Assembly: GCA_025916675.1 (NCBI GenBank)
Contig: CP098402.1
Coordinates: 3,467,205 to 3,531,204, forward strand
Reading direction: 5' to 3'
DNA length: 64,000 nucleotides
Source: Phycisphaera sp.
GTDB taxonomy: Bacteria; Planctomycetota; Phycisphaerae; Phycisphaerales; UBA1924
Every line of letters starts with the position of its first letter. Position 1 is the first letter of the stretch. The notes under the pieces are model-generated. The model was not told where the DNA came from. It did no database searches and worked only from the letters and a program-made list of their open reading frames with translations. Positions 1-64,000 of this stretch are shown here, one piece after another. The position numbers and the translations under genes were made by a program.

Positions 1-882
1 GCAGGCTCTTGCCGATGAGCGGCGTACGAGCCGCGCTGGCCTCGGCGATGATCAGGTCGTCGAAGCGGGCCACCTCGTGCGTCACGGCGTCGCCGCCCGA
101 GATGCACCGCGCCAGCGCCTGGCCCATCACGCGGTCGAGCCGAACGACGCCCGTCGCGCCGGCCATCTCCATGATGGGCACCGACGCGCCAAGATCGGCC
201 GTGGCGAACACGGGCACCGTCTCGCTCACCGCGCGCACGGCGAACGCCACGGCGGTGTCCTGCGCATCGGTACGCGTCGTGGCGACCATCGCGGCGTTGT
301 CCACGCGTGCGGCTTTGTAGGTCTCGGGGTCGTCGAGGTCGCCGACCATCACGCGAATGTCCTGGTCGTGCAGCTTGCGGGCGTGTTCGACGTCGGGCAC
401 CAGCACGACGTACTGCTGGCCGATCTGTCCGAGCTTGGCGATGAGCGCCTCGGTCACGGTGTCCAGGTGCGTCAGGATGACATGGTCCTTGGTCTCCGCG
501 GGAAGCTCACGCGGGGTGCGGGCGGCGGTCTGGGCCTCGATCCATGGCGCATAGAAGAACTGGATGAACATGAACGGCAGCAGCGCGAGGAGGAAGATCG
601 TGCCGCTGATGACCACGACGATCGAGAACAGCCGTCCGAGGTCGCTCTCGAAGGTGATGTCGCCGAAGCCCAGGGTGCTCATGGTGACCAGCACCCAGTA
701 CAGCCCGCTGAGCCACGTGTGGTCCTGCCCCTCGTGGTACTCCATGATGAGGTGGAAGAGCACCGTGTGGACGGCCATCAGGCCGACCAGGATCAGCATG
801 AACCGCGCCAGCACCTTCAGGTTGCGCTGGGTCCGCCGCTGGCTGGTCAGGATCATGATCTGGGCGGCGATGGACTTCATGG
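1..882 (-). CDS. Potassium channel with TrkA-N (RCK) domain, truncated by window edge
   Basis: A two-TM, one-pore K+ channel read leftward; the C-terminus lies outside the window and 294 codons are visible. A TM segment lies near residues 25-45, then a pore helix and the selectivity filter TLGFGD at 69-74, a second TM near 82-108, then a Rossmann-like RCK/TrkA-N domain from about 125 to 245. The last visible residues begin what looks like a TrkA-C domain. The family gates K+ flux at the cytoplasmic membrane through ligand binding to RCK domains; the ligand here is unknown. The ATG at 882 has no Shine-Dalgarno site, but a TACCGT -10 box ends 5 nt before it, so the transcript may be leaderless. 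A TTG two codons upstream is the alternative start. Confidence 0.85.
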
Positions 883-887
883 CCAAC

Positions 888-893
888 GGTAGC
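888..893 (-). promoter_or_regulatory. -10 box, leaderless-type, of the K+ channel gene
   Basis: TACCGT on the minus strand followed by 5 nt (TGGCC) and ATG. There is no Shine-Dalgarno site. No convincing -35 was seen. Confidence 0.5.
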
Positions 894-1060
894 GGGCGAA
901 TAAAAGGCGACCACCGCTAGATCGAGCAAGCCGATTTGATTGCTCGGTCGGGACACAGGGTGGAATCTCGGGCCATGCCCCCCAAATGAACCTGCCGGAC
1001 GGCCCGCCGTGGCGCGTCCCCGCGAGCCCGGCCCACCCCCCGAACGGTGGGCTGGTGCCG

Positions 1061-1066
1061 TACACT
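1061..1066 (+). promoter_or_regulatory. Candidate -10 box of the tricorn-like protease gene
   Basis: TACACT lies 22 nt before the ATG at 1089, upstream of a GGAGG Shine-Dalgarno at 1076-1080. No clear -35. The 206-bp stretch 883-1088 between the two divergent genes holds nothing else that I recognise. Confidence 0.35.
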
Positions 1067-1088
1067 GCCCGTTCTGGAGGTGTCTTTT

Positions 1089-4000
1089 ATGGATAAGCGT
1101 CTGACCGTCGTTCCCGTTCTGGCCGCCCAGGCCCTGCTCGTCTCGTGTGCCGGGTCGGCCGAGGTGGGCACCAGCGAGCCGGCCCGCATCGTCGCGGTAT
1201 CGGGGCAACCCCTATCGGCCCGCCAGGGCGGCAACCAGGATGGCGGCGACTACGCCGGCATGCTCCGTTACCCCGCCGTCAGCGACGAGCACATCGTGTT
1301 CTCGTACGGCAACGACCTCTGGCTGGTCTCGCGCGATGGCGGCCAGGCCTCGCCGCTGGCGAGCCCCGACGGCCAGGAACTCTTCCCCCGCTTCAGCCCC
1401 GACGGGTCGAGTGTGGTCTTCCAGGGCAACTACGACGGCGACCGCGACCTGTACACGCTGCCCATCGCCGGCGGCGTGCCCAGCCGCGTGACCCACCACC
1501 CCGCCAACGAGGCGCCCACCCAGTGGCACGACTCGGGCATCATGTTCTTCATGAGCGGCACTGCCGGCCTGGGCCGCCAGCAAGAGATCTTCCGCGTCTC
1601 GCCCGAGGGCGGCCTGCCCGAGCGCATGCCGGTGCCCTACGGCGCCAACGGCGTCTTGAATGACGACGGCACCTGGCTGGCCTACACGCCCATCCAGCGC
1701 GACGCGCGCACCTGGAAGCGGTACCGCGGCGGCATGGCCAGCGATATCTGGCTGTTCAACGTCGACACCAACGAGAGCCGCCAGATCACCGACTGGGAGG
1801 GCACCGACAGCCTGCCCATGTGGCACGGCGATTCGCTGTACTACGTCTCGGACGCCGGCGACGACCACCGCCTGAACATCTGGCGTTACGACGTGGGTAG
1901 CGGCGACCGCACACAGGTGACCACCTTCACCGACAACGACGTGAAGTTCCCATCCATCAGCGCGGGCGACGATGGCACCATCGTCTTCAGCCTTGGCAGC
2001 AAGCTCCACCTGCTCGACCTCGATGCGAATGAGGTGAGCGAGGTGCAGGTCACTATCCCCGGCGCGACGCCGGCCGTGCGGACCAAGACCGTCGACGCGG
2101 CCGGATTCCTCCAGGCCGGTGGTATCAGTTCCACTGGCAAGCGTGTCGTGGTCGAGGCCCGGGGCGACATCTGGACCATCCCCGCCGAGAACGGCCCGCC
2201 CCGCCAGCTCACCGACACCAGCCGGTGGGCCGAGCGAAACCCGTCGTGGAGCCCCAGCGGCCGGTGGATCGCCTACGCCAGCGACGAGAGCGGCGAGTAC
2301 AACATCCACGTCATCCAGAGCGACGGCAAGGGCGAGCCCCGCCAGCTCACCGACATGGACGGTAAGTACTGGATGACCATGGCCTGGTCGCCCGACAGCA
2401 AGACGCTCTACGCAGCCGACAAGAGCGGCGAGATGTACCTCATCGACATCGAGAGCGGCGACGCCAACCTCTTCGAGACCGAGCCGTACGCCAACGCGAC
2501 CCAGGTGAGCTGGAGCCCCGACAGCCGATGGATCACCTACGCCAAGGGCGGTGACAACATGCTCACCGCGGCGATCTACATCTACGACACCGAGGATGGC
2601 ACGACCCATCAGGTGACGAGCGGCTTCTTCGGTGACGGCTCGCCAGCCTTTTCGGGCGACGGCGAGTACCTGTTCTATACGTCCAACCGCGAGTTCACCA
2701 GCCCGCAATACGAGGCCGTGGGCGCGAGCTTCATCTACGCCAACGCCGGCCGGCTCATCGCCGTCCCGCTGACCGAAGAGGTCGAGAACCCGCGCCTCAT
2801 CGAGGTTGACGAAGAAACCTGGGAAGAGGACGAGCCCGAAGACGAGGAGGGTGACGAGGCGGATGAGTCGGGTGAGGACACCGCCGACGAATCGGCCGAC
2901 GAGGGTGAGGGTGATGAAGGCGACGACGCCGATGTCGAGCTGAGCCCCATCGAGGGCACCTGGGAAGGCACCGCCACCGGGCTGGCCGCCATGGGCCTGC
3001 CCATGGATGAGCTCGAAGTCACGATGTACTTCATGAAGCTCGAGGACGGCTCGTTCGTCGGTGCCAGCGAGAGCATGGGCGAGCTCTCCGACTACGACAG
3101 CGTCACCTTCGACGAGGACACCGGCAAGCTGGTCACGACCAGCAGCGAGGGTCCGATGAACTCGAAGACCGAGGCCACCCTGAACGGCGACACGCTCACG
3201 GGCACCTGGTCCATCTCGGGCCCGCTCGAGGGCAGCGGCCCCTTTACCGCCACGCGCACCGGCACCGAGGTGCCCGATGGCAAGATCGACGGTGCCGAAG
3301 GCGGCGGCAAGGGCAAGGACGGCAAGGCCGAGCCCGTCGAGATCGACTTCGACGGCTTCGAGGCCCGTGGCTTCATGCTGCCCGTGGGTGCCGGCAGCTT
3401 CAACAACCTCGTGAGCAACGACAAGGGCAACCTGCTCTACAACAGCTTCGGCGGCGGCGCTCCCACGGTGAAGCTCGTCGACATGTCGGGCGACTCCATC
3501 GACGAGAAGACCGTCATCGCGGGTGCCCAGATGATCGAGATCTCGGGCGATGGCAAGAAGATCCTGCTCGCCGGCCAGGGCAACCAGTGGAAGATCGCCG
3601 ATGCGAAGGCCGGCCAGTCGATGTCGGGTTCCATCCAGCCTAGTGGCCTGCGCAAGCACGTCGAGCCGCGTGAAGAGTGGCGCCAGCTTGTGCAAGATGC
3701 CTGGCGCCGCCACCGCGACTTCTTCTACGTCGAGAACATGCACGGCGTCGACTGGGACGCGGTGTACGACCATTACTCCGAGATGGTCGACCATGCCGCC
3801 AGTCGCGAGGACGTCAGCTTCATCATCGGCGAGATGATCTCCGAGCTCAACGTCGGCCACGCCTACTACTGGGGCGGCGACGTCGAGGGCCAGCCCAGCC
3901 AGAACGTCGGCATGCTCGGCGTTGATTTCGAGCTGGCCACCGAGGACGGCGAAGACGGCGAGGCCACCGGCTACCGCATCGCCAAGATGTACGGTGGCGC

Positions 4001-4925
4001 GCCGTGGGATACCGACGCCCGCAACCCGCTCGACGTGCTTGGGATAGACGTCGAAGAGGGCGACTACATCACCCACGTCAACGGCGTGGCGCTCGACACC
4101 TCGACCGATCCCTGGTCGGCCTTCATCGGCACCGCGGGCCAGGAGACGACCATCACCGTCGTCGACAGCCTGACCGGCGACGAGGAAACCGTCAACGAGC
4201 GGACCTACACCATCGAGCCCATCGGCAACGACCAGGCCCTGCGCTACCGCGGCTGGGTCGAGGCAAACCGCCAGTACGTCGAGGAGGCCTCCGACGGCGC
4301 TATCGGCTACATCCACGTCCCCGATACGGGCGTGAACGGGCAGAACGAGCTGTTCCGACAGTTCTACGCCCAGATCGACAAGGACGCCCTCATCATCGAC
4401 GACCGCTGGAACGGCGGCGGTCAGATCCCCACTCGATTCATCGAGCTGCTCAACCGCCCGCGCACCAACTACTGGTACCGGCGCGACGGCAAGGACTGGC
4501 CCTGGCCCTACGACAGCCACCAGGGCCCCAAGGCCATGCTCATCAACGGGTCGGCCGGTTCGGGCGGCGATATGTTCCCATGGCTCTTCAAGCACAACGA
4601 CCTGGGCCCGCTCATCGGCCGGCGCACCTGGGGCGGCTTGGTCGGTATCAGCGGCGTGCCCCCGCTCATCGACGGCGGCTACACCGCCGTGCCCAACTTC
4701 GGCTTCTACCGCACCGACGGCACGTGGGGCATCGAGGGCCACGGCGTCGATCCCGACATGGACGTGATCGATGACCCCACCGCGCTGGCCGGCGGTGAAG
4801 ATCCGCAGATCGACGCGGCCGTGGACTACCTGCTCGAGGCCATCGAGCGTGAGGGCTACGAACGGCCCGAGCGCCCGCAGGAGCCCGACCGCAGCGGCTT
4901 CGGCATCGATCCCGCCGACCGGTAA
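1089..4925 (+). CDS. Tricorn-like protease, exported lipoprotein (S41 family)
   Basis: A 1278-aa homologue of tricorn protease, which degrades peptides. The N-terminus has a lipoprotein signal (LLVSC lipobox), so it is probably exported and membrane-anchored. Residues about 40-570 are beta-propeller-like repeats with TolB-type signatures (SPDG, WSPDS, WSPSGRWIAY). They are followed by an acidic Asp/Glu linker (about 573-617), an extra beta-rich GTWEG... domain (about 620-735), a second partial propeller, and the C-terminal helical, PDZ and S41 protease region. Candidate catalytic residues are His924 (VGHAYY) and Ser1158 in GSAGSGGD. The ATG at 1089 has GGAGG 8 nt upstream; a longer reading from 1047 lacks this. 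The acidic linker and beta insert are unusual for the family. Stand-alone transcription unit. Confidence 0.9.
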   Translation: MDKRLTVVPVLAAQALLVSCAGSAEVGTSEPARIVAVSGQPLSARQGGNQDGGDYAGMLRYPAVSDEHIVFSYGNDLWLVSRDGGQASPLASPDGQELFPRFSPDGSSVVFQGNYDGDRDLYTLPIAGGVPSRVTHHPANEAPTQWHDSGIMFFMSGTAGLGRQQEIFRVSPEGGLPERMPVPYGANGVLNDDGTWLAYTPIQRDARTWKRYRGGMASDIWLFNVDTNESRQITDWEGTDSLPMWHGDSLYYVSDAGDDHRLNIWRYDVGSGDRTQVTTFTDNDVKFPSISAGDDGTIVFSLGSKLHLLDLDANEVSEVQVTIPGATPAVRTKTVDAAGFLQAGGISSTGKRVVVEARGDIWTIPAENGPPRQLTDTSRWAERNPSWSPSGRWIAYASDESGEYNIHVIQSDGKGEPRQLTDMDGKYWMTMAWSPDSKTLYAADKSGEMYLIDIESGDANLFETEPYANATQVSWSPDSRWITYAKGGDNMLTAAIYIYDTEDGTTHQVTSGFFGDGSPAFSGDGEYLFYTSNREFTSPQYEAVGASFIYANAGRLIAVPLTEEVENPRLIEVDEETWEEDEPEDEEGDEADESGEDTADESADEGEGDEGDDADVELSPIEGTWEGTATGLAAMGLPMDELEVTMYFMKLEDGSFVGASESMGELSDYDSVTFDEDTGKLVTTSSEGPMNSKTEATLNGDTLTGTWSISGPLEGSGPFTATRTGTEVPDGKIDGAEGGGKGKDGKAEPVEIDFDGFEARGFMLPVGAGSFNNLVSNDKGNLLYNSFGGGAPTVKLVDMSGDSIDEKTVIAGAQMIEISGDGKKILLAGQGNQWKIADAKAGQSMSGSIQPSGLRKHVEPREEWRQLVQDAWRRHRDFFYVENMHGVDWDAVYDHYSEMVDHAASREDVSFIIGEMISELNVGHAYYWGGDVEGQPSQNVGMLGVDFELATEDGEDGEATGYRIAKMYGGAPWDTDARNPLDVLGIDVEEGDYITHVNGVALDTSTDPWSAFIGTAGQETTITVVDSLTGDEETVNERTYTIEPIGNDQALRYRGWVEANRQYVEEASDGAIGYIHVPDTGVNGQNELFRQFYAQIDKDALIIDDRWNGGGQIPTRFIELLNRPRTNYWYRRDGKDWPWPYDSHQGPKAMLINGSAGSGGDMFPWLFKHNDLGPLIGRRTWGGLVGISGVPPLIDGGYTAVPNFGFYRTDGTWGIEGHGVDPDMDVIDDPTALAGGEDPQIDAAVDYLLEAIEREGYERPERPQEPDRSGFGIDPADR

Positions 4926-4947
4926 AGAACCCCGCCATTCGGCTCAC

Positions 4948-4971
4948 GCCCGGCTTCATGCCGGGCTTTTT
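4948..4971 (+). terminator. Rho-independent terminator after the tricorn-like gene
   Basis: A 7-bp perfect stem (GCCCGGC/GCCGGGC) with loop TTCAT is followed by TTTTT. It lies 22 nt after the stop codon. Confidence 0.9.
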
Positions 4972-4982
4972 CGTGCGCGCGC

Positions 4983-4988
4983 TACAAT
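4983..4988 (+). promoter_or_regulatory. Candidate -10 box of rimB
   Basis: TACAAT lies 8 nt before the ATG at 4997, which has no Shine-Dalgarno site. It sits directly after the preceding terminator and may give a leaderless or very short leader transcript. Confidence 0.45.
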
Positions 4989-4996
4989 ACACCCCG

Positions 4997-5464
4997 ATGA
5001 CCCCAAAGAACGACACGCAATACACGGTGGGCTGGCGCGAGCGCGTCGCCCTTCCCGAGTGGCGCATCCGTGGCGTGCGTGCCAAGATCGACACCGGTGC
5101 CCGCACCAGCGCCGTACACGTGGCGACCTTCGAACACCTGCCCAACGGCCGCATCCGATTCGAGGTCGTTACCCGCGAGCATCCCGAGCGGCGCACCAAG
5201 TGGATCGAGGCCGACATCGCCCGCGAGTCGGTCGTCAAGCCCAGCAGCGGCAAGACCCAGATCCGCCCGGTCGTGCGCACCACGATGGTCATCGGCCCGC
5301 TCGAGTTCGAGGCCGAGCTGGGCCTGGTCTGCCGCCAGGGCATGCTCTGCCGCATGCTCGTCGGCCGCCGCGCCATCGCCGGGCTGGCCGTGGTCGATCC
5401 CGCAAGCCGCTACCTTCTCTCCCCGCCTTCATCCAAGAACGCCAGGCGAAAGGCCAACCCGTGA
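4997..5464 (+). CDS. rimB: RimB-like retropepsin-type protease (PF05618 family)
   Basis: A 155-aa protein of the family formerly annotated as ATP-dependent zinc protease, now viewed as retropepsin-like aspartic proteases. The hallmark is KIDTGARTSAVH (around residues 31-42), where DTGA matches the aspartic-protease motif. In pseudomonads, rimA-rimB-rimK act together in modification of ribosomal protein S6. Here it precedes rimK, and its stop TGA overlaps the rimK GTG start (GTGA at 5461-5464), suggesting translational coupling. The ATG at 4997 is preferred over an upstream ATG at 4958 because that one falls inside the terminator hairpin. Substrate and activity here are inferred from family and neighbourhood. 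Confidence 0.82.
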   Translation: MTPKNDTQYTVGWRERVALPEWRIRGVRAKIDTGARTSAVHVATFEHLPNGRIRFEVVTREHPERRTKWIEADIARESVVKPSSGKTQIRPVVRTTMVIGPLEFEAELGLVCRQGMLCRMLVGRRAIAGLAVVDPASRYLLSPPSSKNARRKANP

Positions 5465-6669
5465 AATTTGCCATCCTGTCCACCGCCCCCAAGTGCTACA
5501 GCACCCGCCGCTTCAAGCAGGCCGCCGAGGCCCGGGGGCACAAAGTCAAGGTCCTCAACACGCTGCGTTTCTCCATCGACCTGGAGCACGGCGAGCCCAG
5601 CCTGTTCTATCGCGGCAAGGAGCTGAGCGACTACGACGCCATCCTGCCGCGCATCGGCGCGTCGATCACCTACTTCGGCACCGCGGTCGTCCGCCAGTTC
5701 GAGCAGCTCGACGTCTACACGCCCAACACCGCCAACGGCATCCTCAACTCGCGAGACAAGCTCCGCAGCCTGCAGATCCTCAGCCGCCACGACATCGGCA
5801 TCCCGCACTCGTGCTACATGCGCAACCAGCTCGACGTGCTGCCCGCCATCGAGCGCATCGGCGGGGCCCCGGTCATCATCAAGCTCATCGAGGGCACCCA
5901 GGGCGTGGGCGTCATCCTGGCCGAGAGCAACAAGGTCGCCGAGGGCATCATCGAGACGCTCCAGAGCGCCAAGCAGAACGTGCTGGTGCAGAAGTTCGTG
6001 GCCGAGAGCAAGGGCAAGGACGTGCGCGCCCTTGTCGTGGGCGAACGCGTCGTCGCCGCCATGCGCCGCGTGGCCCAGGGCCAGGAGTTCCGAAGTAATG
6101 TCCACCGCGGCGGCCGGACCGAGCCGGTCGAACTCGACGAGACCTACCAGAAGGCCGCCGTGCGCGCCGCCCAGATCATGGGCCTGCGCGTCGCCGGCGT
6201 CGACCTGCTCGAGAGCAACGACGGCCCCCAGGTGATGGAGGTGAATTCCTCGCCCGGCATGGAGGGCATCGAGGGCTGCACCGGCCTGGACATCGCCGGC
6301 TCCATCGTCGATTACATCGCCAACCAGGTCGATTTCCCCGAGATCGACATCCGCCAGCGGCTCACCGTCAGCGTGGGCTACGGCGTCGCCGAGATCTACA
6401 TCCCCGAGGGCTCGGACTTCGTCAGCAAGACCATCGCCGAGTCGGGCCTGCGCGAGCGGGACCTCACCGTGCTCACCGTCAATCGGGGGACAGCCGTGTT
6501 CTCGAACCCTAAGGGCAGCCGCGCCCTCGAGGCTGGCGACCGGCTGCTGTGCTACGGCAAGCTCGAGACCATGCGCGACCTGGTGCCCGAACGGACGAAG
6601 CGCAAGAAGAAGCCCCGCGTGGCCAAGCTCGACAAGAGCCTGGTCGACGCCCTGGAGAATGGCCAGTGA
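5461..6669 (+). CDS. rimK: RimK-family ATP-grasp L-glutamate ligase fused to a TrkA-C (RCK_C) domain
   Basis: A 402-aa protein. Residues 1 to about 300 match RimK, the ATP-grasp ligase that adds glutamates to ribosomal protein S6: an N-terminal pre-ATP-grasp domain, RDKLRSLQIL, the substrate-binding EGTQGVGVIL, and the metal-binding end VMEVNSSPGMEGIE. RimK enzymes are about 300 aa; this one continues with about 75 residues (304-378) resembling a TrkA-C/RCK_C domain (IYIPEGSDFVSKTIAESGLR, then RALEAGDRLLCYG) and a basic tail. RCK_C domains bind small regulatory ligands in K+ transport proteins. The GTG start at 5461 overlaps the rimB stop. The domain fusion is clear in the reading frame; its regulatory meaning is inferred. 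Confidence 0.88.
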   Translation: MKFAILSTAPKCYSTRRFKQAAEARGHKVKVLNTLRFSIDLEHGEPSLFYRGKELSDYDAILPRIGASITYFGTAVVRQFEQLDVYTPNTANGILNSRDKLRSLQILSRHDIGIPHSCYMRNQLDVLPAIERIGGAPVIIKLIEGTQGVGVILAESNKVAEGIIETLQSAKQNVLVQKFVAESKGKDVRALVVGERVVAAMRRVAQGQEFRSNVHRGGRTEPVELDETYQKAAVRAAQIMGLRVAGVDLLESNDGPQVMEVNSSPGMEGIEGCTGLDIAGSIVDYIANQVDFPEIDIRQRLTVSVGYGVAEIYIPEGSDFVSKTIAESGLRERDLTVLTVNRGTAVFSNPKGSRALEAGDRLLCYGKLETMRDLVPERTKRKKKPRVAKLDKSLVDALENGQ

Positions 6670-7745
6670 AGCAGCGCATGGGCGTGCTCTCGTGGACCGA
6701 CCTGGACGTTCCGCCGAACGGCAACAAGGAAGGCCGGCTGGTCGTCTCGGAGAGCTATGTCGGGGCCGATCTCGCGATCCCCTTCAGCGTCTGGCGTGGC
6801 AAGCGAGACGGGCCTGCCGTCTTCATTACCGCCGCCGTGCACGGCGACGAGATCAACGGCACCGGCGCCATCCGCCACATTCTGATGAACTGGCCGTTCT
6901 CGCTCTCGGCTGGCACGCTCGTCATGGTTCCCGTGGTGAACCTCATGGGCTTCGAGCGCAACAGCCGCTACCTGCCCGACCGGCGCGACCTCAACCGCAG
7001 CTTCCCCGGCTCGCCCCGCGGTAGCCTGTCGGCCCGATTGGCGCACGCCATGTTCGAGGGCCTGGTCAAGCCCTGCCAGTACGGCATCGACCTGCACACC
7101 GCCGCTGTCCGCCGCACCAACTTTCCCAACGTCCGCGCCAATTTAAGCGATCCGGTGATCGCGGAGTTCGCGCGGGCGTTCGGAGCCGAGTTGACCGTCG
7201 ACAACAAGGGGCCCGAGGGCTCGCTCCGCGCCGCCGCGTGCGACGCGGGTGTGCCCACGCTCATCCTCGAGGCCGGCGAGGTCTGGAAGGTCGAGCCGAC
7301 CTATGTCGAGCACGCCGTCCGTGGCATCCGCAACTGCCTCATCCATCTGGGCATGGTTGAGGGCGAGCCCGAGAAGCCCGCCTACCGCATCGAGGCGGAT
7401 TCGTCCAAGTGGGTGCGCGCCGAGAACGGCGGCTTCCTGAGCTTCCACGTCGCGCCCGGAGATTTCGTGAACAAGGGCGACCCCATCGCCACCAACACCG
7501 ACCTGCTGGGCAACGAGCAGAACGTGATCGAAGCCCCGCAATCGGGCGTCGTCCTGGGTATGACCACGATACCCAGCGTCGCGCCGGGCGACCCAATCTG
7601 CCACGTCGCCTTCCCAACCAGCCGGGCCTTGCAAAAAGCCGAGGCAGCCCAGGACAAGCTGGCCGGCCATCACCTGCACGAGCGCACGCGGGAAGACCTC
7701 TCGCGCAACATGCACCTGAGCGATGCTCCCGAGGCGCGTGAGTGA
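6666..7745 (+). CDS. Succinylglutamate desuccinylase/aspartoacylase-family metallohydrolase
   Basis: A 359-aa zinc carboxypeptidase-like enzyme (AstE/AspA family) that would hydrolyse an N-acyl amino acid or a related amide. The zinc site is HGDE (His59, Glu62) and GIDLHTAA (His144); DLNRSFPG is the family's substrate-binding motif. The C-terminal third (GFLSFHVAPGDFVNKGDPIA onward) resembles a barrel-sandwich lipoyl/biotinyl-like domain. The GTG at 6666 overlaps the rimK stop (GTGA) and has GGAG at 6654-6657; an ATG at 6678 has no such site. Its coupling to rimB-rimK suggests a shared pathway, perhaps trimming or recycling of glutamyl products, but the true substrate is unknown. Confidence 0.83.
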   Translation: MKQRMGVLSWTDLDVPPNGNKEGRLVVSESYVGADLAIPFSVWRGKRDGPAVFITAAVHGDEINGTGAIRHILMNWPFSLSAGTLVMVPVVNLMGFERNSRYLPDRRDLNRSFPGSPRGSLSARLAHAMFEGLVKPCQYGIDLHTAAVRRTNFPNVRANLSDPVIAEFARAFGAELTVDNKGPEGSLRAAACDAGVPTLILEAGEVWKVEPTYVEHAVRGIRNCLIHLGMVEGEPEKPAYRIEADSSKWVRAENGGFLSFHVAPGDFVNKGDPIATNTDLLGNEQNVIEAPQSGVVLGMTTIPSVAPGDPICHVAFPTSRALQKAEAAQDKLAGHHLHERTREDLSRNMHLSDAPEARE

Positions 7746-7812
7746 TCTGGAATTCCCTCGCTTGTTTCCATAGTGGCGTGTGCCACGTGGAAGAACAAGA
7801 GAGGAGCCAGTC

Positions 7813-9573
7813 ATGGCCGCTACCGCACAGAGCACAGTCGTTCGAAACGCTCGCACCCTTTCGACCGGAGCGGCCATCGCGGTCCTTCTGGCCGGGGCGG
7901 GCATGCCCGCCGTGGCCGACCCCGCAGCCAACGACTACTGCGTCGAGCACGTTTTCAACATCACCACCCGCGGCAACCTGCCGCCCGAGCTGCGCCTGAA
8001 GCACCAGGAGTACGCGTACGCCCGGTGCGGCCGTGCTAAGGACAAGGACACCAACCTGGCAATCAACGTCGTTGGGGTTGGTGTCTCGACCTTCACCGCA
8101 CTCGCGGTCGCTGGGACTATTTCAGAGGCCAACTCAGAAACCGATGTGACGACATTGGCCGTTGGTGCCGCCGACGGCACGATCCGCGTGTACGGCGACG
8201 TCGACCTGTGCCCAGTGGGCCCGGGCCAGCGTTCGGCCTACGGGCGAGCGTGGTCGGCCGCCAAGCTGTTCTATCGGGGTCGTGGCATGGACCGTCGCGG
8301 CCGCATCGGCTGGGTCGGCCGCTGGCGCGCCGAGCCGGGCATCAAGGGTGGTGTCGGCAAGGTCCGCCGCGTCGATCCGGTCATCGGCCGCGTCATCGAC
8401 AACACTACCGGCATCACGACCGAGTACCTGCTCATCGACATCGACAACTTTGTCCAGGGCGGAGACTTCGAGTGGGCCGATGACCAGATGGTCAACAACG
8501 CACCCACCATGGACTTCGAGATGATCGTGCCCGGAGACGTCACGCCGCAGAGCGGGAGCCTCATCATCCGCGCTCGGGGTGGTCTGATCACCGAGTCCAC
8601 CGCGACCGGCATGTTCGCCGGCGTGGCCGTGCCCGCCGTCGGTGCGGCCTCCACCTTCAGCATGGACCTCTCGAACAACACCGAGATCGAGTTTGACATG
8701 CCCGGCGACGACGATCACGACCTGGACGTCGAGATCGAGATGGGCGGCGCGGGCGAGCACGAGGAAGTGGACGCCTACATCGGTGGCGACACGACCACCA
8801 CCACCGACCTCATCGGAGGCCCGAACGACAGCCCCGTCCTCGTGGTGCCCGCTGGTGCGCCCCGCGGCGTGCAGATTACACCGGGCGAGACCACTATCGC
8901 CCAGCCGTTCCTGGTGCAAGATGGCGAGGTCTGGACCCCAGACTCGATGGCCGTCCGCCTCATCCAGCCCTTCACGCTGCCCGATCAGCCGCTCGAGGCC
9001 ATCGGCGTCCAGATCTGGAACGGCTTCCCGGGCGACCCCACCAGCACCGTCATCGCGGGCGACCTGTTCACCAACCGTCTGGACGACACCATCTTCACCG
9101 GCATCTATGCCGTGAACGAGGGCGAGACCGAGGACCCGAGCCACCCGATCGTCGAGGCCCTGGTCGACATGCAATGGGTTCCACCCATGCCCCCCGGCCA
9201 GTACTTCGTCGAGTTCACGGCCCAGGGCACCGGTCCCGAGCCCGTGCTGCTCCCGCCCAGCCCGTTCCTGGCCGGCGAGTTCGTGGAGCCCGGGTTGGTT
9301 GGCTTCGCGGGCGGCGGCTACGAGCCGATCTTCAGCCCGGTCACCGATCAACCGTCCTACGCCCCGATGATGATCTTCGGCGAAGATGGCATCGCGCCAA
9401 CATGCCGCGCCGACCTCGACGGCGACGGCCAGCTGACAATCTTCGACTTCTTGGAGTTCCAGAACCTGTTCGGCTTAGGTGATCCCATCGCCGACTTCGA
9501 CGGCGACGGCCGCCTGACCATCTTCGACTTCCTGGCATTCCAGAACGAGTTCGTCGCGGGCTGCCCCGGCTGA
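7813..9573 (+). CDS. Secreted protein with C-terminal duplicated EF-hand (dockerin-like) module
   Basis: A 586-aa exported protein of unknown function. A signal peptide with core AAIAVLLAGAGMPAVA spans about residues 18-36. The body has no domain I recognise; it includes an acidic stretch near residue 300 (DMPGDDDHDLDVE). The last 55 residues hold two EF-hand-like loops (DLDGDGQLTIFDF and DFDGDGRLTIFDF) bracketed by Cys in TCRAD and AGCPG, as in two other proteins of this window. Such modules resemble dockerin repeats and probably bind Ca2+. The ATG at 7813 has GAGGAG 6 nt upstream; an in-frame ATG at 7780 would bury the signal peptide. A terminator follows. Confidence 0.75.
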   Translation: MAATAQSTVVRNARTLSTGAAIAVLLAGAGMPAVADPAANDYCVEHVFNITTRGNLPPELRLKHQEYAYARCGRAKDKDTNLAINVVGVGVSTFTALAVAGTISEANSETDVTTLAVGAADGTIRVYGDVDLCPVGPGQRSAYGRAWSAAKLFYRGRGMDRRGRIGWVGRWRAEPGIKGGVGKVRRVDPVIGRVIDNTTGITTEYLLIDIDNFVQGGDFEWADDQMVNNAPTMDFEMIVPGDVTPQSGSLIIRARGGLITESTATGMFAGVAVPAVGAASTFSMDLSNNTEIEFDMPGDDDHDLDVEIEMGGAGEHEEVDAYIGGDTTTTTDLIGGPNDSPVLVVPAGAPRGVQITPGETTIAQPFLVQDGEVWTPDSMAVRLIQPFTLPDQPLEAIGVQIWNGFPGDPTSTVIAGDLFTNRLDDTIFTGIYAVNEGETEDPSHPIVEALVDMQWVPPMPPGQYFVEFTAQGTGPEPVLLPPSPFLAGEFVEPGLVGFAGGGYEPIFSPVTDQPSYAPMMIFGEDGIAPTCRADLDGDGQLTIFDFLEFQNLFGLGDPIADFDGDGRLTIFDFLAFQNEFVAGCPG

Positions 9574-9596
9574 CTTTTGATCGGGTTCCAGTACTC

Positions 9597-10604
9597 TCAG
9601 GCGGCGTCGGTCGATTGGTCCGACGCCGCTTCTTTCTTACGCATGTCAGCAAGCGACGGGCCGCTCGCCTTATCAGGCAATTCGGGGAGCGCTGGGAGCG
9701 ACGATCTTGTCTGCACCGGCTCTTCCATCTGGGCGCCCTCGTTGCCGATGCGGATTCCGGCGCCGCCCTTGCCGGCAAACGCCATATCCAACAGTTGGTC
9801 GTCGAACCCATCGGGTGACTGCCCGGTCCTGGCGTAGACGTACAGCACGGCGTTGGTGATCGAATCGAGCGTCATGGACACCAGCACCATCAGGCCCATC
9901 CACGACAAGCCGAGGATGATGCCAAGCCCAGCGATGACCGGGTCGCCCGTAGCGCCCGCGGCGAACATGACCACGAACCCAACGATGACGCCAGCGGCGA
10001 TGAACAACCCGTTGGCCCAGTTGGCCACCAGCCCCTCGCCCCAGGTCTGCTTCACGAGCGAGAACGACCGCCCGATGGCCTTGTGCGCCGGGGCCCGCTC
10101 CACGATCATCACGGGAACGACAAAGTACGTCATCGCCGTCCACGCCGACCCGAGCACGAGCGCGATGATCTTGCCCGCCAGGGCCGACCGCTGTTCGATC
10201 ATCTTGAGCGCGAAGCCCACCGACGCGGCGATCACCGCCCACATCAGGATCAGGCTGAACCGGTCCCACGCGATGCGCAGCCCGTCGCTGAGCTTGTACG
10301 GCCGCCCATCCAGGTGCATCATCGTGACGCCCACCAGCGCCGCGTTGAAGAACAACATGACAAAGTAGCAACAGAAGTACAGCAGGAACATGACCACCAT
10401 CTGGCCGGTCTGGGCGTTGGGATCCTCGGTCATGAAGATCGTCCGCCCCGTGGTCGTTCCCACGATCGGTGCGACGAAGCTCGCCACGACCAATAGGGCC
10501 GCGATCGAGCTCAGCAGAGGGAAGATGATGAGCTTCTTGTTCTCCATGAGCAGCCCGAAGCTCGCCATCGAGATCGCCCAGCCGTTGCGTATCCGAGTAA
10601 ACAT
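9597..10604 (-). CDS. Integral membrane protein, DUF6159-like
   Basis: A 335-aa polytopic membrane protein with about six hydrophobic segments. The N-terminus (RIRNGWAISMASFGLLMENK, then a P-rich TM) resembles the DUF6159 family; this is from memory of the family pattern. The last 70 or so residues are polar and probably cytoplasmic. There are no catalytic motifs and the function is unknown. The ATG at 10604 has TTGGAGG 6 nt upstream. The 3' end overlaps the stem of the terminator at 9601-9638. Confidence 0.7.
   Translation of the reverse strand: MFTRIRNGWAISMASFGLLMENKKLIIFPLLSSIAALLVVASFVAPIVGTTTGRTIFMTEDPNAQTGQMVVMFLLYFCCYFVMLFFNAALVGVTMMHLDGRPYKLSDGLRIAWDRFSLILMWAVIAASVGFALKMIEQRSALAGKIIALVLGSAWTAMTYFVVPVMIVERAPAHKAIGRSFSLVKQTWGEGLVANWANGLFIAAGVIVGFVVMFAAGATGDPVIAGLGIILGLSWMGLMVLVSMTLDSITNAVLYVYARTGQSPDGFDDQLLDMAFAGKGGAGIRIGNEGAQMEEPVQTRSSLPALPELPDKASGPSLADMRKKEAASDQSTDAA
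9601..9638 (+). terminator. Rho-independent terminator between convergent genes
   Basis: A 10-bp perfect stem (GCGGCGTCGG/CCGACGCCGC), 9-nt loop, then TTCTTTCTT. It terminates the plus-strand secreted-protein gene and overlaps the last codons of the minus-strand membrane protein that ends at 9597. Confidence 0.85.
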
Positions 10605-10720
10605 GCACCGCCTCCAACGGGCCCACAGCGTCGGGGTCCCTCGGAGAGAAGCATCGCTTTTCTGATGGCTCTAGGTGGCCGGAAACGCCGAGCTACATGC
10701 ATCCTGCACTAATTAGCACG

Positions 10721-10739
10721 CCTGGGTAAACACCCAAGG
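10721..10739 (-). terminator. Possible hairpin terminator after the DUF1501 gene
   Basis: On the minus strand CCTTGGGT and ACCCAGG pair across a short loop with one bulged T, starting 7 nt after the DUF1501 stop. No T-tract follows, so it may only protect or pause. The gap continues with a CTAATTAG palindrome near 10709-10716, the only AT-rich patch before the next gene, which may be part of that gene's promoter. Confidence 0.35.
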
Positions 10740-10745
10740 TCCGGT

Positions 10746-12065
10746 TCAGGACTTACCCAGCACCAGCGCGGGCCGATAACGCCGGTTCAGGATCGCCTCG
10801 GAATCGGCACCCATCCAGCTGTCGAGCACGCCCGCGTACACGTGGCGGAAGTCCAGCGTGTGCTTGAGGTCGCCGCCGTCGAGGTTGCTCATCGATGGGT
10901 GCGTGCCATGCACGCCGGGGCGCACCATCGGGCCGAACAGGAACATCGGGGCCGCAGTTCCGTGGTCGGTGCCGCCGCTGGCATTCTGCGAGACCCGCCG
11001 CCCGAACTCGCTGAAGGTGAGCGTCATCACGCGCCCGTCGTTGCCCTGTTCCTTGAGGTCCTGGTAGAACGCCCTCATCGATTGGGCCATCTGCCCCAGC
11101 AATTGCGAGTGACGGCCGTTGACCCCGCCCTGGCCGGCATGGGTATCGAACCCACCCAGAGTGGCGTAATAGATGCGTGTCTTCAGCCCAGCACGGATCA
11201 TCTGGGCGATCATCGCGAGCTGCCGCGCCAGCCCATTCCCCGGGTAGCGCACCAGCGGCTGGGTCGAGACGGCCTTGCGGATCATGTCGCTGCTGACCTG
11301 CGCGTCGAGCGCTGTCTTGGTCAGGAAGGCCTCGTTGCTGTCGGCCGGGCCCTGCGCCTCGCGCCGGTTGAGGTGGTCGTACCCGCCCTTGAGCGCGCGG
11401 TCGTGGTCCTCGCCCAGCCAGCGGAACACGTCGGCGCTCTCGAACGATACGGGGTTTACCTTCCGGCCCTGCATCGCCAGCGGCGCATCGCGCCCGATCG
11501 AGATCGCCGGCGGGCCACCGTCCGTCGCCCCGCCCTCAATCTTCCCGCTCTCACCCTTGCCAAAGCCCACGCACTCGCTATCGAGGTACCGCCCGATCCA
11601 GCCCTCGCCGGTGCCGCTGGTCTCGGCCGTGTGCCAGATGTCCATGCTCTTGAAGTGCGAGCGATTGGGATTGGGATAGCCCACGCCCTGGAACACCGAG
11701 CAAAGTCCGGAGTCGTACATCTCCTTCATGGGCGCGAGCGCGGGATGCAAGCCGAGCCCCTGCCGCGTGTCGAGCTCGAGCACGCGATCCTTCGAGATGC
11801 CGATCGCGCGGCGGGCCCGGTAGTACTCATCCATGCCGTAGGGCACCACGGTGTTTAGCCCGTCGTTGCCGCCCGAGAGCTGCACGACCACTAGCACGCG
11901 GTCCTCGGGCACGCCCGCGAGGCTCGTGAGCATGGCGCTGGGCGAGGGCAGCCCCCAGGCCGCCGACTGCACGAATCCCGGTGCGGCCAGCGATGCCGAT
12001 GCCAGCATCACCCCGCGTCCGAGGAACGCGCGCCGGGTGTAAGCCTTCGAGTCGTGCAGGTCCAT
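10746..12065 (-). CDS. DUF1501 family protein with Tat signal
   Basis: A 439-aa protein of the DUF1501 family, abundant in planctomycetes and placed in the alkaline-phosphatase/sulfatase-like superfamily. The N-terminus carries a twin-arginine signal (TRRAFLGRG then a hydrophobic stretch), so it is exported folded. Recognisable family segments include VVVQLSGGNDGLNTVVPYG, FQGVGYPNPNRSHF, GGFDTHAGQ, FSEFGRRVSQN and GTDHGTAAPMF, which hold conserved Asp/His/Asn residues. The ATG at 12065 has GGAGG about 8 nt upstream. It lies 29 nt after the DUF1800 gene, and the two families are regularly paired, implying a joint role. No substrate is established. Confidence 0.9.
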   Translation of the reverse strand: MDLHDSKAYTRRAFLGRGVMLASASLAAPGFVQSAAWGLPSPSAMLTSLAGVPEDRVLVVVQLSGGNDGLNTVVPYGMDEYYRARRAIGISKDRVLELDTRQGLGLHPALAPMKEMYDSGLCSVFQGVGYPNPNRSHFKSMDIWHTAETSGTGEGWIGRYLDSECVGFGKGESGKIEGGATDGGPPAISIGRDAPLAMQGRKVNPVSFESADVFRWLGEDHDRALKGGYDHLNRREAQGPADSNEAFLTKTALDAQVSSDMIRKAVSTQPLVRYPGNGLARQLAMIAQMIRAGLKTRIYYATLGGFDTHAGQGGVNGRHSQLLGQMAQSMRAFYQDLKEQGNDGRVMTLTFSEFGRRVSQNASGGTDHGTAAPMFLFGPMVRPGVHGTHPSMSNLDGGDLKHTLDFRHVYAGVLDSWMGADSEAILNRRYRPALVLGKS

Positions 12066-12094
12066 GCTCAATCCCTCCGGTCGGTCTCGAATCA

Positions 12095-13669
12095 TTAGCA
12101 GAGCTGGTACTCGGGCATCGCCGCAACCAGCAGAAGCATATCGCGCAGAGCCTCGCCGTCCCGAGCGCCACCGCGGCGGTGCAGGACATCCTTGAGAGAC
12201 TCGATCGCGTGCGGCGGCGTCCGGCCCAGTGTGTACCGCAGCACGCTCCGCACGGCGTGCTCGTCGTCGCCCTCGTCGAACACTGCGCGGAGTTCGGCCA
12301 TGATCGGGTCCGGTTCGTACTGCTGCATGTCGGCTAGCGCATCCGGGCCGTTGGGCTTCCGGCCGGTCAGCAGGAAGGCCAGCGTGTTCTGCCGCACGAA
12401 CATGGTCGAGGTGTTGATCCACGCACGCCCGCCGCTCCAGCCCGCGACGGACGGCGGGAAGAACAGGCTCTGGCCCATCAGCGCCATCGCGTCGAGTAAC
12501 GTTGAGAGTTCTCGCACCGGTGTGCGCAGCTCGCGCACGCCGCCCACGACCAGCTCGGCCGGGCTCTTGATGCGCTGCCCGACGACATCATCGCTGTAGA
12601 AGTGCCGGCTCAGGAAGAGCTCGCGCAGCAGCGGCTTGATGGCGTATCGCTTCCGCACGAACGTCAGGCGCATCTTGTCGAGCACCGAGCCTTCCGCGGG
12701 TGAGAAGTCACGCGGTTCCTCGGGCAGGTCGCCAACGAAGAACGTGTACAACTTACGCGTCATATAGACGCTTGTGGCGCGCTGGGCCAGGATGGCGGTC
12801 ACGAAGCCCTCGCCGTTGTACTCGCCGCTGCGTCCAAAGATGCGCTTGCGTCCGCCGTCGTGGTTCTCGCGGTCGAGCACGAATTCGTCGTCGCGGAAGG
12901 TGTAGCCCGTGAGCGCTCGGGCACCCTCGCGGATGTCCCCCTCGCTGTAGCTACCCACGCCCATCGAGAACAACTCCATCAGCTCGCGCGCCAGGTTTTC
13001 GTTGGGCTGACCCTTGCGGCTGTCGTTGTTGTCGAGGTAGGCCAGCATGGCCGGATCCTTGATGATCTCGTGCAGCAGCTCGCCGTAGTTGCCCAGCGCG
13101 TGCCTGCGGAAGCGCTGGTTCTGCATGTACATGTGGTAGCTGTCTTCGATGGTGCGGTAGCTGGTGGCGAAGTGGCCGTGCCAGAACAGCGTCATCTTCT
13201 CCTCGAGCGGGCGGGGCGTCTCGATCATCCGCGTGAGCCACCACCGCTGGATCTCGCGCATCTGCCGGCGATCCTGCACCTGCGCCTGCTGGCGCATCGC
13301 GCGGAGCGAAGCCAGCGCGTCCTCGTCGCGAGACCGCCGCGCGTTGGCGGCGATGCGGCGCTCCTCCTCGGTATAAGGCCGCATGATGTTCCGATCGAAC
13401 AGGTCGGCCCCGGGCATCGCATCGGGCGCGTCGGGCGTTTCGAGCAAGTAATCGACGGCGCGCTCCGGGCCCATCGACGCGATCGCCGAGATTTGCGCGG
13501 GCGTCGCGCCAAAACCCGCACGCCAGAGCAAGTGCCGCGCCTGATCGAATCCAAATTCCGACGCCTCGATGGGCTCCCACACCCGCCGAAGGTCCACGCG
13601 CTCCTGCCGGCGTTGCTCTTCGAGCGTGGTTTGTTGCTCGCCCCGTGCTGTGCCTTCCTGGTTTGCCAT
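12095..13669 (-). CDS. DUF1800 family protein
   Basis: A 524-aa DUF1800 protein, the usual upstream partner of DUF1501. Typical family segments are present: ARHLLWRAGFGATPAQI near residues 44-60, MTLFWHGHFATS, LGNYGELLHEI, MLAYLDNNDSRKG, NENLARELMELFSMG and VAGWSGGRAWINTSTM. No N-terminal signal peptide is evident, unlike the Tat-signalled partner. The ATG at 13669 has GGAG about 9 nt upstream. The role of the pair is unknown; its strict pairing in planctomycetes suggests an exported complex or an assembly factor with its client. Confidence 0.9.
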   Translation of the reverse strand: MANQEGTARGEQQTTLEEQRRQERVDLRRVWEPIEASEFGFDQARHLLWRAGFGATPAQISAIASMGPERAVDYLLETPDAPDAMPGADLFDRNIMRPYTEEERRIAANARRSRDEDALASLRAMRQQAQVQDRRQMREIQRWWLTRMIETPRPLEEKMTLFWHGHFATSYRTIEDSYHMYMQNQRFRRHALGNYGELLHEIIKDPAMLAYLDNNDSRKGQPNENLARELMELFSMGVGSYSEGDIREGARALTGYTFRDDEFVLDRENHDGGRKRIFGRSGEYNGEGFVTAILAQRATSVYMTRKLYTFFVGDLPEEPRDFSPAEGSVLDKMRLTFVRKRYAIKPLLRELFLSRHFYSDDVVGQRIKSPAELVVGGVRELRTPVRELSTLLDAMALMGQSLFFPPSVAGWSGGRAWINTSTMFVRQNTLAFLLTGRKPNGPDALADMQQYEPDPIMAELRAVFDEGDDEHAVRSVLRYTLGRTPPHAIESLKDVLHRRGGARDGEALRDMLLLVAAMPEYQLC

Positions 13670-13818
13670 TGGCTCGCTCCGTCGCGCACGCGGGTCAGGG
13701 TTCGGCCCGAGGCGGCCCCACGCCCCTCATCGGCCGTCCGCACGGGTCCAACGCAAGATCTGGCTGGGCATTGCACAGGATCCCGATGGCGTGAGCCCTC
13801 TCAATCTCATTGATGGGT

Positions 13819-15453
13819 TCAGACGGCCGCCGGTTGCACCCGGGGTTGCCGACGGGCCGCGAGCACCAGCCCGCCCCACACCACGGCCGCGCTCGCCGTG
13901 GCCAGCAGCAGGGCCCCGTTGGCCTGGTGGGCGAAGGTGACCAGGGCGGTGGCGACGGGCACGCTGGTCGCGTCCGCTAACTGTTCGGCTGTCGGAACCA
14001 CGCGTTGCTCGCCACCGGTTACCAGCGCGAACGCCACCCATCCGAGCGCGAACTGGAGCAAAACCGCGACGAACAGCAGCTTCCCGAGCCGCCCGCTTGC
14101 ACGGGCACCGCGTTGGTCATGCCCATCGCCAGATTCGGACGATGGCCCCGAGCCCTGCCCGATGAGCGCAAAGCCCACGATCGATGCCAGGATCACGACG
14201 ATCACCGAGAACGTCATGTGCCCGTGCAATGCCGGCCCAGCCCACGCGCGCGGCTCGGCGGCCATGCTGCCGTGCCGGTACATCGCGCCCATCACCAGTT
14301 GCAGCAGCAGCGCGGCGAGCAGCATCCACGCCCCACTGCGCACCCAGGCGCGCGGGCGTTCGAGCGCTCGCAGATTGCGCGCGGTGGGCGATACCCAGGC
14401 GGCGAACATCACCATCGACGCGAAGTAGGCCTGCCCCAGCACGCCGTGGATGGTGCCTAGCAGCGGGTTGGCTTCGGTCACGCGGGTGCCGCCCAGCACG
14501 CCCTGGGCGCTGACCATCAGGATGAGCGCCGCGGCCGCCTGCGCCGGGCGTTGCTTGCCGAGGGCGGTCAAGAACCACGCCACGCTGCCGAGCGCGACGG
14601 CGACGGCGATGCCGCCGAACGCCAGCCCGCCGAGCGCGTCGCTCGTGTGCATGCGCAATCCCGCGACCAGCACCGCGCCGATGGCAACCACGACGCCGAT
14701 GGCGATCGGGACATCCATCTTCTTGCGCAGCTCACGCGTCGACCACACGAAGATCGCCAGCGAGATGGTGGTGATGCCCACGAGCGAGCCGAACAACCGA
14801 TGCGTGTGCTCTAAGAAGATGCGCGGATCGGCCATCAGCGCGATGGGGTACAAAAACATGTTCGCGCCGTAGGTGCCCGGCCAGTCGGGCACGGCCAGCC
14901 CCGAGCCCGTGCTCGTCACCAGCCCGCCCAGGAGTAGGAGGGGAGCAACAGCAATGGCGGCGACGACGGCGAAGCGGCCGGCCCAGGTTGCGAGCGGCCG
15001 CGGCTCACGAGCCCGAGCGATCAATCCGCTCGCCCCGCCGATGACCGCCCCGCCGACGAAACTCGCACCGAGGAAACCCAGCATGGTCATCCTCGCCGAT
15101 GGGGTGAGACCCGCTGAGCCCTCGGCCGGCAATGCCCCGTCGATGCTCTCGGACACGAGCGAGCCCATGATCAGCAGGTTCAGCATGGCCGCAACAAGGG
15201 TGGTGCCGCCCCCGGCCAGCCAGCCCAGGCGGCGTCCGCCATGGAGCCCGCCAAAGCACGCCCCGGCGACGAGCCAGCCGAGCATGGCGATGCCGGTGGC
15301 CGCTGCGGGCAGATCGAGCCAGGGTTGATGTCCGATAAGCCACGTCAGCCACATGGCGATGGCGGTACCGAAGCCGCCGACAATGACCGACCCGGCGATG
15401 CTCCGGACGGTTGGGGGTGAGGTGCCATCAAGTTTAGTTTTTGAACGGGTCAC
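13819..15453 (-). CDS. ctaA: Heme A synthase (COX15/CtaA family) with extended N-terminus
   Basis: A 544-aa polytopic membrane protein that would oxidise heme O to heme A for the caa3 oxidase encoded on the other strand. The CtaA core has the expected histidine motifs: EHTHRLFGSLVG, MHTSDALG, TIHGVLGQAYF, LHGHMTFS and FAHQANGALL. TGSGLAVPDWPGTYG is a strong family signature. Before the core there are about 160 extra residues with roughly four TM segments. No ATG precedes the first TM; the GTG at 15453 follows AGGGA at a suitable distance. Its divergent position next to actA and the oxidase operon fits a shared role. Confidence 0.87.
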   Translation of the reverse strand: MTRSKTKLDGTSPPTVRSIAGSVIVGGFGTAIAMWLTWLIGHQPWLDLPAAATGIAMLGWLVAGACFGGLHGGRRLGWLAGGGTTLVAAMLNLLIMGSLVSESIDGALPAEGSAGLTPSARMTMLGFLGASFVGGAVIGGASGLIARAREPRPLATWAGRFAVVAAIAVAPLLLLGGLVTSTGSGLAVPDWPGTYGANMFLYPIALMADPRIFLEHTHRLFGSLVGITTISLAIFVWSTRELRKKMDVPIAIGVVVAIGAVLVAGLRMHTSDALGGLAFGGIAVAVALGSVAWFLTALGKQRPAQAAAALILMVSAQGVLGGTRVTEANPLLGTIHGVLGQAYFASMVMFAAWVSPTARNLRALERPRAWVRSGAWMLLAALLLQLVMGAMYRHGSMAAEPRAWAGPALHGHMTFSVIVVILASIVGFALIGQGSGPSSESGDGHDQRGARASGRLGKLLFVAVLLQFALGWVAFALVTGGEQRVVPTAEQLADATSVPVATALVTFAHQANGALLLATASAAVVWGGLVLAARRQPRVQPAAV

Positions 15454-15683
15454 GTGCTGATTCCCTGGTTCGAGACGCGGATGTGGGCCTTGTTGAGACT
15501 CTGTCTCACTTTCCGTAAAACAGTACTTTTTTCTGTCTGAGTGTACGCGTGGGATGCTTTTCGGGTCGCGCGGTGGGATTATTGGGACAGCGTGGCCCAC
15601 CACGGGTCCGCGCACACGGTTTGGGCCCGGTGCGGCCGTCCTTGGTGGGGCGAGCCACTCTGGGAGCAGACGGGAGGCGTCCG
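15454..15683. promoter_or_regulatory. Divergent control region between ctaA and actA
   Basis: This 230-bp gap contains the most AT-rich patch of the neighbourhood (around 15505-15545, including a run of six T) and a GAGAC-TCT-GTCTC inverted repeat at 15495-15507, a possible operator. The start of actA has GGGAGG at 15672-15677. I could not settle on specific -35/-10 pairs for either direction. Confidence 0.4.
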
Positions 15684-16400
15684 GTGTCCGTTCGATTCCC
15701 TGTATGGATGAACCTGTTGCCCACGGTGGGGGCTATCGGCGGGGCCGTGAGCCTCATCGTGGTCATCGGCGTGGTCACGACGTATTTCACGCCCAAGTAC
15801 TGGGAGGTGGGTTACATGCCCACCCAGCCGGGCTCGGGCTTCAGCCACCAGATCCACGCGGGCAAGCTGGGCATGGACTGCCGTTATTGCCACACCAACG
15901 TCGAGAAGTCGGCCGAGGCCAACATCCCGCCGGTTTCGACGTGCATGGGCTGCCACACCGACGGCATGCTCAGCCCCACGTATGACCCGGCCGAGAAGGT
16001 CGAGTTCATCCGCACGGCGTGGACCGAGGACGAATCGATCCCCTGGGCTCGCATCCACAAGCTGCCCGATTACGTGCGCAACTTCCCGCACCATGCCCAC
16101 GTGAACGCGGGCGTGAGCTGCTACTCGTGTCACGGCCAGATCGAGGCGATGCCGGTGGTGTACCAGGCCGAGGCGCTGAGCATGAGTTGGTGCCTCGATT
16201 GCCACCGCGGCGTCGGTGATGCCATCGAGGGCCACGACGACCCGGCCAAGTACCTGGTGCCCAAGGACATGGTGACCGACCTGGAGTGGGTCGAAACCGT
16301 GTGGAACGGCGAGGGTGAGGGCCAGGCAGCCGCGGCGTCGGCCGTGCTCGCGGGCATCCGCCAGGCACCTCCCGAGAACTGCGGCGCGTGCCACTACTGA
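15684..16400 (+). CDS. actA: Alternative complex III subunit ActA, pentaheme cytochrome c
   Basis: A 238-aa protein with one N-terminal TM anchor (about residues 8-32) and five CxxCH heme-binding motifs: CRYCH, CMGCH, CYSCH, CLDCH and CGACH, the last at the extreme C-terminus. Alternative complex III is a quinol:electron-acceptor oxidoreductase replacing cytochrome bc1, and ActA is its pentaheme subunit. The GTG start at 15684 has GGGAGG 6 nt upstream; the first ATG is 8 codons later and has none. It is the first gene of the actABCDEF set. Confidence 0.93.
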   Translation: MSVRFPVWMNLLPTVGAIGGAVSLIVVIGVVTTYFTPKYWEVGYMPTQPGSGFSHQIHAGKLGMDCRYCHTNVEKSAEANIPPVSTCMGCHTDGMLSPTYDPAEKVEFIRTAWTEDESIPWARIHKLPDYVRNFPHHAHVNAGVSCYSCHGQIEAMPVVYQAEALSMSWCLDCHRGVGDAIEGHDDPAKYLVPKDMVTDLEWVETVWNGEGEGQAAAASAVLAGIRQAPPENCGACHY

Positions 16401-16453
16401 ATCGCTCTGGAATCGTCTCGCTCGAATCAGGCTTGCCAGCCGGAGAAGACCGC

Positions 16454-19400
16454 ATGGCAGAGAAGACCATCGACCAGTGCCCCTCGACCCGCGGGAAGCG
16501 TGAGATCGATCGCGCACCGCGGAAGCTCGCCGAAACGGCCGGGCGTCCGGTGTGGCGCAGCGTCGACGAGTTCGTTGACAAGGCCGACTTCCGCGAGTGG
16601 CTCGGTCGCGAGTTCCCCTCGCGCGCCAGCGAGTTGCTCGAGGGCTCGCGCCGCGACTTCCTGAAGGTCATGGGCGCGTCGCTCGCGCTGGCCGGCGCCG
16701 CGACCATCCCCGGCTGCCGCCGCCCCGAGCACACCATCATGCCTTACTCGCGCGAGGTGCCCGAGGACCAGGTGCCCGGCCGCGCGAAGTACTACGCCAC
16801 GGCGATGCCCCTGCCCGGCGGCGGGGCCGAGGGCCTGCTCGTCGAGACGCACACCGGCCGGCCGACGAAGATCGAGGGCAACCCGCTGCACCCGATCAAC
16901 CAGGGGCGTAGCAGCATCTGGTCGCAGGCGGCCGTGCTCGACCTGTACGATCCGTACCGCCTGATGCAGGTGTCGTACAACAACCCGACCCGGGGTGCGC
17001 TCGAGGCGACGTGGGATGACTTCGGCGTGTGGGCACGCGGCGATGACGGCCTGACGCGCTACGACGCGAATGGTGGTCGCGGGCTCGCGTTCGTCGCCGG
17101 CAAGCAGACCAGCCCCAGCCGCGACGCGATGCGCGACGCGGTGATGCGTCGCTGGCCCAACGCCCGCTGGCTGGCGTACGAGCCGCTCGAGAACCCCAAC
17201 GCCGTCGAGGCGTCACGCCTGGCGTTCGGCCAGCCGATGACCGAGGAGCTGCGTCTCGAGAACGCTAAGCGGATGGTGCTCGTTGAGCGCGACCCGGCGT
17301 ATGGCGAGCGCGACGAACTGCGGAACGCTCGCGGCTTGGTGTCCCAGCGTGCGCCGATGACCGCCGAGGACGACCAAGGCGATCCGATCGACATGAGCCG
17401 CATCTACGCGGTCGAGGGTTCCCTCTCGACCAGCGGTGGCAAGGCCGACCATCGGATGCGTCTGGCGCCGTCGCTGCAGCCGGCCTTCGTGGTCGCGTTG
17501 GCCAAGGCGTTGATGCGGCAGATTGGTGGCGATTCGGCGATCCAGTCGGCGCTCGCGGGCGTCACGGTGCCCTCGGGCATCACGCTGAAGCAGGCCTGGA
17601 TCGACCAGTGTGCGGCGGACCTTGCGGCGCACCGCGGCGAGTCGATCGTGCTCGTCGGCGCATCGCTGCCGCTGGGCGTGCATGCTCTCGCCCATGCGAT
17701 GAACGCGGCCCTTGGTGCGGTTGGATCGGTGGTCCGCTACCGCCCGATGCCGGCCGACATCGCTGCGAACGGCCACGCGAACCTCGTCGCGCTCGGCCAG
17801 GCGATCGACGCCGGCCAGGTGAGCACGATGGTGTGCCTGAACACCAACCCCGTGTACGACGCGCCCGTCGAGGCGAACTTTGCCGAGCGGTTCGAGAAGG
17901 TGCCCACGCGCATCACGCTGAGCGTACACGATACCGAGACGGCCGCCGCCTCGACGTGGCGCCTCAACGGCACCCACTTCCTGGAGCAGTGGGGCGACGT
18001 GGTGGCCGCCGACGGCACGCTGAGCGTCGTGCAGCCCATGATCGCGCCGCTGTACTACGGCAAGAGCGAGATCGAACTGCTGGCCTTCCTTGCGGGCGAG
18101 ACCTTCGAGGACGAGGCACGCCTGACGCACCTGGAAGAGTCGGCACGCAAGCAAGGCGCCGTGGTCGTTGATGGCCAGGACGGCCCGACCCGCGTGGGCA
18201 ACGCCGACGACGTGTTCCCCGAAGATGTGGCCGGCGAGACTGCCGAGGGCGGCGATGAGTTGCCCGCGTGGCCCGAGGGCCACCACATCGTCCGGTCCGT
18301 GTGGCGTCGCGTGATGCGTGAGCGATTCGGTGTTGGCGCTCGCGGTGAATTCGAGAAGCGCTGGCGTCGGGCGTTGCACGATGGGTTGGTGGCGGGCTCC
18401 GCCCAAGCCGGGCGTTCGCCAAACACGAACCTGCCGAGCCTGGCCAATGCTATCGGGACGATCCGTATCGGCAGCGTACCAGCCGAGGGCTCGATGGACG
18501 TGCTGTTCACCCCCGGCCGCACGCTCGATGGCCGTTATGCCGGCAACGCGTGGCTGCAGGAACTACCCGACATCGGCAGCATGACGACCTGGGACAACCC
18601 GGCGCTCATCAGCCCGGCTACCGCCCAGAAGATGGGCCTGGTGCCCGGCGGCGACAACCCCAAGCACGTGTATCTGCGCGAGCACACCACGGGAAAGATG
18701 GTCCGCCTGAGTGTTGGCGGCCGCACGCTCGAATTGCCGGTGTGGATCTGCCCCGGGTTGGCCGACGACACGATCGTGCTTCGGCTCGGATATGGCCGCA
18801 CGCGCGGCGGGGCGATCGCTGAGGGCGCGGGCTTCGACACCTACGGGGTTCGGACCGCCGGGCAGTACGCCGCAGCGGGCGCACGCATGGAGCGGGTGCC
18901 GGGCGATTACTGGATCGCCAGCACGCAGAACCACTGGTCGCTCGAAGGCCGCACCGAGATCGTGCGCCGCGTCGAGCTGCCCGCGTGGCAGCGGTTCGGC
19001 GATTACAAGAAGAAGCACAACGACGAGTACGAGTTGGCAAAGAGCGAACTGAACTTCGCTGAGCAGCTCGGCACGGTGAGCCACGCGCCGCCCAACCGTT
19101 CGATCTACGGCAACCCGCTGAATAAGGGCACGGGCGAAGACGCCACGGGCAAGGGCGATGCCGAGCCCGGCTCGACGTACAGCCAGAGCCCGCAGTGGGG
19201 CATGACTATCGACATGGCCGCGTGCACCGGCTGCGGCGTGTGCACCATCGCGTGCCAGAGCGAGAACAACATCCCGGTCGTGGGCAAGCAGGAGGTCGCC
19301 AAGGGCCGCGAGATGACGTGGATCCGCGTCGATCGCTACTTCGTGGGCGAACTGAACGACCCCGAGGAGATCCTGCACCAGCCGGTGGCGTGTGTGCATT

Positions 19401-20245
19401 GCGAGAACGCGCCGTGCGAGACGGTGTGCCCGGTGAACGCGACCGTGCACGGCCCCGAGGGCCACAACTACATGGTCTACAACCGCTGCATTGGCACGCG
19501 GTATTGCGCGAACAACTGCCCGTACAAGGTCCGCCGGTTCAACTTCTTCGATTACGGCACCAAGCGGCTCGAGGGTGGGCTGAACGAGGAGACCAGCCGG
19601 GCGACCAACGGCTTCTTCGAGGACAAGCTGCCGCCCAACCAGCACTTCATCCCGCCTCGCCTTCGGGCCAAGCTGACCGAGATCGAGAAGATGCAGAAGA
19701 ACCCGAACGTCACCGTCCGCTCGCGCGGCGTGATGGAAAAGTGTACCTACTGCATCCAGCGCACCAACAACGCCAAGATCGAAACCAAGCTCAGGGGCCT
19801 CGAGAGCATCCCCGAGGGCTTCGTACAGACGGCTTGCCAGCAGGCGTGCCCGACCGGCGCGATCGTGTTCGGCGACATCCTCGACCCCGAGAGCGCCGTC
19901 ACCAGGACGCGCGACAGCGGCCGCAACTACGCGGTGCTGGGCTACCTGAACACCCGCCCGCGCACGACGCACATGATGGCGGTGTACAACCCCAACCCCG
20001 AGATCCTCAAGGTCGAAGACAAGAAGCGCTACGAGCACCTCGACTGGCACCCACACGACGTGAAGAACGAGAAGATGGGCCTCGAGTTGCACTATCAGGA
20101 CGGGCCTGGACACGGCGATGACCACGGCGAGCCGCACGCACGGGGAACGAGTTTCTTCGATCTCCATCGGCGTGAGGAAGACACCGGGTACGCCTTGAGC
20201 CTCAAGGTCCTGAAGGGCGCAATGTCGCAGGGAGGCCTGCTGTGA
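16454..20245 (+). CDS. actB: Alternative complex III subunit ActB (molybdopterin-like plus Fe-S domain)
   Basis: A 1263-aa fusion typical of ActB. After an N-terminal segment comes a Tat-like signal ([16 protein letters not shown]), then a large molybdopterin-oxidoreductase-like domain that in this family lacks the cofactor, then a ferredoxin-like C-terminal domain with cysteine clusters [46 protein letters not shown] and CQQACPTGA. These would hold the complex's Fe-S clusters. The C-terminal tail is histidine-rich ([13 protein letters not shown]). The ATG at 16454 follows GGAGAAG. The end overlaps the GTG start of actC by 4 nt. Confidence 0.94.
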
Positions 20246-21912
20246 GCCATCTTCCCCCCGATCAACGCACCGCCGATCGCCTGGCCGGCCGGGCCCCAGA
20301 GGCCTCGACCTACGCGCCCGAGCCCGGCACGGGCGACGGCTCGCTGACCGACGACCCTGCCGGCCGCGCACCCCTGGTGCTCAACAACCGCTCGGTCCAC
20401 GAGATCACCGAGATCGTGTGTGGGTATGCCGAGAAGAGCCCGGGCCGCTGGTGGCTGCCGTTGTTCGGCATGACCGCCAGCATCGCGGGCATCGGCCAGT
20501 TGATGATCCTCTACCTGATCATTACCGGCGTGGGTGTGTGGGGCCTGACCAACCAGGTCGACTGGGCCTGGGACATCACCAACTTCGTGTTCTGGATCGG
20601 TATCGGCCACGCTGGCACGCTGATCAGCGCCATCCTCTGCCTGTTCAAGCAGCAGTGGCGCACGGCGGTGAACCGGGCGGCCGAGGCGATGACCATCTTC
20701 GCGGTGATCTGCGCGGGCATCTTCCCGGGCATCCACGTGGGCCGGGCCTGGATGGCCTGGTTCCTGGCGCCGCTGCCCAACAGCAACTGGATCTGGCCCA
20801 ACTTCCGCAGCCCGCTGCTGTGGGACGTGTTCGCGGTGAGCACCTACGCCACCGTGTCGGTGCTGTTCTGGTTCATGGGCATGATCCCCGACCTTGCGAC
20901 GTTGCGAGACCGGGCCGATCTCCGCCTACTCCAGAATCCGCACCAGGCGCGACTGCCGTTCACTCCGTTCAAGCCCGACGCACTGCGGTCGTTCATCTAT
21001 GGTTTCCTCTCGCTGGGCTGGCGCAACTCGAGCCGCCACTGGATGCGCTACGAGAAGGCCTACATCCTGCTGGCCGGACTGTCGACGCCGCTAGTGCTCA
21101 GCGTGCACTCCATCGTGTCGTTCGACTTCGCGACCTCGATCCTGCCCGGCTGGCACACGACGATCTTCCCGCCCTACTTCGTGGCCGGTGCCGTGTTTGG
21201 CGGATTCGCCATGGTGCTGCTGCTGCTGATCCCCTGCCGTGAGCTCTTCCCCAACATGAAGGACCTGCTCACGCTCCGCCACCTGGAGAACATGAGCAAG
21301 ATCCTGCTGGTCACGGGCATGCTGGTGGGCTTTGCCTATTCGATGGAGTTCTTCATCGCCTGGTACAGCGGCAACGACTTCGAGTACTCGGTGTTCGCCT
21401 TCAACCGGGCCCTGCCGATCTGGTTGCACGAAGATGGTGCCCCCTATTGGTGGGCCTACTGGACAATGATCTCGTGCAACGTGCTGAGCCCGCAGCTCTT
21501 CTGGGTGAAGGCGCTGCGGCGCAACCCGGTCGTCATCTGGATCGTCGCGCTGGCGGTGACCATCGGCATGTGGTTCGAGCGTTTCGTGATCATCGTGACC
21601 AGCCTCCACCGCGCGTTCCTGCCGGGCGAGTGGCACATGTTCTACCCCACCTGGGTCGACATCCTGACCTTCGTCGGCTCGTGCGGCATCTTCATGACCC
21701 TGTTCCTGCTGTTCCTGCGATTCCTGCCGATCTTCCCGATCGCCGAGATCAAGGCCATCCTGCCCGAGGCCGACCCGCACGGGCACGGTGACCAGGGGCA
21801 TGGCCACGGCCACAACCAGGCCCAGGGCCCCGGTTCGGGCGGCGTGGGCCACGGCGAGAGCGTGGTTGATTCCTCTGACACTGATTCCTCAAACGAAGAA
21901 GAGGGCCGCTGA
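20242..21912 (+). CDS. actC: Alternative complex III subunit ActC (NrfD-like, quinol-binding)
   Basis: A 556-aa NrfD/PsrC-family integral membrane protein with about ten TM segments, one of the two large membrane subunits of alternative complex III and a likely site of quinol oxidation. Family segments include [26 protein letters not shown] and [12 protein letters not shown]-like [13 protein letters not shown]. The C-terminus ends in a His/Gly-rich tail ([14 protein letters not shown]) that could bind metal. The GTG at 20242 overlaps the actB stop (GTGA) and has GGAGG 6 nt upstream. Confidence 0.93.
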
Positions 21913-21913
21913 T

Positions 21914-22498
21914 ATGGGCATCCTCGGACTTCCATCCCGGCCCGACCACGGATTCCGCACGCCCGACGGCGGCGTTGTTCACGGCGTGATGGCCGAATTC
22001 CAGACGTCCGCCGACGTGTACCACGCCGCCGAGCAGGTGCGTGACGCGGGCTTCCAGAAGTGGGACGTGTTCGCGCCCTTCCCGATCCACGGCATCGACG
22101 AGGCCATCGGCATGAAGCGCACGAAGCTGCCGCTGATCGTCGCCGGTGGCGCGATCACGGGCATCAGCGTCGCCTTGCTGATGCAGTGGTGGATGACGGC
22201 CGTCGACTACCCCCTGGTCGTCCAGGGTAAGGCCTACGCCGCGTGGGAGCCCTGGGTGCCGGTCACGTTCGAACTCGGTGTGTTGTTTTCCGCGTTCGCG
22301 TCGCTCATCGGCATGCTGGCCCTTAACGGGCTGCCGAGGTGGAACCACCCGTTGCTCAAGAGCGAGCGGTTCTTGCGTGTCAGCGACGACCGGTTCGCCA
22401 TTGTCATCGAAGCGGGCGATGCCAAGTTCCAGGGCTCGGACACGGTCTCGATGCTCCAGGGCCTTGGAGCCACGCACGTCGAACTGGTGGAGGAGTGA
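21914..22498 (+). CDS. actD: Alternative complex III subunit ActD (DUF3341)
   Basis: A 194-aa DUF3341 protein with two TM segments (about residues 72-95 and 115-138) flanked by soluble ends. ActD is a small membrane subunit of alternative complex III with no cofactor. The N-terminal motif ADVYHAAEQVRDAGFQKWDV and FPIHGIDEAIGMKRTKLP are typical. The ATG at 21914 lies 1 nt after the actC stop, indicating coupled translation. Confidence 0.92.
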   Translation: MGILGLPSRPDHGFRTPDGGVVHGVMAEFQTSADVYHAAEQVRDAGFQKWDVFAPFPIHGIDEAIGMKRTKLPLIVAGGAITGISVALLMQWWMTAVDYPLVVQGKAYAAWEPWVPVTFELGVLFSAFASLIGMLALNGLPRWNHPLLKSERFLRVSDDRFAIVIEAGDAKFQGSDTVSMLQGLGATHVELVEE

Positions 22499-22503
22499 GC
22501 ACA

Positions 22504-23301
22504 ATGCCGAGCACACGCACCAGAGCAACACTGAGCCTCGCATTGGCCGCTGTCGGCCTCGCCGCCGCGCTGCCTATGGCCGGCTGCCGGGGCGATCGCT
22601 CCGAGAAGCGCCCCCACCAGTTCTTCCCAGATCTGGACGACGGCCCGAGCTTCAAGCCGCAGTCGAAGACCCCGTTCTTCGCCGACGGCCGGACCATGCG
22701 CGAGCCCGTCGACGGCACGGTCGCTTTCGGCGTGTTCTCGTTCACCGAAGACACGATCCCCGGCGAGATCGATTGGGCCATGCCCTTCCTCCGCGAGCGT
22801 GAGGACATCTTGGGTGAGGGCATCGAGACCTACTCAGGCCTGAACGCCGACGGCACGCCCCTGCAGACCATGCCCGTCGAGGTGACCAGCGAGCTGCTCG
22901 CCCGCGGCGAAGAGCGGTTCAACATCTATTGCTCGGCCTGCCACGGCTACTCGGGTGACGGCAACGGCATGGTCGGTCGGCGCTGGTCGGCGCCGGTGCC
23001 GACCTTCCACGACGCGAAGTACAAGGATCGAGGCGAGCCCACCGGCGGCGACGGATACCTCTTCCACATCGCCCGCAACGGGCTGAAGCACCCCGACGGC
23101 CGCTACCGCATGCCAGGGTATGGGCACGCCCTGACCATCGATGACACCTGGGCTGTCGTGGCGCACATCCGCGTGCTGCAGCAGGCCTTCGACAACGATC
23201 CGCAATCCTTGCCCGCCGAGGCGCAGGGCCAGCTCGACCCGCGCGGCGGTTCGACGGGTTCGGGTTCGACGGGTTCAACAGAGCAGGGGGGTGGCCAGTG
23301 A
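22504..23301 (+). CDS. actE: Alternative complex III subunit ActE, monoheme cytochrome c lipoprotein
   Basis: A 265-aa lipoprotein: the signal ends in the lipobox LPMAGC (Cys28). One heme motif, CSACH (143-147), lies in a class I cytochrome c domain with a likely axial Met in GRYRMPGY. The tail is Gly/Ser/Thr-rich (GSTGSGSTGSTEQGGG) and low in complexity. The ATG at 22504 has GGAGG 10 nt upstream; a GTG at 22495 that would overlap the actD stop is the alternative. It would pass electrons from ActA towards the oxidase's CoxB cytochrome domain. Confidence 0.92.
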   Translation: MPSTRTRATLSLALAAVGLAAALPMAGCRGDRSEKRPHQFFPDLDDGPSFKPQSKTPFFADGRTMREPVDGTVAFGVFSFTEDTIPGEIDWAMPFLREREDILGEGIETYSGLNADGTPLQTMPVEVTSELLARGEERFNIYCSACHGYSGDGNGMVGRRWSAPVPTFHDAKYKDRGEPTGGDGYLFHIARNGLKHPDGRYRMPGYGHALTIDDTWAVVAHIRVLQQAFDNDPQSLPAEAQGQLDPRGGSTGSGSTGSTEQGGGQ

Positions 23302-24635
23302 GCAGCGTCTCCGCTAATCAGCCCGTGGCCGACCACGCGCCGGCCTACCTGAACGACCCTGCCCTGCGCGAGGAGAACATCACCCTCGAACCCTCGAAGG
23401 TGGGCATGCTGTGGAAGGTGCTGGCCGCCGTTGGTGTCATCGGGATTGCCATCGCGATCATCGGTGCGTTCGTGCTGCCCGGCATGTCCGAAGACATGTC
23501 CGCAGGTGCCGCCGTCGTCCACGTCAAGGGCATCCTGCTCATCGGCACGCTCGCTGTACTCGGCTTCAGCCTCGGTTCGCTGTTTTTCATCATGATCAAC
23601 GCCGTCGGTGCCGCCGGCTGGCACGTCACGATGAAGCGCGTGCTCGAGCAGGCCGCGCTCTTGGTCTGGTTGCCCGCCATCGGCGTCGTGCTGTTTGCGA
23701 TCTCCGAGGTCGTTTCGGCATCGGCCGATGGCCGGGCCGGCATCGTGTCGAGCTGGCTCAACCCAGCGATCATCAAGGAAGGCTACTTCATCACCAAGAA
23801 GGGGGTGTACTTCGACCCCATCTTCGTGGGCGCCCGTCTGGCGTTCTGCATCCTGGTGTGGATCGGCATGAGCCGATTGGTCTGGAGCATCTCGCGCAAG
23901 CAGGAGCGAACCGGCGACCGCTGGCTGACCAACAAGCTCGCGTTCAACTCGGCCTGGGGCCTGGTGGTCATGGCGCTGGCCACGGCCTTCTTCAGCTTCG
24001 ACTGGCTCATGGCCCTGACCGATTACAAGTTCTTCAGCACCATGTGGGGCGTGTACTTCTTCGCCGGCACGCTGTTCGTCACCTTCCCGGCCATGGCGCT
24101 GCTGCTCACGTTCCTTCGGTCGAAGGGCACCATGCAGGGGCTCATCACCGCCGAGCACCACCACGACCTGAGCAAGTACATGTTCGGGTTCATCGTGTTC
24201 TGGGGCTACATCGCCTACAGCCAGTACTTCCTCATCTGGTACAGCCAGATCCCCGAAGAGACCACCTGGTTCATGTTCCGCAAGACCGAGTGGCCCGCGC
24301 TGACGATGTTCCTGGTGATCGGCCACTTCATCGTGCCGCTGGTGCTCATGTTCCCGCGGGCCGTCCGCCGGTCGGCATTGGGTTTCGGCATCATCGGCGC
24401 ATGGATGATCTTCATGCACGTCGTCGACCTGTATTGGATTATCCGCCCATCGTTGGGGATGACCCTGGACCACCCCGTGGGCCTGATGCAGGGCCTGTGG
24501 GTCGACATCGCCGGCATTGGCGGCGTGATCGCCTTGTACGTCGGTGTGCTGCTGTGGAGGCTGACCAAGGCCCCGTTGGTGAACGTGATGGAACCCCGCA
24601 TGCCCGAGGCACTCAAGCACAAGAATTACATCTAA
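23298..24635 (+). CDS. actF: Alternative complex III subunit ActF (NrfD-like)
   Basis: A 445-aa NrfD-like integral membrane protein with about ten TM segments, the second large membrane subunit of alternative complex III. Typical segments are GSLFFIMINAVGAAGWHV, LITAEHHHDLSKYMFGFI and MHVVDLYWIIRPS. The GTG start at 23298 overlaps the actE stop (GTGA) behind a GGGGGTGG purine tract. It closes the actABCDEF series; the next gene follows after 138 nt. Confidence 0.93.
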   Translation: MSSVSANQPVADHAPAYLNDPALREENITLEPSKVGMLWKVLAAVGVIGIAIAIIGAFVLPGMSEDMSAGAAVVHVKGILLIGTLAVLGFSLGSLFFIMINAVGAAGWHVTMKRVLEQAALLVWLPAIGVVLFAISEVVSASADGRAGIVSSWLNPAIIKEGYFITKKGVYFDPIFVGARLAFCILVWIGMSRLVWSISRKQERTGDRWLTNKLAFNSAWGLVVMALATAFFSFDWLMALTDYKFFSTMWGVYFFAGTLFVTFPAMALLLTFLRSKGTMQGLITAEHHHDLSKYMFGFIVFWGYIAYSQYFLIWYSQIPEETTWFMFRKTEWPALTMFLVIGHFIVPLVLMFPRAVRRSALGFGIIGAWMIFMHVVDLYWIIRPSLGMTLDHPVGLMQGLWVDIAGIGGVIALYVGVLLWRLTKAPLVNVMEPRMPEALKHKNYI

Positions 24636-24738
24636 GCCCCGGTATTGAAGCCCGATACCTAAATCCAGGTAAAAAAAGAACCTACGGGGTTTCCAAGCAG
24701 ATTGCCCCAAGCACTGAAGTCACAAGCCGAATCGGTCG

Positions 24739-24744
24739 TACAGT
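24739..24744 (+). promoter_or_regulatory. Candidate -10 box upstream of the oxidase part of the cluster
   Basis: TACAGT lies 29 nt before the ATG at 24774, in the only sizeable gap (138 nt) between the complex III and oxidase genes. No good -35 is visible. A short CAGTA-ATTCG-TACTG inverted repeat overlaps it at 24741-24755 and could be an operator. This may mark a separate promoter. Confidence 0.3.
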
Positions 24745-24773
24745 AATTCGTACTGCGATACAGGAATCAAGCG

Positions 24774-25133
24774 ATGAGCGACGGACAGCACAACCACGAC
24801 GACTGGTTCGCCCACACGCGCGACGAGGGCCTGCCCCAGCAGGAGCACTCGGGCCACGTCGACACCAAGGCGCTGCTCATCTTCTACATGGGCATGGTGG
24901 CCTTCGTGGTGGTTTCGATCATCGGCGTGACGCTGTTCTTCCAGCGGTACGTGCTGGGCGTGCGGCAGGACAGGCTGGAAACGCTCCAACTGGCCGTCGA
25001 GGCCAACGAGTACAAGGCAACGACGCTCGAAGAACTGGGCGAGTACGGCTGGTCGGGCGAGACGGTGCAGGGTGCGGCCCGCATCCCGCTCGAAGAGGCA
25101 CGTGCCAAGGTGATGCAGAGCTACGGCCAGTAA
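24774..25133 (+). CDS. Unrecognised small membrane protein in the ACIII/caa3 cluster
   Basis: A 119-aa protein with a His/Asp-rich N-terminus (MSDGQHNHDDW), one TM helix (about residues 33-57, core LLIFYMGMVAFVVVSIIG) and a soluble C-terminal part of about 60 residues that is largely charged helix. No cofactor motifs are present. I do not recognise the family. AGGA precedes the ATG at 24774. Sitting between actF and SCO1 with the same orientation, it could be an accessory subunit or assembly factor of complex III or the oxidase. Confidence 0.75.
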   Translation: MSDGQHNHDDWFAHTRDEGLPQQEHSGHVDTKALLIFYMGMVAFVVVSIIGVTLFFQRYVLGVRQDRLETLQLAVEANEYKATTLEELGEYGWSGETVQGAARIPLEEARAKVMQSYGQ

Positions 25134-25152
25134 GAGGAAACCACGCGAAGAC

Positions 25153-26091
25153 ATGACCACGATCCTGCGCAACATCGCGACCATGACGGCGGCCCTCGGC
25201 CTGTCGGTGGCGGCGTGCGCGCAGTTGATCGAGGACGACGTGCCAGTGCAGGCCCGGGGCCTGGACATCGAGGAGAAGCTCGGCGCCCGAGTGCCGCTCG
25301 ACGCGATGGTCACGACCGCAGATGGCGCGACGATGCGCCTGGGTGACTTCTTCGACGATGAGGCCAACCCCGATCGCGGCAAGCCGACGATATTGCTGCT
25401 GGTCTATTACGACTGCCCGGTGGCCTGCCCTGCCATGCTGGGGAACCTCAACAAGGCCTTCAACGGCATCGACGACTGGACCATCGGCGAGCAGTACAAC
25501 GTGCTGGCGGTGTCCTTCGACCCCAGCAACACACAAGAGCAAGCGCAGGAATACGCCATGCTCTATCGGTCCGGCTACGAGCAGAACGCCGACAACGCGG
25601 AGGCGGTGGCCGGCGGCTACCGATTCCTGCGAGCCAGCGGCGACACGTCGCGGGCGATCGCCGAGTCGGTGGGCTTTGGCTATCGCTTCCTGCCCGACGT
25701 CGACGAGTACGCCCATGCCACCGGCGCGGTAGTGCTAACCCCCGACGGCACCGTGTCGCGGTACTTCTATGGATTCGACTATCAGGCCCGGCAGGTCCGC
25801 CTATCGCTGCTCGACGCGGGCGAGGGCCGCTCGGGCCGCAGCTTCGGCGATCGGGTGCTGCTGTTCTGCTTCACCTACGACCCCAATAGCAACACGTACA
25901 CCCTGGCCGCCGTCCGCGTGATGCAGGCCGGCGGGGTGCTCACGATCCTGCTGATCGGCGGCCTGCTGGCCGGGCTGAAGCTTAGCGAGCACTTGGCCAA
26001 GGTCCGCCGCCGGACAGCCACCCCGACCACAGAAGAGACAGGACTTGACAGCGGCCGCCCCGATGGGCGGGCCGTGGGAGCCCACGCATGA
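25153..26091 (+). CDS. SCO1/SenC-family copper chaperone
   Basis: A 312-aa SCO-family protein, the thioredoxin-fold copper chaperone that loads the CuA site of cytochrome c oxidase subunit II. The N-terminus is a signal peptide (core AALGLSVAACA). The Cu site is CPVAC (Cys88, Cys92) with His188 in DEYAHATG. Unlike minimal SCO proteins it has a C-terminal TM helix (about residues 258-281) and a cytoplasmic basic tail. It overlaps the coxB start by 4 nt (ATGA at 26088-26091), so the chaperone and its client are translated together. Confidence 0.9.
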   Translation: MTTILRNIATMTAALGLSVAACAQLIEDDVPVQARGLDIEEKLGARVPLDAMVTTADGATMRLGDFFDDEANPDRGKPTILLLVYYDCPVACPAMLGNLNKAFNGIDDWTIGEQYNVLAVSFDPSNTQEQAQEYAMLYRSGYEQNADNAEAVAGGYRFLRASGDTSRAIAESVGFGYRFLPDVDEYAHATGAVVLTPDGTVSRYFYGFDYQARQVRLSLLDAGEGRSGRSFGDRVLLFCFTYDPNSNTYTLAAVRVMQAGGVLTILLIGGLLAGLKLSEHLAKVRRRTATPTTEETGLDSGRPDGRAVGAHA

Positions 26092-27335
26092 ACGCGATGA
26101 ACGCCTTGATGGCCAACCTCTCCCCGCTGCTGGCCACGGCCAACTTGCAGGATCGCCTGTGGTTCGGTGACAAGAGCTTCACGGCGGCTGGCAATCAGGC
26201 CGACTGGATGTTCCAGTTCATCTGGTGGTGCTCGGTGGTCTCGTTTGTAGGCCTCATGGGGCTGATGGTGTGGTTCTCGCTGAAGTACCGCCGGCGCTCT
26301 GGCAAGGCCGCGCCCGCGAGCCCGCACCACAACACGATCCTCGAGATCACCTGGACGGTCATCCCGACGCTGTTCTTCGCGGTTATGTTCTTCGAAGGCT
26401 TCCGCGGCTACATCAACCTGAGCTACGCCCCGGTGGGGGCCATCGAGTGCAACCTCACCGCCCGCCAGTGGCAGTGGTCGCTTGAGTATCCTGGCGGGCA
26501 GATCAGTTCCGAATTCGAGACCGAGACCGAGGGTGCCCGGGCAACCGAGAACAAGCAATTCATCTCAAGCCAAGATTCACCGGTCTGGTACTTTCCCGAA
26601 GAGCAGCCTGTGTTGCTCAGGATGACGAGCACCGACGTGATCCATAGCTTCTGGGTGCCCGACTTCCGGATGAAGTACGACGTGTTCCCCAACCGGTACA
26701 CGAGCTACACGTTCACGCCCGAACCACTCGACGACACGGCCCGCATCATGGAAGACGAGGAACTCGGCGCGTATCCCTACCGTGACCATACCGTTTTCTG
26801 CGCCGAGTACTGCGGTGATTATCACTCCGAGATGGCCGCGATCATCCGCGTCGTCCCGCGTGAGATCTACGAGGCCAAGCTCGAAATCTTTGGCTCACCG
26901 CGTGGCACCCTGGCCGAGCGCGGCCAGCTCGTGGCCCAGCAGAACGGCTGCTACTCGTGCCACTCGGTGGATGGCGCAAGCGGCACGGGTCCGACGTGGA
27001 AGGACCTGTACAACAACGAGCACCAGTACGCCGATGGCAGCACTGTGCTGGCCGATGACAACCACATCCGCGAATCGATCTACGTGCCGGCCGCCAAGAT
27101 CCGGGCGGGCTACGCCAACCAGATGGTGAGCTACCAGGGCAGCATCAGCTCCGAGCAGCTCGGCTGGATCATCTCGTACATGAAGACGCTCAGCGAGGCC
27201 ACGCCCCAGGGCGAGCTGGCCGCCACACAGGTCGACCCCGATGCCGAAGGCGGCGAGGGCGAGACCGGTGAGAGTGCCAGCGAAGGCGATGCCGGAGCGG
27301 CCGAGTCGATGGAAGGAACCCCCAGCGGCGGCTGA
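26088..27335 (+). CDS. coxB: Cytochrome c oxidase subunit II with fused cytochrome c domain (caa3 type)
   Basis: A 415-aa CoxB/CtaC. Two TM helices (about 44-68 and 82-105) precede a cupredoxin domain whose CuA site is visible as VIHSFWVPDF (His) and CAEYCGDYHSEM (Cys, Cys, His, Met). A class I cytochrome c domain is fused behind it, with CYSCH at residues 288-292 and a likely axial Met in ANQMVSYQG. This makes the oxidase caa3-type, taking electrons directly from a cytochrome c of complex III. The tail is acidic and Gly/Glu-rich. GGGAG precedes the ATG at 26088. Confidence 0.94.
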   Translation: MNAMNALMANLSPLLATANLQDRLWFGDKSFTAAGNQADWMFQFIWWCSVVSFVGLMGLMVWFSLKYRRRSGKAAPASPHHNTILEITWTVIPTLFFAVMFFEGFRGYINLSYAPVGAIECNLTARQWQWSLEYPGGQISSEFETETEGARATENKQFISSQDSPVWYFPEEQPVLLRMTSTDVIHSFWVPDFRMKYDVFPNRYTSYTFTPEPLDDTARIMEDEELGAYPYRDHTVFCAEYCGDYHSEMAAIIRVVPREIYEAKLEIFGSPRGTLAERGQLVAQQNGCYSCHSVDGASGTGPTWKDLYNNEHQYADGSTVLADDNHIRESIYVPAAKIRAGYANQMVSYQGSISSEQLGWIISYMKTLSEATPQGELAATQVDPDAEGGEGETGESASEGDAGAAESMEGTPSGG

Positions 27336-27370
27336 ACGCCGTCGCTTGCAGATCGCTTTGGAGGCGCACG

Positions 27371-29140
27371 ATGAGTTCGCTCGATTCCCATGCCGGCTCG
27401 GCCCCACAACACGGTGGCGGACACCATGGGTCCTACCTGACCTCGAAGGGCAGCCTGTGGGCCGATATCGTCAACTGGGCGACCACGGTCGACCACAAGA
27501 AGATCGGCCTGATGTACCTTACGGCCATCCTCATCCTGTTCTTCATGGGCGGGGTAATGGCGCTGGTGGTGCGGATCGAGTTGCTCGAACCCACGCGCGT
27601 GATGGTCAACGCCGCGGGCGAGACGGTCACGACCGGCCAGCGGCTCTCGTTCCTGGCGAGTGATACGGCCGCAGGATACAACATCTACAACCGCGCCATG
27701 ACCCTGCACGGGGCGATTATGGTGTTCATGTTCATCGTGCCGGGCATCCCTGCCAGCCTGGGCAACTTCTTCTTGCCACTGATGATCGGCGCCAAGGACG
27801 TGGCCTTCCCCCGGCTGAACCTGGCCAGTTGGTATGTATACGTGTTCGGCTCGCTTTTCGCCCTCGCCTCGGCGTTGGTTGGCGGCATCGATACCGGCTG
27901 GACGCTGTATACGCCATACTCAACCATCACGGACGCCGACCACTGGCGGCTCGTTTCGATGATCACCGGCGTGTTCATCATGGGCTTCGCGTCCATCATG
28001 ACGGGCCTGAACTTCGTGGTGACCACGCACAAGCTGCGTGCGCCGGGCATGGGGTGGTTCGACATGCCCCTGTTCGTGTGGGCCATCTACGCGACGGCCA
28101 TCATCCAGGTGCTGGCCACCCCGGTCATCGGCATCACGACGCTCATGCTCATCTTCGAGCGACTGTTCAACTTCGGCCTGTTCGACCCGCGTATGGGCGG
28201 CGATCCGGTGCTGTTCCAACACTTCTTCTGGTTCTACAGCCACCCGGTGGTGTACATCATGATCCTGCCGGCCTTCGGCGTGATCAGCGAGACCATCACC
28301 TGCCACGCACGCAAGAACGTGTTCGGCTACAAGTCGGTCGCGTTCGCTTCGCTGGGCATCGCGGCGGTGAGCTTCCTTGTGTGGGCCCACCACATGTTCA
28401 CCAGCCAGGGCGAGCTGACGGCGGCGATCTTCAGCTTCCTGACCTTCTTCGTGGCCGTGCCGACGGCGGTGAAGGTGTTCAACTGGATCTCGACGCTCTA
28501 TAAGGGCTCGATCGTCTTCAACACGCCCATGCTCTACACGCTGGGCTTCCTGTTCCTGTTCACCATCGGCGGGCTGACCGGCCTGCCCCTGGCCACGCTG
28601 TCGACCGACATGCACCTGCACGACTCGTACTACGTCGTGGCCCACTTCCACTACGTGATGTTCGGCGGCACGGTTATCGCCCTGTTGGCCGGCCTGCACC
28701 ACTGGTGGCCCAAGATGTTCGGCAAGATGTACGCCGAGACGCCCGCGAAGCTGGGCTTCTGGCTGGTCTTCCTGGGCTTCAACACCACGTTCTTCATCCA
28801 ATTCGTGATGGGTGCCCACGGCATGCCGCGGCGGTACGCAAGCTATCCCGACGAGTACCAGTGGATGCACGTGATCTCGACGGTGGGTTCGTGGATGCTG
28901 CTGGCCGGCTTCCTGACGCACCTGTTCACGTTCATTCACTCCTTGTTGCAAGGCAAGCCGTGCGGCCCGAACCCCTGGGGTGGCATGACGCTCGAGTGGG
29001 AGGCCGACTCGCCGCCCGACGAGCACAATTTCGCGCATGAGCCGATCGTCAGGCATGGTCCGTATGCGTACGACACCGAGATCCCGCCGCACTGGACCGA
29101 GGACGAGTATCCGCTGCCCGACGAGCCGTCCCAGCACTAA
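27371..29140 (+). CDS. coxA: Cytochrome c oxidase subunit I (A2-type heme-copper oxidase)
   Basis: A 589-aa catalytic subunit with about 12 TM helices that reduces O2 at the heme a3-CuB centre and pumps protons. Heme and copper ligands are seen in MTLHGAIMVFMF, FYSHPVVYI (His291 and the crosslinked Tyr295), WAHHMFTSQG and HDSYYVVAHFHYVMFGG. The helix VI signature is YSHP (Tyr289, Ser290) instead of the Glu of GHPEVY, which marks the A2 subfamily known from thermophilic caa3 oxidases. GGAGG precedes the ATG at 27371. It is followed by subunits III and IV. Confidence 0.96.
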   Translation: MSSLDSHAGSAPQHGGGHHGSYLTSKGSLWADIVNWATTVDHKKIGLMYLTAILILFFMGGVMALVVRIELLEPTRVMVNAAGETVTTGQRLSFLASDTAAGYNIYNRAMTLHGAIMVFMFIVPGIPASLGNFFLPLMIGAKDVAFPRLNLASWYVYVFGSLFALASALVGGIDTGWTLYTPYSTITDADHWRLVSMITGVFIMGFASIMTGLNFVVTTHKLRAPGMGWFDMPLFVWAIYATAIIQVLATPVIGITTLMLIFERLFNFGLFDPRMGGDPVLFQHFFWFYSHPVVYIMILPAFGVISETITCHARKNVFGYKSVAFASLGIAAVSFLVWAHHMFTSQGELTAAIFSFLTFFVAVPTAVKVFNWISTLYKGSIVFNTPMLYTLGFLFLFTIGGLTGLPLATLSTDMHLHDSYYVVAHFHYVMFGGTVIALLAGLHHWWPKMFGKMYAETPAKLGFWLVFLGFNTTFFIQFVMGAHGMPRRYASYPDEYQWMHVISTVGSWMLLAGFLTHLFTFIHSLLQGKPCGPNPWGGMTLEWEADSPPDEHNFAHEPIVRHGPYAYDTEIPPHWTEDEYPLPDEPSQH

Positions 29141-29206
29141 CGCCGAATTCCTGACCGTGGATCAGCCAGTGGATCGAATCGTTGTCTTAGCCAGAGAGAA
29201 CCACGC

Positions 29207-29899
29207 ATGAGCACCATCCAACCCACCTCTCGCGGCGAGCTGCCCACCGGGCCGCTCCCGAAGCACGAGACGATCGAGAAGGGCCACCACTGGCGGACGA
29301 AGGACGACGAGTTCGACGCCGGCAAGCTGGGCATGTGGCTGTTCCTGGGAACCGAGGTGCTGCTGTTCAGCGGGCTGTTCTGCGGCTACGCCATCATGCG
29401 CATGCTGTACCCCGAGGCCTTTGCCAACGGGTCGCACTATCTCAACTGGGTGTACGGCGGTGCCAACACGCTCGTGCTGCTGCTGTCCAGCTACACCATG
29501 GCGTCGGCCATCCGGCACACGCAGCTGGGCAACAAGGTGTGGGCCCAGCGCAACCTGATCATCACCTGGCTCTGCGCGGCGGCCTTCATCTTCATCAAGT
29601 TCACCTTCGAGTACATTCCTAAGTGGTCCGAGGGCAAGCGCCCCGGCGTGCTTTTCGATTATCCGTACGCCGAGAACGCGATGGAGCCCATGTGGTGGTC
29701 GCTGTACTACGCGGCCACGGGCATCCACGCCTCGCACGTGGTCATCGGCATGGGGCTCATCGGCTGGCTGATCTACCGCAACCAGAAGGGCTGGTACGGT
29801 CCCAAGAACTACCTGGCGATGGAGAACGTGGGCCTGTACTGGCACATTGTCGACCTGATCTGGATCTTCCTGTTCCCCCTGCTGTACCTGATCCACTAA
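29207..29899 (+). CDS. coxC: Cytochrome c oxidase subunit III
   Basis: A 230-aa CoxC/CtaE membrane subunit with five TM segments, stabilising subunit I and its proton uptake. Typical segments are GMWLFLGTEVLLFSGLFC, YYAATGIHASHVVIGMG and NVGLYWHIVDLIWIFLFPLL. It is shorter than the seven-helix form, as is usual when the first two helices are missing or fused elsewhere. A purine-rich AGAGAGAA precedes the ATG at 29207. It lies 66 nt after coxA in the same operon. Confidence 0.93.
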   Translation: MSTIQPTSRGELPTGPLPKHETIEKGHHWRTKDDEFDAGKLGMWLFLGTEVLLFSGLFCGYAIMRMLYPEAFANGSHYLNWVYGGANTLVLLLSSYTMASAIRHTQLGNKVWAQRNLIITWLCAAAFIFIKFTFEYIPKWSEGKRPGVLFDYPYAENAMEPMWWSLYYAATGIHASHVVIGMGLIGWLIYRNQKGWYGPKNYLAMENVGLYWHIVDLIWIFLFPLLYLIH

Positions 29900-29956
29900 G
29901 CGATTGGTCTACGCAGCACTGCCCCGCCGGACGATTCGCCCTTCTCGGAGCCAGAC

Positions 29957-30745
29957 ATGAGCAGCGACGCACAACACGAGACCCCGCGGCCCGACCCCTC
30001 GCAGATGACCGAGGCCGAGTACCAGGACTACATGGCCGACCCGCACTCGTTCCACCCCGACCACCACGGGCCGGGCGAGCACGGCCACGACGGCGACACC
30101 CCGCACGTGGTCAGCCTGTTCCTGCTGCGGGCCGTTCTCGGTGTGCTGGTGTTCTTTACCATCCTGACGGTGGCGTCGTCACGGGGCGAGATCTGGCTCG
30201 CCGACACGTTCGAGCTCGAGATCCCAACGCTGGTCAACGTGTTCATCGCCATGAGCATCGCGTCTATCAAGGCGATCTTCGTGGTCGCGATCTTCATGCA
30301 CCTCAAGTGGGACAATCGCCTGAACATGATGGTCTTCCTGTTCACGCTCATGGGCGTGGGCCTGTTCATCGGTCTGACCGCCATGGACTTGGGCAACCGC
30401 GACGAGCTCTACGACTGGAAGGGGGCTCAGATCGAAGCCGGAGGTTTGGGCGGCCTGACGCGGGGCGAGGACACCAACATCAGCACGTCGATGGTCGAGT
30501 ACGCCCGCACGCAGAAGATCCTGGAGATCGGTGAGGCCGAGTATGAGTACCAGGCTGCGAAGAAGCACCCCCACCACGGCCACCACGAGCCGCTGCGTTC
30601 GCCCGATCGCAGCCGCGCCGCGCACGGCCTGACTGCTGGCCTCTTCAGCGTCGAGGCTCCGCACGACGACCACGCCCAAGAAGGCGGGCATGAAGAGGGT
30701 CACGACGACGGAGCCGAACACGCCGATTCAGGCGAAGAACACTAA
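29957..30745 (+). CDS. coxD: Cytochrome c oxidase subunit IV with long His-rich extension
   Basis: A 262-aa protein. Residues about 45-145 form the prokaryotic subunit IV family with three TM helices (VSLFLLRAVLGVLVFFTILT; NVFIAMSIASIKAIFVVAIF with FMHLKWD; MMVFLFTLMGVGLFI). Subunit IV proteins are usually near 100 aa; here the N-terminus is His/Asp-rich and about 110 residues are added at the C-terminus, ending in histidine clusters (HPHHGHHEP, then HDDHAQEGGHEEGHDD). These could bind metal, but no role is known. GGAG precedes the ATG at 29957. Confidence 0.85.
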   Translation: MSSDAQHETPRPDPSQMTEAEYQDYMADPHSFHPDHHGPGEHGHDGDTPHVVSLFLLRAVLGVLVFFTILTVASSRGEIWLADTFELEIPTLVNVFIAMSIASIKAIFVVAIFMHLKWDNRLNMMVFLFTLMGVGLFIGLTAMDLGNRDELYDWKGAQIEAGGLGGLTRGEDTNISTSMVEYARTQKILEIGEAEYEYQAAKKHPHHGHHEPLRSPDRSRAAHGLTAGLFSVEAPHDDHAQEGGHEEGHDDGAEHADSGEEH

Positions 30746-30759
30746 ACCGACCGGAGACC

Positions 30760-31623
30760 ATGGACCACACCGAGCCCACCCGAAGACCCTTCACATGGAA
30801 CCGCGGCCGCACCGTCTGGCTGGCTGCCTGCATCCTGAGCCTCGTGGCGGTGGTCGTCCTCGGCTACTTCATGGCCGTGCGGCTCAATGACTACAACAAG
30901 AATTCCGGCCGGGAGATCTACGTCTTCCAGCCCATCTTCGCCCGCGAGTTCATGTGGGACGACCAGGACGTGTCGTTCACCGACGATGTCGACGCCGACG
31001 GCGCCGACGTGGTCGTGCTCCAGTATGGTGATGACGCCGTTCGCCTGCGCTCGGGCCTTCGTTCGCTGCCGGAAGAAGTCCCGGGCCTCCAGCGGCACGA
31101 ATCGTGGCTCAAGGTCCTGCGATTCGCACCCCGCAGCGGCATGTCAATCGAGGAACTGCAAGCCGCCATCGATGCGGGCACCGCCGATGAGCGTCTGGCG
31201 GTCGTCGTTCGATTGCAACGCCCGGGTGTTGATCAGGACAGCTTCGGCCAGGTCATGCGCGGCGATTGGCGATTCCAGATCGTCGAGCTTCTGCCCGAGG
31301 GCGGATTCGACGAAGAGGTGTACCTGTTCCCCGAGAGCGAGCGGGCGTTCAATCGCCGCGTGAGTTCCGCTCGCCGGGCGGGCGAGCCCGTCCCCGAGCG
31401 GCGCGATGACGAACTCGTGTTTGGCACGTGGCAGTTCGATGCGGCCCTGCACGTCATGCCCAAGAGCGGCCCACCCACACCCCAATTCGGTCGTGGAGCG
31501 ATGGACGCCCTGGGCTGGACGCTGCCCGCGGCCACGCTCCTCTTCTTCATCTCGGCGATCTCGTTGGCGATGGCCTTCGCGCCCGAGCGGGTGCGGGCCG
31601 AAGACGTGCAAGCCTCAGCCTGA
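30760..31623 (+). CDS. Unrecognised membrane-anchored protein ending the caa3 operon
   Basis: A 287-aa protein with one TM near each end (about residues 20-42 and 246-267) enclosing about 200 residues that are probably periplasmic. I recognise no cofactor motif or family. CCGGAGACC precedes the ATG at 30760, which is 14 nt after coxD, so it belongs to the oxidase operon. Its topology suggests an assembly or accessory factor. The 3' end overlaps the convergent DUF389 gene by 9 nt and no terminator is visible there. Confidence 0.75.
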   Translation: MDHTEPTRRPFTWNRGRTVWLAACILSLVAVVVLGYFMAVRLNDYNKNSGREIYVFQPIFAREFMWDDQDVSFTDDVDADGADVVVLQYGDDAVRLRSGLRSLPEEVPGLQRHESWLKVLRFAPRSGMSIEELQAAIDAGTADERLAVVVRLQRPGVDQDSFGQVMRGDWRFQIVELLPEGGFDEEVYLFPESERAFNRRVSSARRAGEPVPERRDDELVFGTWQFDAALHVMPKSGPPTPQFGRGAMDALGWTLPAATLLFFISAISLAMAFAPERVRAEDVQASA

Positions 31624-32817
31624 GCCCTCGTCGGCTTGGTCCAAATCCTCGCCCGGGGTTGCATCGGTGTTGTCCTCGGTCGATTCTTCGGGTTCGGCTT
31701 CCTTGCCCTGCTCGGCCGCCTGCACCTCTTCGGTGTCCTGCCTGTGCGCTTCGCCGCCGGGTAGTTGCCCCAGGATCGTGGGCCACGCGACGATGATCGC
31801 GATAAGAGCCGCGAGCAGCAGTCCCCACAAGATCATCGCGTACGTGCTCTCTTTGGTCGCCTTGCGGTTGTCATACACCGTGTTCGGCCCGACACCCTGC
31901 AAGCGGAACATCGCCATCGCGCTGAGGTTGATGCAAATCACATTGGTGGCCGTCAGCATGAGCGCGCCCATCGCTTGAGCCACGGTTGCTTCCGTGCTCA
32001 CCAGCAGCAATCCAAAGCTCACCAGCGGGGGCAACAACGCGACGGCCACCATCACGCCCACGAGGATCGCCGCGACTCCGGTCGTCGCGGCCAGCGTGCC
32101 TGCGGCACCGGCTGCCAGTGCGATCGCGATGTCGCTGGCACGCGGGATGGTTCTCGCGAATAGCTCAACGGTCTCGGGATCGCCCTTCGTAGCGCTGACG
32201 TTGGCGAACACGCCGAGACCCATCGCGATCACGGCGGCAAGGATCAGCCCCATCACGTTGGTCACCAACGCCTTACGTGCTAGTTTCAAATCGCCGATTG
32301 TCAACGAGAGCGACAGCGCCAGGTTGGGTCCGAGCAGCGGCGCGATCACCATAGCTCCGATGATCACCGCCGCGCTGTTTTGCACGAGCCCCGCCGCCGC
32401 CACCACGGTCGAGAGCACCACCATGACCAGGAACACGCGCGTGTGCCCGGCTCCGGCCGCGACCGCACCGACGAGCTCGTCGTTGGCCACCTGGCCGCCA
32501 AAAAACGCCCTGCGCTTAGGTTGTTCTTCCACGTCCTTGGAAGTTTCTGACGATGGGGCTGGTTTCTCTTCGATCGTCGGCCGCGTTGCCTCGATAGCTT
32601 CGATGATCAGGCGGAAGCCATCGATCGACGAGTATTGCGCGTCGAGCTTCTGGATCAGGTCGTCGCAGTCTTCCTTGGGCAGCACCATGCTGACGCGTAC
32701 GCGGTCGTCGTTGGTCGGCTCGCTCCACATCGTGCTGGGTTTGCGGCGGCCCACGATCTCGAGGACCTCGAGGTCGTGCCGCTTGGGGACGATGATCTGG
32801 AGCAGTCGGAGGGCCAT
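31615..32817 (-). CDS. DUF389 (TIGR00341-type) membrane protein
   Basis: A 400-aa protein. The N-terminal 100 residues are soluble (MALRLLQIIVPKRHDLEVLE..., an alpha/beta regulatory-like domain). The following 230 residues carry about six TM helices with the DUF389 signature AAVIIGAMVIAPLLGPNLALS and TGVAAILVGVMVAVALLPPL. The C-terminus is acidic and low in complexity. The molecular function of the family is not established. It starts 7 nt after the thyX stop on the same strand and is presumably co-transcribed with it. Confidence 0.87.
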   Translation of the reverse strand: MALRLLQIIVPKRHDLEVLEIVGRRKPSTMWSEPTNDDRVRVSMVLPKEDCDDLIQKLDAQYSSIDGFRLIIEAIEATRPTIEEKPAPSSETSKDVEEQPKRRAFFGGQVANDELVGAVAAGAGHTRVFLVMVVLSTVVAAAGLVQNSAAVIIGAMVIAPLLGPNLALSLSLTIGDLKLARKALVTNVMGLILAAVIAMGLGVFANVSATKGDPETVELFARTIPRASDIAIALAAGAAGTLAATTGVAAILVGVMVAVALLPPLVSFGLLLVSTEATVAQAMGALMLTATNVICINLSAMAMFRLQGVGPNTVYDNRKATKESTYAMILWGLLLAALIAIIVAWPTILGQLPGGEAHRQDTEEVQAAEQGKEAEPEESTEDNTDATPGEDLDQADEGSG

Positions 32818-32823
32818 GTCGGG

Positions 32824-33798
32824 TTATGGCTTGTCGCCCAGGCCCAGTTGTTCGCGCTTGGCCTGCCACTCGGCGGTTTCGCGCTTGTTGTCGCTGGCCA
32901 GTTCGCCCTTCCCACCCCGCGAGAGGTTGGTGATGGCCTCGATCTCCAGCCGTGTCAGCCGCATGCTGTGCTGGTGGTAGTCCCGCCAGGCCTCCATGGT
33001 CACCGGGGCGATGGGCGCGATCAGGTCGTGCATGGCCTGGGCATAATCGCGAATCTCCTGCTGCGCGTGCGGGTCGAGCCGCAGCTTGAGGAACCGCAGG
33101 ATGTTGTGCAGGTCGCACTTCCAGTACCACTGGGTGAACTGGCTGGTGGGCAGCCCCACCCGCGCCAGCTCGCGGCTGACGCCCGATTCGATGAGCTGCT
33201 CGTACTTGCCGTAGAGCGCCTCGACCTGATCGAGGTAGGCCATGAAGTCCTTGGCGGTCTTGAGTTCTTGCTCATCGCCTGTAGCGAACATGTCCTCGCC
33301 ACCCTGGCGGTTACTCGAGCTCTGTTTGCGAACCTGGTTCAGCTCCACTCGATAGAACCGATCGGGCATCACCGAATACCGGCCCGAGTACTCGTTCACG
33401 TTGGCCGTGCGATGGCGGATCCACTGCCGCGCCACGAAGATCGGCATCGAGACATGGAACTTGAACTCGACCATCTCGAAGGGCGTGGTGTGCTCGTGCC
33501 GCAACAGATAGCGGATGAGCCCGCGGTCCTCGTTGACCTTCTTGGTGCCGGCCCCGTAGCTCACCCGGGCCGCCTGCACCACGGCCTGGTCGGCGGTCTG
33601 CCCCTCGGGCACCAGCCGCGGCATGGCGTCGACCAGGGCCACGAACCCGTGCTCGTGCAGCGGGATCGTCCACCGGCTGGCCCCGCCCATCACGTCGACC
33701 ATCTCGCCCTCGGGCTCGGCCCGCTGGGCGTTGGGGGGGGGCGTGAAGCAGGGCTCGGGCTTGTTCTCGACGCTGATGGCAGAGTGGGGGTGGCTCAT
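32824..33798 (-). CDS. thyX: FAD-dependent thymidylate synthase ThyX
   Basis: A 324-aa flavin-dependent thymidylate synthase making dTMP from dUMP with methylenetetrahydrofolate and NADPH. The ThyX motif RHR-x7-S is present as RHRTANVNEYS (Arg128 to Ser138) followed by GRYS. LRHEHTTPFEMVEFKFHVSMP just before it is also typical. It carries about 60 extra N-terminal residues compared with short homologues. The ATG at 33798 has TATATT 5 nt upstream and no Shine-Dalgarno site, so it is probably leaderless; an in-frame TTG at 33822 lies upstream of that box and is rejected. No thyA was seen. Confidence 0.93.
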   Translation of the reverse strand: MSHPHSAISVENKPEPCFTPPPNAQRAEPEGEMVDVMGGASRWTIPLHEHGFVALVDAMPRLVPEGQTADQAVVQAARVSYGAGTKKVNEDRGLIRYLLRHEHTTPFEMVEFKFHVSMPIFVARQWIRHRTANVNEYSGRYSVMPDRFYRVELNQVRKQSSSNRQGGEDMFATGDEQELKTAKDFMAYLDQVEALYGKYEQLIESGVSRELARVGLPTSQFTQWYWKCDLHNILRFLKLRLDPHAQQEIRDYAQAMHDLIAPIAPVTMEAWRDYHQHSMRLTRLEIEAITNLSRGGKGELASDNKRETAEWQAKREQLGLGDKP

Positions 33799-33803
33799 GG
33801 GGC

Positions 33804-33809
33804 AATATA
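33804..33809 (-). promoter_or_regulatory. -10 box, leaderless-type, of thyX
   Basis: TATATT on the minus strand, then GCCCC, then ATG at 33798. It is a strong -10 match in GC-rich surroundings. Confidence 0.6.
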
Positions 33810-33920
33810 TCGCGGCGGGCAAGCCGGCGATTGTCGGTTAAGAGCTGGATTGCTCGCCCGTCGCCTGTGGTGAGGCTATCAGCGTTTCGGGCGGGTTCGG
33901 ATCGCCTTGCCCCGCACACG

Positions 33921-33945
33921 AAAAAGCCCGCCACACCGGCGGGCT
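33921..33945 (-). terminator. Rho-independent terminator after the TlpA-like gene
   Basis: On the minus strand an 8-bp stem AGCCCGCC/GGCGGGCT with loop GGTGT is followed by TTTTT (33925-33921). It lies about 35 nt beyond the stop at 33981. Confidence 0.9.
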
Positions 33946-33980
33946 CTTGTATCCGAATGGGCGGGCAACCTGAAGGAGCC

Positions 33981-35156
33981 TCAGCCCTCTTCTGTGTTCT
34001 CTTCTTCGAGCGCGATCGGATCGATACCGAGCATCTCGGGGATCATCTCGTCGAGCTTGCCGCGGGCGTTGGGCGAGTGCAGGCGGCCCTGCTGGTCGAC
34101 CACGAAGATGGCCGGGATCGAACGGATCTGCCAGTTGCTGGAAAACTCGCTCTTCCAGCCGTTGCCCTGGTAGTACTGCGGCCAGGCCACGTCGTTGGCC
34201 TCGACGTAGTTCCGCAGCTTGACCAGGCCGTCCTTGCTGGGGTCTTCCTCGTTGCGGGGGCTATCCAGGCTGATGCCGACAAACTCGACGCCCTTGTCCT
34301 TGTACGCGGCGTAGAGCTTCTTCATGTGGGGCATCTCGGCGATGCACGGGCCGCACCAGGTGGCCCAGAAGTCGATGACCACGACCTTGCCGCGGAGCAT
34401 GCTCATGTCGATGGGCTCGCCGCTGGTGGCCTCCTCGAAGGAAAGCTCGAAGGGCTTGCCGACCTGGTCGTAGTGGTAGACCTTGGCCTTGGCCTGGCCG
34501 CCCTCACGGGTGTCGGGGTAGTCGGCGGCGATGGTCCGCAGGGTCTGCTCGAGCAGCTTGCCGTCGGTCTGGTAGTACGTCGTCATCATCAGGAGCGTTG
34601 CGTTCCGCGCATCATCAGGCGCGACGGCCGCGAACAGCTCGGCGGCTTCGCCCACCTTCTCCGAGTCGTAGTTCGTGGAACGCGCGACCGCGTTGGCGTG
34701 CGCGAAAAGCGCCTCGGTCTTCAGTTCTTTGTTGTCGGTCCGTCCCGCCAGTTCCCTGGTCTCGGCCAGGACACTGTCAGCACTACCCGCGCCCATCATC
34801 GCGTTCCAACGCACGGGCAGCAACTCGGGCAGGCGGTCGTGCGCCGGATGGCTCCGGTGCAACTCACCGATCAGTTCGGCCTGCTCCAGCATGGCCTCGT
34901 TGCGGGCCGCCATGTACTCGGCTCGGTAGCCCTCTTCGCCGCGGCGGCTGGCGTCGTACGCGGGGATCTCGACGGCCTCGTAGGCCTCGATGATCTGCTC
35001 GGCCGGGCGGTGGTCGCCCACCATCTGGCCCGGGGCCTGTCCCTGATTCTGGCCAAGGGCCGGGCTGCTGACGGCACCTGTCATGGTCAAGGCCACCGCG
35101 ACGGTGGCTGCGCCGGAGAGGCTCGTCAATCTGCGGAGGCGATCACTCATGGTCAT
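33981..35156 (-). CDS. Exported TlpA-like thioredoxin-domain protein
   Basis: A 391-aa protein with a signal peptide (core AATVAVALTMTGAVSSPALG), a helical N-terminal region of about 200 residues, and a TlpA/ResA-type thioredoxin fold from about 240 onward. The active site is WCGPC (267-271) in DFWATWCGPCIAEMPHMKK, with the cis-Pro in IRSIPAIFVVD. Such proteins reduce disulfides in the periplasm, for example on apocytochromes, which would fit a cell with many c-type hemes; the client is not shown. The ATG at 35156 has AGGAG 6 nt upstream; a second ATG at 35150 is possible. Confidence 0.87.
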   Translation of the reverse strand: MTMSDRLRRLTSLSGAATVAVALTMTGAVSSPALGQNQGQAPGQMVGDHRPAEQIIEAYEAVEIPAYDASRRGEEGYRAEYMAARNEAMLEQAELIGELHRSHPAHDRLPELLPVRWNAMMGAGSADSVLAETRELAGRTDNKELKTEALFAHANAVARSTNYDSEKVGEAAELFAAVAPDDARNATLLMMTTYYQTDGKLLEQTLRTIAADYPDTREGGQAKAKVYHYDQVGKPFELSFEEATSGEPIDMSMLRGKVVVIDFWATWCGPCIAEMPHMKKLYAAYKDKGVEFVGISLDSPRNEEDPSKDGLVKLRNYVEANDVAWPQYYQGNGWKSEFSSNWQIRSIPAIFVVDQQGRLHSPNARGKLDEMIPEMLGIDPIALEEENTEEG

Positions 35157-35332
35157 GGCTTGCTCCTGCCGTTTGGTTTGAGCCGGGCTCGACGCCAAGC
35201 TGATTCCGCCGCCTGCACGGTGGGCGGCGATGTTTTGCGGTACCTCAGTATAGAGGAAGGGCATCGTGCGACGTGAGGGGTTATGCCCAGTTGAGGAAAG
35301 CACGTTACCACTCATTGTGACTCAGTCCCGAA

Positions 35333-36088
35333 TCAGCGGGCCTTGCCTTGGGCCGCAACCGCCTGCTGGGCTGCGGCCACCTCGTTCTGATCACCTAAGT
35401 ATCTGCGATCAATGGGCTTAATGTCATTATCGAGCCTGTACACCAGCGGCACGCCCGTAGGGATCTCCACTCCCATGATGTCCGCATCGCTCACGTTGTC
35501 GAGGTGCTTGACCAATGCCCGGATGCTGTTGCCGTGGGCCGAGATGAGCATCCGCCGGCCCTCGCGGATCTTTGGGGCGATCTCGCCCTCCCAGCACGGC
35601 AGCACCCGCTCGACGGTGTCCTGGAGGCACTCGCCCGCGGGGAGGTCGTCGGGCGAGAGGTTCGCATACCTGGGATCGGCACCCGGCAGCCGGTCGTCGC
35701 CGGCCTCGAGGAGCGGCGGCCGCACGTCGTAGCTGCGTCGCCAGATCCTGACCTGGTCCTCGCCGTGTTTCTGGGCCGTCTCGGCCTTGTTGAGCCCCTG
35801 GAGCGCCCCGTAGTGCCGCTCGTTGAGCCGCCAGGATCGCTCGACGGGCAGCCACATGCGGTCGAGCCCGTCCATCACGATCCACAGCGTGCGGATGGCC
35901 CGCTTGAGCACGCTGGTGTAGCAGCAGTCGAAGTCCAACCCCTCGGCCCGGATCAACTCGGCCGCTTTCTTCGCCTCGGCACGCCCCTGCTCGCTCAGGT
36001 CGACGTCGGTCCACCCCGTGAACCGATTCTCGGCGTTCCAGGTGCTCTGACCGTGGCGGATGAGAACCAGCGTATGGGTTTCACTCAT
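35333..36088 (-). CDS. gpmA: 2,3-bisphosphoglycerate-dependent phosphoglycerate mutase
   Basis: A 251-aa glycolytic enzyme interconverting 3- and 2-phosphoglycerate. The catalytic phospho-His is in [10 protein letters not shown] (R11-H12-G13). [34 protein letters not shown] and [15 protein letters not shown] contain the other conserved Arg/Glu/His residues, so the site looks complete. The ATG at 36088 is chosen because a TAACCT -10 box ends 6 nt before it; a GTG at 36094 directly abuts that box. It lies 176 nt upstream of the TlpA-like gene on the same strand. Confidence 0.95.
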
Positions 36089-36094
36089 GTTCAC

Positions 36095-36100
36095 AGGTTA
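36095..36100 (-). promoter_or_regulatory. -10 box, leaderless-type, of gpmA
   Basis: TAACCT on the minus strand, then GTGAAC, then ATG at 36088. No Shine-Dalgarno site. Confidence 0.55.
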
Positions 36101-36223
36101 GGTTTCGAAGTGGCGTGCGTCCGGCTCCGTGCGACACCGCCTACCAACCCTTCAGCATTGCGGTCTCTACACAAACTTCTTCCTCGCCAAGGAGGGATCC
36201 GCCCGACGCTGCGAAACTCCAAG

Positions 36224-36297
36224 CACCCCCGCCTGGATTCGAACCAGGGACCTGCGGATTAGAAGTCCGCTGCTCTATCCAGCTGAGCTACAGGGGC
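36224..36297 (-). tRNA. tRNA-Arg (anticodon UCU)
   Basis: A 74-nt cloverleaf. The acceptor GCCCCTG pairs with CGGGGGT (G-U at the end), the D-arm is GCTC...GAGC, the anticodon stem GCGGA/TCCGC holds loop CTTCTAA with anticodon TCT, and the T-arm is CCTGG-TTCGAAT-CCAGG. The discriminator is G. CCA is not encoded. Its 5' end lies 43 nt from the divergent rtcB start. Confidence 0.95.
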
Positions 36298-36329
36298 AAT
36301 CGCCCCTGATCGTACGCGACAAGTGCCTC

Positions 36330-36335
36330 TACCCT
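36330..36335 (+). promoter_or_regulatory. -10 box, leaderless-type, of rtcB
   Basis: TACCCT, then CTGGC, then ATG at 36341. No Shine-Dalgarno site. On the opposite strand a TACGAT in the same short gap could serve the divergent tRNA. Confidence 0.5.
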
Positions 36336-36340
36336 CTGGC

Positions 36341-37681
<1,341 letters not shown>

Positions 37682-37713
37682 GCTCGACGCACATGCGATC
37701 CCGGGCCGGCCCC

Positions 37714-37719
37714 TACGAT
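37714..37719 (+). promoter_or_regulatory. -10 box, leaderless-type, of the 333-aa gene
   Basis: TACGAT, then TGTGC, then ATG at 37725. No Shine-Dalgarno site. It lies only about 33 nt after the rtcB stop, implying its own promoter. Confidence 0.5.
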
Positions 37720-37724
37720 TGTGC

Positions 37725-38726
37725 ATGCCGAGCAACACCCAGAACCCCAGCAGCACGAGCCTCCCCCAGGCCGCCCAGGCCCTCACCGAGGGCCTGATCG
37801 ATTATGCTGGCCTCTTCCCGCCGGCCAAGCTGGATATGGCCCCAGCGGTCGAGAACTTCGCACGCTACCTGCGGAGCGCCCAGGCCCCCATGCTGGGCCG
37901 CTTCGTCTGCCCCGCTTCGAGGCTGAGCGAGCTGACCAAGGCCGGCCAGATGCTCATGCCCGGCACGTTCGCCACCAGCGGCTACCCCGAGATGGCCGGC
38001 GACGGCGAGCCGTGGCGCATCAGCGCCATCGTGCCCCACACCAGCCAGACGCCGCTGGACGACTCGCTCGAGCAGATCCGCGAATTCAACCACCGCCACG
38101 AGGCCGAGGACCAGGGGCTCGCGATCGTCGACGCGATCGAGACGCCGCTCAAGGAAGTCGCCGACGTCGACGGCTTGCTCGACACCGTGCCCGAGCAACT
38201 GGCCATCGCGATGGAGGTGCCCGTTGCGGGGGGCACCGACGTCCGCGGCTACATCGCCGCCCTTGCGGGCACGGGTGCCGCCGCCAAGATCCGCTGCGGC
38301 GGCGTGACCAAGGACGCCATGCTGCCCGCCGAGCCGATCGTGGAGTTCATCGCGGCCTGCCGCACCGCCGGCGTGCCCTTCAAGTGCACCGCCGGCCTGC
38401 ACCACGCCCTGCCCGGCTCGTACCGCCTGACGTACGAGGACAACCCGCCCATGGGCCCGATGCAGGGCTTCGTGAACGTGTTCACCGCCGCCATCCTCAT
38501 CGGCGCCCGCGCGATCGACGAGCAAACCGCCATCGAACTGATGGCCGAAACCAACGGCTCAAACTTCGTGCTCACCAACGACACCATCGGCTGGAAGACC
38601 CACACCGTCCCCGTCGCCACCGCCGTCGAGCAGAGAAGCCGATTCGCGTTGAGTTTTGGGAGTTGTTCGTTTGAGGAGCCCACGGAGGAGCTTGCCGAAC
38701 TGCTGCGGGCTCCTGCCGACGGCTGA
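37725..38726 (+). CDS. Conserved protein of unknown function (333 aa)
   Basis: A soluble 333-aa protein without signal or TM. The N-terminal LIDYAGLFPPAKLDM and LGRFVCPASRLSEL are patterns I recall from widely distributed uncharacterised proteins. The C-terminal half has AAKIRCGGVTKDA, GVPFKCTAGLHHALPG and alternating alpha/beta character suggestive of a TIM-barrel-like fold. That is inference, and no catalytic assignment is possible. Start ATG at 37725 follows a leaderless-type -10 box; TTG at 37719 overlaps it. The 175-bp gap after it (38727-38901) holds nothing I recognise. Confidence 0.75.
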   Translation: MPSNTQNPSSTSLPQAAQALTEGLIDYAGLFPPAKLDMAPAVENFARYLRSAQAPMLGRFVCPASRLSELTKAGQMLMPGTFATSGYPEMAGDGEPWRISAIVPHTSQTPLDDSLEQIREFNHRHEAEDQGLAIVDAIETPLKEVADVDGLLDTVPEQLAIAMEVPVAGGTDVRGYIAALAGTGAAAKIRCGGVTKDAMLPAEPIVEFIAACRTAGVPFKCTAGLHHALPGSYRLTYEDNPPMGPMQGFVNVFTAAILIGARAIDEQTAIELMAETNGSNFVLTNDTIGWKTHTVPVATAVEQRSRFALSFGSCSFEEPTEELAELLRAPADG

Positions 38727-38901
38727 CGGACCTTTGGCTGCCGCGCTTTTGGGAAGGGCCGAGTCATAGTTGGGGTGGTCATCGGCCGCGGCAGGGCCCC
38801 AAGCAGGTCAGGACGGCCGCGAGGCCGTTTCGTGGATCTGAGAGGGTGCTTCCGGGAATCCCAAGTTCGGACCGCAACCCGCTCGGGCCGGGGCCCGAAC
38901 A

Positions 38902-41301
38902 ATGGGCATGCAATACTGCTCTTTTGGATCGCTCCTCGCTTGCCTCCTGATATCTGCGGCGGTATTCGCCCAGCCCTGCGAGCCGGGCTGGACCCCGGAC
39001 CTCTTTGGGTTGCCGGGCACCGAGCACGCGTTTGCGGCCACTACCTTTGATGATGGGCGCGGCGAGGCGGTCTACATCGCCGGACAGTTCTCAGTCGCGG
39101 GGTACGCCGACGCCACGAACATCGCCAGATGGGACGGGCGTGGCTGGGAGCCCCTGGGTGGTGGCATCAACGGCAGGGTCCAGGCCTTGGCGGTCTTCGA
39201 CGACGGCCAAGGCCCGGCGCTCTACGTCGGCGGCTGGTTCTCCCTTGCTGGTGACATCACGGCAGCCAACATCGCGAGGTGGGATGGTCAGGAGTGGACC
39301 GCGGTCGGCGAGGGATGCGATGGGGCCGTCGCTGCATTGCATGTGTTTGAGAGTGATTCCGGTCCCATGCTCGTCGTCGGCGGTTACTTTCAGCATGCCG
39401 GCGGTGTGCCCGCCAGCAACATCGCGAGTTGGGACGGCCAACAGTGGTCCGCATTCGGCTCGGGGGCACAGGCCCCGGTGATTGCCTTCGAAACGTGGAG
39501 CGACGATCGCGGCGAGTTGCTTATCGCCGGCGGAGAGTTCGATGAGATCGACGGCGTGGCCGTTCACTCGGTGGCGGCGTGGGATGGGTCCTCCTGGTCG
39601 CCACTGGGATCGCCTCCCGATCGGGGCAACGCCAAGATCGCAACGATGGCGGTCTACAACGATGGGTCGGGGCCGCAACTCTACGTGGGGGGGTGGTTCT
39701 CAAGCCTCTACGGGCAGGATGCGCTCAACATCGCCCGCTGGGACGGAACACACTGGATGGCCGTCGAAGGGATTGAGTATCACTCCAACCAACCCCATGC
39801 CATGTTGGCCGCCGATCTCGGCCAAGGCCCGAGCCTGTATGTCGGCGGCTCCTTGGGCAGGCTCGCGGGCGTGCCGTGCGGCGATCTGGGTCGTTGGGAT
39901 GGCACTTCCTGGCACACGATCGGTGGGTTCGTGGATGGCAGGGTCCGCGCCCTGGTGCTCACCGAGCAAGCGGGCTACCCCGAGATCATCGCAGCGGGCA
40001 ACCTGCAGCGTGCCGATGGCCTGCCCTTGCGTGGAACGGCTGCTTGGAACGGGTCGGATTGGCGCGCTCTCGGCGTGGGACTCAACGATGATGTGCTGGC
40101 GATCGAGCAATTCGACGACGGTACGGGACCGACCGTGTACGCCGGCGGTGCGTTTACCCGGACCAACGATCCGTCGGTCGCGTACCTCGGCCGATGGGAC
40201 GGCAGGTCTTGGTCGGCCTTGGGTGGTGGCGTCGACCAAATGGTCACCAGCCTCACCGTTCACGATGACGGCTCCGGCTCATCACTCTTCGTCGCCGGGC
40301 GATTCTCTCGCGCGGGATCGATCGATGCCGGATCGATCGCACGCTGGGATGGAACGCGGTGGTGGCCGCTGGGTTCGGGCCTGATTGGCCGCGTGACGAG
40401 GGTCAACGCCATGCTGGGCTTCGACGACGGCAGTGGGTCGTCGCTCTACGTTGCCGGCGATTTCGACGCCATCCCTGGTCGCCAGTCCGCCGGTATCGCA
40501 CGCTGGGATGGTGTGGAGTGGAACGCCGTGGGCGATCACCGCGACGCGTCCGTGGTGGCCCTGGAGGTTTTCGATGACGGGACCGGGCCCGCGATCTACG
40601 CCGCCGGGTCGTTCAGCCTCGCAAGCGGACGGTACTACGTTGGCGCGTGCCGCTGGGACGGCGTCCAATGGAAGCCGCTGGGGGATGGGCTGACCGGCCG
40701 TGATCGGCGCGTCACGTCCATGCGTGCGTTCGACAACGGGTCGGGCCCCGTGCTCACTCTCGCCGGCAATTTCAATGAGATCGAAGGACGCTACGCGCGC
40801 AACATCGCGACCTGGGATGGAGCAACGTGGAGTTCACCCGACGCACCAACCAGAGGCTCCGTCCGAGCCCTCGAGGTCTTCGACGACGGATCCGGTCCGG
40901 CCCTCTTCGCCGGCGGTCCGTTCTACGACTCATCGGCCGGTGAAGTCTGGTCGTTCGCCCGCTGGGATGGGGTGGCGTGGACGCGACCCGGTGGTGCGGG
41001 CAACAACTCCTTTACGGTCCTTCGGTCGGTTACCGACGCCTCGGGGCCCGCCCTCTACGCGGGAGGCAGCTTCACCTGGCTCGATGGTGTTGCCAGCGCG
41101 TACCTTGGCAGATTTGGCTGCCTCGCACTCCCCTGCCCGGTCGACCTCGACGCCGACGGCGCGCTCACCGTTCTCGACTTTCTCATGTACCTCAATCTCT
41201 TCCAAGACGGCGACCCACTCGCCGACTTCGACGGCGACGGCGAGTTGACCCCCTTGGACTTCTTGGCATTCCAGGCCGCTTTCGACGCCGGCTGCGAGTG
41301 A
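38902..41301 (+). CDS. Secreted WDG-repeat beta-propeller protein with EF-hand tail
   Basis: A 799-aa secreted protein. A signal peptide (core FGSLLACLLISAAVFA) leads into 13 repeats of about 55-60 residues, each with [AG]RW[DN]GxxWxxLG followed by VxALxVFDDGxGPALYVGG. This reads as a large beta-propeller or Kelch-like surface. The last 55 residues are a duplicated EF-hand module (DLDADGALTVLDF, DFDGDGELTPLDF) bracketed by Cys. Function is unknown; adhesion or carbohydrate binding would be guesses. Start ATG 38902 has no Shine-Dalgarno site; an ATG two codons later is equally possible. G-rich codon use matches its neighbours. Confidence 0.82.
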   Translation: MGMQYCSFGSLLACLLISAAVFAQPCEPGWTPDLFGLPGTEHAFAATTFDDGRGEAVYIAGQFSVAGYADATNIARWDGRGWEPLGGGINGRVQALAVFDDGQGPALYVGGWFSLAGDITAANIARWDGQEWTAVGEGCDGAVAALHVFESDSGPMLVVGGYFQHAGGVPASNIASWDGQQWSAFGSGAQAPVIAFETWSDDRGELLIAGGEFDEIDGVAVHSVAAWDGSSWSPLGSPPDRGNAKIATMAVYNDGSGPQLYVGGWFSSLYGQDALNIARWDGTHWMAVEGIEYHSNQPHAMLAADLGQGPSLYVGGSLGRLAGVPCGDLGRWDGTSWHTIGGFVDGRVRALVLTEQAGYPEIIAAGNLQRADGLPLRGTAAWNGSDWRALGVGLNDDVLAIEQFDDGTGPTVYAGGAFTRTNDPSVAYLGRWDGRSWSALGGGVDQMVTSLTVHDDGSGSSLFVAGRFSRAGSIDAGSIARWDGTRWWPLGSGLIGRVTRVNAMLGFDDGSGSSLYVAGDFDAIPGRQSAGIARWDGVEWNAVGDHRDASVVALEVFDDGTGPAIYAAGSFSLASGRYYVGACRWDGVQWKPLGDGLTGRDRRVTSMRAFDNGSGPVLTLAGNFNEIEGRYARNIATWDGATWSSPDAPTRGSVRALEVFDDGSGPALFAGGPFYDSSAGEVWSFARWDGVAWTRPGGAGNNSFTVLRSVTDASGPALYAGGSFTWLDGVASAYLGRFGCLALPCPVDLDADGALTVLDFLMYLNLFQDGDPLADFDGDGELTPLDFLAFQAAFDAGCE

Positions 41302-41366
41302 ATACAAACGAGCCCGCTGCCCGCCGTGCAGTATCGCTGCGCACAGCGGTTGCGTTCTCTCTCCCC

Positions 41367-41372
41367 TACCCT
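41367..41372 (+). promoter_or_regulatory. -10 box, leaderless-type, of rlmN
   Basis: TACCCT, then CCCCC, then GTG at 41378. No Shine-Dalgarno site; the flank is pyrimidine-rich. Confidence 0.5.
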
Positions 41373-41377
41373 CCCCC

Positions 41378-42553
41378 GTGCAGCACCCCGAACACCACAT
41401 CTTCCACTTCACCCCAGACACCCTCGCCCAGTGGTGTGCCGCGCGGTCGATGCCGGCGTTCCGGGCCAAGCAGTTGCTCAAGTGGGTGTACGAGCGGGGT
41501 GTGGTCGATCCGGCGGAGATGACCGACCTGAGCAAGCGTGACCGCGAGACGGTCTCGCGGGAGATAGCGTTCCTGAGCGGGCCGACCGTGGCCCACCAAC
41601 TCGCCACCGACGGCACGCAGAAGCTGCTCGTCGAGTGGCCCGACGACCTCGGCACCACCTCGGCCGAGCACGCCAGCGTCGATACGTCCAACAGGCTCCC
41701 GATTCTCGGGCAGGAGATGCCGTACAGCAACACCGCCCGCCAGACCGAGTGCGTGATGATCCCCTGGCCGCCCAAGGGCGACCTCAAGCCGCGTACCGAC
41801 ACGCGCGAGCGCCGGACGGCGTGCATCTCGAGCCAGGTGGGGTGCCCTGTGGGGTGCAAGTTCTGCGCGAGCGGGCTGGGCGGGCTCGATGGGAATCTGT
41901 CGGCCGGCCGCATCGTCGAGCAAGTCTGGCGATTGAATCGCCTGCCCGACGTGGGCCGCATCAGCAACATCGTGTTCATGGGCATGGGCGAGCCGCTGGC
42001 CAATTTCAAGAACGTCATCCACGCCGTGCGCACCATCGCGGCGCCGTGGGGCATGGGCATCGGCGCGCGGCGGATCACGATCTCGACCGTCGGCCTCCCC
42101 CAAGCAATCGAACGCCTGGCGCGCGAGCTTGACCTACCCGTCACCCTCGCCCTCAGCCTGCACGCGCCGACCGACGCGCTCCGCCGCCAGCTTATCCCTT
42201 GGGCCGAGCACGCAACGGTCGAGCAACTCCTCACCGCATGCCAGACGTGGTTCGCCAAGACCGGCCGCGAGATCACGCTCGAATACATCCTGCTCCGCGG
42301 CGTGAACGACCGCCCCGAGCACGCGCGGTTGCTGGCCGATCTGGCCCGCGCGATGCGCGCCAATATCAATCTGATCCGCTACAACGAAGTCCAAGGGTTG
42401 CCCTACGAGCGTCCGCGCAACGACGACGTGCGCGCATTCCAAGACATCCTGGTTAACGCGAACATCACCACCCACGTGCGCGCGAGCCGGGGGCGTGATA
42501 TCGCCGCTGCCTGCGGTCAGTTGCGCCACGAGCACGCCGGGGCCGATGCGTGA
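41378..42553 (+). CDS. rlmN: 23S rRNA (adenine-C2)-methyltransferase RlmN
   Basis: A 391-aa radical SAM enzyme methylating C2 of A2503 in 23S rRNA and A37 of some tRNAs. The radical SAM cluster motif is CPVGCKFC (C-x3-C-x2-C). MGMGEPLANF, ISTVGLPQAI and SLHAPTDALRRQLIPW are family signatures. The C-terminal Cys needed for the methyl-Cys mechanism is present in IAAACGQL. Start is GTG at 41378, supported by a -10 box 5 nt upstream. Its stop overlaps the GTG of the next gene (GTGA, 42550-42553). Confidence 0.95.
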   Translation: MQHPEHHIFHFTPDTLAQWCAARSMPAFRAKQLLKWVYERGVVDPAEMTDLSKRDRETVSREIAFLSGPTVAHQLATDGTQKLLVEWPDDLGTTSAEHASVDTSNRLPILGQEMPYSNTARQTECVMIPWPPKGDLKPRTDTRERRTACISSQVGCPVGCKFCASGLGGLDGNLSAGRIVEQVWRLNRLPDVGRISNIVFMGMGEPLANFKNVIHAVRTIAAPWGMGIGARRITISTVGLPQAIERLARELDLPVTLALSLHAPTDALRRQLIPWAEHATVEQLLTACQTWFAKTGREITLEYILLRGVNDRPEHARLLADLARAMRANINLIRYNEVQGLPYERPRNDDVRAFQDILVNANITTHVRASRGRDIAAACGQLRHEHAGADA

Positions 42554-43293
42554 GCGTCGCCGCGGTGCATCCCGCGCCGGGGTTTGCGCCCTTCACTGCC
42601 ACCCATCTGGTCGCCGCTGGCCTTGGCATCGCGGTCATGGCCGTCTTCGTGCTGGCCGGGCGTCGGGCGTCGGAGCAACGGGAGAAGCAGATCGCGCGCA
42701 CGTGGGCGGTGCTCTGGCTCATCCAGCAGGTGATCACCACCATCTATTGGCTGCTGCCGGCGAGCTTCGATGTCGGCAAGAGCTTCCCGCTCCACCTGTG
42801 CGACGTCATCGGCTGGATCGGGCCGTTCGCGTTGCTGATGGCACACACCCGTCGCACACGATGGCTTCGCACGGTGCTGTACTTCTGGGGCATCGGCCTG
42901 AGCACGCAGGCGTTCTTCACGCCCACCGTCGAACAGGGGCCGGGCGACCCGCGATTCTGGTTCTTCTGGATCAGCCACACGCAGATCGTGGGCGCGGGCT
43001 TCTACGACGTCATCGTCCGCGGCTACCGGCCGGGCGTGCGGGACTTCAAGACTGCGATCATCGCCTCGTTGTGCTGGATGGTGCCCCTGGCACTGTTCAA
43101 CTGGGCCACCGGCCTCAATTACGGCTTTCTCGGCAAGGAACTCGAGGGCGAGACCATCCTGAATGTGCTTCCGGCCTGGCCATGGCGCCTCTTTGCGATG
43201 GCGGGCATCGTGCTGGTGTTGTTCACACTGCTCTGGTGTGTGTGGCCGCTGTCGAGGATGATCGCCGGGGATCGAACGAACGCGCCAGAATAG
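42550..43293 (+). CDS. TIGR02206-type (YwaF-like) integral membrane protein
   Basis: A 247-aa protein with six or seven TM segments. The family signature is FPLHLCDVIGWIGPFALL, with QAFFTPT and FFWISHTQIV after it. The function of the family is unknown. It begins with GTG overlapping the rlmN stop, so translation is coupled to rlmN. It ends directly against the stop of the convergent HD-GYP gene with no spacer. Confidence 0.82.
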   Translation: MSVAAVHPAPGFAPFTATHLVAAGLGIAVMAVFVLAGRRASEQREKQIARTWAVLWLIQQVITTIYWLLPASFDVGKSFPLHLCDVIGWIGPFALLMAHTRRTRWLRTVLYFWGIGLSTQAFFTPTVEQGPGDPRFWFFWISHTQIVGAGFYDVIVRGYRPGVRDFKTAIIASLCWMVPLALFNWATGLNYGFLGKELEGETILNVLPAWPWRLFAMAGIVLVLFTLLWCVWPLSRMIAGDRTNAPE

Positions 43294-44685
43294 TTACGCG
43301 GCAACCTGATACGGCTTGAACCCGCTATTGCTCAGGAACACGCGCAGCGCGTCCACCGACTCGGCGCAGATCTTCGTCCCCGCCATCTTGTCGAGGATAT
43401 CGAACACCTCGCCCTCGCTCATGTCGGTGCGGTAGGGCCGCTTGGCCGCGAGTGCTTCGTAGATGTCGGCGACGCACAGGATGCGATCGGCTTGGGTCAG
43501 CTGCGTCGCATCCAGGCCGCGGTGGTAGCCCGAGCCATCGAGCTTCTCATGGTGGCGGGCGGCTAACTCGGTGAAGGGCGCAAAGCACGGCGAACGTCGC
43601 AAGATGGTCCGCGTGAATTCTGGATGCTTCTTGAGCACGCCGAATTCCTGATCGGTCAGCTTGCCCGGCTTATCGAGGATCGTGTTGCTCACGCCCAGCT
43701 TGCCGATGTCGTGCAGCAGCCCGGCCCGGCGCAGATTGGTGAGCGTGCCCGAGTCGAGCCCCATAGTCATGCCGATACCCACGGCAACGTCCGACACGCC
43801 CTGCGAGTGGCACGCCGTCCACGGACTCTTCGCATCGACGACCATCGAGAACGCCCGGCAGAGGCGATCGAGCATGGTCTCGGTCAGATGAAAGACCATG
43901 TCCTCGGGCTCGAACGCGGCCACATGCCGCTGAGCATCTACTGACATCACCTTGAGCCAAAAATCGGTATCGTTGCCGATCGAGATGAACGCCCTGACGA
44001 GGTCCGGGTCGAACCATGTTTTCCGGCGCTTACGCGCGATATCAAGCGCAGCAACGAGGCCGTAGCGCATCGCAAAAACTTCGGTGGTTTGCGAGATGCT
44101 CAGGATGCGCGCCATCAGCGGGATCTGGGTCTTGTGCAAGCCGTCCGGGTGGCCCTTGCCGTTCCAGTGCTCGTCGAGGTTGCGGATGGCTTGCACGGCG
44201 TCCTCGGGAAGGTCGAGATCGCGTGCGATCAGTGCGCCGCGCTCGCAGCGAATCTGGACGAGTTCTTTCGCATCCTTGTTCCCCGCCATCGCGATCGACA
44301 CGAACCGGCGGGCCCGCTCGCCCAGCGAGTCGTCAGGCGCGATGTTGCGGAGGATGTATGGCAGGAACGCGAGCGGATTTTGCCAGTTGGCGTACTTGAA
44401 GTTCTGCTTGACCGTCCGGTCGTCGGCACCGAACAAGTAGCACACTTTGGCGGCGTTGCTCGAGCAGCCCAGATCCTTCAGGAGTAGGGCGTAGAACAAG
44501 GCCGACCTGTCGGTGGCGTTGAGCCCGATCTCTTGGGCCAGCCGCATGCCGATCATGCACGAGCGGACGGCGTGCCCTTCGGGCTGTCCCTCGGTGATGT
44601 CCAGCGCGTACGAGAGCGCGCCGACGATGCCCGAGAGCCTTTCTCGGGTGCCTTGGGTGGGCTTAAGCTGTAGGGTCTCGGCCAA
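43294..44685 (-). CDS. HD-GYP domain cyclic dinucleotide phosphodiesterase candidate
   Basis: A 463-aa cytoplasmic protein with two HD-related halves. The N-terminal half (residues 1 to about 230) has LDEHWNGKGHPDGL, like the GYP end of an HD-GYP domain but without an obvious HD pair. The C-terminal half is a full HD-GYP domain with LLHDIGKLGV (His325, Asp326), HHEKLDGSGYHRGL and CVADIYEALAAKRPYR. HD-GYP enzymes hydrolyse c-di-GMP; HD relatives hydrolyse c-di-AMP. No sensor or receiver domain is seen. The start is TTG at 44685 with GGGAG 6 nt upstream. It lies 153 nt downstream of cdaA-cdaR on the same strand. Confidence 0.85.
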   Translation of the reverse strand: MAETLQLKPTQGTRERLSGIVGALSYALDITEGQPEGHAVRSCMIGMRLAQEIGLNATDRSALFYALLLKDLGCSSNAAKVCYLFGADDRTVKQNFKYANWQNPLAFLPYILRNIAPDDSLGERARRFVSIAMAGNKDAKELVQIRCERGALIARDLDLPEDAVQAIRNLDEHWNGKGHPDGLHKTQIPLMARILSISQTTEVFAMRYGLVAALDIARKRRKTWFDPDLVRAFISIGNDTDFWLKVMSVDAQRHVAAFEPEDMVFHLTETMLDRLCRAFSMVVDAKSPWTACHSQGVSDVAVGIGMTMGLDSGTLTNLRRAGLLHDIGKLGVSNTILDKPGKLTDQEFGVLKKHPEFTRTILRRSPCFAPFTELAARHHEKLDGSGYHRGLDATQLTQADRILCVADIYEALAAKRPYRTDMSEGEVFDILDKMAGTKICAESVDALRVFLSNSGFKPYQVAA

Positions 44686-44838
44686 CGTCGTCTCCCGAAC
44701 TTGGGCCCGACGAAGGTCGTGCGGTGCCTCTGGGGGATCGGTTGGCGTCGGGAGAGTCTTCAGGCATTCAACTTGCGTGGGACCGATAGCACATCGGGGC
44801 TATCCCGTGACTGTCAATACCGCTACAGCCAGTGGTGG

Positions 44839-45888
44839 TCAGCCAGGGTCGGCCGTGGCCTCGGCCTCGATCACCGACACCTGCACGGGCACGCTCTTGT
44901 CGGAGACCTGGAAGTCCAGGCCCTGGGCCTGGCCCGAGAGGACGGCCTCGAATACGGCCGGGCCGGCGGTGAGTTCAACGCTCTCGAGTTGCAGCGTGGC
45001 GACCACGCGCTGGCGGCCGGCGATGATGGCCTCGATGGCCTGGGCCGGCCCGCTCACGGTCACGTCACGCAGATAGCCATCCTCGGGCGCGATGAGCACA
45101 CGCCACTGCTGCATTTGTGTGGGCGAGAGCCGCACCATGACCGGGACGCTCGGGATCTCGTGGCTCTCGATTGTGCTGCGAAGCGCGATCGTCGCCTTGA
45201 CGCTCGTCGGGCTGACACGCACCAACTCGCTCTGCCACGCTTCGGGGATCGTGACTGGGATCCCGGGAACCTCGGTCGTGCTCCCATCGCGGAGCAGGCC
45301 GCGTTGCGAAGAAGAGACGGTCGCGTCGAGGGAATCGACCGTCGTGGCGTTCAGGATCGAAGCCGGCCCGGTCACCGTGATCGTGGCTGGCTCAACGATC
45401 GGCGGGCTGTCGAAGTCGGCTCCCGAGGCCACGATGTTGACGTTCACCGCCTTCTCGATCATCTCGTCGATCCGCACGTCGATGGTCTGGGGGGTCACGT
45501 CAACCAAGCTCACGGCCAGCCTGTCGAACACGTTGTGATCACGCAGCTCATCCCGAAGCGAAACGGCCTCCCGGCCGACGCTCGCGGGCAATCCATCGCC
45601 GATCGAGAGCTCGACCGGTTCGCTCAGCCGTTGCTCGGCCCGGTCGAGCGCCGCGCGCGAACCCTGGAGTTGCAGGGATACCGCCACTCGTCGCGTCATT
45701 TCGGGCTCGGTCCAGGCCGTCAATGTGGAGCCGGCGGGCGCGGTGAGCACGAGCGTCACCGTGCGCGTGGCCAGCGTCAGACTGCGGGCCTCGGCGAAGG
45801 TCCAGACGGCGATGCTCAGCGCGATGACCAGGGCAGTACGCAGCAGGCGCGAGCGCAGCGTGGTCTTGCGGCGTGCGGCACTAAGCAT
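44839..45888 (-). CDS. cdaR: CdaR-like protein (YbbR domains)
   Basis: A 349-aa protein with an N-terminal TM anchor (about residues 15-33) and three or four tandem YbbR-like beta domains outside, marked by VNIVASGADFDSP, ITVTGPASIL and VTVSGPAQAIEAI. CdaR regulates the membrane diadenylate cyclase CdaA and is usually encoded beside it. Its start overlaps the 3' end of cdaA by 8 nt, implying coupled translation. No unusual features. Confidence 0.88.
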   Translation of the reverse strand: MLSAARRKTTLRSRLLRTALVIALSIAVWTFAEARSLTLATRTVTLVLTAPAGSTLTAWTEPEMTRRVAVSLQLQGSRAALDRAEQRLSEPVELSIGDGLPASVGREAVSLRDELRDHNVFDRLAVSLVDVTPQTIDVRIDEMIEKAVNVNIVASGADFDSPPIVEPATITVTGPASILNATTVDSLDATVSSSQRGLLRDGSTTEVPGIPVTIPEAWQSELVRVSPTSVKATIALRSTIESHEIPSVPVMVRLSPTQMQQWRVLIAPEDGYLRDVTVSGPAQAIEAIIAGRQRVVATLQLESVELTAGPAVFEAVLSGQAQGLDFQVSDKSVPVQVSVIEAEATADPG

Positions 45889-46774
45889 CGGAGCCGTCCT
45901 TGGGCGCAGGGGCGTCGCTGGCCTGTTGCTTGCGGGCCTCCTCGGCGGTCGAGGGTCGATCGGGCAGCTCCTTGGTCAGGCCGGCCATCATGGCTCGCCG
46001 GAGCTCCTCGGGCGTCATGGGGTCGGTCAGTTTGCCGCGCTCGGCGATGCGGATGCTGCCGGTCTCTTCGCTCACGATGACTACCAGGGCGTCACACTCG
46101 CGAGAGATGCCCACGGCCGCCCTGTGGCGAGAGCCCAGGCCCGCGTCGGGCATGTCGGCGGCACCAGCGAGCGGGAGTTGCACGCCAGCCGCGTGGACGA
46201 TCGGGCCCTTGATGATGACCGCCAGGTCGTGCAGGGCCGTGCCGGGGAAGAACAGGCTCTGGAGCAATCGGGCGCTGACCTCGGCCCCCAGGCGGGTGCC
46301 GCCCTCGGCCAAGCCGCCCAGGGCGGTGCGTCGCTCCATCACGATCAGGGCCCCGAACTTGGCCTTCTGGAAGTAGCTGCACGCCTCGACCACCGCGTCG
46401 ACCACCTGGGCGATCTCGCCCGGCGTGCTGCGGAAGATCGGGGCTTCACCCAGCCGGGTGAGCGCCCGGCGGAGCTCGGGCTGGAAGACGACCACCAGAC
46501 CGATGGCCACGACCACGCCCGCCCGATCCAGCAGGTAGCCAAGCCGCTCGAAGGCCTCCTCGCGGCCGACCAGGGACAGGAACAGCCGGGCCGCCAGCCC
46601 GATGAGCAGCAGGGCCACCAGGCCCTTCATCACGCCCGCGGCCCGGGTGCCCTCGATGAACCGGATGATGGCCCAGACCACCAACGCGATGAGCGCAAGC
46701 TCGAGGGCGACCTCCCACCACGGGTAGCCGTCCATGCGCTTGAGCGCGTCACCAATAGCGATCGCCAGGTCCAC
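45881..46774 (-). CDS. cdaA: CdaA-type diadenylate cyclase with altered DGA motif
   Basis: A 297-aa protein with three N-terminal TM helices (residues about 20-100) and a DAC domain that condenses two ATP to c-di-AMP. The nucleotide-binding RHR motif is intact (LGSRHRAAVGIS, Arg216-Arg218) and VSEETGSI is present. The metal-binding DGA motif, normally LHDGAVII, reads LHDLAVII: Asp183 is kept but Gly becomes Leu184. The effect on activity is unknown. The start is GTG at 46774 after a GGGGTG tract. The C-terminus is an Ala/Glu/Lys-rich tail. cdaR follows with an 8-nt overlap. Confidence 0.88.
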   Translation of the reverse strand: MDLAIAIGDALKRMDGYPWWEVALELALIALVVWAIIRFIEGTRAAGVMKGLVALLLIGLAARLFLSLVGREEAFERLGYLLDRAGVVVAIGLVVVFQPELRRALTRLGEAPIFRSTPGEIAQVVDAVVEACSYFQKAKFGALIVMERRTALGGLAEGGTRLGAEVSARLLQSLFFPGTALHDLAVIIKGPIVHAAGVQLPLAGAADMPDAGLGSRHRAAVGISRECDALVVIVSEETGSIRIAERGKLTDPMTPEELRRAMMAGLTKELPDRPSTAEEARKQQASDAPAPKDGSDA

Positions 46775-46839
46775 TGCGTTTCACCCCAAGGAGCCGAGGG
46801 CCACAGGCCGCACGAGCCACTGTATGCGTCCCGGGGCCC

Positions 46840-46845
46840 TACGCT
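46840..46845 (+). promoter_or_regulatory. Candidate -10 box upstream of the Nfu_N gene
   Basis: TACGCT followed by GCCC, 12 nt before ATG at 46858. TACACT-GCCC recurs at 1061 and 62878. The 83-bp gap also separates the divergent cdaA start. Confidence 0.35.
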
Positions 46846-46857
46846 GCCCAGCGAACT

Positions 46858-47142
46858 ATGCCCCGCGTCACCGGCTTCGAATCCACGCCCAACCCGCACG
46901 CCGTCAAGATCCTGCTGGACGGCCCGATCGCCGCGTCTCCCCGGTCGTATCGCCAAACCCCGCCGGCCGGCTGCACCGACGCTCTGGCGGTGGCCCTGTA
47001 CGCCATCGAAGGTGTCCGCGTCGTGCTGATCCACCATGAGTTCGTGACGGTGGGCAAGGCCCCCGACGCGAAGTGGCCCGCCATCAAACGCAAGGCCAAG
47101 GCGGCCATCCAGGCCCATGACGAGCCGGCCTCGCATGGCTGA
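46858..47142 (+). CDS. Nfu_N-domain-only protein
   Basis: A 94-aa protein matching only the N-terminal domain of Nfu/NifU-type Fe-S scaffold proteins (PF08712): the signature ESTPNPHAVKILLDG opens it. The C-terminal CxxC scaffold domain is absent, so it cannot itself hold a cluster in the usual way. It overlaps the mutY start by 8 nt, and MutY is a [4Fe-4S] enzyme, suggesting a helper role in its maturation. That is inference. No Shine-Dalgarno site was seen. Confidence 0.82.
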   Translation: MPRVTGFESTPNPHAVKILLDGPIAASPRSYRQTPPAGCTDALAVALYAIEGVRVVLIHHEFVTVGKAPDAKWPAIKRKAKAAIQAHDEPASHG

Positions 47143-48268
47143 CCTGCCGCCGGGCGAGCCGGGCAAGGATCGGGTGATCTCGCGAGCCATCGCCCAGTGG
47201 TTCGAGGCCAACGCGCGGCCGCTCCCCTGGCGGCTCTCGCCCCGTGACCCCTGGCTCTCGCTGATGAGCGAGATCATGCTCCAGCAGACCCAGGTGGCCC
47301 GCGTGGCCGAGCGATTCGATGCCTTTTCCGCCCGCTTTCCGACGCCGGCCGCGATGGCGCGCGCATCGGTGGACGACGTGCTGGCGATGTGGAGCGGGCT
47401 GGGCTATTACCGCCGGGCGAGGATGCTGCACGCGTGCGCGAGTGCCATCGTCGAACGCCACGCCGGCTCGGTCCCCGACGATGTCGATCAATTGCACGCG
47501 TTGCCGGGGGTGGGGCGGTACACCGCCGGTGCCGTTGCATCGATCGCGTTCGACAAACCCGAGCCGCTGGTCGACGGCAACGTATCGAGAGTGCTGCTGC
47601 GCTTGCATGGTGTCGATCAGCCCGCCGACGGGTCGGGTGTTCAGGCCTGGGCGTGGGAGCGAGCGACCGATCTTGCGCGCGCATCGAGCGATCATGTTGC
47701 CAGCTATAGCGAGGGCGTGATGGAACTCGGCGCGACTGTGTGCACACCGCGCGCGCCATCCTGCAATGCGTGTCCGGCGTCGAAGCATTGCCGTGCGCAC
47801 GAGCTTGGTATCACCGATCGGATTCCAAGGCCGAAGTCACGAGTGGCGCGCAAGCCGCTGGCGATCTCCGCGGTGGTTGTCGTCGATCGCCGAGGCCGGG
47901 TCTTGCTCGAACCCAGGCCGGCGGGCGGGCTCTGGGGCGGCTTGTGGCAACCACCCTGCGTCGAGCGCCATGCGGCGACCCACCCGCGCCTGGCCAAGAC
48001 GCTGGAAACCCTCGGGTTCGATGGGCGAGTAGACGTGAGGGGTCGGTCGGTCGGGTTCGAGTTTGCCACGACGCATCGGGCTGTCACGGTCAGGGTCTGG
48101 AAGGCGGCCGCGGGCCATGCTGATCGCGTCCGGCGGGCTCGGGGTGGGGACGCGACATGGATCTACGAGGATTCCCTAGGAAAGCTCGGTCTCGGCTCGG
48201 CCCAACGGCGGATGTTGTTAGCGGCTGGTATTGCAAGCGGCGGGCCAAAGCCGGGGCAAAGCGCGTAA
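47135..48268 (+). CDS. mutY: A/G-specific adenine glycosylase MutY
   Basis: A 377-aa DNA repair enzyme removing adenine mispaired with 8-oxoguanine. The catalytic Glu is in SEIMLQQTQV, the helix-hairpin-helix is LHALPGVGRYTAGAVAS, and the catalytic Asp is in PLVDGNVSRVL. The [4Fe-4S] ligands are in CTPRAPSCNACPASKHC (C-x6-C-x2-C-x5-C). The C-terminal NUDIX-like domain for 8-oxoG recognition begins near residue 245 (ISAVVVVDRRGRVLLEPRP). The ATG at 47135 overlaps the Nfu_N gene; an ATG at 47117 is less likely. Confidence 0.94.
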   Translation: MADLPPGEPGKDRVISRAIAQWFEANARPLPWRLSPRDPWLSLMSEIMLQQTQVARVAERFDAFSARFPTPAAMARASVDDVLAMWSGLGYYRRARMLHACASAIVERHAGSVPDDVDQLHALPGVGRYTAGAVASIAFDKPEPLVDGNVSRVLLRLHGVDQPADGSGVQAWAWERATDLARASSDHVASYSEGVMELGATVCTPRAPSCNACPASKHCRAHELGITDRIPRPKSRVARKPLAISAVVVVDRRGRVLLEPRPAGGLWGGLWQPPCVERHAATHPRLAKTLETLGFDGRVDVRGRSVGFEFATTHRAVTVRVWKAAAGHADRVRRARGGDATWIYEDSLGKLGLGSAQRRMLLAAGIASGGPKPGQSA

Positions 48269-48349
48269 TAGCTCTCGTGCTGGCCACGTAAAGATCTTTG
48301 TATGCTCGATTTAGGCGTAGTTATCCCGAAACGGGACAATGTGGACAAA

Positions 48350-48420
48350 CTGGGGATCCAGGATTTGAACCTGAACTAGATGAATCAGAATCACCGGTGC
48401 TACCGTTACACTAATCCCCA
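48350..48420 (-). tRNA. tRNA-Gln (anticodon CUG)
   Basis: A 71-nt cloverleaf. The acceptor TGGGGAT pairs with ATCCCCA, the D-arm is GTGT...GCAC, the anticodon stem GGTGA/TCATC holds loop TTCTGAT with anticodon CTG, and the T-arm is TCAGG-TTCAAAT-CCTGG. The discriminator is G. CCA is not encoded. Confidence 0.95.
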
Positions 48421-48443
48421 ATTGCAGCCAAATAGGCTTGCTA

Positions 48444-48472
48444 AGTCTACATCGGCTGACGCGGGAGTTCAA
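48444..48472 (-). promoter_or_regulatory. Sigma70-type promoter of tRNA-Gln
   Basis: On the minus strand TTGAAC (48472-48467), a 17-nt spacer, and TAGACT (48449-48444), with the tRNA 5' end 24 nt downstream of the -10 box. Confidence 0.75.
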
Positions 48473-48555
48473 TGCCGATCGTTGGTGCTGGGCATGGCTT
48501 ATGTGGGAAATTGCCTATACACCCGTGGCCGATTGGCGCTCTAGGTAAAATTCTT

Positions 48556-48584
48556 TTGGTGAACACGCATCGGTCGTGTACACT
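48556..48584 (+). promoter_or_regulatory. Sigma70-type promoter of the PEP-CTERM-like gene
   Basis: TTGGTG (48556-48561), a 17-nt spacer, and TACACT (48579-48584). It leaves a leader of roughly 85 nt before the ATG at 48677. The leader contains CCTGGTGCGGGTGC-type GC-rich sequence but no structure that I can name. Confidence 0.7.
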
Positions 48585-48676
48585 AATGACGAAGCGTCGG
48601 TGGGCAAAACGGGGCCCCTGACGGCTCGAGGCCGCACTCGCCTGGTGCGGGTGCCGAGAGATGAGCGAGGAGATAC

Positions 48677-49735
48677 ATGATGAGCAAGATCAAGAGCACG
48701 ATTGCTGCCGTCACGCTGCTAGCGGTGGCGGGCACCACTTTGGCCCAACAGTCAGAGTTCTTGTACACCAACCGGAACGATCCTGGTATCGATGCGTTCA
48801 TCGGCGGTGTCGAGAGCAGGATCATCGACGTCACCAATCCCGGGGCGTTCCTGGCTGGCATCGTCCAGGTTGGCGATAGCTTCTTCTTTAATGACGGGGC
48901 GGCCAACTTCGATCCCACGCTGACCAGTGGTCTGTATCGTCTTGACGGCGCGTTTGGCACGCCTTCCATCACTCCGGTCGCGACGGGCATGCCCATCGAG
49001 AACCCCATTGGCTTGCAGTGGGATGCCGCCCGTGGCAACTTTATTACCGTCAACAACCCGTTCTCTCCCATTGCCGGCAGTGTCGATGGCATCCTGGGCA
49101 TTACGATGGGTGGTTCGGTCACCACGATCTTCGAGCAGGACCTGTCGATCCCGCGGCCGCGCTACCAGGGTGCGTCGCGTTTGGTGCCCGATCCCACAAG
49201 TGATAGTTACCTCGTGACCAGCCCGAACGGCAGCGGCGCCGTTGTTGGCCCGGGTGAGCTCGGCACCGGCAGCGCCCTGTTCCGCATCAACATCGACGGC
49301 TCGCTCTCGGGTTCGCAGGAGCTCGTGGTCGATCTGGCCGACACTTCCGTGACCGGCTTGGCCGAACCGCTGCTGGACACCGCTGGCATCGCCGTGAACC
49401 CGACCAATGGCTTGGTCTATCTGACCGATCGCAACCAGGGTGCCATCTACGAGATGACGCTTGATGGCTCGGGTGCATTCGATTCGATCCGGGTGCTTCT
49501 CGACGGCTTGGACACCCCCGAGGAGATCCAATACGATCCGTTCAATGATCGTCTCGTGTTCGATGAGGGCTTCGGTGCTGGTCTCGGCCAGATCAGCCAG
49601 GTCGAGCTCGACGGCACGGGCCTGATGGTGCTGGTTGATGGCGTGGACACCCGCGGCATCGTTGTGATTCCCGCGCCGGCATCGCTCTCGCTGCTGGCGC
49701 TCGGTGGCTTGGCCGCTGTCCGTCGCCGCCGCTAG
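48677..49735 (+). CDS. Secreted PEP-CTERM-like protein
   Basis: A 352-aa exported protein. A signal peptide (core STIAAVTLLAVAGTTLA) starts it. The body has repeated short beta segments with ITNPTNGLVYLTD-like content (NPTNGLVYLTDRNQGAIY), possibly a propeller. The C-terminus is PAPASLSLLALGGLAAVRRRR-like: a PA-rich motif, a TM-like stretch and four Arg, the layout of PEP-CTERM sorting tails processed by exosortase. No exosortase is in the window. GAGGAG precedes two adjacent ATGs (48677 and 48680); the second has the better spacing. It has its own sigma70-like promoter and a terminator after it. Confidence 0.8.
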   Translation: MMSKIKSTIAAVTLLAVAGTTLAQQSEFLYTNRNDPGIDAFIGGVESRIIDVTNPGAFLAGIVQVGDSFFFNDGAANFDPTLTSGLYRLDGAFGTPSITPVATGMPIENPIGLQWDAARGNFITVNNPFSPIAGSVDGILGITMGGSVTTIFEQDLSIPRPRYQGASRLVPDPTSDSYLVTSPNGSGAVVGPGELGTGSALFRINIDGSLSGSQELVVDLADTSVTGLAEPLLDTAGIAVNPTNGLVYLTDRNQGAIYEMTLDGSGAFDSIRVLLDGLDTPEEIQYDPFNDRLVFDEGFGAGLGQISQVELDGTGLMVLVDGVDTRGIVVIPAPASLSLLALGGLAAVRRRR

Positions 49736-49791
49736 GCGACCGTTTTGTCGCAACACCCAGCGGGTGTGGCGCGTACAACCTGATGCTGAAA

Positions 49792-49834
49792 CGATGGCCG
49801 GTGGGTAATGCTCAGCGGCCATCGGTGTTTGTTT
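49792..49834 (+). terminator. Probable terminator between two secreted-protein genes
   Basis: A 9-bp perfect stem (CGATGGCCG/CGGCCATCG) with a 15-nt loop is followed by GTGTTTGTTT. A smaller ACACCC-AGC-GGGTGT hairpin lies just upstream (49753-49767). It separates 49735 from the start at 49866, so the latter may need another promoter or read-through. Confidence 0.65.
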
Positions 49835-49865
49835 GGAACATTGCGTTGCCGAGGAGGAGATCGAG

Positions 49866-50633
49866 ATGACTGGAAGCCGTGCGCGAGCGTTGGGTGTTGC
49901 CGCCCTGGGTGTTGTCGGGGCCGTCGCTATTGGTGAGGAGACCGGTTTCGATGGGTTCGCATCGGGCTTTCTCGGACGCACGTTCGCCGACGGTGGGATC
50001 ACGTTTTCCGAGAACTTGTGGTTCCCCGGCGGGAATCAGGTGCAGTTCGCCGCGACGAACGGCACGGGCTCGATCGGCTCGTTCCCCGAGTTCAGCCCGG
50101 TGAACGTGATGACGACTGGCTCGTGGTCGTCGGGCCCGGTGTTGGGCTTCACACGCACGCACCAGTGGATCGCGACGACCGGAGACACGGCTTCCACCGC
50201 GCGCATCGACCTGTTCTGGCTCGGCCGCTCGAACTGGGAGGGCACCGAGGTGTGCCTCGAAGGACTGGTGGGCGACGACGTGGTGGTGAGCGATTGCTTC
50301 ATCCATCCGGGCGTGACGCCCTCGGACATCCAGCACACGCGGATGGAGATTTCGGGCGTCGAGTTCGAGCGCATCCGCTTTATCGCCCGCGGCGGAACGA
50401 TGCCGGGCGAGCTCGACGGCATTCTCGCGGTGTTCGACAACGTGGTAATCGAGGCGGGCGTTGCTTGCCGCGCCGACATCGATGGTGACGGCGAGTTGAC
50501 GATCTTCGATTTTCTGGGCTACCAGAACCTGTTCGATGCGGGGGACTTGCGGGCCGACTTCGACGGTGATGGCGAGTTGACGATCTTCGACTTCCTCGCG
50601 TTCCAGAACGAGTTTGACGCGGGCTGCGGCTGA
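49866..50633 (+). CDS. Secreted protein with duplicated EF-hand (dockerin-like) tail
   Basis: A 255-aa exported protein. The N-terminal hydrophobic segment (ALGVAALGVVGAVAIG) is a short signal peptide. The middle 150 residues are beta-rich with no recognised family. Residues about 200-255 carry DIDGDGELTIFDF and DFDGDGELTIFDF bracketed by Cys (ACRAD, AGCG), closely matching the tail of the protein at 7813-9573. The ATG at 49866 has GAGGAGGAG upstream. The shared tail with a different body suggests the module is a common anchor or sorting device. Confidence 0.77.
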   Translation: MTGSRARALGVAALGVVGAVAIGEETGFDGFASGFLGRTFADGGITFSENLWFPGGNQVQFAATNGTGSIGSFPEFSPVNVMTTGSWSSGPVLGFTRTHQWIATTGDTASTARIDLFWLGRSNWEGTEVCLEGLVGDDVVVSDCFIHPGVTPSDIQHTRMEISGVEFERIRFIARGGTMPGELDGILAVFDNVVIEAGVACRADIDGDGELTIFDFLGYQNLFDAGDLRADFDGDGELTIFDFLAFQNEFDAGCG

Positions 50634-50644
50634 TGTAGGGCGCG

Positions 50645-50650
50645 TAGACT
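50645..50650 (+). promoter_or_regulatory. -10 box, leaderless-type, of the 147-aa gene
   Basis: TAGACT, then AGGCC, then ATG at 50656. No Shine-Dalgarno site. It begins only 12 nt after the previous stop. Confidence 0.5.
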
Positions 50651-50655
50651 AGGCC

Positions 50656-51099
50656 ATGATCCACCCCGCCCCGACCACCAGAATCGCCCCGGGCCTGGCC
50701 CGAGGCGTGCTGAAGGAGGCCGTGGCCGCCACGGCCACCAAGCCCGCCCACGTCCGGCTCTCGTTCTCGAACACCAGCTACGTGCTGTATTTGCTGCCGA
50801 CCGCCCCCCTGGCGGCCGAGCCGGGCGACAAGGTCTTCGGCACGATCTCGGCCCGGGCCCGCCGCGTGGACACGGTGCCAAGCGGCGGGCAGTTCGTCGA
50901 GCCGGTCATCGGCCGGCCGCGGAGGGTGCAGGGGCGTGTGGTGGCCAGGGAAGGTGACAAGGTCGTGGTCGATGCGGGCGTTCCCATCCACTGTTCGTTG
51001 ACCGATGGCCGCCAGCACGCGGGGGACTTCCCGGTTGGCGATATGGTCAGCTTCGACGTGCTCGACGGGGCCAGTTTCACGCCGCAAGCCGACGGTTGA
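50656..51099 (+). CDS. Hypothetical protein (147 aa)
   Basis: A soluble, mostly beta protein of 147 residues without signal or TM. I recognise no family. RLSFSNTSYVLYLLP and GDKVFGTISARARRVD suggest a small beta-barrel (OB- or PilZ-like), which is a guess. The start ATG at 50656 follows a leaderless-type -10 box. The following permease gene begins 15 nt later and may be co-transcribed. Confidence 0.7.
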   Translation: MIHPAPTTRIAPGLARGVLKEAVAATATKPAHVRLSFSNTSYVLYLLPTAPLAAEPGDKVFGTISARARRVDTVPSGGQFVEPVIGRPRRVQGRVVAREGDKVVVDAGVPIHCSLTDGRQHAGDFPVGDMVSFDVLDGASFTPQADG

Positions 51100-51114
51100 T
51101 CCACTCGAACCACC

Positions 51115-52584
51115 ATGGCCAAGGCCGACAAGAACCAGCCCAACGCCGAGGCAAAGGCCGTCCCCGCGATGGCCGCGCCGCCCGTGGAGCGTGACAACCC
51201 GCTCACGCGCTCGTGGGCGGGCATGGCGGGCATGGGGTTTCTGGCGGTCACGCTGGCGGTGTGCCTGCTGGGCTTGTTCTTTACGCTTGGCGATGCGCCA
51301 AACAGCTACCCCGGTGTGAGTGAGGGTGCATCCGTCGAACGCTACAACGCGGGCAGCGCCGAGTATGGTCGCTTGCCCCCATGGTGGGCGGTGAGCGACG
51401 AGAGCGCGGTGAAGCTCAACGGGCTGGTTCCCGCCGAAACGGTCGATGAGATCGCCGCGCAGCATGGCGTGACCGATCGCCAGGCCCTGCAAGCGACCGA
51501 TGGTGATGTTGCCGAGGCCATGCAAGAGCACTGGCCTTATCAGGGCAACCGCCTGGCCATGGTGCTGGGCACCGACGTGCTGGGGCGCAGCTTGCTGTAT
51601 CGCGTGATGACCGGCGGGGGCATCTCGCTTGGGATCGGTCTGAGCGCCGCGCTCATCAGCGTCATCATCGGTACGCTGTACGGTGCCATCGCCGGCTACG
51701 CGGGCGGCAAGGCCGATGCGGCCATGATGCGCATCGTCGACGTGCTCTTTGGCCTGCCGTACATCCTGCTCGTGGTGCTGCTGGCGGTCGCCAGCGACGC
51801 CGCGATCGATGAGTATGTGACCCAGCAAAAGGCACGCCAGAGCTGGACCACGCGGCAGGCGAAGATCCTGGCCAGCGAGGACGGCTCGCCGGCTTCGAGC
51901 CGGGAGATCGACGTGTGGCGCGGCGAGCCGTACGAACCGGATTCGCCCCTGGGCGCCGTAGCGGTCAATCTGGATATGACCGGTGTCGTGGCGGATGTCG
52001 TCGCCGCGACCCAAGAGGCCCGTGCCGCCGCGACGACCGAGGACGCTCCCGACGCCATCGTGCTGACCAATGGCACGGTCATCGACGCCATGGCCCTGAA
52101 GGCGCGGGAGCCTCGGCAACTCCAGGAAAGCACACGGCTCGTGCTCGACCTGGTCGTGTTGCTCGTCGCCATCGGCGGGGTGAGCTGGCTGACGATGGCG
52201 CGTGTGATCCGGGGCCAGGTGCTGAGCCTGAAGAACCTGCCCTTCATCGAGGCCGCCCGGAGCGCGGGCGCGCCCACGCGCCGCATCTTCATCGTGCACC
52301 TGCTGCCCAATCTGCTCGGGCCGATCATCGTGTACGCCACGCTCACCGTGCCGCTGGCGATCTTGCAGGAATCGTTCCTGAGCTTCCTTGGCATCGGTGT
52401 GAAGCCGCCGCTGCCGAGCTGGGGCAATCTGGCCGCCGATGGGTTGAACGAGTTGAACCCCTACGAGAGCTTGTGGTGGCTCATCCTGTTCCCGTGCCTG
52501 CTGCTCGGGGCCACGCTGCTGGCGCTGAACTTCGTGGGCGAGGGATTGCGCGAGGCGTTCGATCCGAAGCGTGGGCGGCGGTAG
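51115..52584 (+). CDS. ABC transporter permease (DppC/OppC family) with central insertion
   Basis: A 489-aa permease of the peptide/nickel type; relatives are usually near 300 aa. A TM lies at about residues 37-57, followed by a long loop to about 155, then LGTDVLGRSLLYRVMTGG (family signature) and three TM. An extra polar stretch of roughly 110 residues (about 230-340) comes next, then the remaining TM. The EAA loop contacting the ATPase is EAARSAGAPTRRIFIVHLLPN. No substrate-binding protein, second permease or ATPase gene is adjacent in this window. Function is therefore import or export of an unknown, possibly peptide, substrate. Confidence 0.85.
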   Translation: MAKADKNQPNAEAKAVPAMAAPPVERDNPLTRSWAGMAGMGFLAVTLAVCLLGLFFTLGDAPNSYPGVSEGASVERYNAGSAEYGRLPPWWAVSDESAVKLNGLVPAETVDEIAAQHGVTDRQALQATDGDVAEAMQEHWPYQGNRLAMVLGTDVLGRSLLYRVMTGGGISLGIGLSAALISVIIGTLYGAIAGYAGGKADAAMMRIVDVLFGLPYILLVVLLAVASDAAIDEYVTQQKARQSWTTRQAKILASEDGSPASSREIDVWRGEPYEPDSPLGAVAVNLDMTGVVADVVAATQEARAAATTEDAPDAIVLTNGTVIDAMALKAREPRQLQESTRLVLDLVVLLVAIGGVSWLTMARVIRGQVLSLKNLPFIEAARSAGAPTRRIFIVHLLPNLLGPIIVYATLTVPLAILQESFLSFLGIGVKPPLPSWGNLAADGLNELNPYESLWWLILFPCLLLGATLLALNFVGEGLREAFDPKRGRR

Positions 52585-52592
52585 GCCGCCGC
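52575..52592. terminator. Hairpin spanning the stop codons of two convergent genes
   Basis: A 7-bp stem GCGGCGG/CCGCCGC with loop TAGG. The permease stop TAG sits in the loop and the opposite gene's stop abuts the stem. There is no T-tract on either side, so termination is uncertain. Confidence 0.4.
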
Positions 52593-53050
52593 TACGCTGT
52601 CGCGAGCACTACGCCAAGCAAGCCCAGAAACGGCAACAGGTGGACCGTCCACGCCAGCACCGCCCAGCAGCGTTGCGTGCCGGGCGCGAATGCCAGGAAG
52701 CGGCGTCGGAAGACGAGCAACGCGATAGCGAAAGTCCCGCTGGCCAGGCCGATGACGGTGAGCAGGTACAGCATGGGCGGTGGGCCCGTGCCCGCGCCGC
52801 CGGGGGCCGCTGCCACGGTCACGATGAGCGAGCCGAGAGCCAGCCCCGCCATGCCGCTGAACATGAACGGCGCCAGCGTCGCGATGTAGAGGCCGATGCG
52901 TACGCCCGTGACGCCCACGGTGAGCTCGAGTGTGTGCTGGCACTCGGGGCACGTGGGCACGGTGAGGTTGCGAAGGTTGTAGCCGCACACCGGGCACGGT
53001 GCGTCGTGGTCCCGCAGGAAGTCGAGCAGGCGATCCGTGTTCGGGCTCAT
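52592..53050 (-). CDS. Zinc-ribbon membrane protein (N-terminal ribbon)
   Basis: A 152-aa protein. Residues 19-37 hold a zinc ribbon, CPVCGYNLRNLTVPTCPEC, followed by three or four TM segments. The motif recurs in three other membrane proteins of this window. Function is unknown. The start ATG at 53050 has no Shine-Dalgarno site; TATCTA lies 5 nt upstream, close to the leaderless pattern but ending in A. Confidence 0.75.
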   Translation of the reverse strand: MSPNTDRLLDFLRDHDAPCPVCGYNLRNLTVPTCPECQHTLELTVGVTGVRIGLYIATLAPFMFSGMAGLALGSLIVTVAAAPGGAGTGPPPMLYLLTVIGLASGTFAIALLVFRRRFLAFAPGTQRCWAVLAWTVHLLPFLGLLGVVLATA

Positions 53051-53104
53051 GCGGATAGATACACCAATCCGAGCCGCGCGGTTCGACCGGACGCAGCGAA
53101 CCGG

Positions 53105-53854
53105 TCATTGATCATCCGCGCGTGCCGCCGCCAGCTTTCTGGCCCACTTCATAGGCACCATGATCGCGCTCAGCGGGCCAGCGAGGAGCCAGAGCGTAAG
53201 CCCCAGCACCGCAATGGCCATGGTCGGCAGGAGCGCTCCGACAAATTCGACGCTGCCCGAGTACCCCTCCCGCACGTCCACCAGCACGAAACGCATCATC
53301 GGGATCAACGCCAGCGTCACGATCCCGACGGCCACAACACGTGTGAGCACGAACGCGGCCAGCCGCGCCACGAGCACGCGCTCGATGGGTGGCACACCGA
53401 GTTCGGGCAGGGCCGGGTTCGCCTCATAGCCGCACTCGGTGCATCGGCCGCGGTCGAGGCTGGTGAGCTCGAACTTGCACATCGGGCAGGCGACCGGCCC
53501 CACGCGCGACCGCACGAGCACCCGTCCAAGCAGGCCGCCGAAGAGCACCATGCCGCCACCGACCAGCACCATGTATGCCGCCAGCGCGAGGCGCGGCCAG
53601 TAATACTCCATCCACCACAGGTCGCCGTCGTCGATGCCCTCGATGAGCCACCAGCCGACGGGCAGCACGCTGAAGACCACCAAACCCATCCCCAGCAGTT
53701 GCACGATGGCGCCGAACAGCACGCGCAACCGCACGAGGTCGCCGGTGCGCACCTGGATGGCACGGAGGCGCGCGGGCAGTTCGGGATCGCGGCGTGGACC
53801 GGCAGCCGGCTCGGGCGGTATCGGTGGCGGATTGGTGTCGGGGGTGTCGGACAT
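53105..53854 (-). CDS. Zinc-ribbon membrane protein (internal ribbon)
   Basis: A 249-aa protein with a Pro-rich N-terminus, TM segments near residues 45-65 and 85-110, a zinc ribbon CPMCKFELTSLDRGRCTEC (about 124-142), and two more TM segments. The ribbon would face the cytoplasm if flanked by an even number of helices. No family function is known. It lies 54 nt upstream of the 152-aa zinc-ribbon gene on the same strand. ATG at 53854 follows a leaderless-type -10 box. Confidence 0.75.
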   Translation of the reverse strand: MSDTPDTNPPPIPPEPAAGPRRDPELPARLRAIQVRTGDLVRLRVLFGAIVQLLGMGLVVFSVLPVGWWLIEGIDDGDLWWMEYYWPRLALAAYMVLVGGGMVLFGGLLGRVLVRSRVGPVACPMCKFELTSLDRGRCTECGYEANPALPELGVPPIERVLVARLAAFVLTRVVAVGIVTLALIPMMRFVLVDVREGYSGSVEFVGALLPTMAIAVLGLTLWLLAGPLSAIMVPMKWARKLAAARADDQ

Positions 53855-53859
53855 GAGGC

Positions 53860-53865
53860 ATGCTA
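53860..53865 (-). promoter_or_regulatory. -10 box, leaderless-type, of the 249-aa zinc-ribbon gene
   Basis: TAGCAT on the minus strand, then GCCTC, then ATG at 53854. No Shine-Dalgarno site. Confidence 0.5.
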
Positions 53866-53947
53866 TTGGACGCGCGCCACGCTCTGCTTGCGGATGGCGG
53901 CGAAGTCCGTATGAAATGCTGTTGTCGCCGGGGCAGGGTTTCGGGGC

Positions 53948-54544
53948 TCAGCGCCGCCGCCGGACCAGTGCCAGCGTGCCCAAGCCGAGCACGGTCGCCG
54001 TTCCCGGTGCGGGGAAGAAGATCACTGCCCGCCCCTCGGTCAGCCCGTCGAGGCGCGACTCGCTGCGGGCGCTGCCCATTTCGGGGTACACGTCGAAGCG
54101 TGTGGTCCGTGTTTCGATGTCCAAGATCGGCATGGCAAAGTCGGTCGGCGTAAAAGTCATCGACCAGAAGGCGATCGGGTTGGTGGAATCGGCGTAGATG
54201 CCCGCGGGCGGGAAGTTCAACTGGCCGGCAACGATGCCCTGGATACCCCCCGGGCCGAGCGAGCCCGAGCTGGTGCCCGGGCCATCCATGGGGGCGATGA
54301 GCGACAGGTCGCTGAACCCGCCACGGCCGGTGTTGTCGATGATCTCGGTGGCGATGCCCGCTATGGCGTAGTCGCCTGAGGGATAACTGGCGCTCATGGT
54401 GATGATGGTCGATTCGCCGGGGGCCAGCGTGGGGTTGGCTATGTCGATTTGGATAAATTGGGCGTGGGCGGCGGCGGCAAGACCAACTACCGATAAAACA
54501 ACAAACGCGGGTCGAATAGTGCGGCTGGCAGTCTTCCTGGGCAT
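53948..54544 (-). CDS. Secreted PEP-CTERM-like protein (198 aa)
   Basis: An exported beta-rich protein. A signal peptide (core [17 protein letters not shown]) is followed by about 140 residues with no recognised domain ([20 protein letters not shown] suggests a cohesin-like or Ig-like beta-sandwich). The C-terminal sorting-like tail is [23 protein letters not shown]-type: PAPG, a hydrophobic stretch, and four Arg. The ATG at 54544 has GGAGG about 8 nt upstream. It is downstream of sucD but separated by 90 nt. Confidence 0.77.
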
Positions 54545-54634
54545 GGGATACCTCCTCGATCGGGATCGATCGCGACCAGCATACCAGAAATGGTGCTCTC
54601 GCACAAGAGCAACTGAGCATCGCGCCAGGTTTGC

Positions 54635-55642
54635 CTAGACCGCCGCCAGTTCCAGCCCCATCGCCTTGGCCATCGCTTGCCCCATCTCGGCGGGGCTCTT
54701 GGAGACCGTGACGCCCGCGTCCTCGAGGGCCTTGATCTTGGCGCCGGCGGTGCCCTCGCCGCCGCTGATGATGGCACCGGCGTGGCCCATGCGCTTGCCG
54801 GGGGGCGCGGTCTGGCCGGCGATGAAGCCGGCGACGGGCTTGGTCACGTGCTCGCGGATGTAGCGGGCGGCGTCTTCCTCGTCGCTGCCGCCGATCTCGC
54901 CGATCATCAAAATACCATGCGTGTCGGGGTCGTTCTGGAACAGGCGCAGGCAGTCGACGTGGCTGAGCCCGCGGACGGGGTCTCCGCCGATGCCGATGCA
55001 GGTGCTCTGGGCGATGCCCAGTTGCGAGCACTGCCAGACGGCCTCGTAGGTCAGCGTGCCGCTGCGGCTGACGATGCCCACGGCCTTGCCGGTGGTGCAG
55101 GCGGGCTCGCTGATGTGCGTGTTGATGTAGCCCGGCATGATGCCGATCTTGCAGCCCGAGTTGGTGTAGGTGTCCTTGGCGCTGGTGCCCTCGCCGGTCT
55201 TGGGGCCGGGGGTGATGATGCCCGGGCAGTTGGGGCCGATGAGGGTGTACAGGTCCTGGGTGGGCGTGGCCTCGGCGCCGCGGGCGGCGATGTTCATCGT
55301 GTCGAGCGCCGCCCGCACGCGGACCATGTCGTGCACCGGCACGCCCTCGGTGATGCAGCAGATCAGCCGCAGCCCGGCGTCGGCGGCCTCCAGGATGGCG
55401 TCGCCCGCGAACGGCGGGGGCACGAAGATCATGGTCGCCGTGGCCCCTGTCGCGTCGACCGCCTGCTTGACCGTGTCGAAGATCGGCAGCCCGTTGTCGT
55501 CCTTGGTGCCGCCCTTGCCGGGGGTCACGCCGCCGACGAGCTGCGTGCCGTAGTGCAGGCAGCCCTTGGTGTGGACGGCCCCGAAGCTGCCGGTGATGCC
55601 CTGGCAGATGACCTTGGTTGTTGCGTCGACGAGAACGGCCAT
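54635..55642 (-). CDS. sucD: Succinate-CoA ligase alpha subunit
   Basis: A 335-aa SucD of the TCA cycle, which with SucC interconverts succinyl-CoA and succinate with NTP formation. The phosphorylated His is in [42 protein letters not shown] and [16 protein letters not shown] are signatures. Relative to typical SucD (about 290 aa) there are extra residues between GIITPG and CKIGIMPGY, and again before [10 protein letters not shown]. The ATG at 55642 has GGAGG 5 nt upstream; a GTG at 55648 would overlap it. No sucC is adjacent in the window. Confidence 0.93.
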
Positions 55643-55717
55643 GGCCACCTCCGGTGGGGGGTTGTGCGGGTGCGGGAGATCCGGCCTTCCAGCGTAGGCC
55701 CCCAGGGGCGGGCTCTA

Positions 55718-55723
55718 TACGCT
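55718..55723 (+). promoter_or_regulatory. -10 box, leaderless-type, of the MRJP-like gene
   Basis: TACGCT (inside TATACGCT), then TGGGCC, then ATG at 55730. No Shine-Dalgarno site. Confidence 0.5.
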
Positions 55724-55729
55724 TGGGCC

Positions 55730-56902
55730 ATGCGACGAGCACTCCCAATCGTGGCCCTGCCCGCCCTGGCCCTGGCCCTCACGCTGCCCGGCTGCCACAC
55801 GGCGCCGCATGCCGACGACCCGATCGGTGTGTCCCGGCAATACCGCCAGCCCGACTACATCGAGACCCGCCTGGAGCCCATCCTCATGAGCCCGGGCTTC
55901 CAGTGGACGGGCGTCGCGGCCACCGGCGACGGCCGGGTCTTCGTGAGCTTTCCCAACTGGGACGGGCCCTACCACGGCGCGGTCTTCGAGATCGTTGATG
56001 GCGTGCGGCGGGCGTACCCCGACGCGCAGTGGAACCGCTGGCCGCCGGCCGAGACCGACCTGGACCCCGATCCGGCGTTCCGCTTCGTGTGCGTGCAGAG
56101 CGTGTACGTGGACGCGAAGAATCGGCTTTGGGTGCTCGACCCGGCGAGCCCGAACATGGCCGGCGTGGTGTCCGGTGCGGCGAAACTGGTGGAGATTGAC
56201 CTTGATACCGACCAGGTCGTGCGTGTGATCCGCTTCGACGAGACCGTTGCGCCAAAGCAGAGTTATCTGAACGACGTGCGTATCGATGCGGAACGCAACG
56301 TCGCGTTCATCACCGACTCTGGCCTGGGCGCGATCGTGGTGGTCGACCTCAACACCAATACGTCGCGCCGCGTGCTGGCCAACCACAAGAGTACCAAGGC
56401 CGAACGCGGCGTCGTCCCGATCGTCGGCGGCCGCGAGCTACGCGTGGGCCAGACCCCCGGCGGAGCCGTTCCCCAGATCCACGCCGACGGCATCGCGTAC
56501 AACCCCGCGGACGACCACGTCTACTTCCAGGCGCTCACGGCCCGCACGCTGTACCGCGTGCCCGCGGGCGTGCTCGCCGACTTCGGTGCCCGCGAGTTCA
56601 CGATCGCGGCGGCGGTCGAAGCCGTTGGCCCGAGCGTCGCCACCGATGGCATGGCCGCCGACTCGCGTGGCAACCTCTACTTCACCGCGCTGGAGGAGGA
56701 CGCGATCGCCTACCGCACGCCCGATGGTGAATACCGCACGCTCGTCCAGAGCGACCACCTCGCTTGGCCCGACAGCCTGGCCGTCACGCCCGATGGCATC
56801 TACGCGACGACCAGCCGCATCCACCAGACCAAGAAGTTCAGCTTCGACGGGCTGATGCCCCGCGAGCCCTACGGCCTGTGGCGGGCGCCGCTGCCCGAGT
56901 AG
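55730..56902 (+). CDS. Lipoprotein of the MRJP/yellow beta-propeller family
   Basis: A 390-aa protein with a lipoprotein signal (core LPALALALTLPGC). The body resembles the major royal jelly protein/yellow family (PF03022), six-bladed propellers better known in insects but also present in bacteria: FVSFPNWDGPYHGAVFEI, VYVDAKNRLWVLDPAS, YLNDVRIDAERNVAFITDSG, and HADGIAYNPADDHVYFQALT. It would sit on a membrane facing outward. Substrate is unknown. The ATG at 55730 is supported by the signal peptide and a leaderless-type -10 box. Confidence 0.82.
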   Translation: MRRALPIVALPALALALTLPGCHTAPHADDPIGVSRQYRQPDYIETRLEPILMSPGFQWTGVAATGDGRVFVSFPNWDGPYHGAVFEIVDGVRRAYPDAQWNRWPPAETDLDPDPAFRFVCVQSVYVDAKNRLWVLDPASPNMAGVVSGAAKLVEIDLDTDQVVRVIRFDETVAPKQSYLNDVRIDAERNVAFITDSGLGAIVVVDLNTNTSRRVLANHKSTKAERGVVPIVGGRELRVGQTPGGAVPQIHADGIAYNPADDHVYFQALTARTLYRVPAGVLADFGAREFTIAAAVEAVGPSVATDGMAADSRGNLYFTALEEDAIAYRTPDGEYRTLVQSDHLAWPDSLAVTPDGIYATTSRIHQTKKFSFDGLMPREPYGLWRAPLPE

Positions 56903-56941
56903 CCCGCAACCCGGCGGGCCCCCCACCCGTACCACCCATCC

Positions 56942-57664
56942 ATGCGGGCCGTGCGGTTCATCCTGGGGGCGATGGTCTACCTCGCGGTCGCGGCGGCCAT
57001 CACGGTGGCCGGCGCCTGGGCCATCCACCAGGTCCACTTCCAGCGCCTGGCCGGGGCGGGCATCATGCTCGAGCTCACTGGCTCGCCCGCCGCCGGCCGC
57101 TTCACGCCCGAGCAATGGGACGCCCTGCGCCCGACGCCGGCGGGGCTGGATCAGCCTCGGGCCGTCACGATCATCCCCATCCGCCAGGGCGGCACGCGGC
57201 TGTGGGGGTGGCGTGGCCGGGCCAGTTACGCGCGAGTAGAGCAGGATCACGCGGGTGGCCGATCGATCGGCGTCGACCTGCTGGCCGAGTTCTCCGCTGG
57301 CTGGCCGATGCTCGCGATGCGGCACGCCGATCACGCGATGACGCCGCGGACTACGGCGAATTACACGTCCACCGCCTCGGCCCCGCCGGTGAGCTACCTC
57401 TACGGGCTCACGCTCTACCAGGGTGCCACACCGGGCACGACGGCGTTCGCCCGCGCCGCCCTGCCGCTGCGGCCGATCTGGCCGGGGTTCCTGGCGAACA
57501 CGCTGCTCACCGCCGCGGGCCTGGCACTGCTGGTGCACGGGGCCCGGCCCATCCGCGTGCTCGTGCGGCGCTACCGCGGCCACTGCCCGGCCTGCGGGTA
57601 CAACTTAGAGGGCCTGGAGCCGACCACCCCCTGCCCCGAGTGCGGCCGCGAGCCCGCCCCCTGA
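56942..57664 (+). CDS. Membrane protein with C-terminal zinc ribbon (tandem copy 1)
   Basis: A 240-aa protein with an N-terminal TM (about residues 7-29), an extracytoplasmic region of about 135 residues, a second TM (about 180-200) and a C-terminal cytoplasmic zinc ribbon CPACGYNLEGLEPTTPCPEC. It shares layout with the gene 33 nt downstream, so the two look like a tandem duplication. Function unknown. TACCAC lies 6 nt before the ATG; an imperfect leaderless-type box. Confidence 0.75.
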   Translation: MRAVRFILGAMVYLAVAAAITVAGAWAIHQVHFQRLAGAGIMLELTGSPAAGRFTPEQWDALRPTPAGLDQPRAVTIIPIRQGGTRLWGWRGRASYARVEQDHAGGRSIGVDLLAEFSAGWPMLAMRHADHAMTPRTTANYTSTASAPPVSYLYGLTLYQGATPGTTAFARAALPLRPIWPGFLANTLLTAAGLALLVHGARPIRVLVRRYRGHCPACGYNLEGLEPTTPCPECGREPAP

Positions 57665-57685
57665 TCGCGCTGGCCCCCCGGCCGG

Positions 57686-57691
57686 TACCCT
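57686..57691 (+). promoter_or_regulatory. -10 box, leaderless-type, of zinc-ribbon copy 2
   Basis: TACCCT, then GATCCC, then ATG at 57698. No Shine-Dalgarno site. Confidence 0.45.
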
Positions 57692-57697
57692 GATCCC

Positions 57698-58411
57698 ATG
57701 CGTTGGCGTCGGCTCGTGCGCACGGTGCTCGTCTACGCCCTGCTGGGGGCGGTGGCGACGGTGCTCTCGTCGTGGGCGATCCATTGCGCGCGTTTCAGCG
57801 CCGCGCGCTCGGTCTCGTCGTGGCCGGTCTACGCCCAAGCCGACCAGGACACCCTCGTGGCGGTGTGGAGCCGGTGGCGGCGCATTCCCGCATCGCTGGC
57901 CGACGCTCGCCCGGCGGACTTCTTTCCCCAGGAGTGGCAGCACCGCGTGGGGTTCGGGTGGCGGGCCGACCGAAACGTGGCCATGTTCTCCCACGGCGCG
58001 GGCCGGTCGCGCGTCGACACGTTCGAGACGCTCGAGTGGTTCGAGGCCGGCGTGCCAGTGCCGGCCATGCGCGTCGTCTCGCACGACGCCCGCTCGGTCG
58101 GACGGGGCACGGCCCCCGAGCCACTGGGCTCGCCGCGCCTGTCGCTGGGCCACGGGCTCGAGCTCTGGCGCGACCCCACCGCAACCACGCATAACCTCGA
58201 CCGCTTCGCCCTCCCCCTGCTCCCACTCTGGCCCGGCTTCCTTCTCAACACCCTCTTCTACGCCGTTCTTACGTTCGCCCTGGTCCGCACCCCGCGCGTG
58301 CTGCGTCGGGCGCTGCGGCGGCGGCGCGGGCGGTGCGTTGGGTGTGGGTACGACCGGGACGGGCTCGACACCGACGCGGCGTGCCCGGAGTGCGGGGCGC
58401 GGGTGGCGTGA
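57698..58411 (+). CDS. Membrane protein with C-terminal zinc ribbon (tandem copy 2)
   Basis: A 237-aa protein with the same layout as copy 1: N-terminal TM (about 8-28, WAIHxxxF after it in both copies), about 140 residues outside, a TM near 175-200 (ALPLLPLWPGFLLNTLFYA versus AALPLRPIWPGFLANTLL in copy 1), and C-terminal zinc ribbon CVGCGYDRDGLDTDAACPEC. The strong local match of the second TM supports duplication. Function unknown. Confidence 0.75.
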   Translation: MRWRRLVRTVLVYALLGAVATVLSSWAIHCARFSAARSVSSWPVYAQADQDTLVAVWSRWRRIPASLADARPADFFPQEWQHRVGFGWRADRNVAMFSHGAGRSRVDTFETLEWFEAGVPVPAMRVVSHDARSVGRGTAPEPLGSPRLSLGHGLELWRDPTATTHNLDRFALPLLPLWPGFLLNTLFYAVLTFALVRTPRVLRRALRRRRGRCVGCGYDRDGLDTDAACPECGARVA

Positions 58412-58896
58412 TCGGTCGGGCGCGGGGTGTTCGGGTTGGTGCTTTGGGGGGTTACGTATGCTCGACGCTGCGGCGGGGCCGAAGACGGCCGCGCCTCCGC
58501 TGCGCTCCGTTGGGTTGTTCTTGGGCGCTCGCTGCGCTCCCTTGCGGCCTACCGGCCGGGCGGCCGGGGGCCGCCGCGCCGGGACATGCGCCCTGCGCCC
58601 GAAGACGGGCTGGTGCGGATGCCCCGTCGCCGAAGAGCCAACTCGCGCCCGCACGCACTGGGCTCTTGACGCCGAAGCATCCGCCGAGCGAGGTCTTCCG
58701 AGCGACAGCGCATGCGAGAGGCGCGGCCGCTTCAGCGGCCCGGGCGGTAGCCCGTCAAGCGAGCAACGCGATCGCCCAAGAACACCCGCTCCGCGTTCGA
58801 CCCATGCCAGGCCGCATCGCGATGCCGGGGCCGCAACCGGGCGGGTCGCCTTCCCTATAACCCAATGCCGGGGGCACCGGCGGGAAGGGGATTCGC
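58412..58896. other. 485-bp GC-rich intergenic stretch without a supported gene
   Basis: No reading frame here has a plausible start, signal or domain. It holds repeated GCTGCGCTCC-like words (near 58498-58508 and 58533-58542) and a GGCCGC-TTCA-GCGGCC hairpin at 58725-58740. It ends in AAGGGG, which acts as ribosome binding site for the gene at 58897. Confidence 0.5.
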
Positions 58897-60186
58897 ATGG
58901 GCACGAAGGCGTGGATGGCGGGGGCGGTCGGGCTGGCGATGGTGGCGGGGTGGCCAATGGGCGCTGGGGTTTGGCGTGCTGGCCCGGCGCTCGCGGCGGC
59001 CCAGGAGGCCCGCGGCACCGACCAGCAGACGGAGACCGAGGACGACGAGACGCTCCAGGAGATGATGGTCCTGAGCATCGATCGCGACTCGGCCCGGTCC
59101 TACGCCGCCCTGATGGGTCTGGACGATCTCCAGCGCGAGATGGCCCTGGACATGCACCGTGACTACCTGGAGCAATACCGCGACGCCGCGATGACCACGC
59201 GCGACGTGATGGAGCAGGCCGAAGACGCCGCCGGTGGCGACCCCGATGAGATGATGGAGCGCGTGCGCGACAGGATGCGCGTGGTGCTCGCTTTCCTTGA
59301 CCGCAGCGTCGAACTCGGCGAGCAATACGTGGCCGACCTGGGCGCGCTGGCCATCGACGACACTCAGAACGAGGGCCACCGCCGCGTCGTGCGCGCGAGG
59401 CAGCGCGAGCTGGCCGTGGCGCTCGTGAGTGTCGACGGGGGCGAGCGTGCCGTCGATCTCGTGCGCATCGCGCGGGGGCTCGAGCCACCGCTGCGGCCAA
59501 CAGACCAAGGGAGCTCCGCCGCAGACGTGCTGCTCGCCTATGAGCGTGAGCTCGAGCCCCTGTGCGGGCCGTTCGCGACCAAGACCTTCGACCGCTACCG
59601 CAGCATGGTCCGCTCGTTTATGGAAGGCGAGGCCGACGGCGACACCGAGAACGAGATGCAGGCCGCGATCGTGTCCATGGCCGAAACACTCAACGCGGCC
59701 GGCGACCGCTACGCTCGCCGGATTCTGAAGGTGCTGCCCGCGGAACGCCAGGCCGAGTGGGATCGGTCTTACAAGCTCGCCCGCTGGCCCGAGGTGTACG
59801 CGCCCAGCGAGGTCCACCGCACGCACGATGCCGCCGTGGAGCTTGAGGGGTTGACCGACGACCAGCTTGAGACGATCGCCGCCACCATGGCCCACTACAC
59901 GCGAGAGGCCGAGGGCGCCAACCAGCGGTGGATCGGGGCGGTGCGGGACCTCGACGAGGCCAGGCGTGACCTGGGCCGGGACTCGACGCCCGACGACTGG
60001 GAGGCCTACCAGGCCAGGAACCAGGCGGTGCAGGCCGCCCGCGAGGCCCGCATGGCGATCGACGAGCGCTTCGCCGGGCGCATCCTCCAGATCCTCACGC
60101 CCGAGCAACGCGAAGCGATGCCCGCGGGCGCTGGCGGCGAGATCGACGTGGACGCCGTGTTGCGGGAGATGGGCGGGGGTGGGTGA
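58897..60186 (+). CDS. Secreted helical protein, first of a tandem pair (429 aa)
   Basis: An exported protein with a signal peptide (core AGAVGLAMVAGWPMGAG). The rest is acidic and strongly helical with many Arg/Glu/Ala/Met and no recognised domain. SARSYAALMGLDDLQREMALDMHRDY and ILKVLPAERQAEWD-like segments match ITPEQR-type repeats, and LTPEQREAM near the C-terminus is the style of Spy/CpxP-like proteins. Similar segments in the next gene (YYAELLELDAQQTEVAIELH; AALPLEHHEAWDRAV) show they are paralogues. The stop overlaps the next start (TGATG). Confidence 0.75.
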   Translation: MGTKAWMAGAVGLAMVAGWPMGAGVWRAGPALAAAQEARGTDQQTETEDDETLQEMMVLSIDRDSARSYAALMGLDDLQREMALDMHRDYLEQYRDAAMTTRDVMEQAEDAAGGDPDEMMERVRDRMRVVLAFLDRSVELGEQYVADLGALAIDDTQNEGHRRVVRARQRELAVALVSVDGGERAVDLVRIARGLEPPLRPTDQGSSAADVLLAYERELEPLCGPFATKTFDRYRSMVRSFMEGEADGDTENEMQAAIVSMAETLNAAGDRYARRILKVLPAERQAEWDRSYKLARWPEVYAPSEVHRTHDAAVELEGLTDDQLETIAATMAHYTREAEGANQRWIGAVRDLDEARRDLGRDSTPDDWEAYQARNQAVQAAREARMAIDERFAGRILQILTPEQREAMPAGAGGEIDVDAVLREMGGGG

Positions 60187-61253
60187 TGTGGCCGATTCCG
60201 AAGCCCGCCGTGGCCTGTGCCGTCGTCGCGTGTGCACACGCGTCCGTGGCAGCGCAGCAACTCCATTCGATCGATCGGGCCGATGTTCGGTACTATGCCG
60301 AGTTGCTCGAGCTGGATGCGCAACAGACCGAAGTGGCTATCGAGTTGCACCGCGAGTACGTGGCCGAGATGCGGCGTATTGGCAACGCGTTGCAGCAACG
60401 CTTCGCCCGGCACGCGACCGAGGGCCTGGAAGATATCAGGGAAGGCCGGCTCGGTTCGGCGTACACCAACGCCCTGATGCGGGCCACGGCCGGGGCCGAC
60501 GAAGAACCGAGCGTGCTGGCACCGATCTCCATCGAGCACAAGCTGCTCGACGATATTCTTGCGTTGGCAATCACACCCGAGCAACGCGATGGTGTCGAGC
60601 GTGTGGAACGCGCCTGGTGCCGCGATCGTGCTTCGGCCCTGGAGAGCCCGTGGGGCGACTCGGCTGATGTTTCCGCCATGGTGCGCGCCGAGGGCCATTC
60701 GGATCTCGACGGCATCGAACCGATTCTGCTTGAGTACGAGGTGGAGATCTATCCGGTGCATCGGATGTTCCTTGACACGCAATCCGGTGATGTTCCCGCG
60801 AAAGCACCAGCGGATGGCGAGGTGCCCGCCTCGATGGGTTCGGCACAACTGCGGGCCAAGCGCATCAACACCGAGTATGCTACCCGGATCAAGGCTGCGC
60901 TACCCCTTGAACACCACGAGGCCTGGGATCGTGCCGTGCGAGAGGCCTTCTGGCCCGAGCCCTACGAGCGGAGTGGCCCGCAGAAGGTGCTCATGACGTT
61001 GCTGCGCGCGAGGAATCTCTCCGATGAAGAGCGTGCAGAACTGGAAGACATCCAGAGCCGCTACGAGAGACGCGCCAAGACGATCAACCGCACGTGGGCT
61101 CTCGCGATCGACGCCCATCTTCACGCCGATGCCGCCCAGGATTGGGCGAGCGCTAGGGAGGCCAACGAGACCATCGACGAGTGCCGCGAAGACCGGCGGC
61201 AACTCGATCGCGAGTTCGAGGGGATCCTGAGCGAGTTCGGCCGCAACCGATAG
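60186..61253 (+). CDS. Secreted helical protein, second of a tandem pair (355 aa)
   Basis: A signal peptide (core AVACAVVACAHASVAA) starts it and the mature part is a charged helical protein paralogous to the 429-aa protein just upstream. Shared landmarks are the N-terminal YYAELLELD motif, ITPEQRDGVERVE in the middle, EHHEAWDRAVREAFWPEPYE and a C-terminal helical REANETIDECREDR. The ATG at 60186 overlaps the upstream stop (TGATG); a GTG at 60183 is the alternative. Function unknown; periplasmic chaperone-like or stress proteins would be speculation. Confidence 0.75.
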   Translation: MWPIPKPAVACAVVACAHASVAAQQLHSIDRADVRYYAELLELDAQQTEVAIELHREYVAEMRRIGNALQQRFARHATEGLEDIREGRLGSAYTNALMRATAGADEEPSVLAPISIEHKLLDDILALAITPEQRDGVERVERAWCRDRASALESPWGDSADVSAMVRAEGHSDLDGIEPILLEYEVEIYPVHRMFLDTQSGDVPAKAPADGEVPASMGSAQLRAKRINTEYATRIKAALPLEHHEAWDRAVREAFWPEPYERSGPQKVLMTLLRARNLSDEERAELEDIQSRYERRAKTINRTWALAIDAHLHADAAQDWASAREANETIDECREDRRQLDREFEGILSEFGRNR

Positions 61254-61262
61254 GGCCGGGTC

Positions 61263-61298
61263 AAGAAAACAAGCCCGCCGGACACGTCCGACGGGCTT
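61263..61298 (-). terminator. Rho-independent terminator of the desaturase gene
   Basis: On the minus strand a 13-bp stem (AAGCCCGTCGGAC/GTCCGGCGGGCTT, one G-T pair) is followed by GTTTTCTT. It lies about 23 nt beyond the stop at 61322 and close to the end of the convergent plus-strand gene. Confidence 0.85.
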
Positions 61299-61321
61299 GG
61301 GATTCGAACTCGAGATCACGC

Positions 61322-62305
61322 TCAGGCCGCGGCGGCCTTCTGCGCCATCCGTTCGGCACTGGGCACCTTCACGTCCCGCGCCAGCCCCAGCTTCTCCATG
61401 CCCTTGATGATGAGGTAGCTGCTGTCGAACTGCCACCATTTCAGCCCGTGGCGGGCGCTCGTCGGGAAGGCGTGGTGGTTGTTGTGCCAGCCCTCGCCGA
61501 GCGCCAGCACGCCCACGATGGCGTTGTTGCGGCTCTCGTCGTGGCTATCGAACGGGCGGGTGCCCCAGATGTGGCACACGCTGTTGACGCTCCAGGTAAT
61601 GTGGTGGACCACCGCGATGCGGATGAGCCCGCCCCACACGAAGCCCAGGAACGCGCCCCACCAACTCATGGTGATCAGGCCACCGAGCACGGCCGGCAGG
61701 GCCAGGCTCAGGGCCATCCACACCAGGAACATGCTGCTGAGCCGGCGGATCAGCGGGTCGGCCTCGAGGTCGGGCACGTACTTCTTCAAGTCGCGGCGAC
61801 CGCCGACGATCATCCAGCCCACGTGGCTCATGAAGAAGCCCTTGACGAGCCCCTTGAACCCCGAGCCGTGGCCGTGGGGCGAGTGGGGGTCGTGCTCGGC
61901 GTCGCTGTGCTGGTGGTGGCACCGGTGGTGGGCCACCCAGGTAATGATCGGCCCCTCGCTGGCCATCGATCCGAGGACCCCCAAGATGGTGGTCATGACC
62001 GGGCCGGTGCGAAAGGACTTATGCGTGAACAACCGGTGGTAACCGATCGTCACGCCAAAGCCGGTGACCAGGTAGAGCCCGGTCATCAGCCCAAGTTCGG
62101 TCCATCCCACCCCATGCCCCCACGAATAGGCGATAGCCCACACGAGCATGCACAGTGGCACCATGATAAAGATCAGATTCGCGATCCGCTGCCCAAGGGG
62201 CAGGGGGCCGTAATCTTCGGTCTCACGAGCCGCAGCGCGGGCTGTAGCCTGAGCCGTGGCGTCTCGACGGACGACCACAGGGGGCGTCGATGGGATGGTT
62301 GTCAT
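61322..62305 (-). CDS. Fatty acyl-CoA/lipid delta-9-type desaturase
   Basis: A 327-aa membrane di-iron desaturase introducing a double bond into acyl chains. The three histidine boxes are intact: HRLFTH (in GYHRLFTHKSFRT), HHRCHH and HNNHH (in GEGWHNNHHAFPTSARHG). TM pairs lie near 45-90 and 185-230. The N-terminus is a polar Ala/Thr/Arg-rich extension of about 35 residues. The ATG at 62305 has AAGGA 5 nt upstream. It probably tunes membrane fluidity; the exact acyl carrier (CoA or phospholipid) cannot be told. Confidence 0.92.
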   Translation of the reverse strand: MTTIPSTPPVVVRRDATAQATARAAARETEDYGPLPLGQRIANLIFIMVPLCMLVWAIAYSWGHGVGWTELGLMTGLYLVTGFGVTIGYHRLFTHKSFRTGPVMTTILGVLGSMASEGPIITWVAHHRCHHQHSDAEHDPHSPHGHGSGFKGLVKGFFMSHVGWMIVGGRRDLKKYVPDLEADPLIRRLSSMFLVWMALSLALPAVLGGLITMSWWGAFLGFVWGGLIRIAVVHHITWSVNSVCHIWGTRPFDSHDESRNNAIVGVLALGEGWHNNHHAFPTSARHGLKWWQFDSSYLIIKGMEKLGLARDVKVPSAERMAQKAAAA

Positions 62306-62341
62306 AAGTTCCTTTGTTTCGGACAGTGGACCCGATGGTCT

Positions 62342-62704
62342 TTAGCGACGGCCCCAGCCACCGCCTCCGCCACCACCGCCGCCGCCACGGCCACCGCCGT
62401 AGCCGCCGCCACCACCGCCGCCTCGGCCACCGCCGAAGCCGCCGCGACCGCCGCCGCCACCCTCACGGGGCTTGGCTTCGTTGACCGTCAGGGGACGACC
62501 GCCGAAGTCCTTGCCGTTCAGGCCTTCCAGGGCGTTGCGGGCCGCGGCATCGTCGGTCATCTCGACAAAGCCGAAGCCACGGGGACGACCGGTTTCACGG
62601 TCCATGATCAGCGACACGCTTTCAACTTCGCCGAACTCACCAAAGAGTTCCTGGAGCGAGCCTTCGGACGTGTCATACGGGAGGTTACCAACATAGATCT
62701 TCAC
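62342..62704 (-). CDS. Glycine-rich RNA-binding protein (RRM)
   Basis: A 120-aa protein: one RRM domain (residues 1-80) and a tail of Gly/Arg repeats. RNP2 is KIYVGNLPYD and RNP1 is RGFGFVEM, both intact. The tail alternates GGG and R (GGRGGFGGGRGGGG), as in cold-induced glycine-rich RNA-binding proteins. The GTG start at 62704 has AGGAG 8 nt upstream, and the RRM begins at residue 2; a longer frame extending to 62986 lacks any such support. It starts 37 nt upstream of the desaturase start on the same strand, so both may answer to temperature. Confidence 0.92.
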   Translation of the reverse strand: MKIYVGNLPYDTSEGSLQELFGEFGEVESVSLIMDRETGRPRGFGFVEMTDDAAARNALEGLNGKDFGGRPLTVNEAKPREGGGGGRGGFGGGRGGGGGGGYGGGRGGGGGGGGGGWGRR

Positions 62705-62969
62705 GATTCTGACTCCTGCCCTGAGAAAATACATCCGAGAGAGACCTTCAGGGCAAGTCGCATCGGAAGATCGCGGCCGGCGGTACCCCCGGGTCCGCCG
62801 CGCCAGAATCCAGTTCCAAGAGTAGCTACGCCCTATAGGACGATCCAGTTCGGTCAAGGGCGGCCGCCGGGGGGCCATACACTGCCCAGGGAGGGGCCTC
62901 CGGAGGCATTCTCCGTGAGGCGGGGGTCGGGTTGTCGCATACGCGACTTTTTCAGCGTTGGAGGCTTCG
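62705..62969. promoter_or_regulatory. Divergent intergenic region between the RRM gene and the P-loop-like gene
   Basis: 265 bp. On the plus strand TACACT-GCCC lies at 62878-62887, the same word as at 1061. On the minus strand a TTGACC and a TATAGG occur near 62835-62860 but with only 14 nt between them, so I do not pair them. No hairpin or riboswitch was recognised. Confidence 0.3.
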
Positions 62970-64000
62970 ATGCGGGCCATTGTCACCGGGCAGATCGGGC
63001 TGGATAAGAAGGCCTACCTCGACGAGGTAGCCGCCTTCGCGGGCCAGCAGGGCGAGTCAATCGAACTGCTTAACGTGGGCGACATGATGTACGCCGAGGC
63101 CCCAGACGTCCGGCCCGGCCGCATCCTCGACCTGCCCCTGAGCCGCCTGCACTCGCTGCGGCGGGCGGCCTTCAAGGACGTCATCAGCGAAACCCGCGAT
63201 GCGACCAACGTGCTGGTCAACACCCACGCGACCTTCCGCTGGCGGCACGGCCTGTTCAGCGCCTTCGACTTCGACCAGATTTCCAAGATGCGGCCCGACC
63301 TGTTCATCTGCCTGGTGGACAACATCGAGACCGTCCACGAGCGGCTGCACCGCGACCACGAGATCGACGCCACCATGAAGGACTGCATGGTCTGGCGCGA
63401 GGAAGAGCTGCTGGCCACCGAGCTCATGAGCCAGGCCGTGCCCGGCAGCGACTTCTACATCGTCAGTCGGGGCCGCCACGCCAGCACGGTGCGGACGATG
63501 TTCCGCCTGGTCTGCCGGCCCGAGATGCGCAAGGTCTACCCCAGCTTTCCGATGAGCCATGTGGTGGACATGCCCGAGGTCCTGGCCGAGATCGACGCCT
63601 TCCGGGCCAAGCTGGCCGAGCAGTTCATCACCTTTGACCCGGGCGACGTCGACGAGAAGCTGCTGCTGGATCGTGCGCTCGAGGCCGCCCGTCAGGGCCA
63701 GGAGTTCTTCGACCACGCGCCCCATAGCTTCGGCGGCGGCAAGGCCAGCACCAAGCCCCTACGCGTACGCACGAGAGAAGTCCTCGATATCGCCGGCGAC
63801 ATCGACGGCCAGATCTACATGCGAGACTTCAAGCTCATCGACCAGAGCGACATGATCGTCAGCTACATCCCCGAGCTGCCCGGCGGCATCCCGGGGCTCT
63901 CCAGCGGCGTCGAGCGCGAGCTCCAGCACGCCTGGGAGCACACCAAGGAGGTCTACGTCGTTTGGCGGCCGGCCAAGGCTCCCAGCCCCTTCATCACCGA
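62970..64000 (+). CDS. P-loop-like (adenylate kinase-like) protein, truncated by window edge
   Basis: 343 codons are visible and the end lies outside the window. The N-terminus MRAIVTGQIGLDKKAYLDEV resembles the beta strand and phosphate loop of nucleotide kinases (GxxGxxK), but the usual G before K is Asp and the following S/T is Lys. VLVNTHATFRWRHG and DLFICLVDNIETVHERL fit an adenylate-kinase-like fold. The second half (DGQIYMRDFKLIDQSDMIVSYIP, then GVERELQHAWEHTKEVYVVW) resembles nucleoside deoxyribosyltransferase-like Rossmann domains. Neither activity is proven. The ATG at 62970 has GGAGG 5 nt upstream. Confidence 0.65.
   Translation, partial: MRAIVTGQIGLDKKAYLDEVAAFAGQQGESIELLNVGDMMYAEAPDVRPGRILDLPLSRLHSLRRAAFKDVISETRDATNVLVNTHATFRWRHGLFSAFDFDQISKMRPDLFICLVDNIETVHERLHRDHEIDATMKDCMVWREEELLATELMSQAVPGSDFYIVSRGRHASTVRTMFRLVCRPEMRKVYPSFPMSHVVDMPEVLAEIDAFRAKLAEQFITFDPGDVDEKLLLDRALEAARQGQEFFDHAPHSFGGGKASTKPLRVRTREVLDIAGDIDGQIYMRDFKLIDQSDMIVSYIPELPGGIPGLSSGVERELQHAWEHTKEVYVVWRPAKAPSPFIT

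Follow-up and report, generated by a model that had tools for sequence, protein, structure and literature searches.

The window, that is, the whole 64,000-nucleotide stretch of Phycisphaera sp. DNA analysed here, carries three consecutive genes on the forward strand: one encoding a RimB-like retropepsin (4958–5464; Pfam Zn_protease, PF05618, 90.1 bits), a GTG-initiated frame of 402 amino acids encoding a RimK-family alpha-L-glutamate ligase with a C-terminal RCK_C domain (5461–6669), and one encoding an AstE/AspA-family zinc hydrolase with a likely GTG start (6666–7745; PF24827, 125.6 bits). The rimB stop overlaps the rimK start within GTGA at 5461–5464, and the rimK stop overlaps the likely hydrolase start within GTGA at 6666–6669, which suggests translational coupling of the three genes. 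A RimB-type retropepsin thus lies beside RimK, the arrangement that characterizes RimABK, and because it scored 92 bits against the 200 needed for NCBIfam RimB, the protein is regarded as a relative rather than the equivalog. Among loci with RimK fused to RCK_C (hereafter fused), rimB was found in at least 89 of 131 and an AstE/AspA gene in at least 70 of 131, some of these loci ending early; at loci of RimK without the domain (short RimK), the corresponding counts were 34/40 and 28/40.

Upstream on the same strand, a gene for a tricorn-type protease (1089–4925) ends 32 bases before rimB, and its product is highly acidic over the 40 residues that start at residue 574 (26 D/E). A 565-aa K+ channel with Ion_trans_2, two TrkA_N and two TrkA_C stretches is encoded on the reverse strand at 1–886 and runs on outside the window to G000:C1:3466393. 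Located approximately 4.6 kb before rimK and divergent from the tricorn–rim genes, it was the sole ion gene seen near the operon, and the MscS, CorA, and MgtE profiles described below had no match anywhere in the 64-kb window. The channel was rejected as a conserved partner of rimK, as a partial relative (49% identity, 199-aa frame) was found near rimK only in one other locus, L216.

Domain architecture of the RimK protein

The catalytic part occupies residues 1–290 (5461–6330, forward strand as for all parts of the frame), with Pfam matches to Rimk_N (residues 1–94) and the RimK ATP-grasp domain (residues 98–286; 197.1 bits, cut-off 21). The protein belongs to the RimK family of alpha-L-glutamate ligases by TIGR00768 (246.6 bits, cut-off 143.4), and its score for PRK10446, the S6--L-glutamate ligase equivalog, lies below the cut-off (318.9 bits, 331 needed). 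Residues K100, K141, E144, R203, D248, E260, and N262 were identical in all 130 fused and 42 short RimK rows aligned, and those other than K141 are presumably catalytic positions with roles as in ATP-grasp enzymes. Since the catalytic positions are identical across all 130 fused rows, an active ligase is to be expected. K141 is given as an ADP contact of RimK in PMC10092738.

After a linker at residues 292–306 (6334–6378), the frame continues with a TrkA_C/RCK_C domain at residues 309–374 (6385–6582), which was recognized by Pfam, fold, and sequence profile. TrkA_C (PF02080) scored 38.4 bits in the whole protein (cut-off 27, E = 1.2e-9) and gave E = 1.9e-10 when the C-terminal piece was searched alone. 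Residues 377–402 (6589–6666) form a basic tail that recurs across the fused form, 112 of 129 scored fused proteins having at least 6 K/R at positions 9–30 after the LLCFG motif. The preliminary description had placed a TrkA-C-like domain and a basic tail within 6361–6669, and both are confirmed, the former by an HMM match above the cut-off together with its fold, so that a sensor fusion is plausible, and the latter as a real and recurrent feature. Within the fused group, mean pairwise identity was 74.5% in the catalytic part, 58% in the RCK_C domain, and 31% in the tail, and the linker was strongly conserved, with 10 of its 15 columns at least 90% conserved compared with 17 of 68 columns in the RCK_C domain.

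Fold and conservation of the RCK_C domain

A Foldseek search with the full-length model returned solely RimK-type proteins among the 50 matches listed, and the domain was therefore modelled alone by AlphaFold2 from 55 homologues (mean pLDDT 78, with the first ten and the last residues poor). The predicted structure matched the RCK domain of MthK in the PDB (E = 1.4e-5, TM 0.70 by query), together with KhtT with c-di-AMP, TM1088, KtrC, and the RCK_C domain of BusR, in agreement with the preliminary assignment. A sequence profile of the 55 homologues likewise found KtrA (3.4e-5) and MthK (7e-5). TAL-effector matches were taken as repeat artefacts, with no stretch passing.

The most conserved positions of the domain (R342, P350, D360, and G366) belong to the generic turn and core, and no conserved polar rim was seen in the alignment of fused rows. 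When the BusR pocket (polar rim 157/160, Ala164, and Pro181), as described in PMC8517857, was placed on the domain by eye rather than by a residue-level structural alignment, only the proline appeared clearly common (seemingly P350), the polar rim apparently having no conserved counterpart. The segments covered by this by-eye placement (residues 320–338 and 347–351) had a conservation of 0.58–0.63, compared with 0.60–0.65 in the rest of the domain.

Distribution of the fused form

The preliminary description had regarded the fusion as a notable planctomycete feature. A scan of named genomes, queried with a 28-row alignment to which the window's protein and 27 further loci contributed (L025 and L035 were omitted from a total of 29), yielded at least 589 relatives, and all of the best 80 that were kept carry the C-terminal extension, although the frame of one (L090) is broken upstream of it. 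Its presence in every one of them shows that the fusion did not arise by chance in the window. Part of these 80 belong to isolates or complete genomes (Planctomycetota, Gammaproteobacteria, Actinomycetota, and Desulfobacterota), and the others to metagenome-assembled genomes (MAGs), some of them labelled Chloroflexi (Caldilineaceae), Acidobacteria, or Rhodothermales, labels that may be wrong; in the 79 rows other than L090, identity to the window's protein was 65–75%. The fused form is hence cosmopolitan across several phyla, and a planctomycete-specific fusion is ruled out. Because similarity to the query decided which relatives were among the best 80, they reveal that the fused form is widespread and say nothing of its being commoner. 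In a set of 274 gammaproteobacterial genomes, RimK was detected in 120 (E 1e-60) and the fused form in 3, and in the order of Microbulbifer the fused form was present in 17 of 194 genomes. Two fused copies were observed in each of three planctomycete genomes (L039/L163, L063/L164, and L101/L165).

In the window's own order, 55 of 201 genomes had a match at E 1e-20 and 146 had none, indicating that the function is dispensable. Matches reached at least residue 374 at 42 places in 41 genomes, although those of G025 and G046 are interrupted by a stop, and a 43rd fused place was split across two contigs (G170). Two further genomes had RimK-like proteins without the domain (G082, 51% identity; G066, 46%), and the remaining matches were ATP-grasp relatives with 27–38% identity.

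Relationship of fused and short RimK

For the comparison of both forms, the 130 fused rows included the window's protein twice (as the window and as L236) and excluded L090 and L157, while the 42 short rows comprised 40 gammaproteobacterial proteins, drawn from the upper part of the RimK list on contigs with room for a flank, and two from the window's own order. In pair samples, the catalytic parts of fused and short RimK were 53% identical (45–58%), versus 74.5% within either group, and in a quick tree of residues 1–290 (66 fused rows, approximately every second one, and the 42 short rows) a single branch with an SH-aLRT support of 100 separated the two. Position 178 (5992–5994) was E in 40 of 42 short rows, whereas 117 of the 130 fused rows had K or R there, and position 251 (6211–6213) was R in approximately 95% of the 42 short rows and E in all 130 fused rows, possibly amounting to a reversed salt bridge. 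Given that E178 is an ADP contact in Pseudomonas RimK, as stated in PMC10092738, the K/R of the fused rows suggests that their nucleotide use or kinetics may differ, and the reciprocal charge change might have altered the nucleotide or substrate preference. Collectively, these sequence comparisons indicate that the fused form is a discrete, cosmopolitan RimK subfamily that acquired RCK_C apparently once.

Second RimK copies, ribosomal protein S6, and c-di-AMP

Thirty genomes, all with the fused form, were hand-picked, mostly as named organisms, from the best 80 of the at least 589 loci. Eleven of them also contained a RimK whose match stops at residues 287–295, before the domain, and three contained two fused copies. 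Six of these 11 second RimK proteins were inspected, of which two (both from Microbulbifer) were RimB–RimK hybrids and four were separate short genes; with the other five judged by their match and frame length (308–334 aa), the tally was nine separate genes and two hybrids. The hybrids (L300 and L301; 475–476 aa) occur in Microbulbifer in addition to an RCK_C-fused RimK. The suggestion that the domain replaces the c-di-GMP link of Pseudomonas RimK by a different sensor is ruled out by these domain-free copies.

RimK is usually discussed as a ribosome-modifying enzyme, and S6 had been assumed as the target in the preliminary description. An S6 match was obtained in 29 of the 30 genomes, of which 13 end in Glu, and six actinobacterial S6 proteins (from Knoellia, Phycicoccus, and two Nocardioides) are tail-less, ending 93–94 residues after the start of the match. 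The S6 of the window's own genome has an acidic tail that ends in STEPANA and so lacks the terminal Glu expected of an S6 ligase substrate. Judging from these termini, S6 is a doubtful target of the fused RimK, and PMC11957791 likewise reports that some RpsF lack a terminal Glu and allows for further functions of RimK. The separation of an RCK_C subfamily that often occurs with a second RimK or a tail-less S6 implies that some supposed S6 ligases may act otherwise.

With respect to c-di-AMP, which had been put forward as the general signal, 16 of the 46 genomes with fused RimK were seen to encode its synthase (DAC), and in the other 30 no such gene was found (drafts may miss genes); none was detected in 27 gammaproteobacterial genomes with fused RimK, in Desulfoluna, in one Microbacterium, or in Schumannella, with the same caveat for drafts. 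RCK_C identity was 0.598 between 16 DAC-positive and 14 DAC-negative loci, compared with 0.616 and 0.647 within the two sets, and the consensus sequences of both sets were very alike. Since the domain is similarly conserved without DAC, c-di-AMP is unlikely to be what maintains it and is an unlikely common ligand of the fused form. The window's genome itself encodes DAC inside the same window (46028–46387, reverse strand, 125.2 bits), and c-di-AMP may therefore have a local role.

Ion-related genes around rim loci

Of 322 open frames in the neighbourhood, 271 were scanned with Pfam after manual removal of the others. Among the neighbour families listed, CBS/MgtE, CorA, mechanosensitive channels, and Na/Ca exchangers were the most repeated, and SIR2, LysR, and radical SAM occurred three times each. 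In the flanks of the best 80 of the at least 589 loci, the recurrent clusters other than rimB and AstE/AspA included MscS (9 loci), CorA (6), and MgtE (5); an ABC ATPase (7), LysR regulators (6), an aminotransferase (5), and several more clusters recurred as well. Profiles of MscS, CorA, and MgtE were built from the clusters of these 80 discovery loci and then run on other loci, all sets except the discovery loci being regarded as held-out (L157 was removed as a copy of L071), and on 60 control regions at manually chosen positions in these genomes or in related ones.

Within approximately 5 kb on each side, at least one of the three families was present at 27 of 130 fused loci and 12 of 40 short gammaproteobacterial loci, compared with 0 of 60 control regions (Fisher test against controls, P = 1.4e-5 and 5.3e-6, respectively). 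By set, matches were obtained at 7 of 18 loci of fused Gammaproteobacteria and second copies, 5 of 32 from the own order, and 15 of 80 in the discovery set, and at neither of the two short RimK loci of the own order. Once relatives were merged at 80% identity, ion genes were still present in 5 of the 17 clusters of fused loci, a count that takes in the discovery loci (P = 3e-4 versus controls), and in 7 of the 15 clusters of short loci (P = 3e-6 versus controls). At the 40 short loci (L166–L205), CorA was near eight and MscS near four. Several loci showed direct adjacency, including a rimK–corA–mscS run on one strand in a MAG (L108), mscS directly 3' of rimK in three Microbulbifer and two further loci, and mgtE directly 5' of rimK in L071.

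The frequency of ion genes did not differ between fused and short loci (Fisher two-sided, P = 0.28), so that the neighbourhood supports an ion-related role of the rim system in general rather than RCK_C as an ion sensor. Its use as proof of an ion-sensing domain was dropped, as short loci were expected to lack such genes, yet 12 of 40 have them. The ion-gene link thus looks like a general feature of rim loci and points to a role of these loci in salt and osmotic balance.

Proposed function and alternatives

Ligand input is the usual role of RCK_C domains, and by analogy we infer that RCK_C adds such an input to RimK. The reading we favor, with a rough probability of 0.45, is that this ligase with its RCK_C domain would be an ion- or osmotically controlled poly-alpha-glutamate ligase, for which we infer the ligand, the product, and the direction of control; the sequence analysis itself establishes the domain, its fold, the subfamily, the operon, and the ion genes around rim loci. 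The ATP-grasp part would add L-glutamate to a growing alpha-linked chain, which could be free poly-alpha-glutamate or could extend the C-terminus of an acidic protein, either instead of S6 or in addition to it. RCK_C domains pair via faces, and the domain would hence most likely join RimK subunits two by two; a ligand tied to ionic strength or turgor, such as a divalent cation or a nucleotide possibly differing by lineage, could then bind at the pair interface and move the subunits. The conserved linker may relay this movement to the ATP-grasp part, while the basic tail may hold the polyanionic chain. The retropepsin would trim glutamate chains, with the AstE/AspA-like hydrolase probably completing their breakdown, and the cell would thereby have a pool of polyanion, or protein tails with added charge, tuned to its ion state.

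In published work, RimB stimulates RimK to make poly-alpha-glutamate in vitro and cuts polyglutamate, and RimK makes poly-alpha-glutamate in vivo (PMC11957791); RloA, which are secreted RimB relatives, function in surviving hypo-osmotic stress (PMC12239564); and among sister groups, brackish genomes carry rimK (K05844) more often than marine ones (PMC10219603). Together with the ion-gene neighbourhood, this literature makes osmotic or ionic balance the likeliest setting. A more specific version, improbable as it stands, would be a polyanion osmotic system in which the fused RimK responds to a cation, or to a ligand linked to turgor, by making poly-alpha-glutamate as a tunable counter-charge store instead of a ribosome mark, the store being emptied by the retropepsin and the hydrolase and operating alongside MscS, CorA, and MgtE.

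Pseudomonas RimK is a tetramer in crystals, and the strongest rival to ligand control, itself rather unlikely, is that RCK_C merely serves as a dimerization module fixing the oligomer without a regulatory ligand. This would agree with the generic nature of the top-conserved positions, with the polar rim not being seen conserved, and with the RCK_C domain of BusR, which is dimeric without ligand (PMC8517857), whereas the strongly conserved linker is not explained by dimerization itself and the would-be pocket segments, conserved about like the rest of the domain, weigh little either way. RCK_C might otherwise serve some other, non-regulatory purpose, for example docking RimK on RimB, on the RCK ring of a channel, or on the ribosome, while the basic tail binds RNA or polyglutamate. 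The recurrence of that tail (112 of 129), the ion-channel genes near rim loci, and the RimB–RimK interaction in Pseudomonas (PMC11957791) speak for docking, but rimB also stands beside domain-free RimK at 34 of 40 short loci, so that docking of RimB does not need RCK_C, and we regard this explanation as distinctly unlikely. Least probable in our judgment is the reading of the preliminary description, in which RCK_C would place S6 glutamylation under c-di-AMP or another nucleotide: the c-di-AMP-binding KhtT and BusR are among the best matches of the predicted structure and the own genome encodes DAC, but 30 of 46 genomes with fused RimK, some of them drafts, were without DAC while their domain was similarly conserved, the S6 termini (13 of 29 Glu-ended, six actinobacterial ones tail-less, the own one ending in EPANA) fit poorly, and 11 of 30 genomes have a domain-free RimK as well.

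Comparison with known systems

No description of a RimK–TrkA_C/RCK_C fusion or of an ion-gene neighbourhood of rim loci was found in the accessible portion of the open-licence literature searched. If the polyanion reading is true, an amide-bond-forming enzyme would be gated directly by a potassium-channel sensor domain, a combination of which we know no other case. Furthermore, the association between rim loci and genes for mechanosensitive channels or magnesium transporters, present at held-out loci and in 0 of 60 controls, provides a testable osmotic or ionic setting for poly-alpha-glutamate formation by RimK and RimB.

The whole predicted catalytic part resembles RimK of Pseudomonas and E. 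coli (7qyr, 7qys, 5zct, 4iwx; PRK10446), with 44–50% identity in the structural alignment and TM values of 0.90–0.96 by target, but these enzymes lack the C-terminal domain of the window's RimK. That domain shares the fold and the RG...P...GD core with the RCK_C domains of MthK, KtrA/KtrC, KhtT, and BusR, whereas here it is attached to a ligase with no RCK_N partner in the protein, and the loop leading from its helix to the strand has one residue fewer than that of KtrA and MthK. BusR, a GntR regulator with RCK_C, likewise carries the domain outside a transporter, in a protein controlling the osmotic state (PMC8517857); it binds c-di-AMP and controls a glycine-betaine transporter, whereas here the domain sits on an enzyme for which c-di-AMP is an unlikely common ligand. 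As in RimABK of Pseudomonas fluorescens, a RimB-type retropepsin adjoins RimK, and, unlike in that system, the operon described here includes an AstE/AspA partner and a RimK bearing RCK_C.
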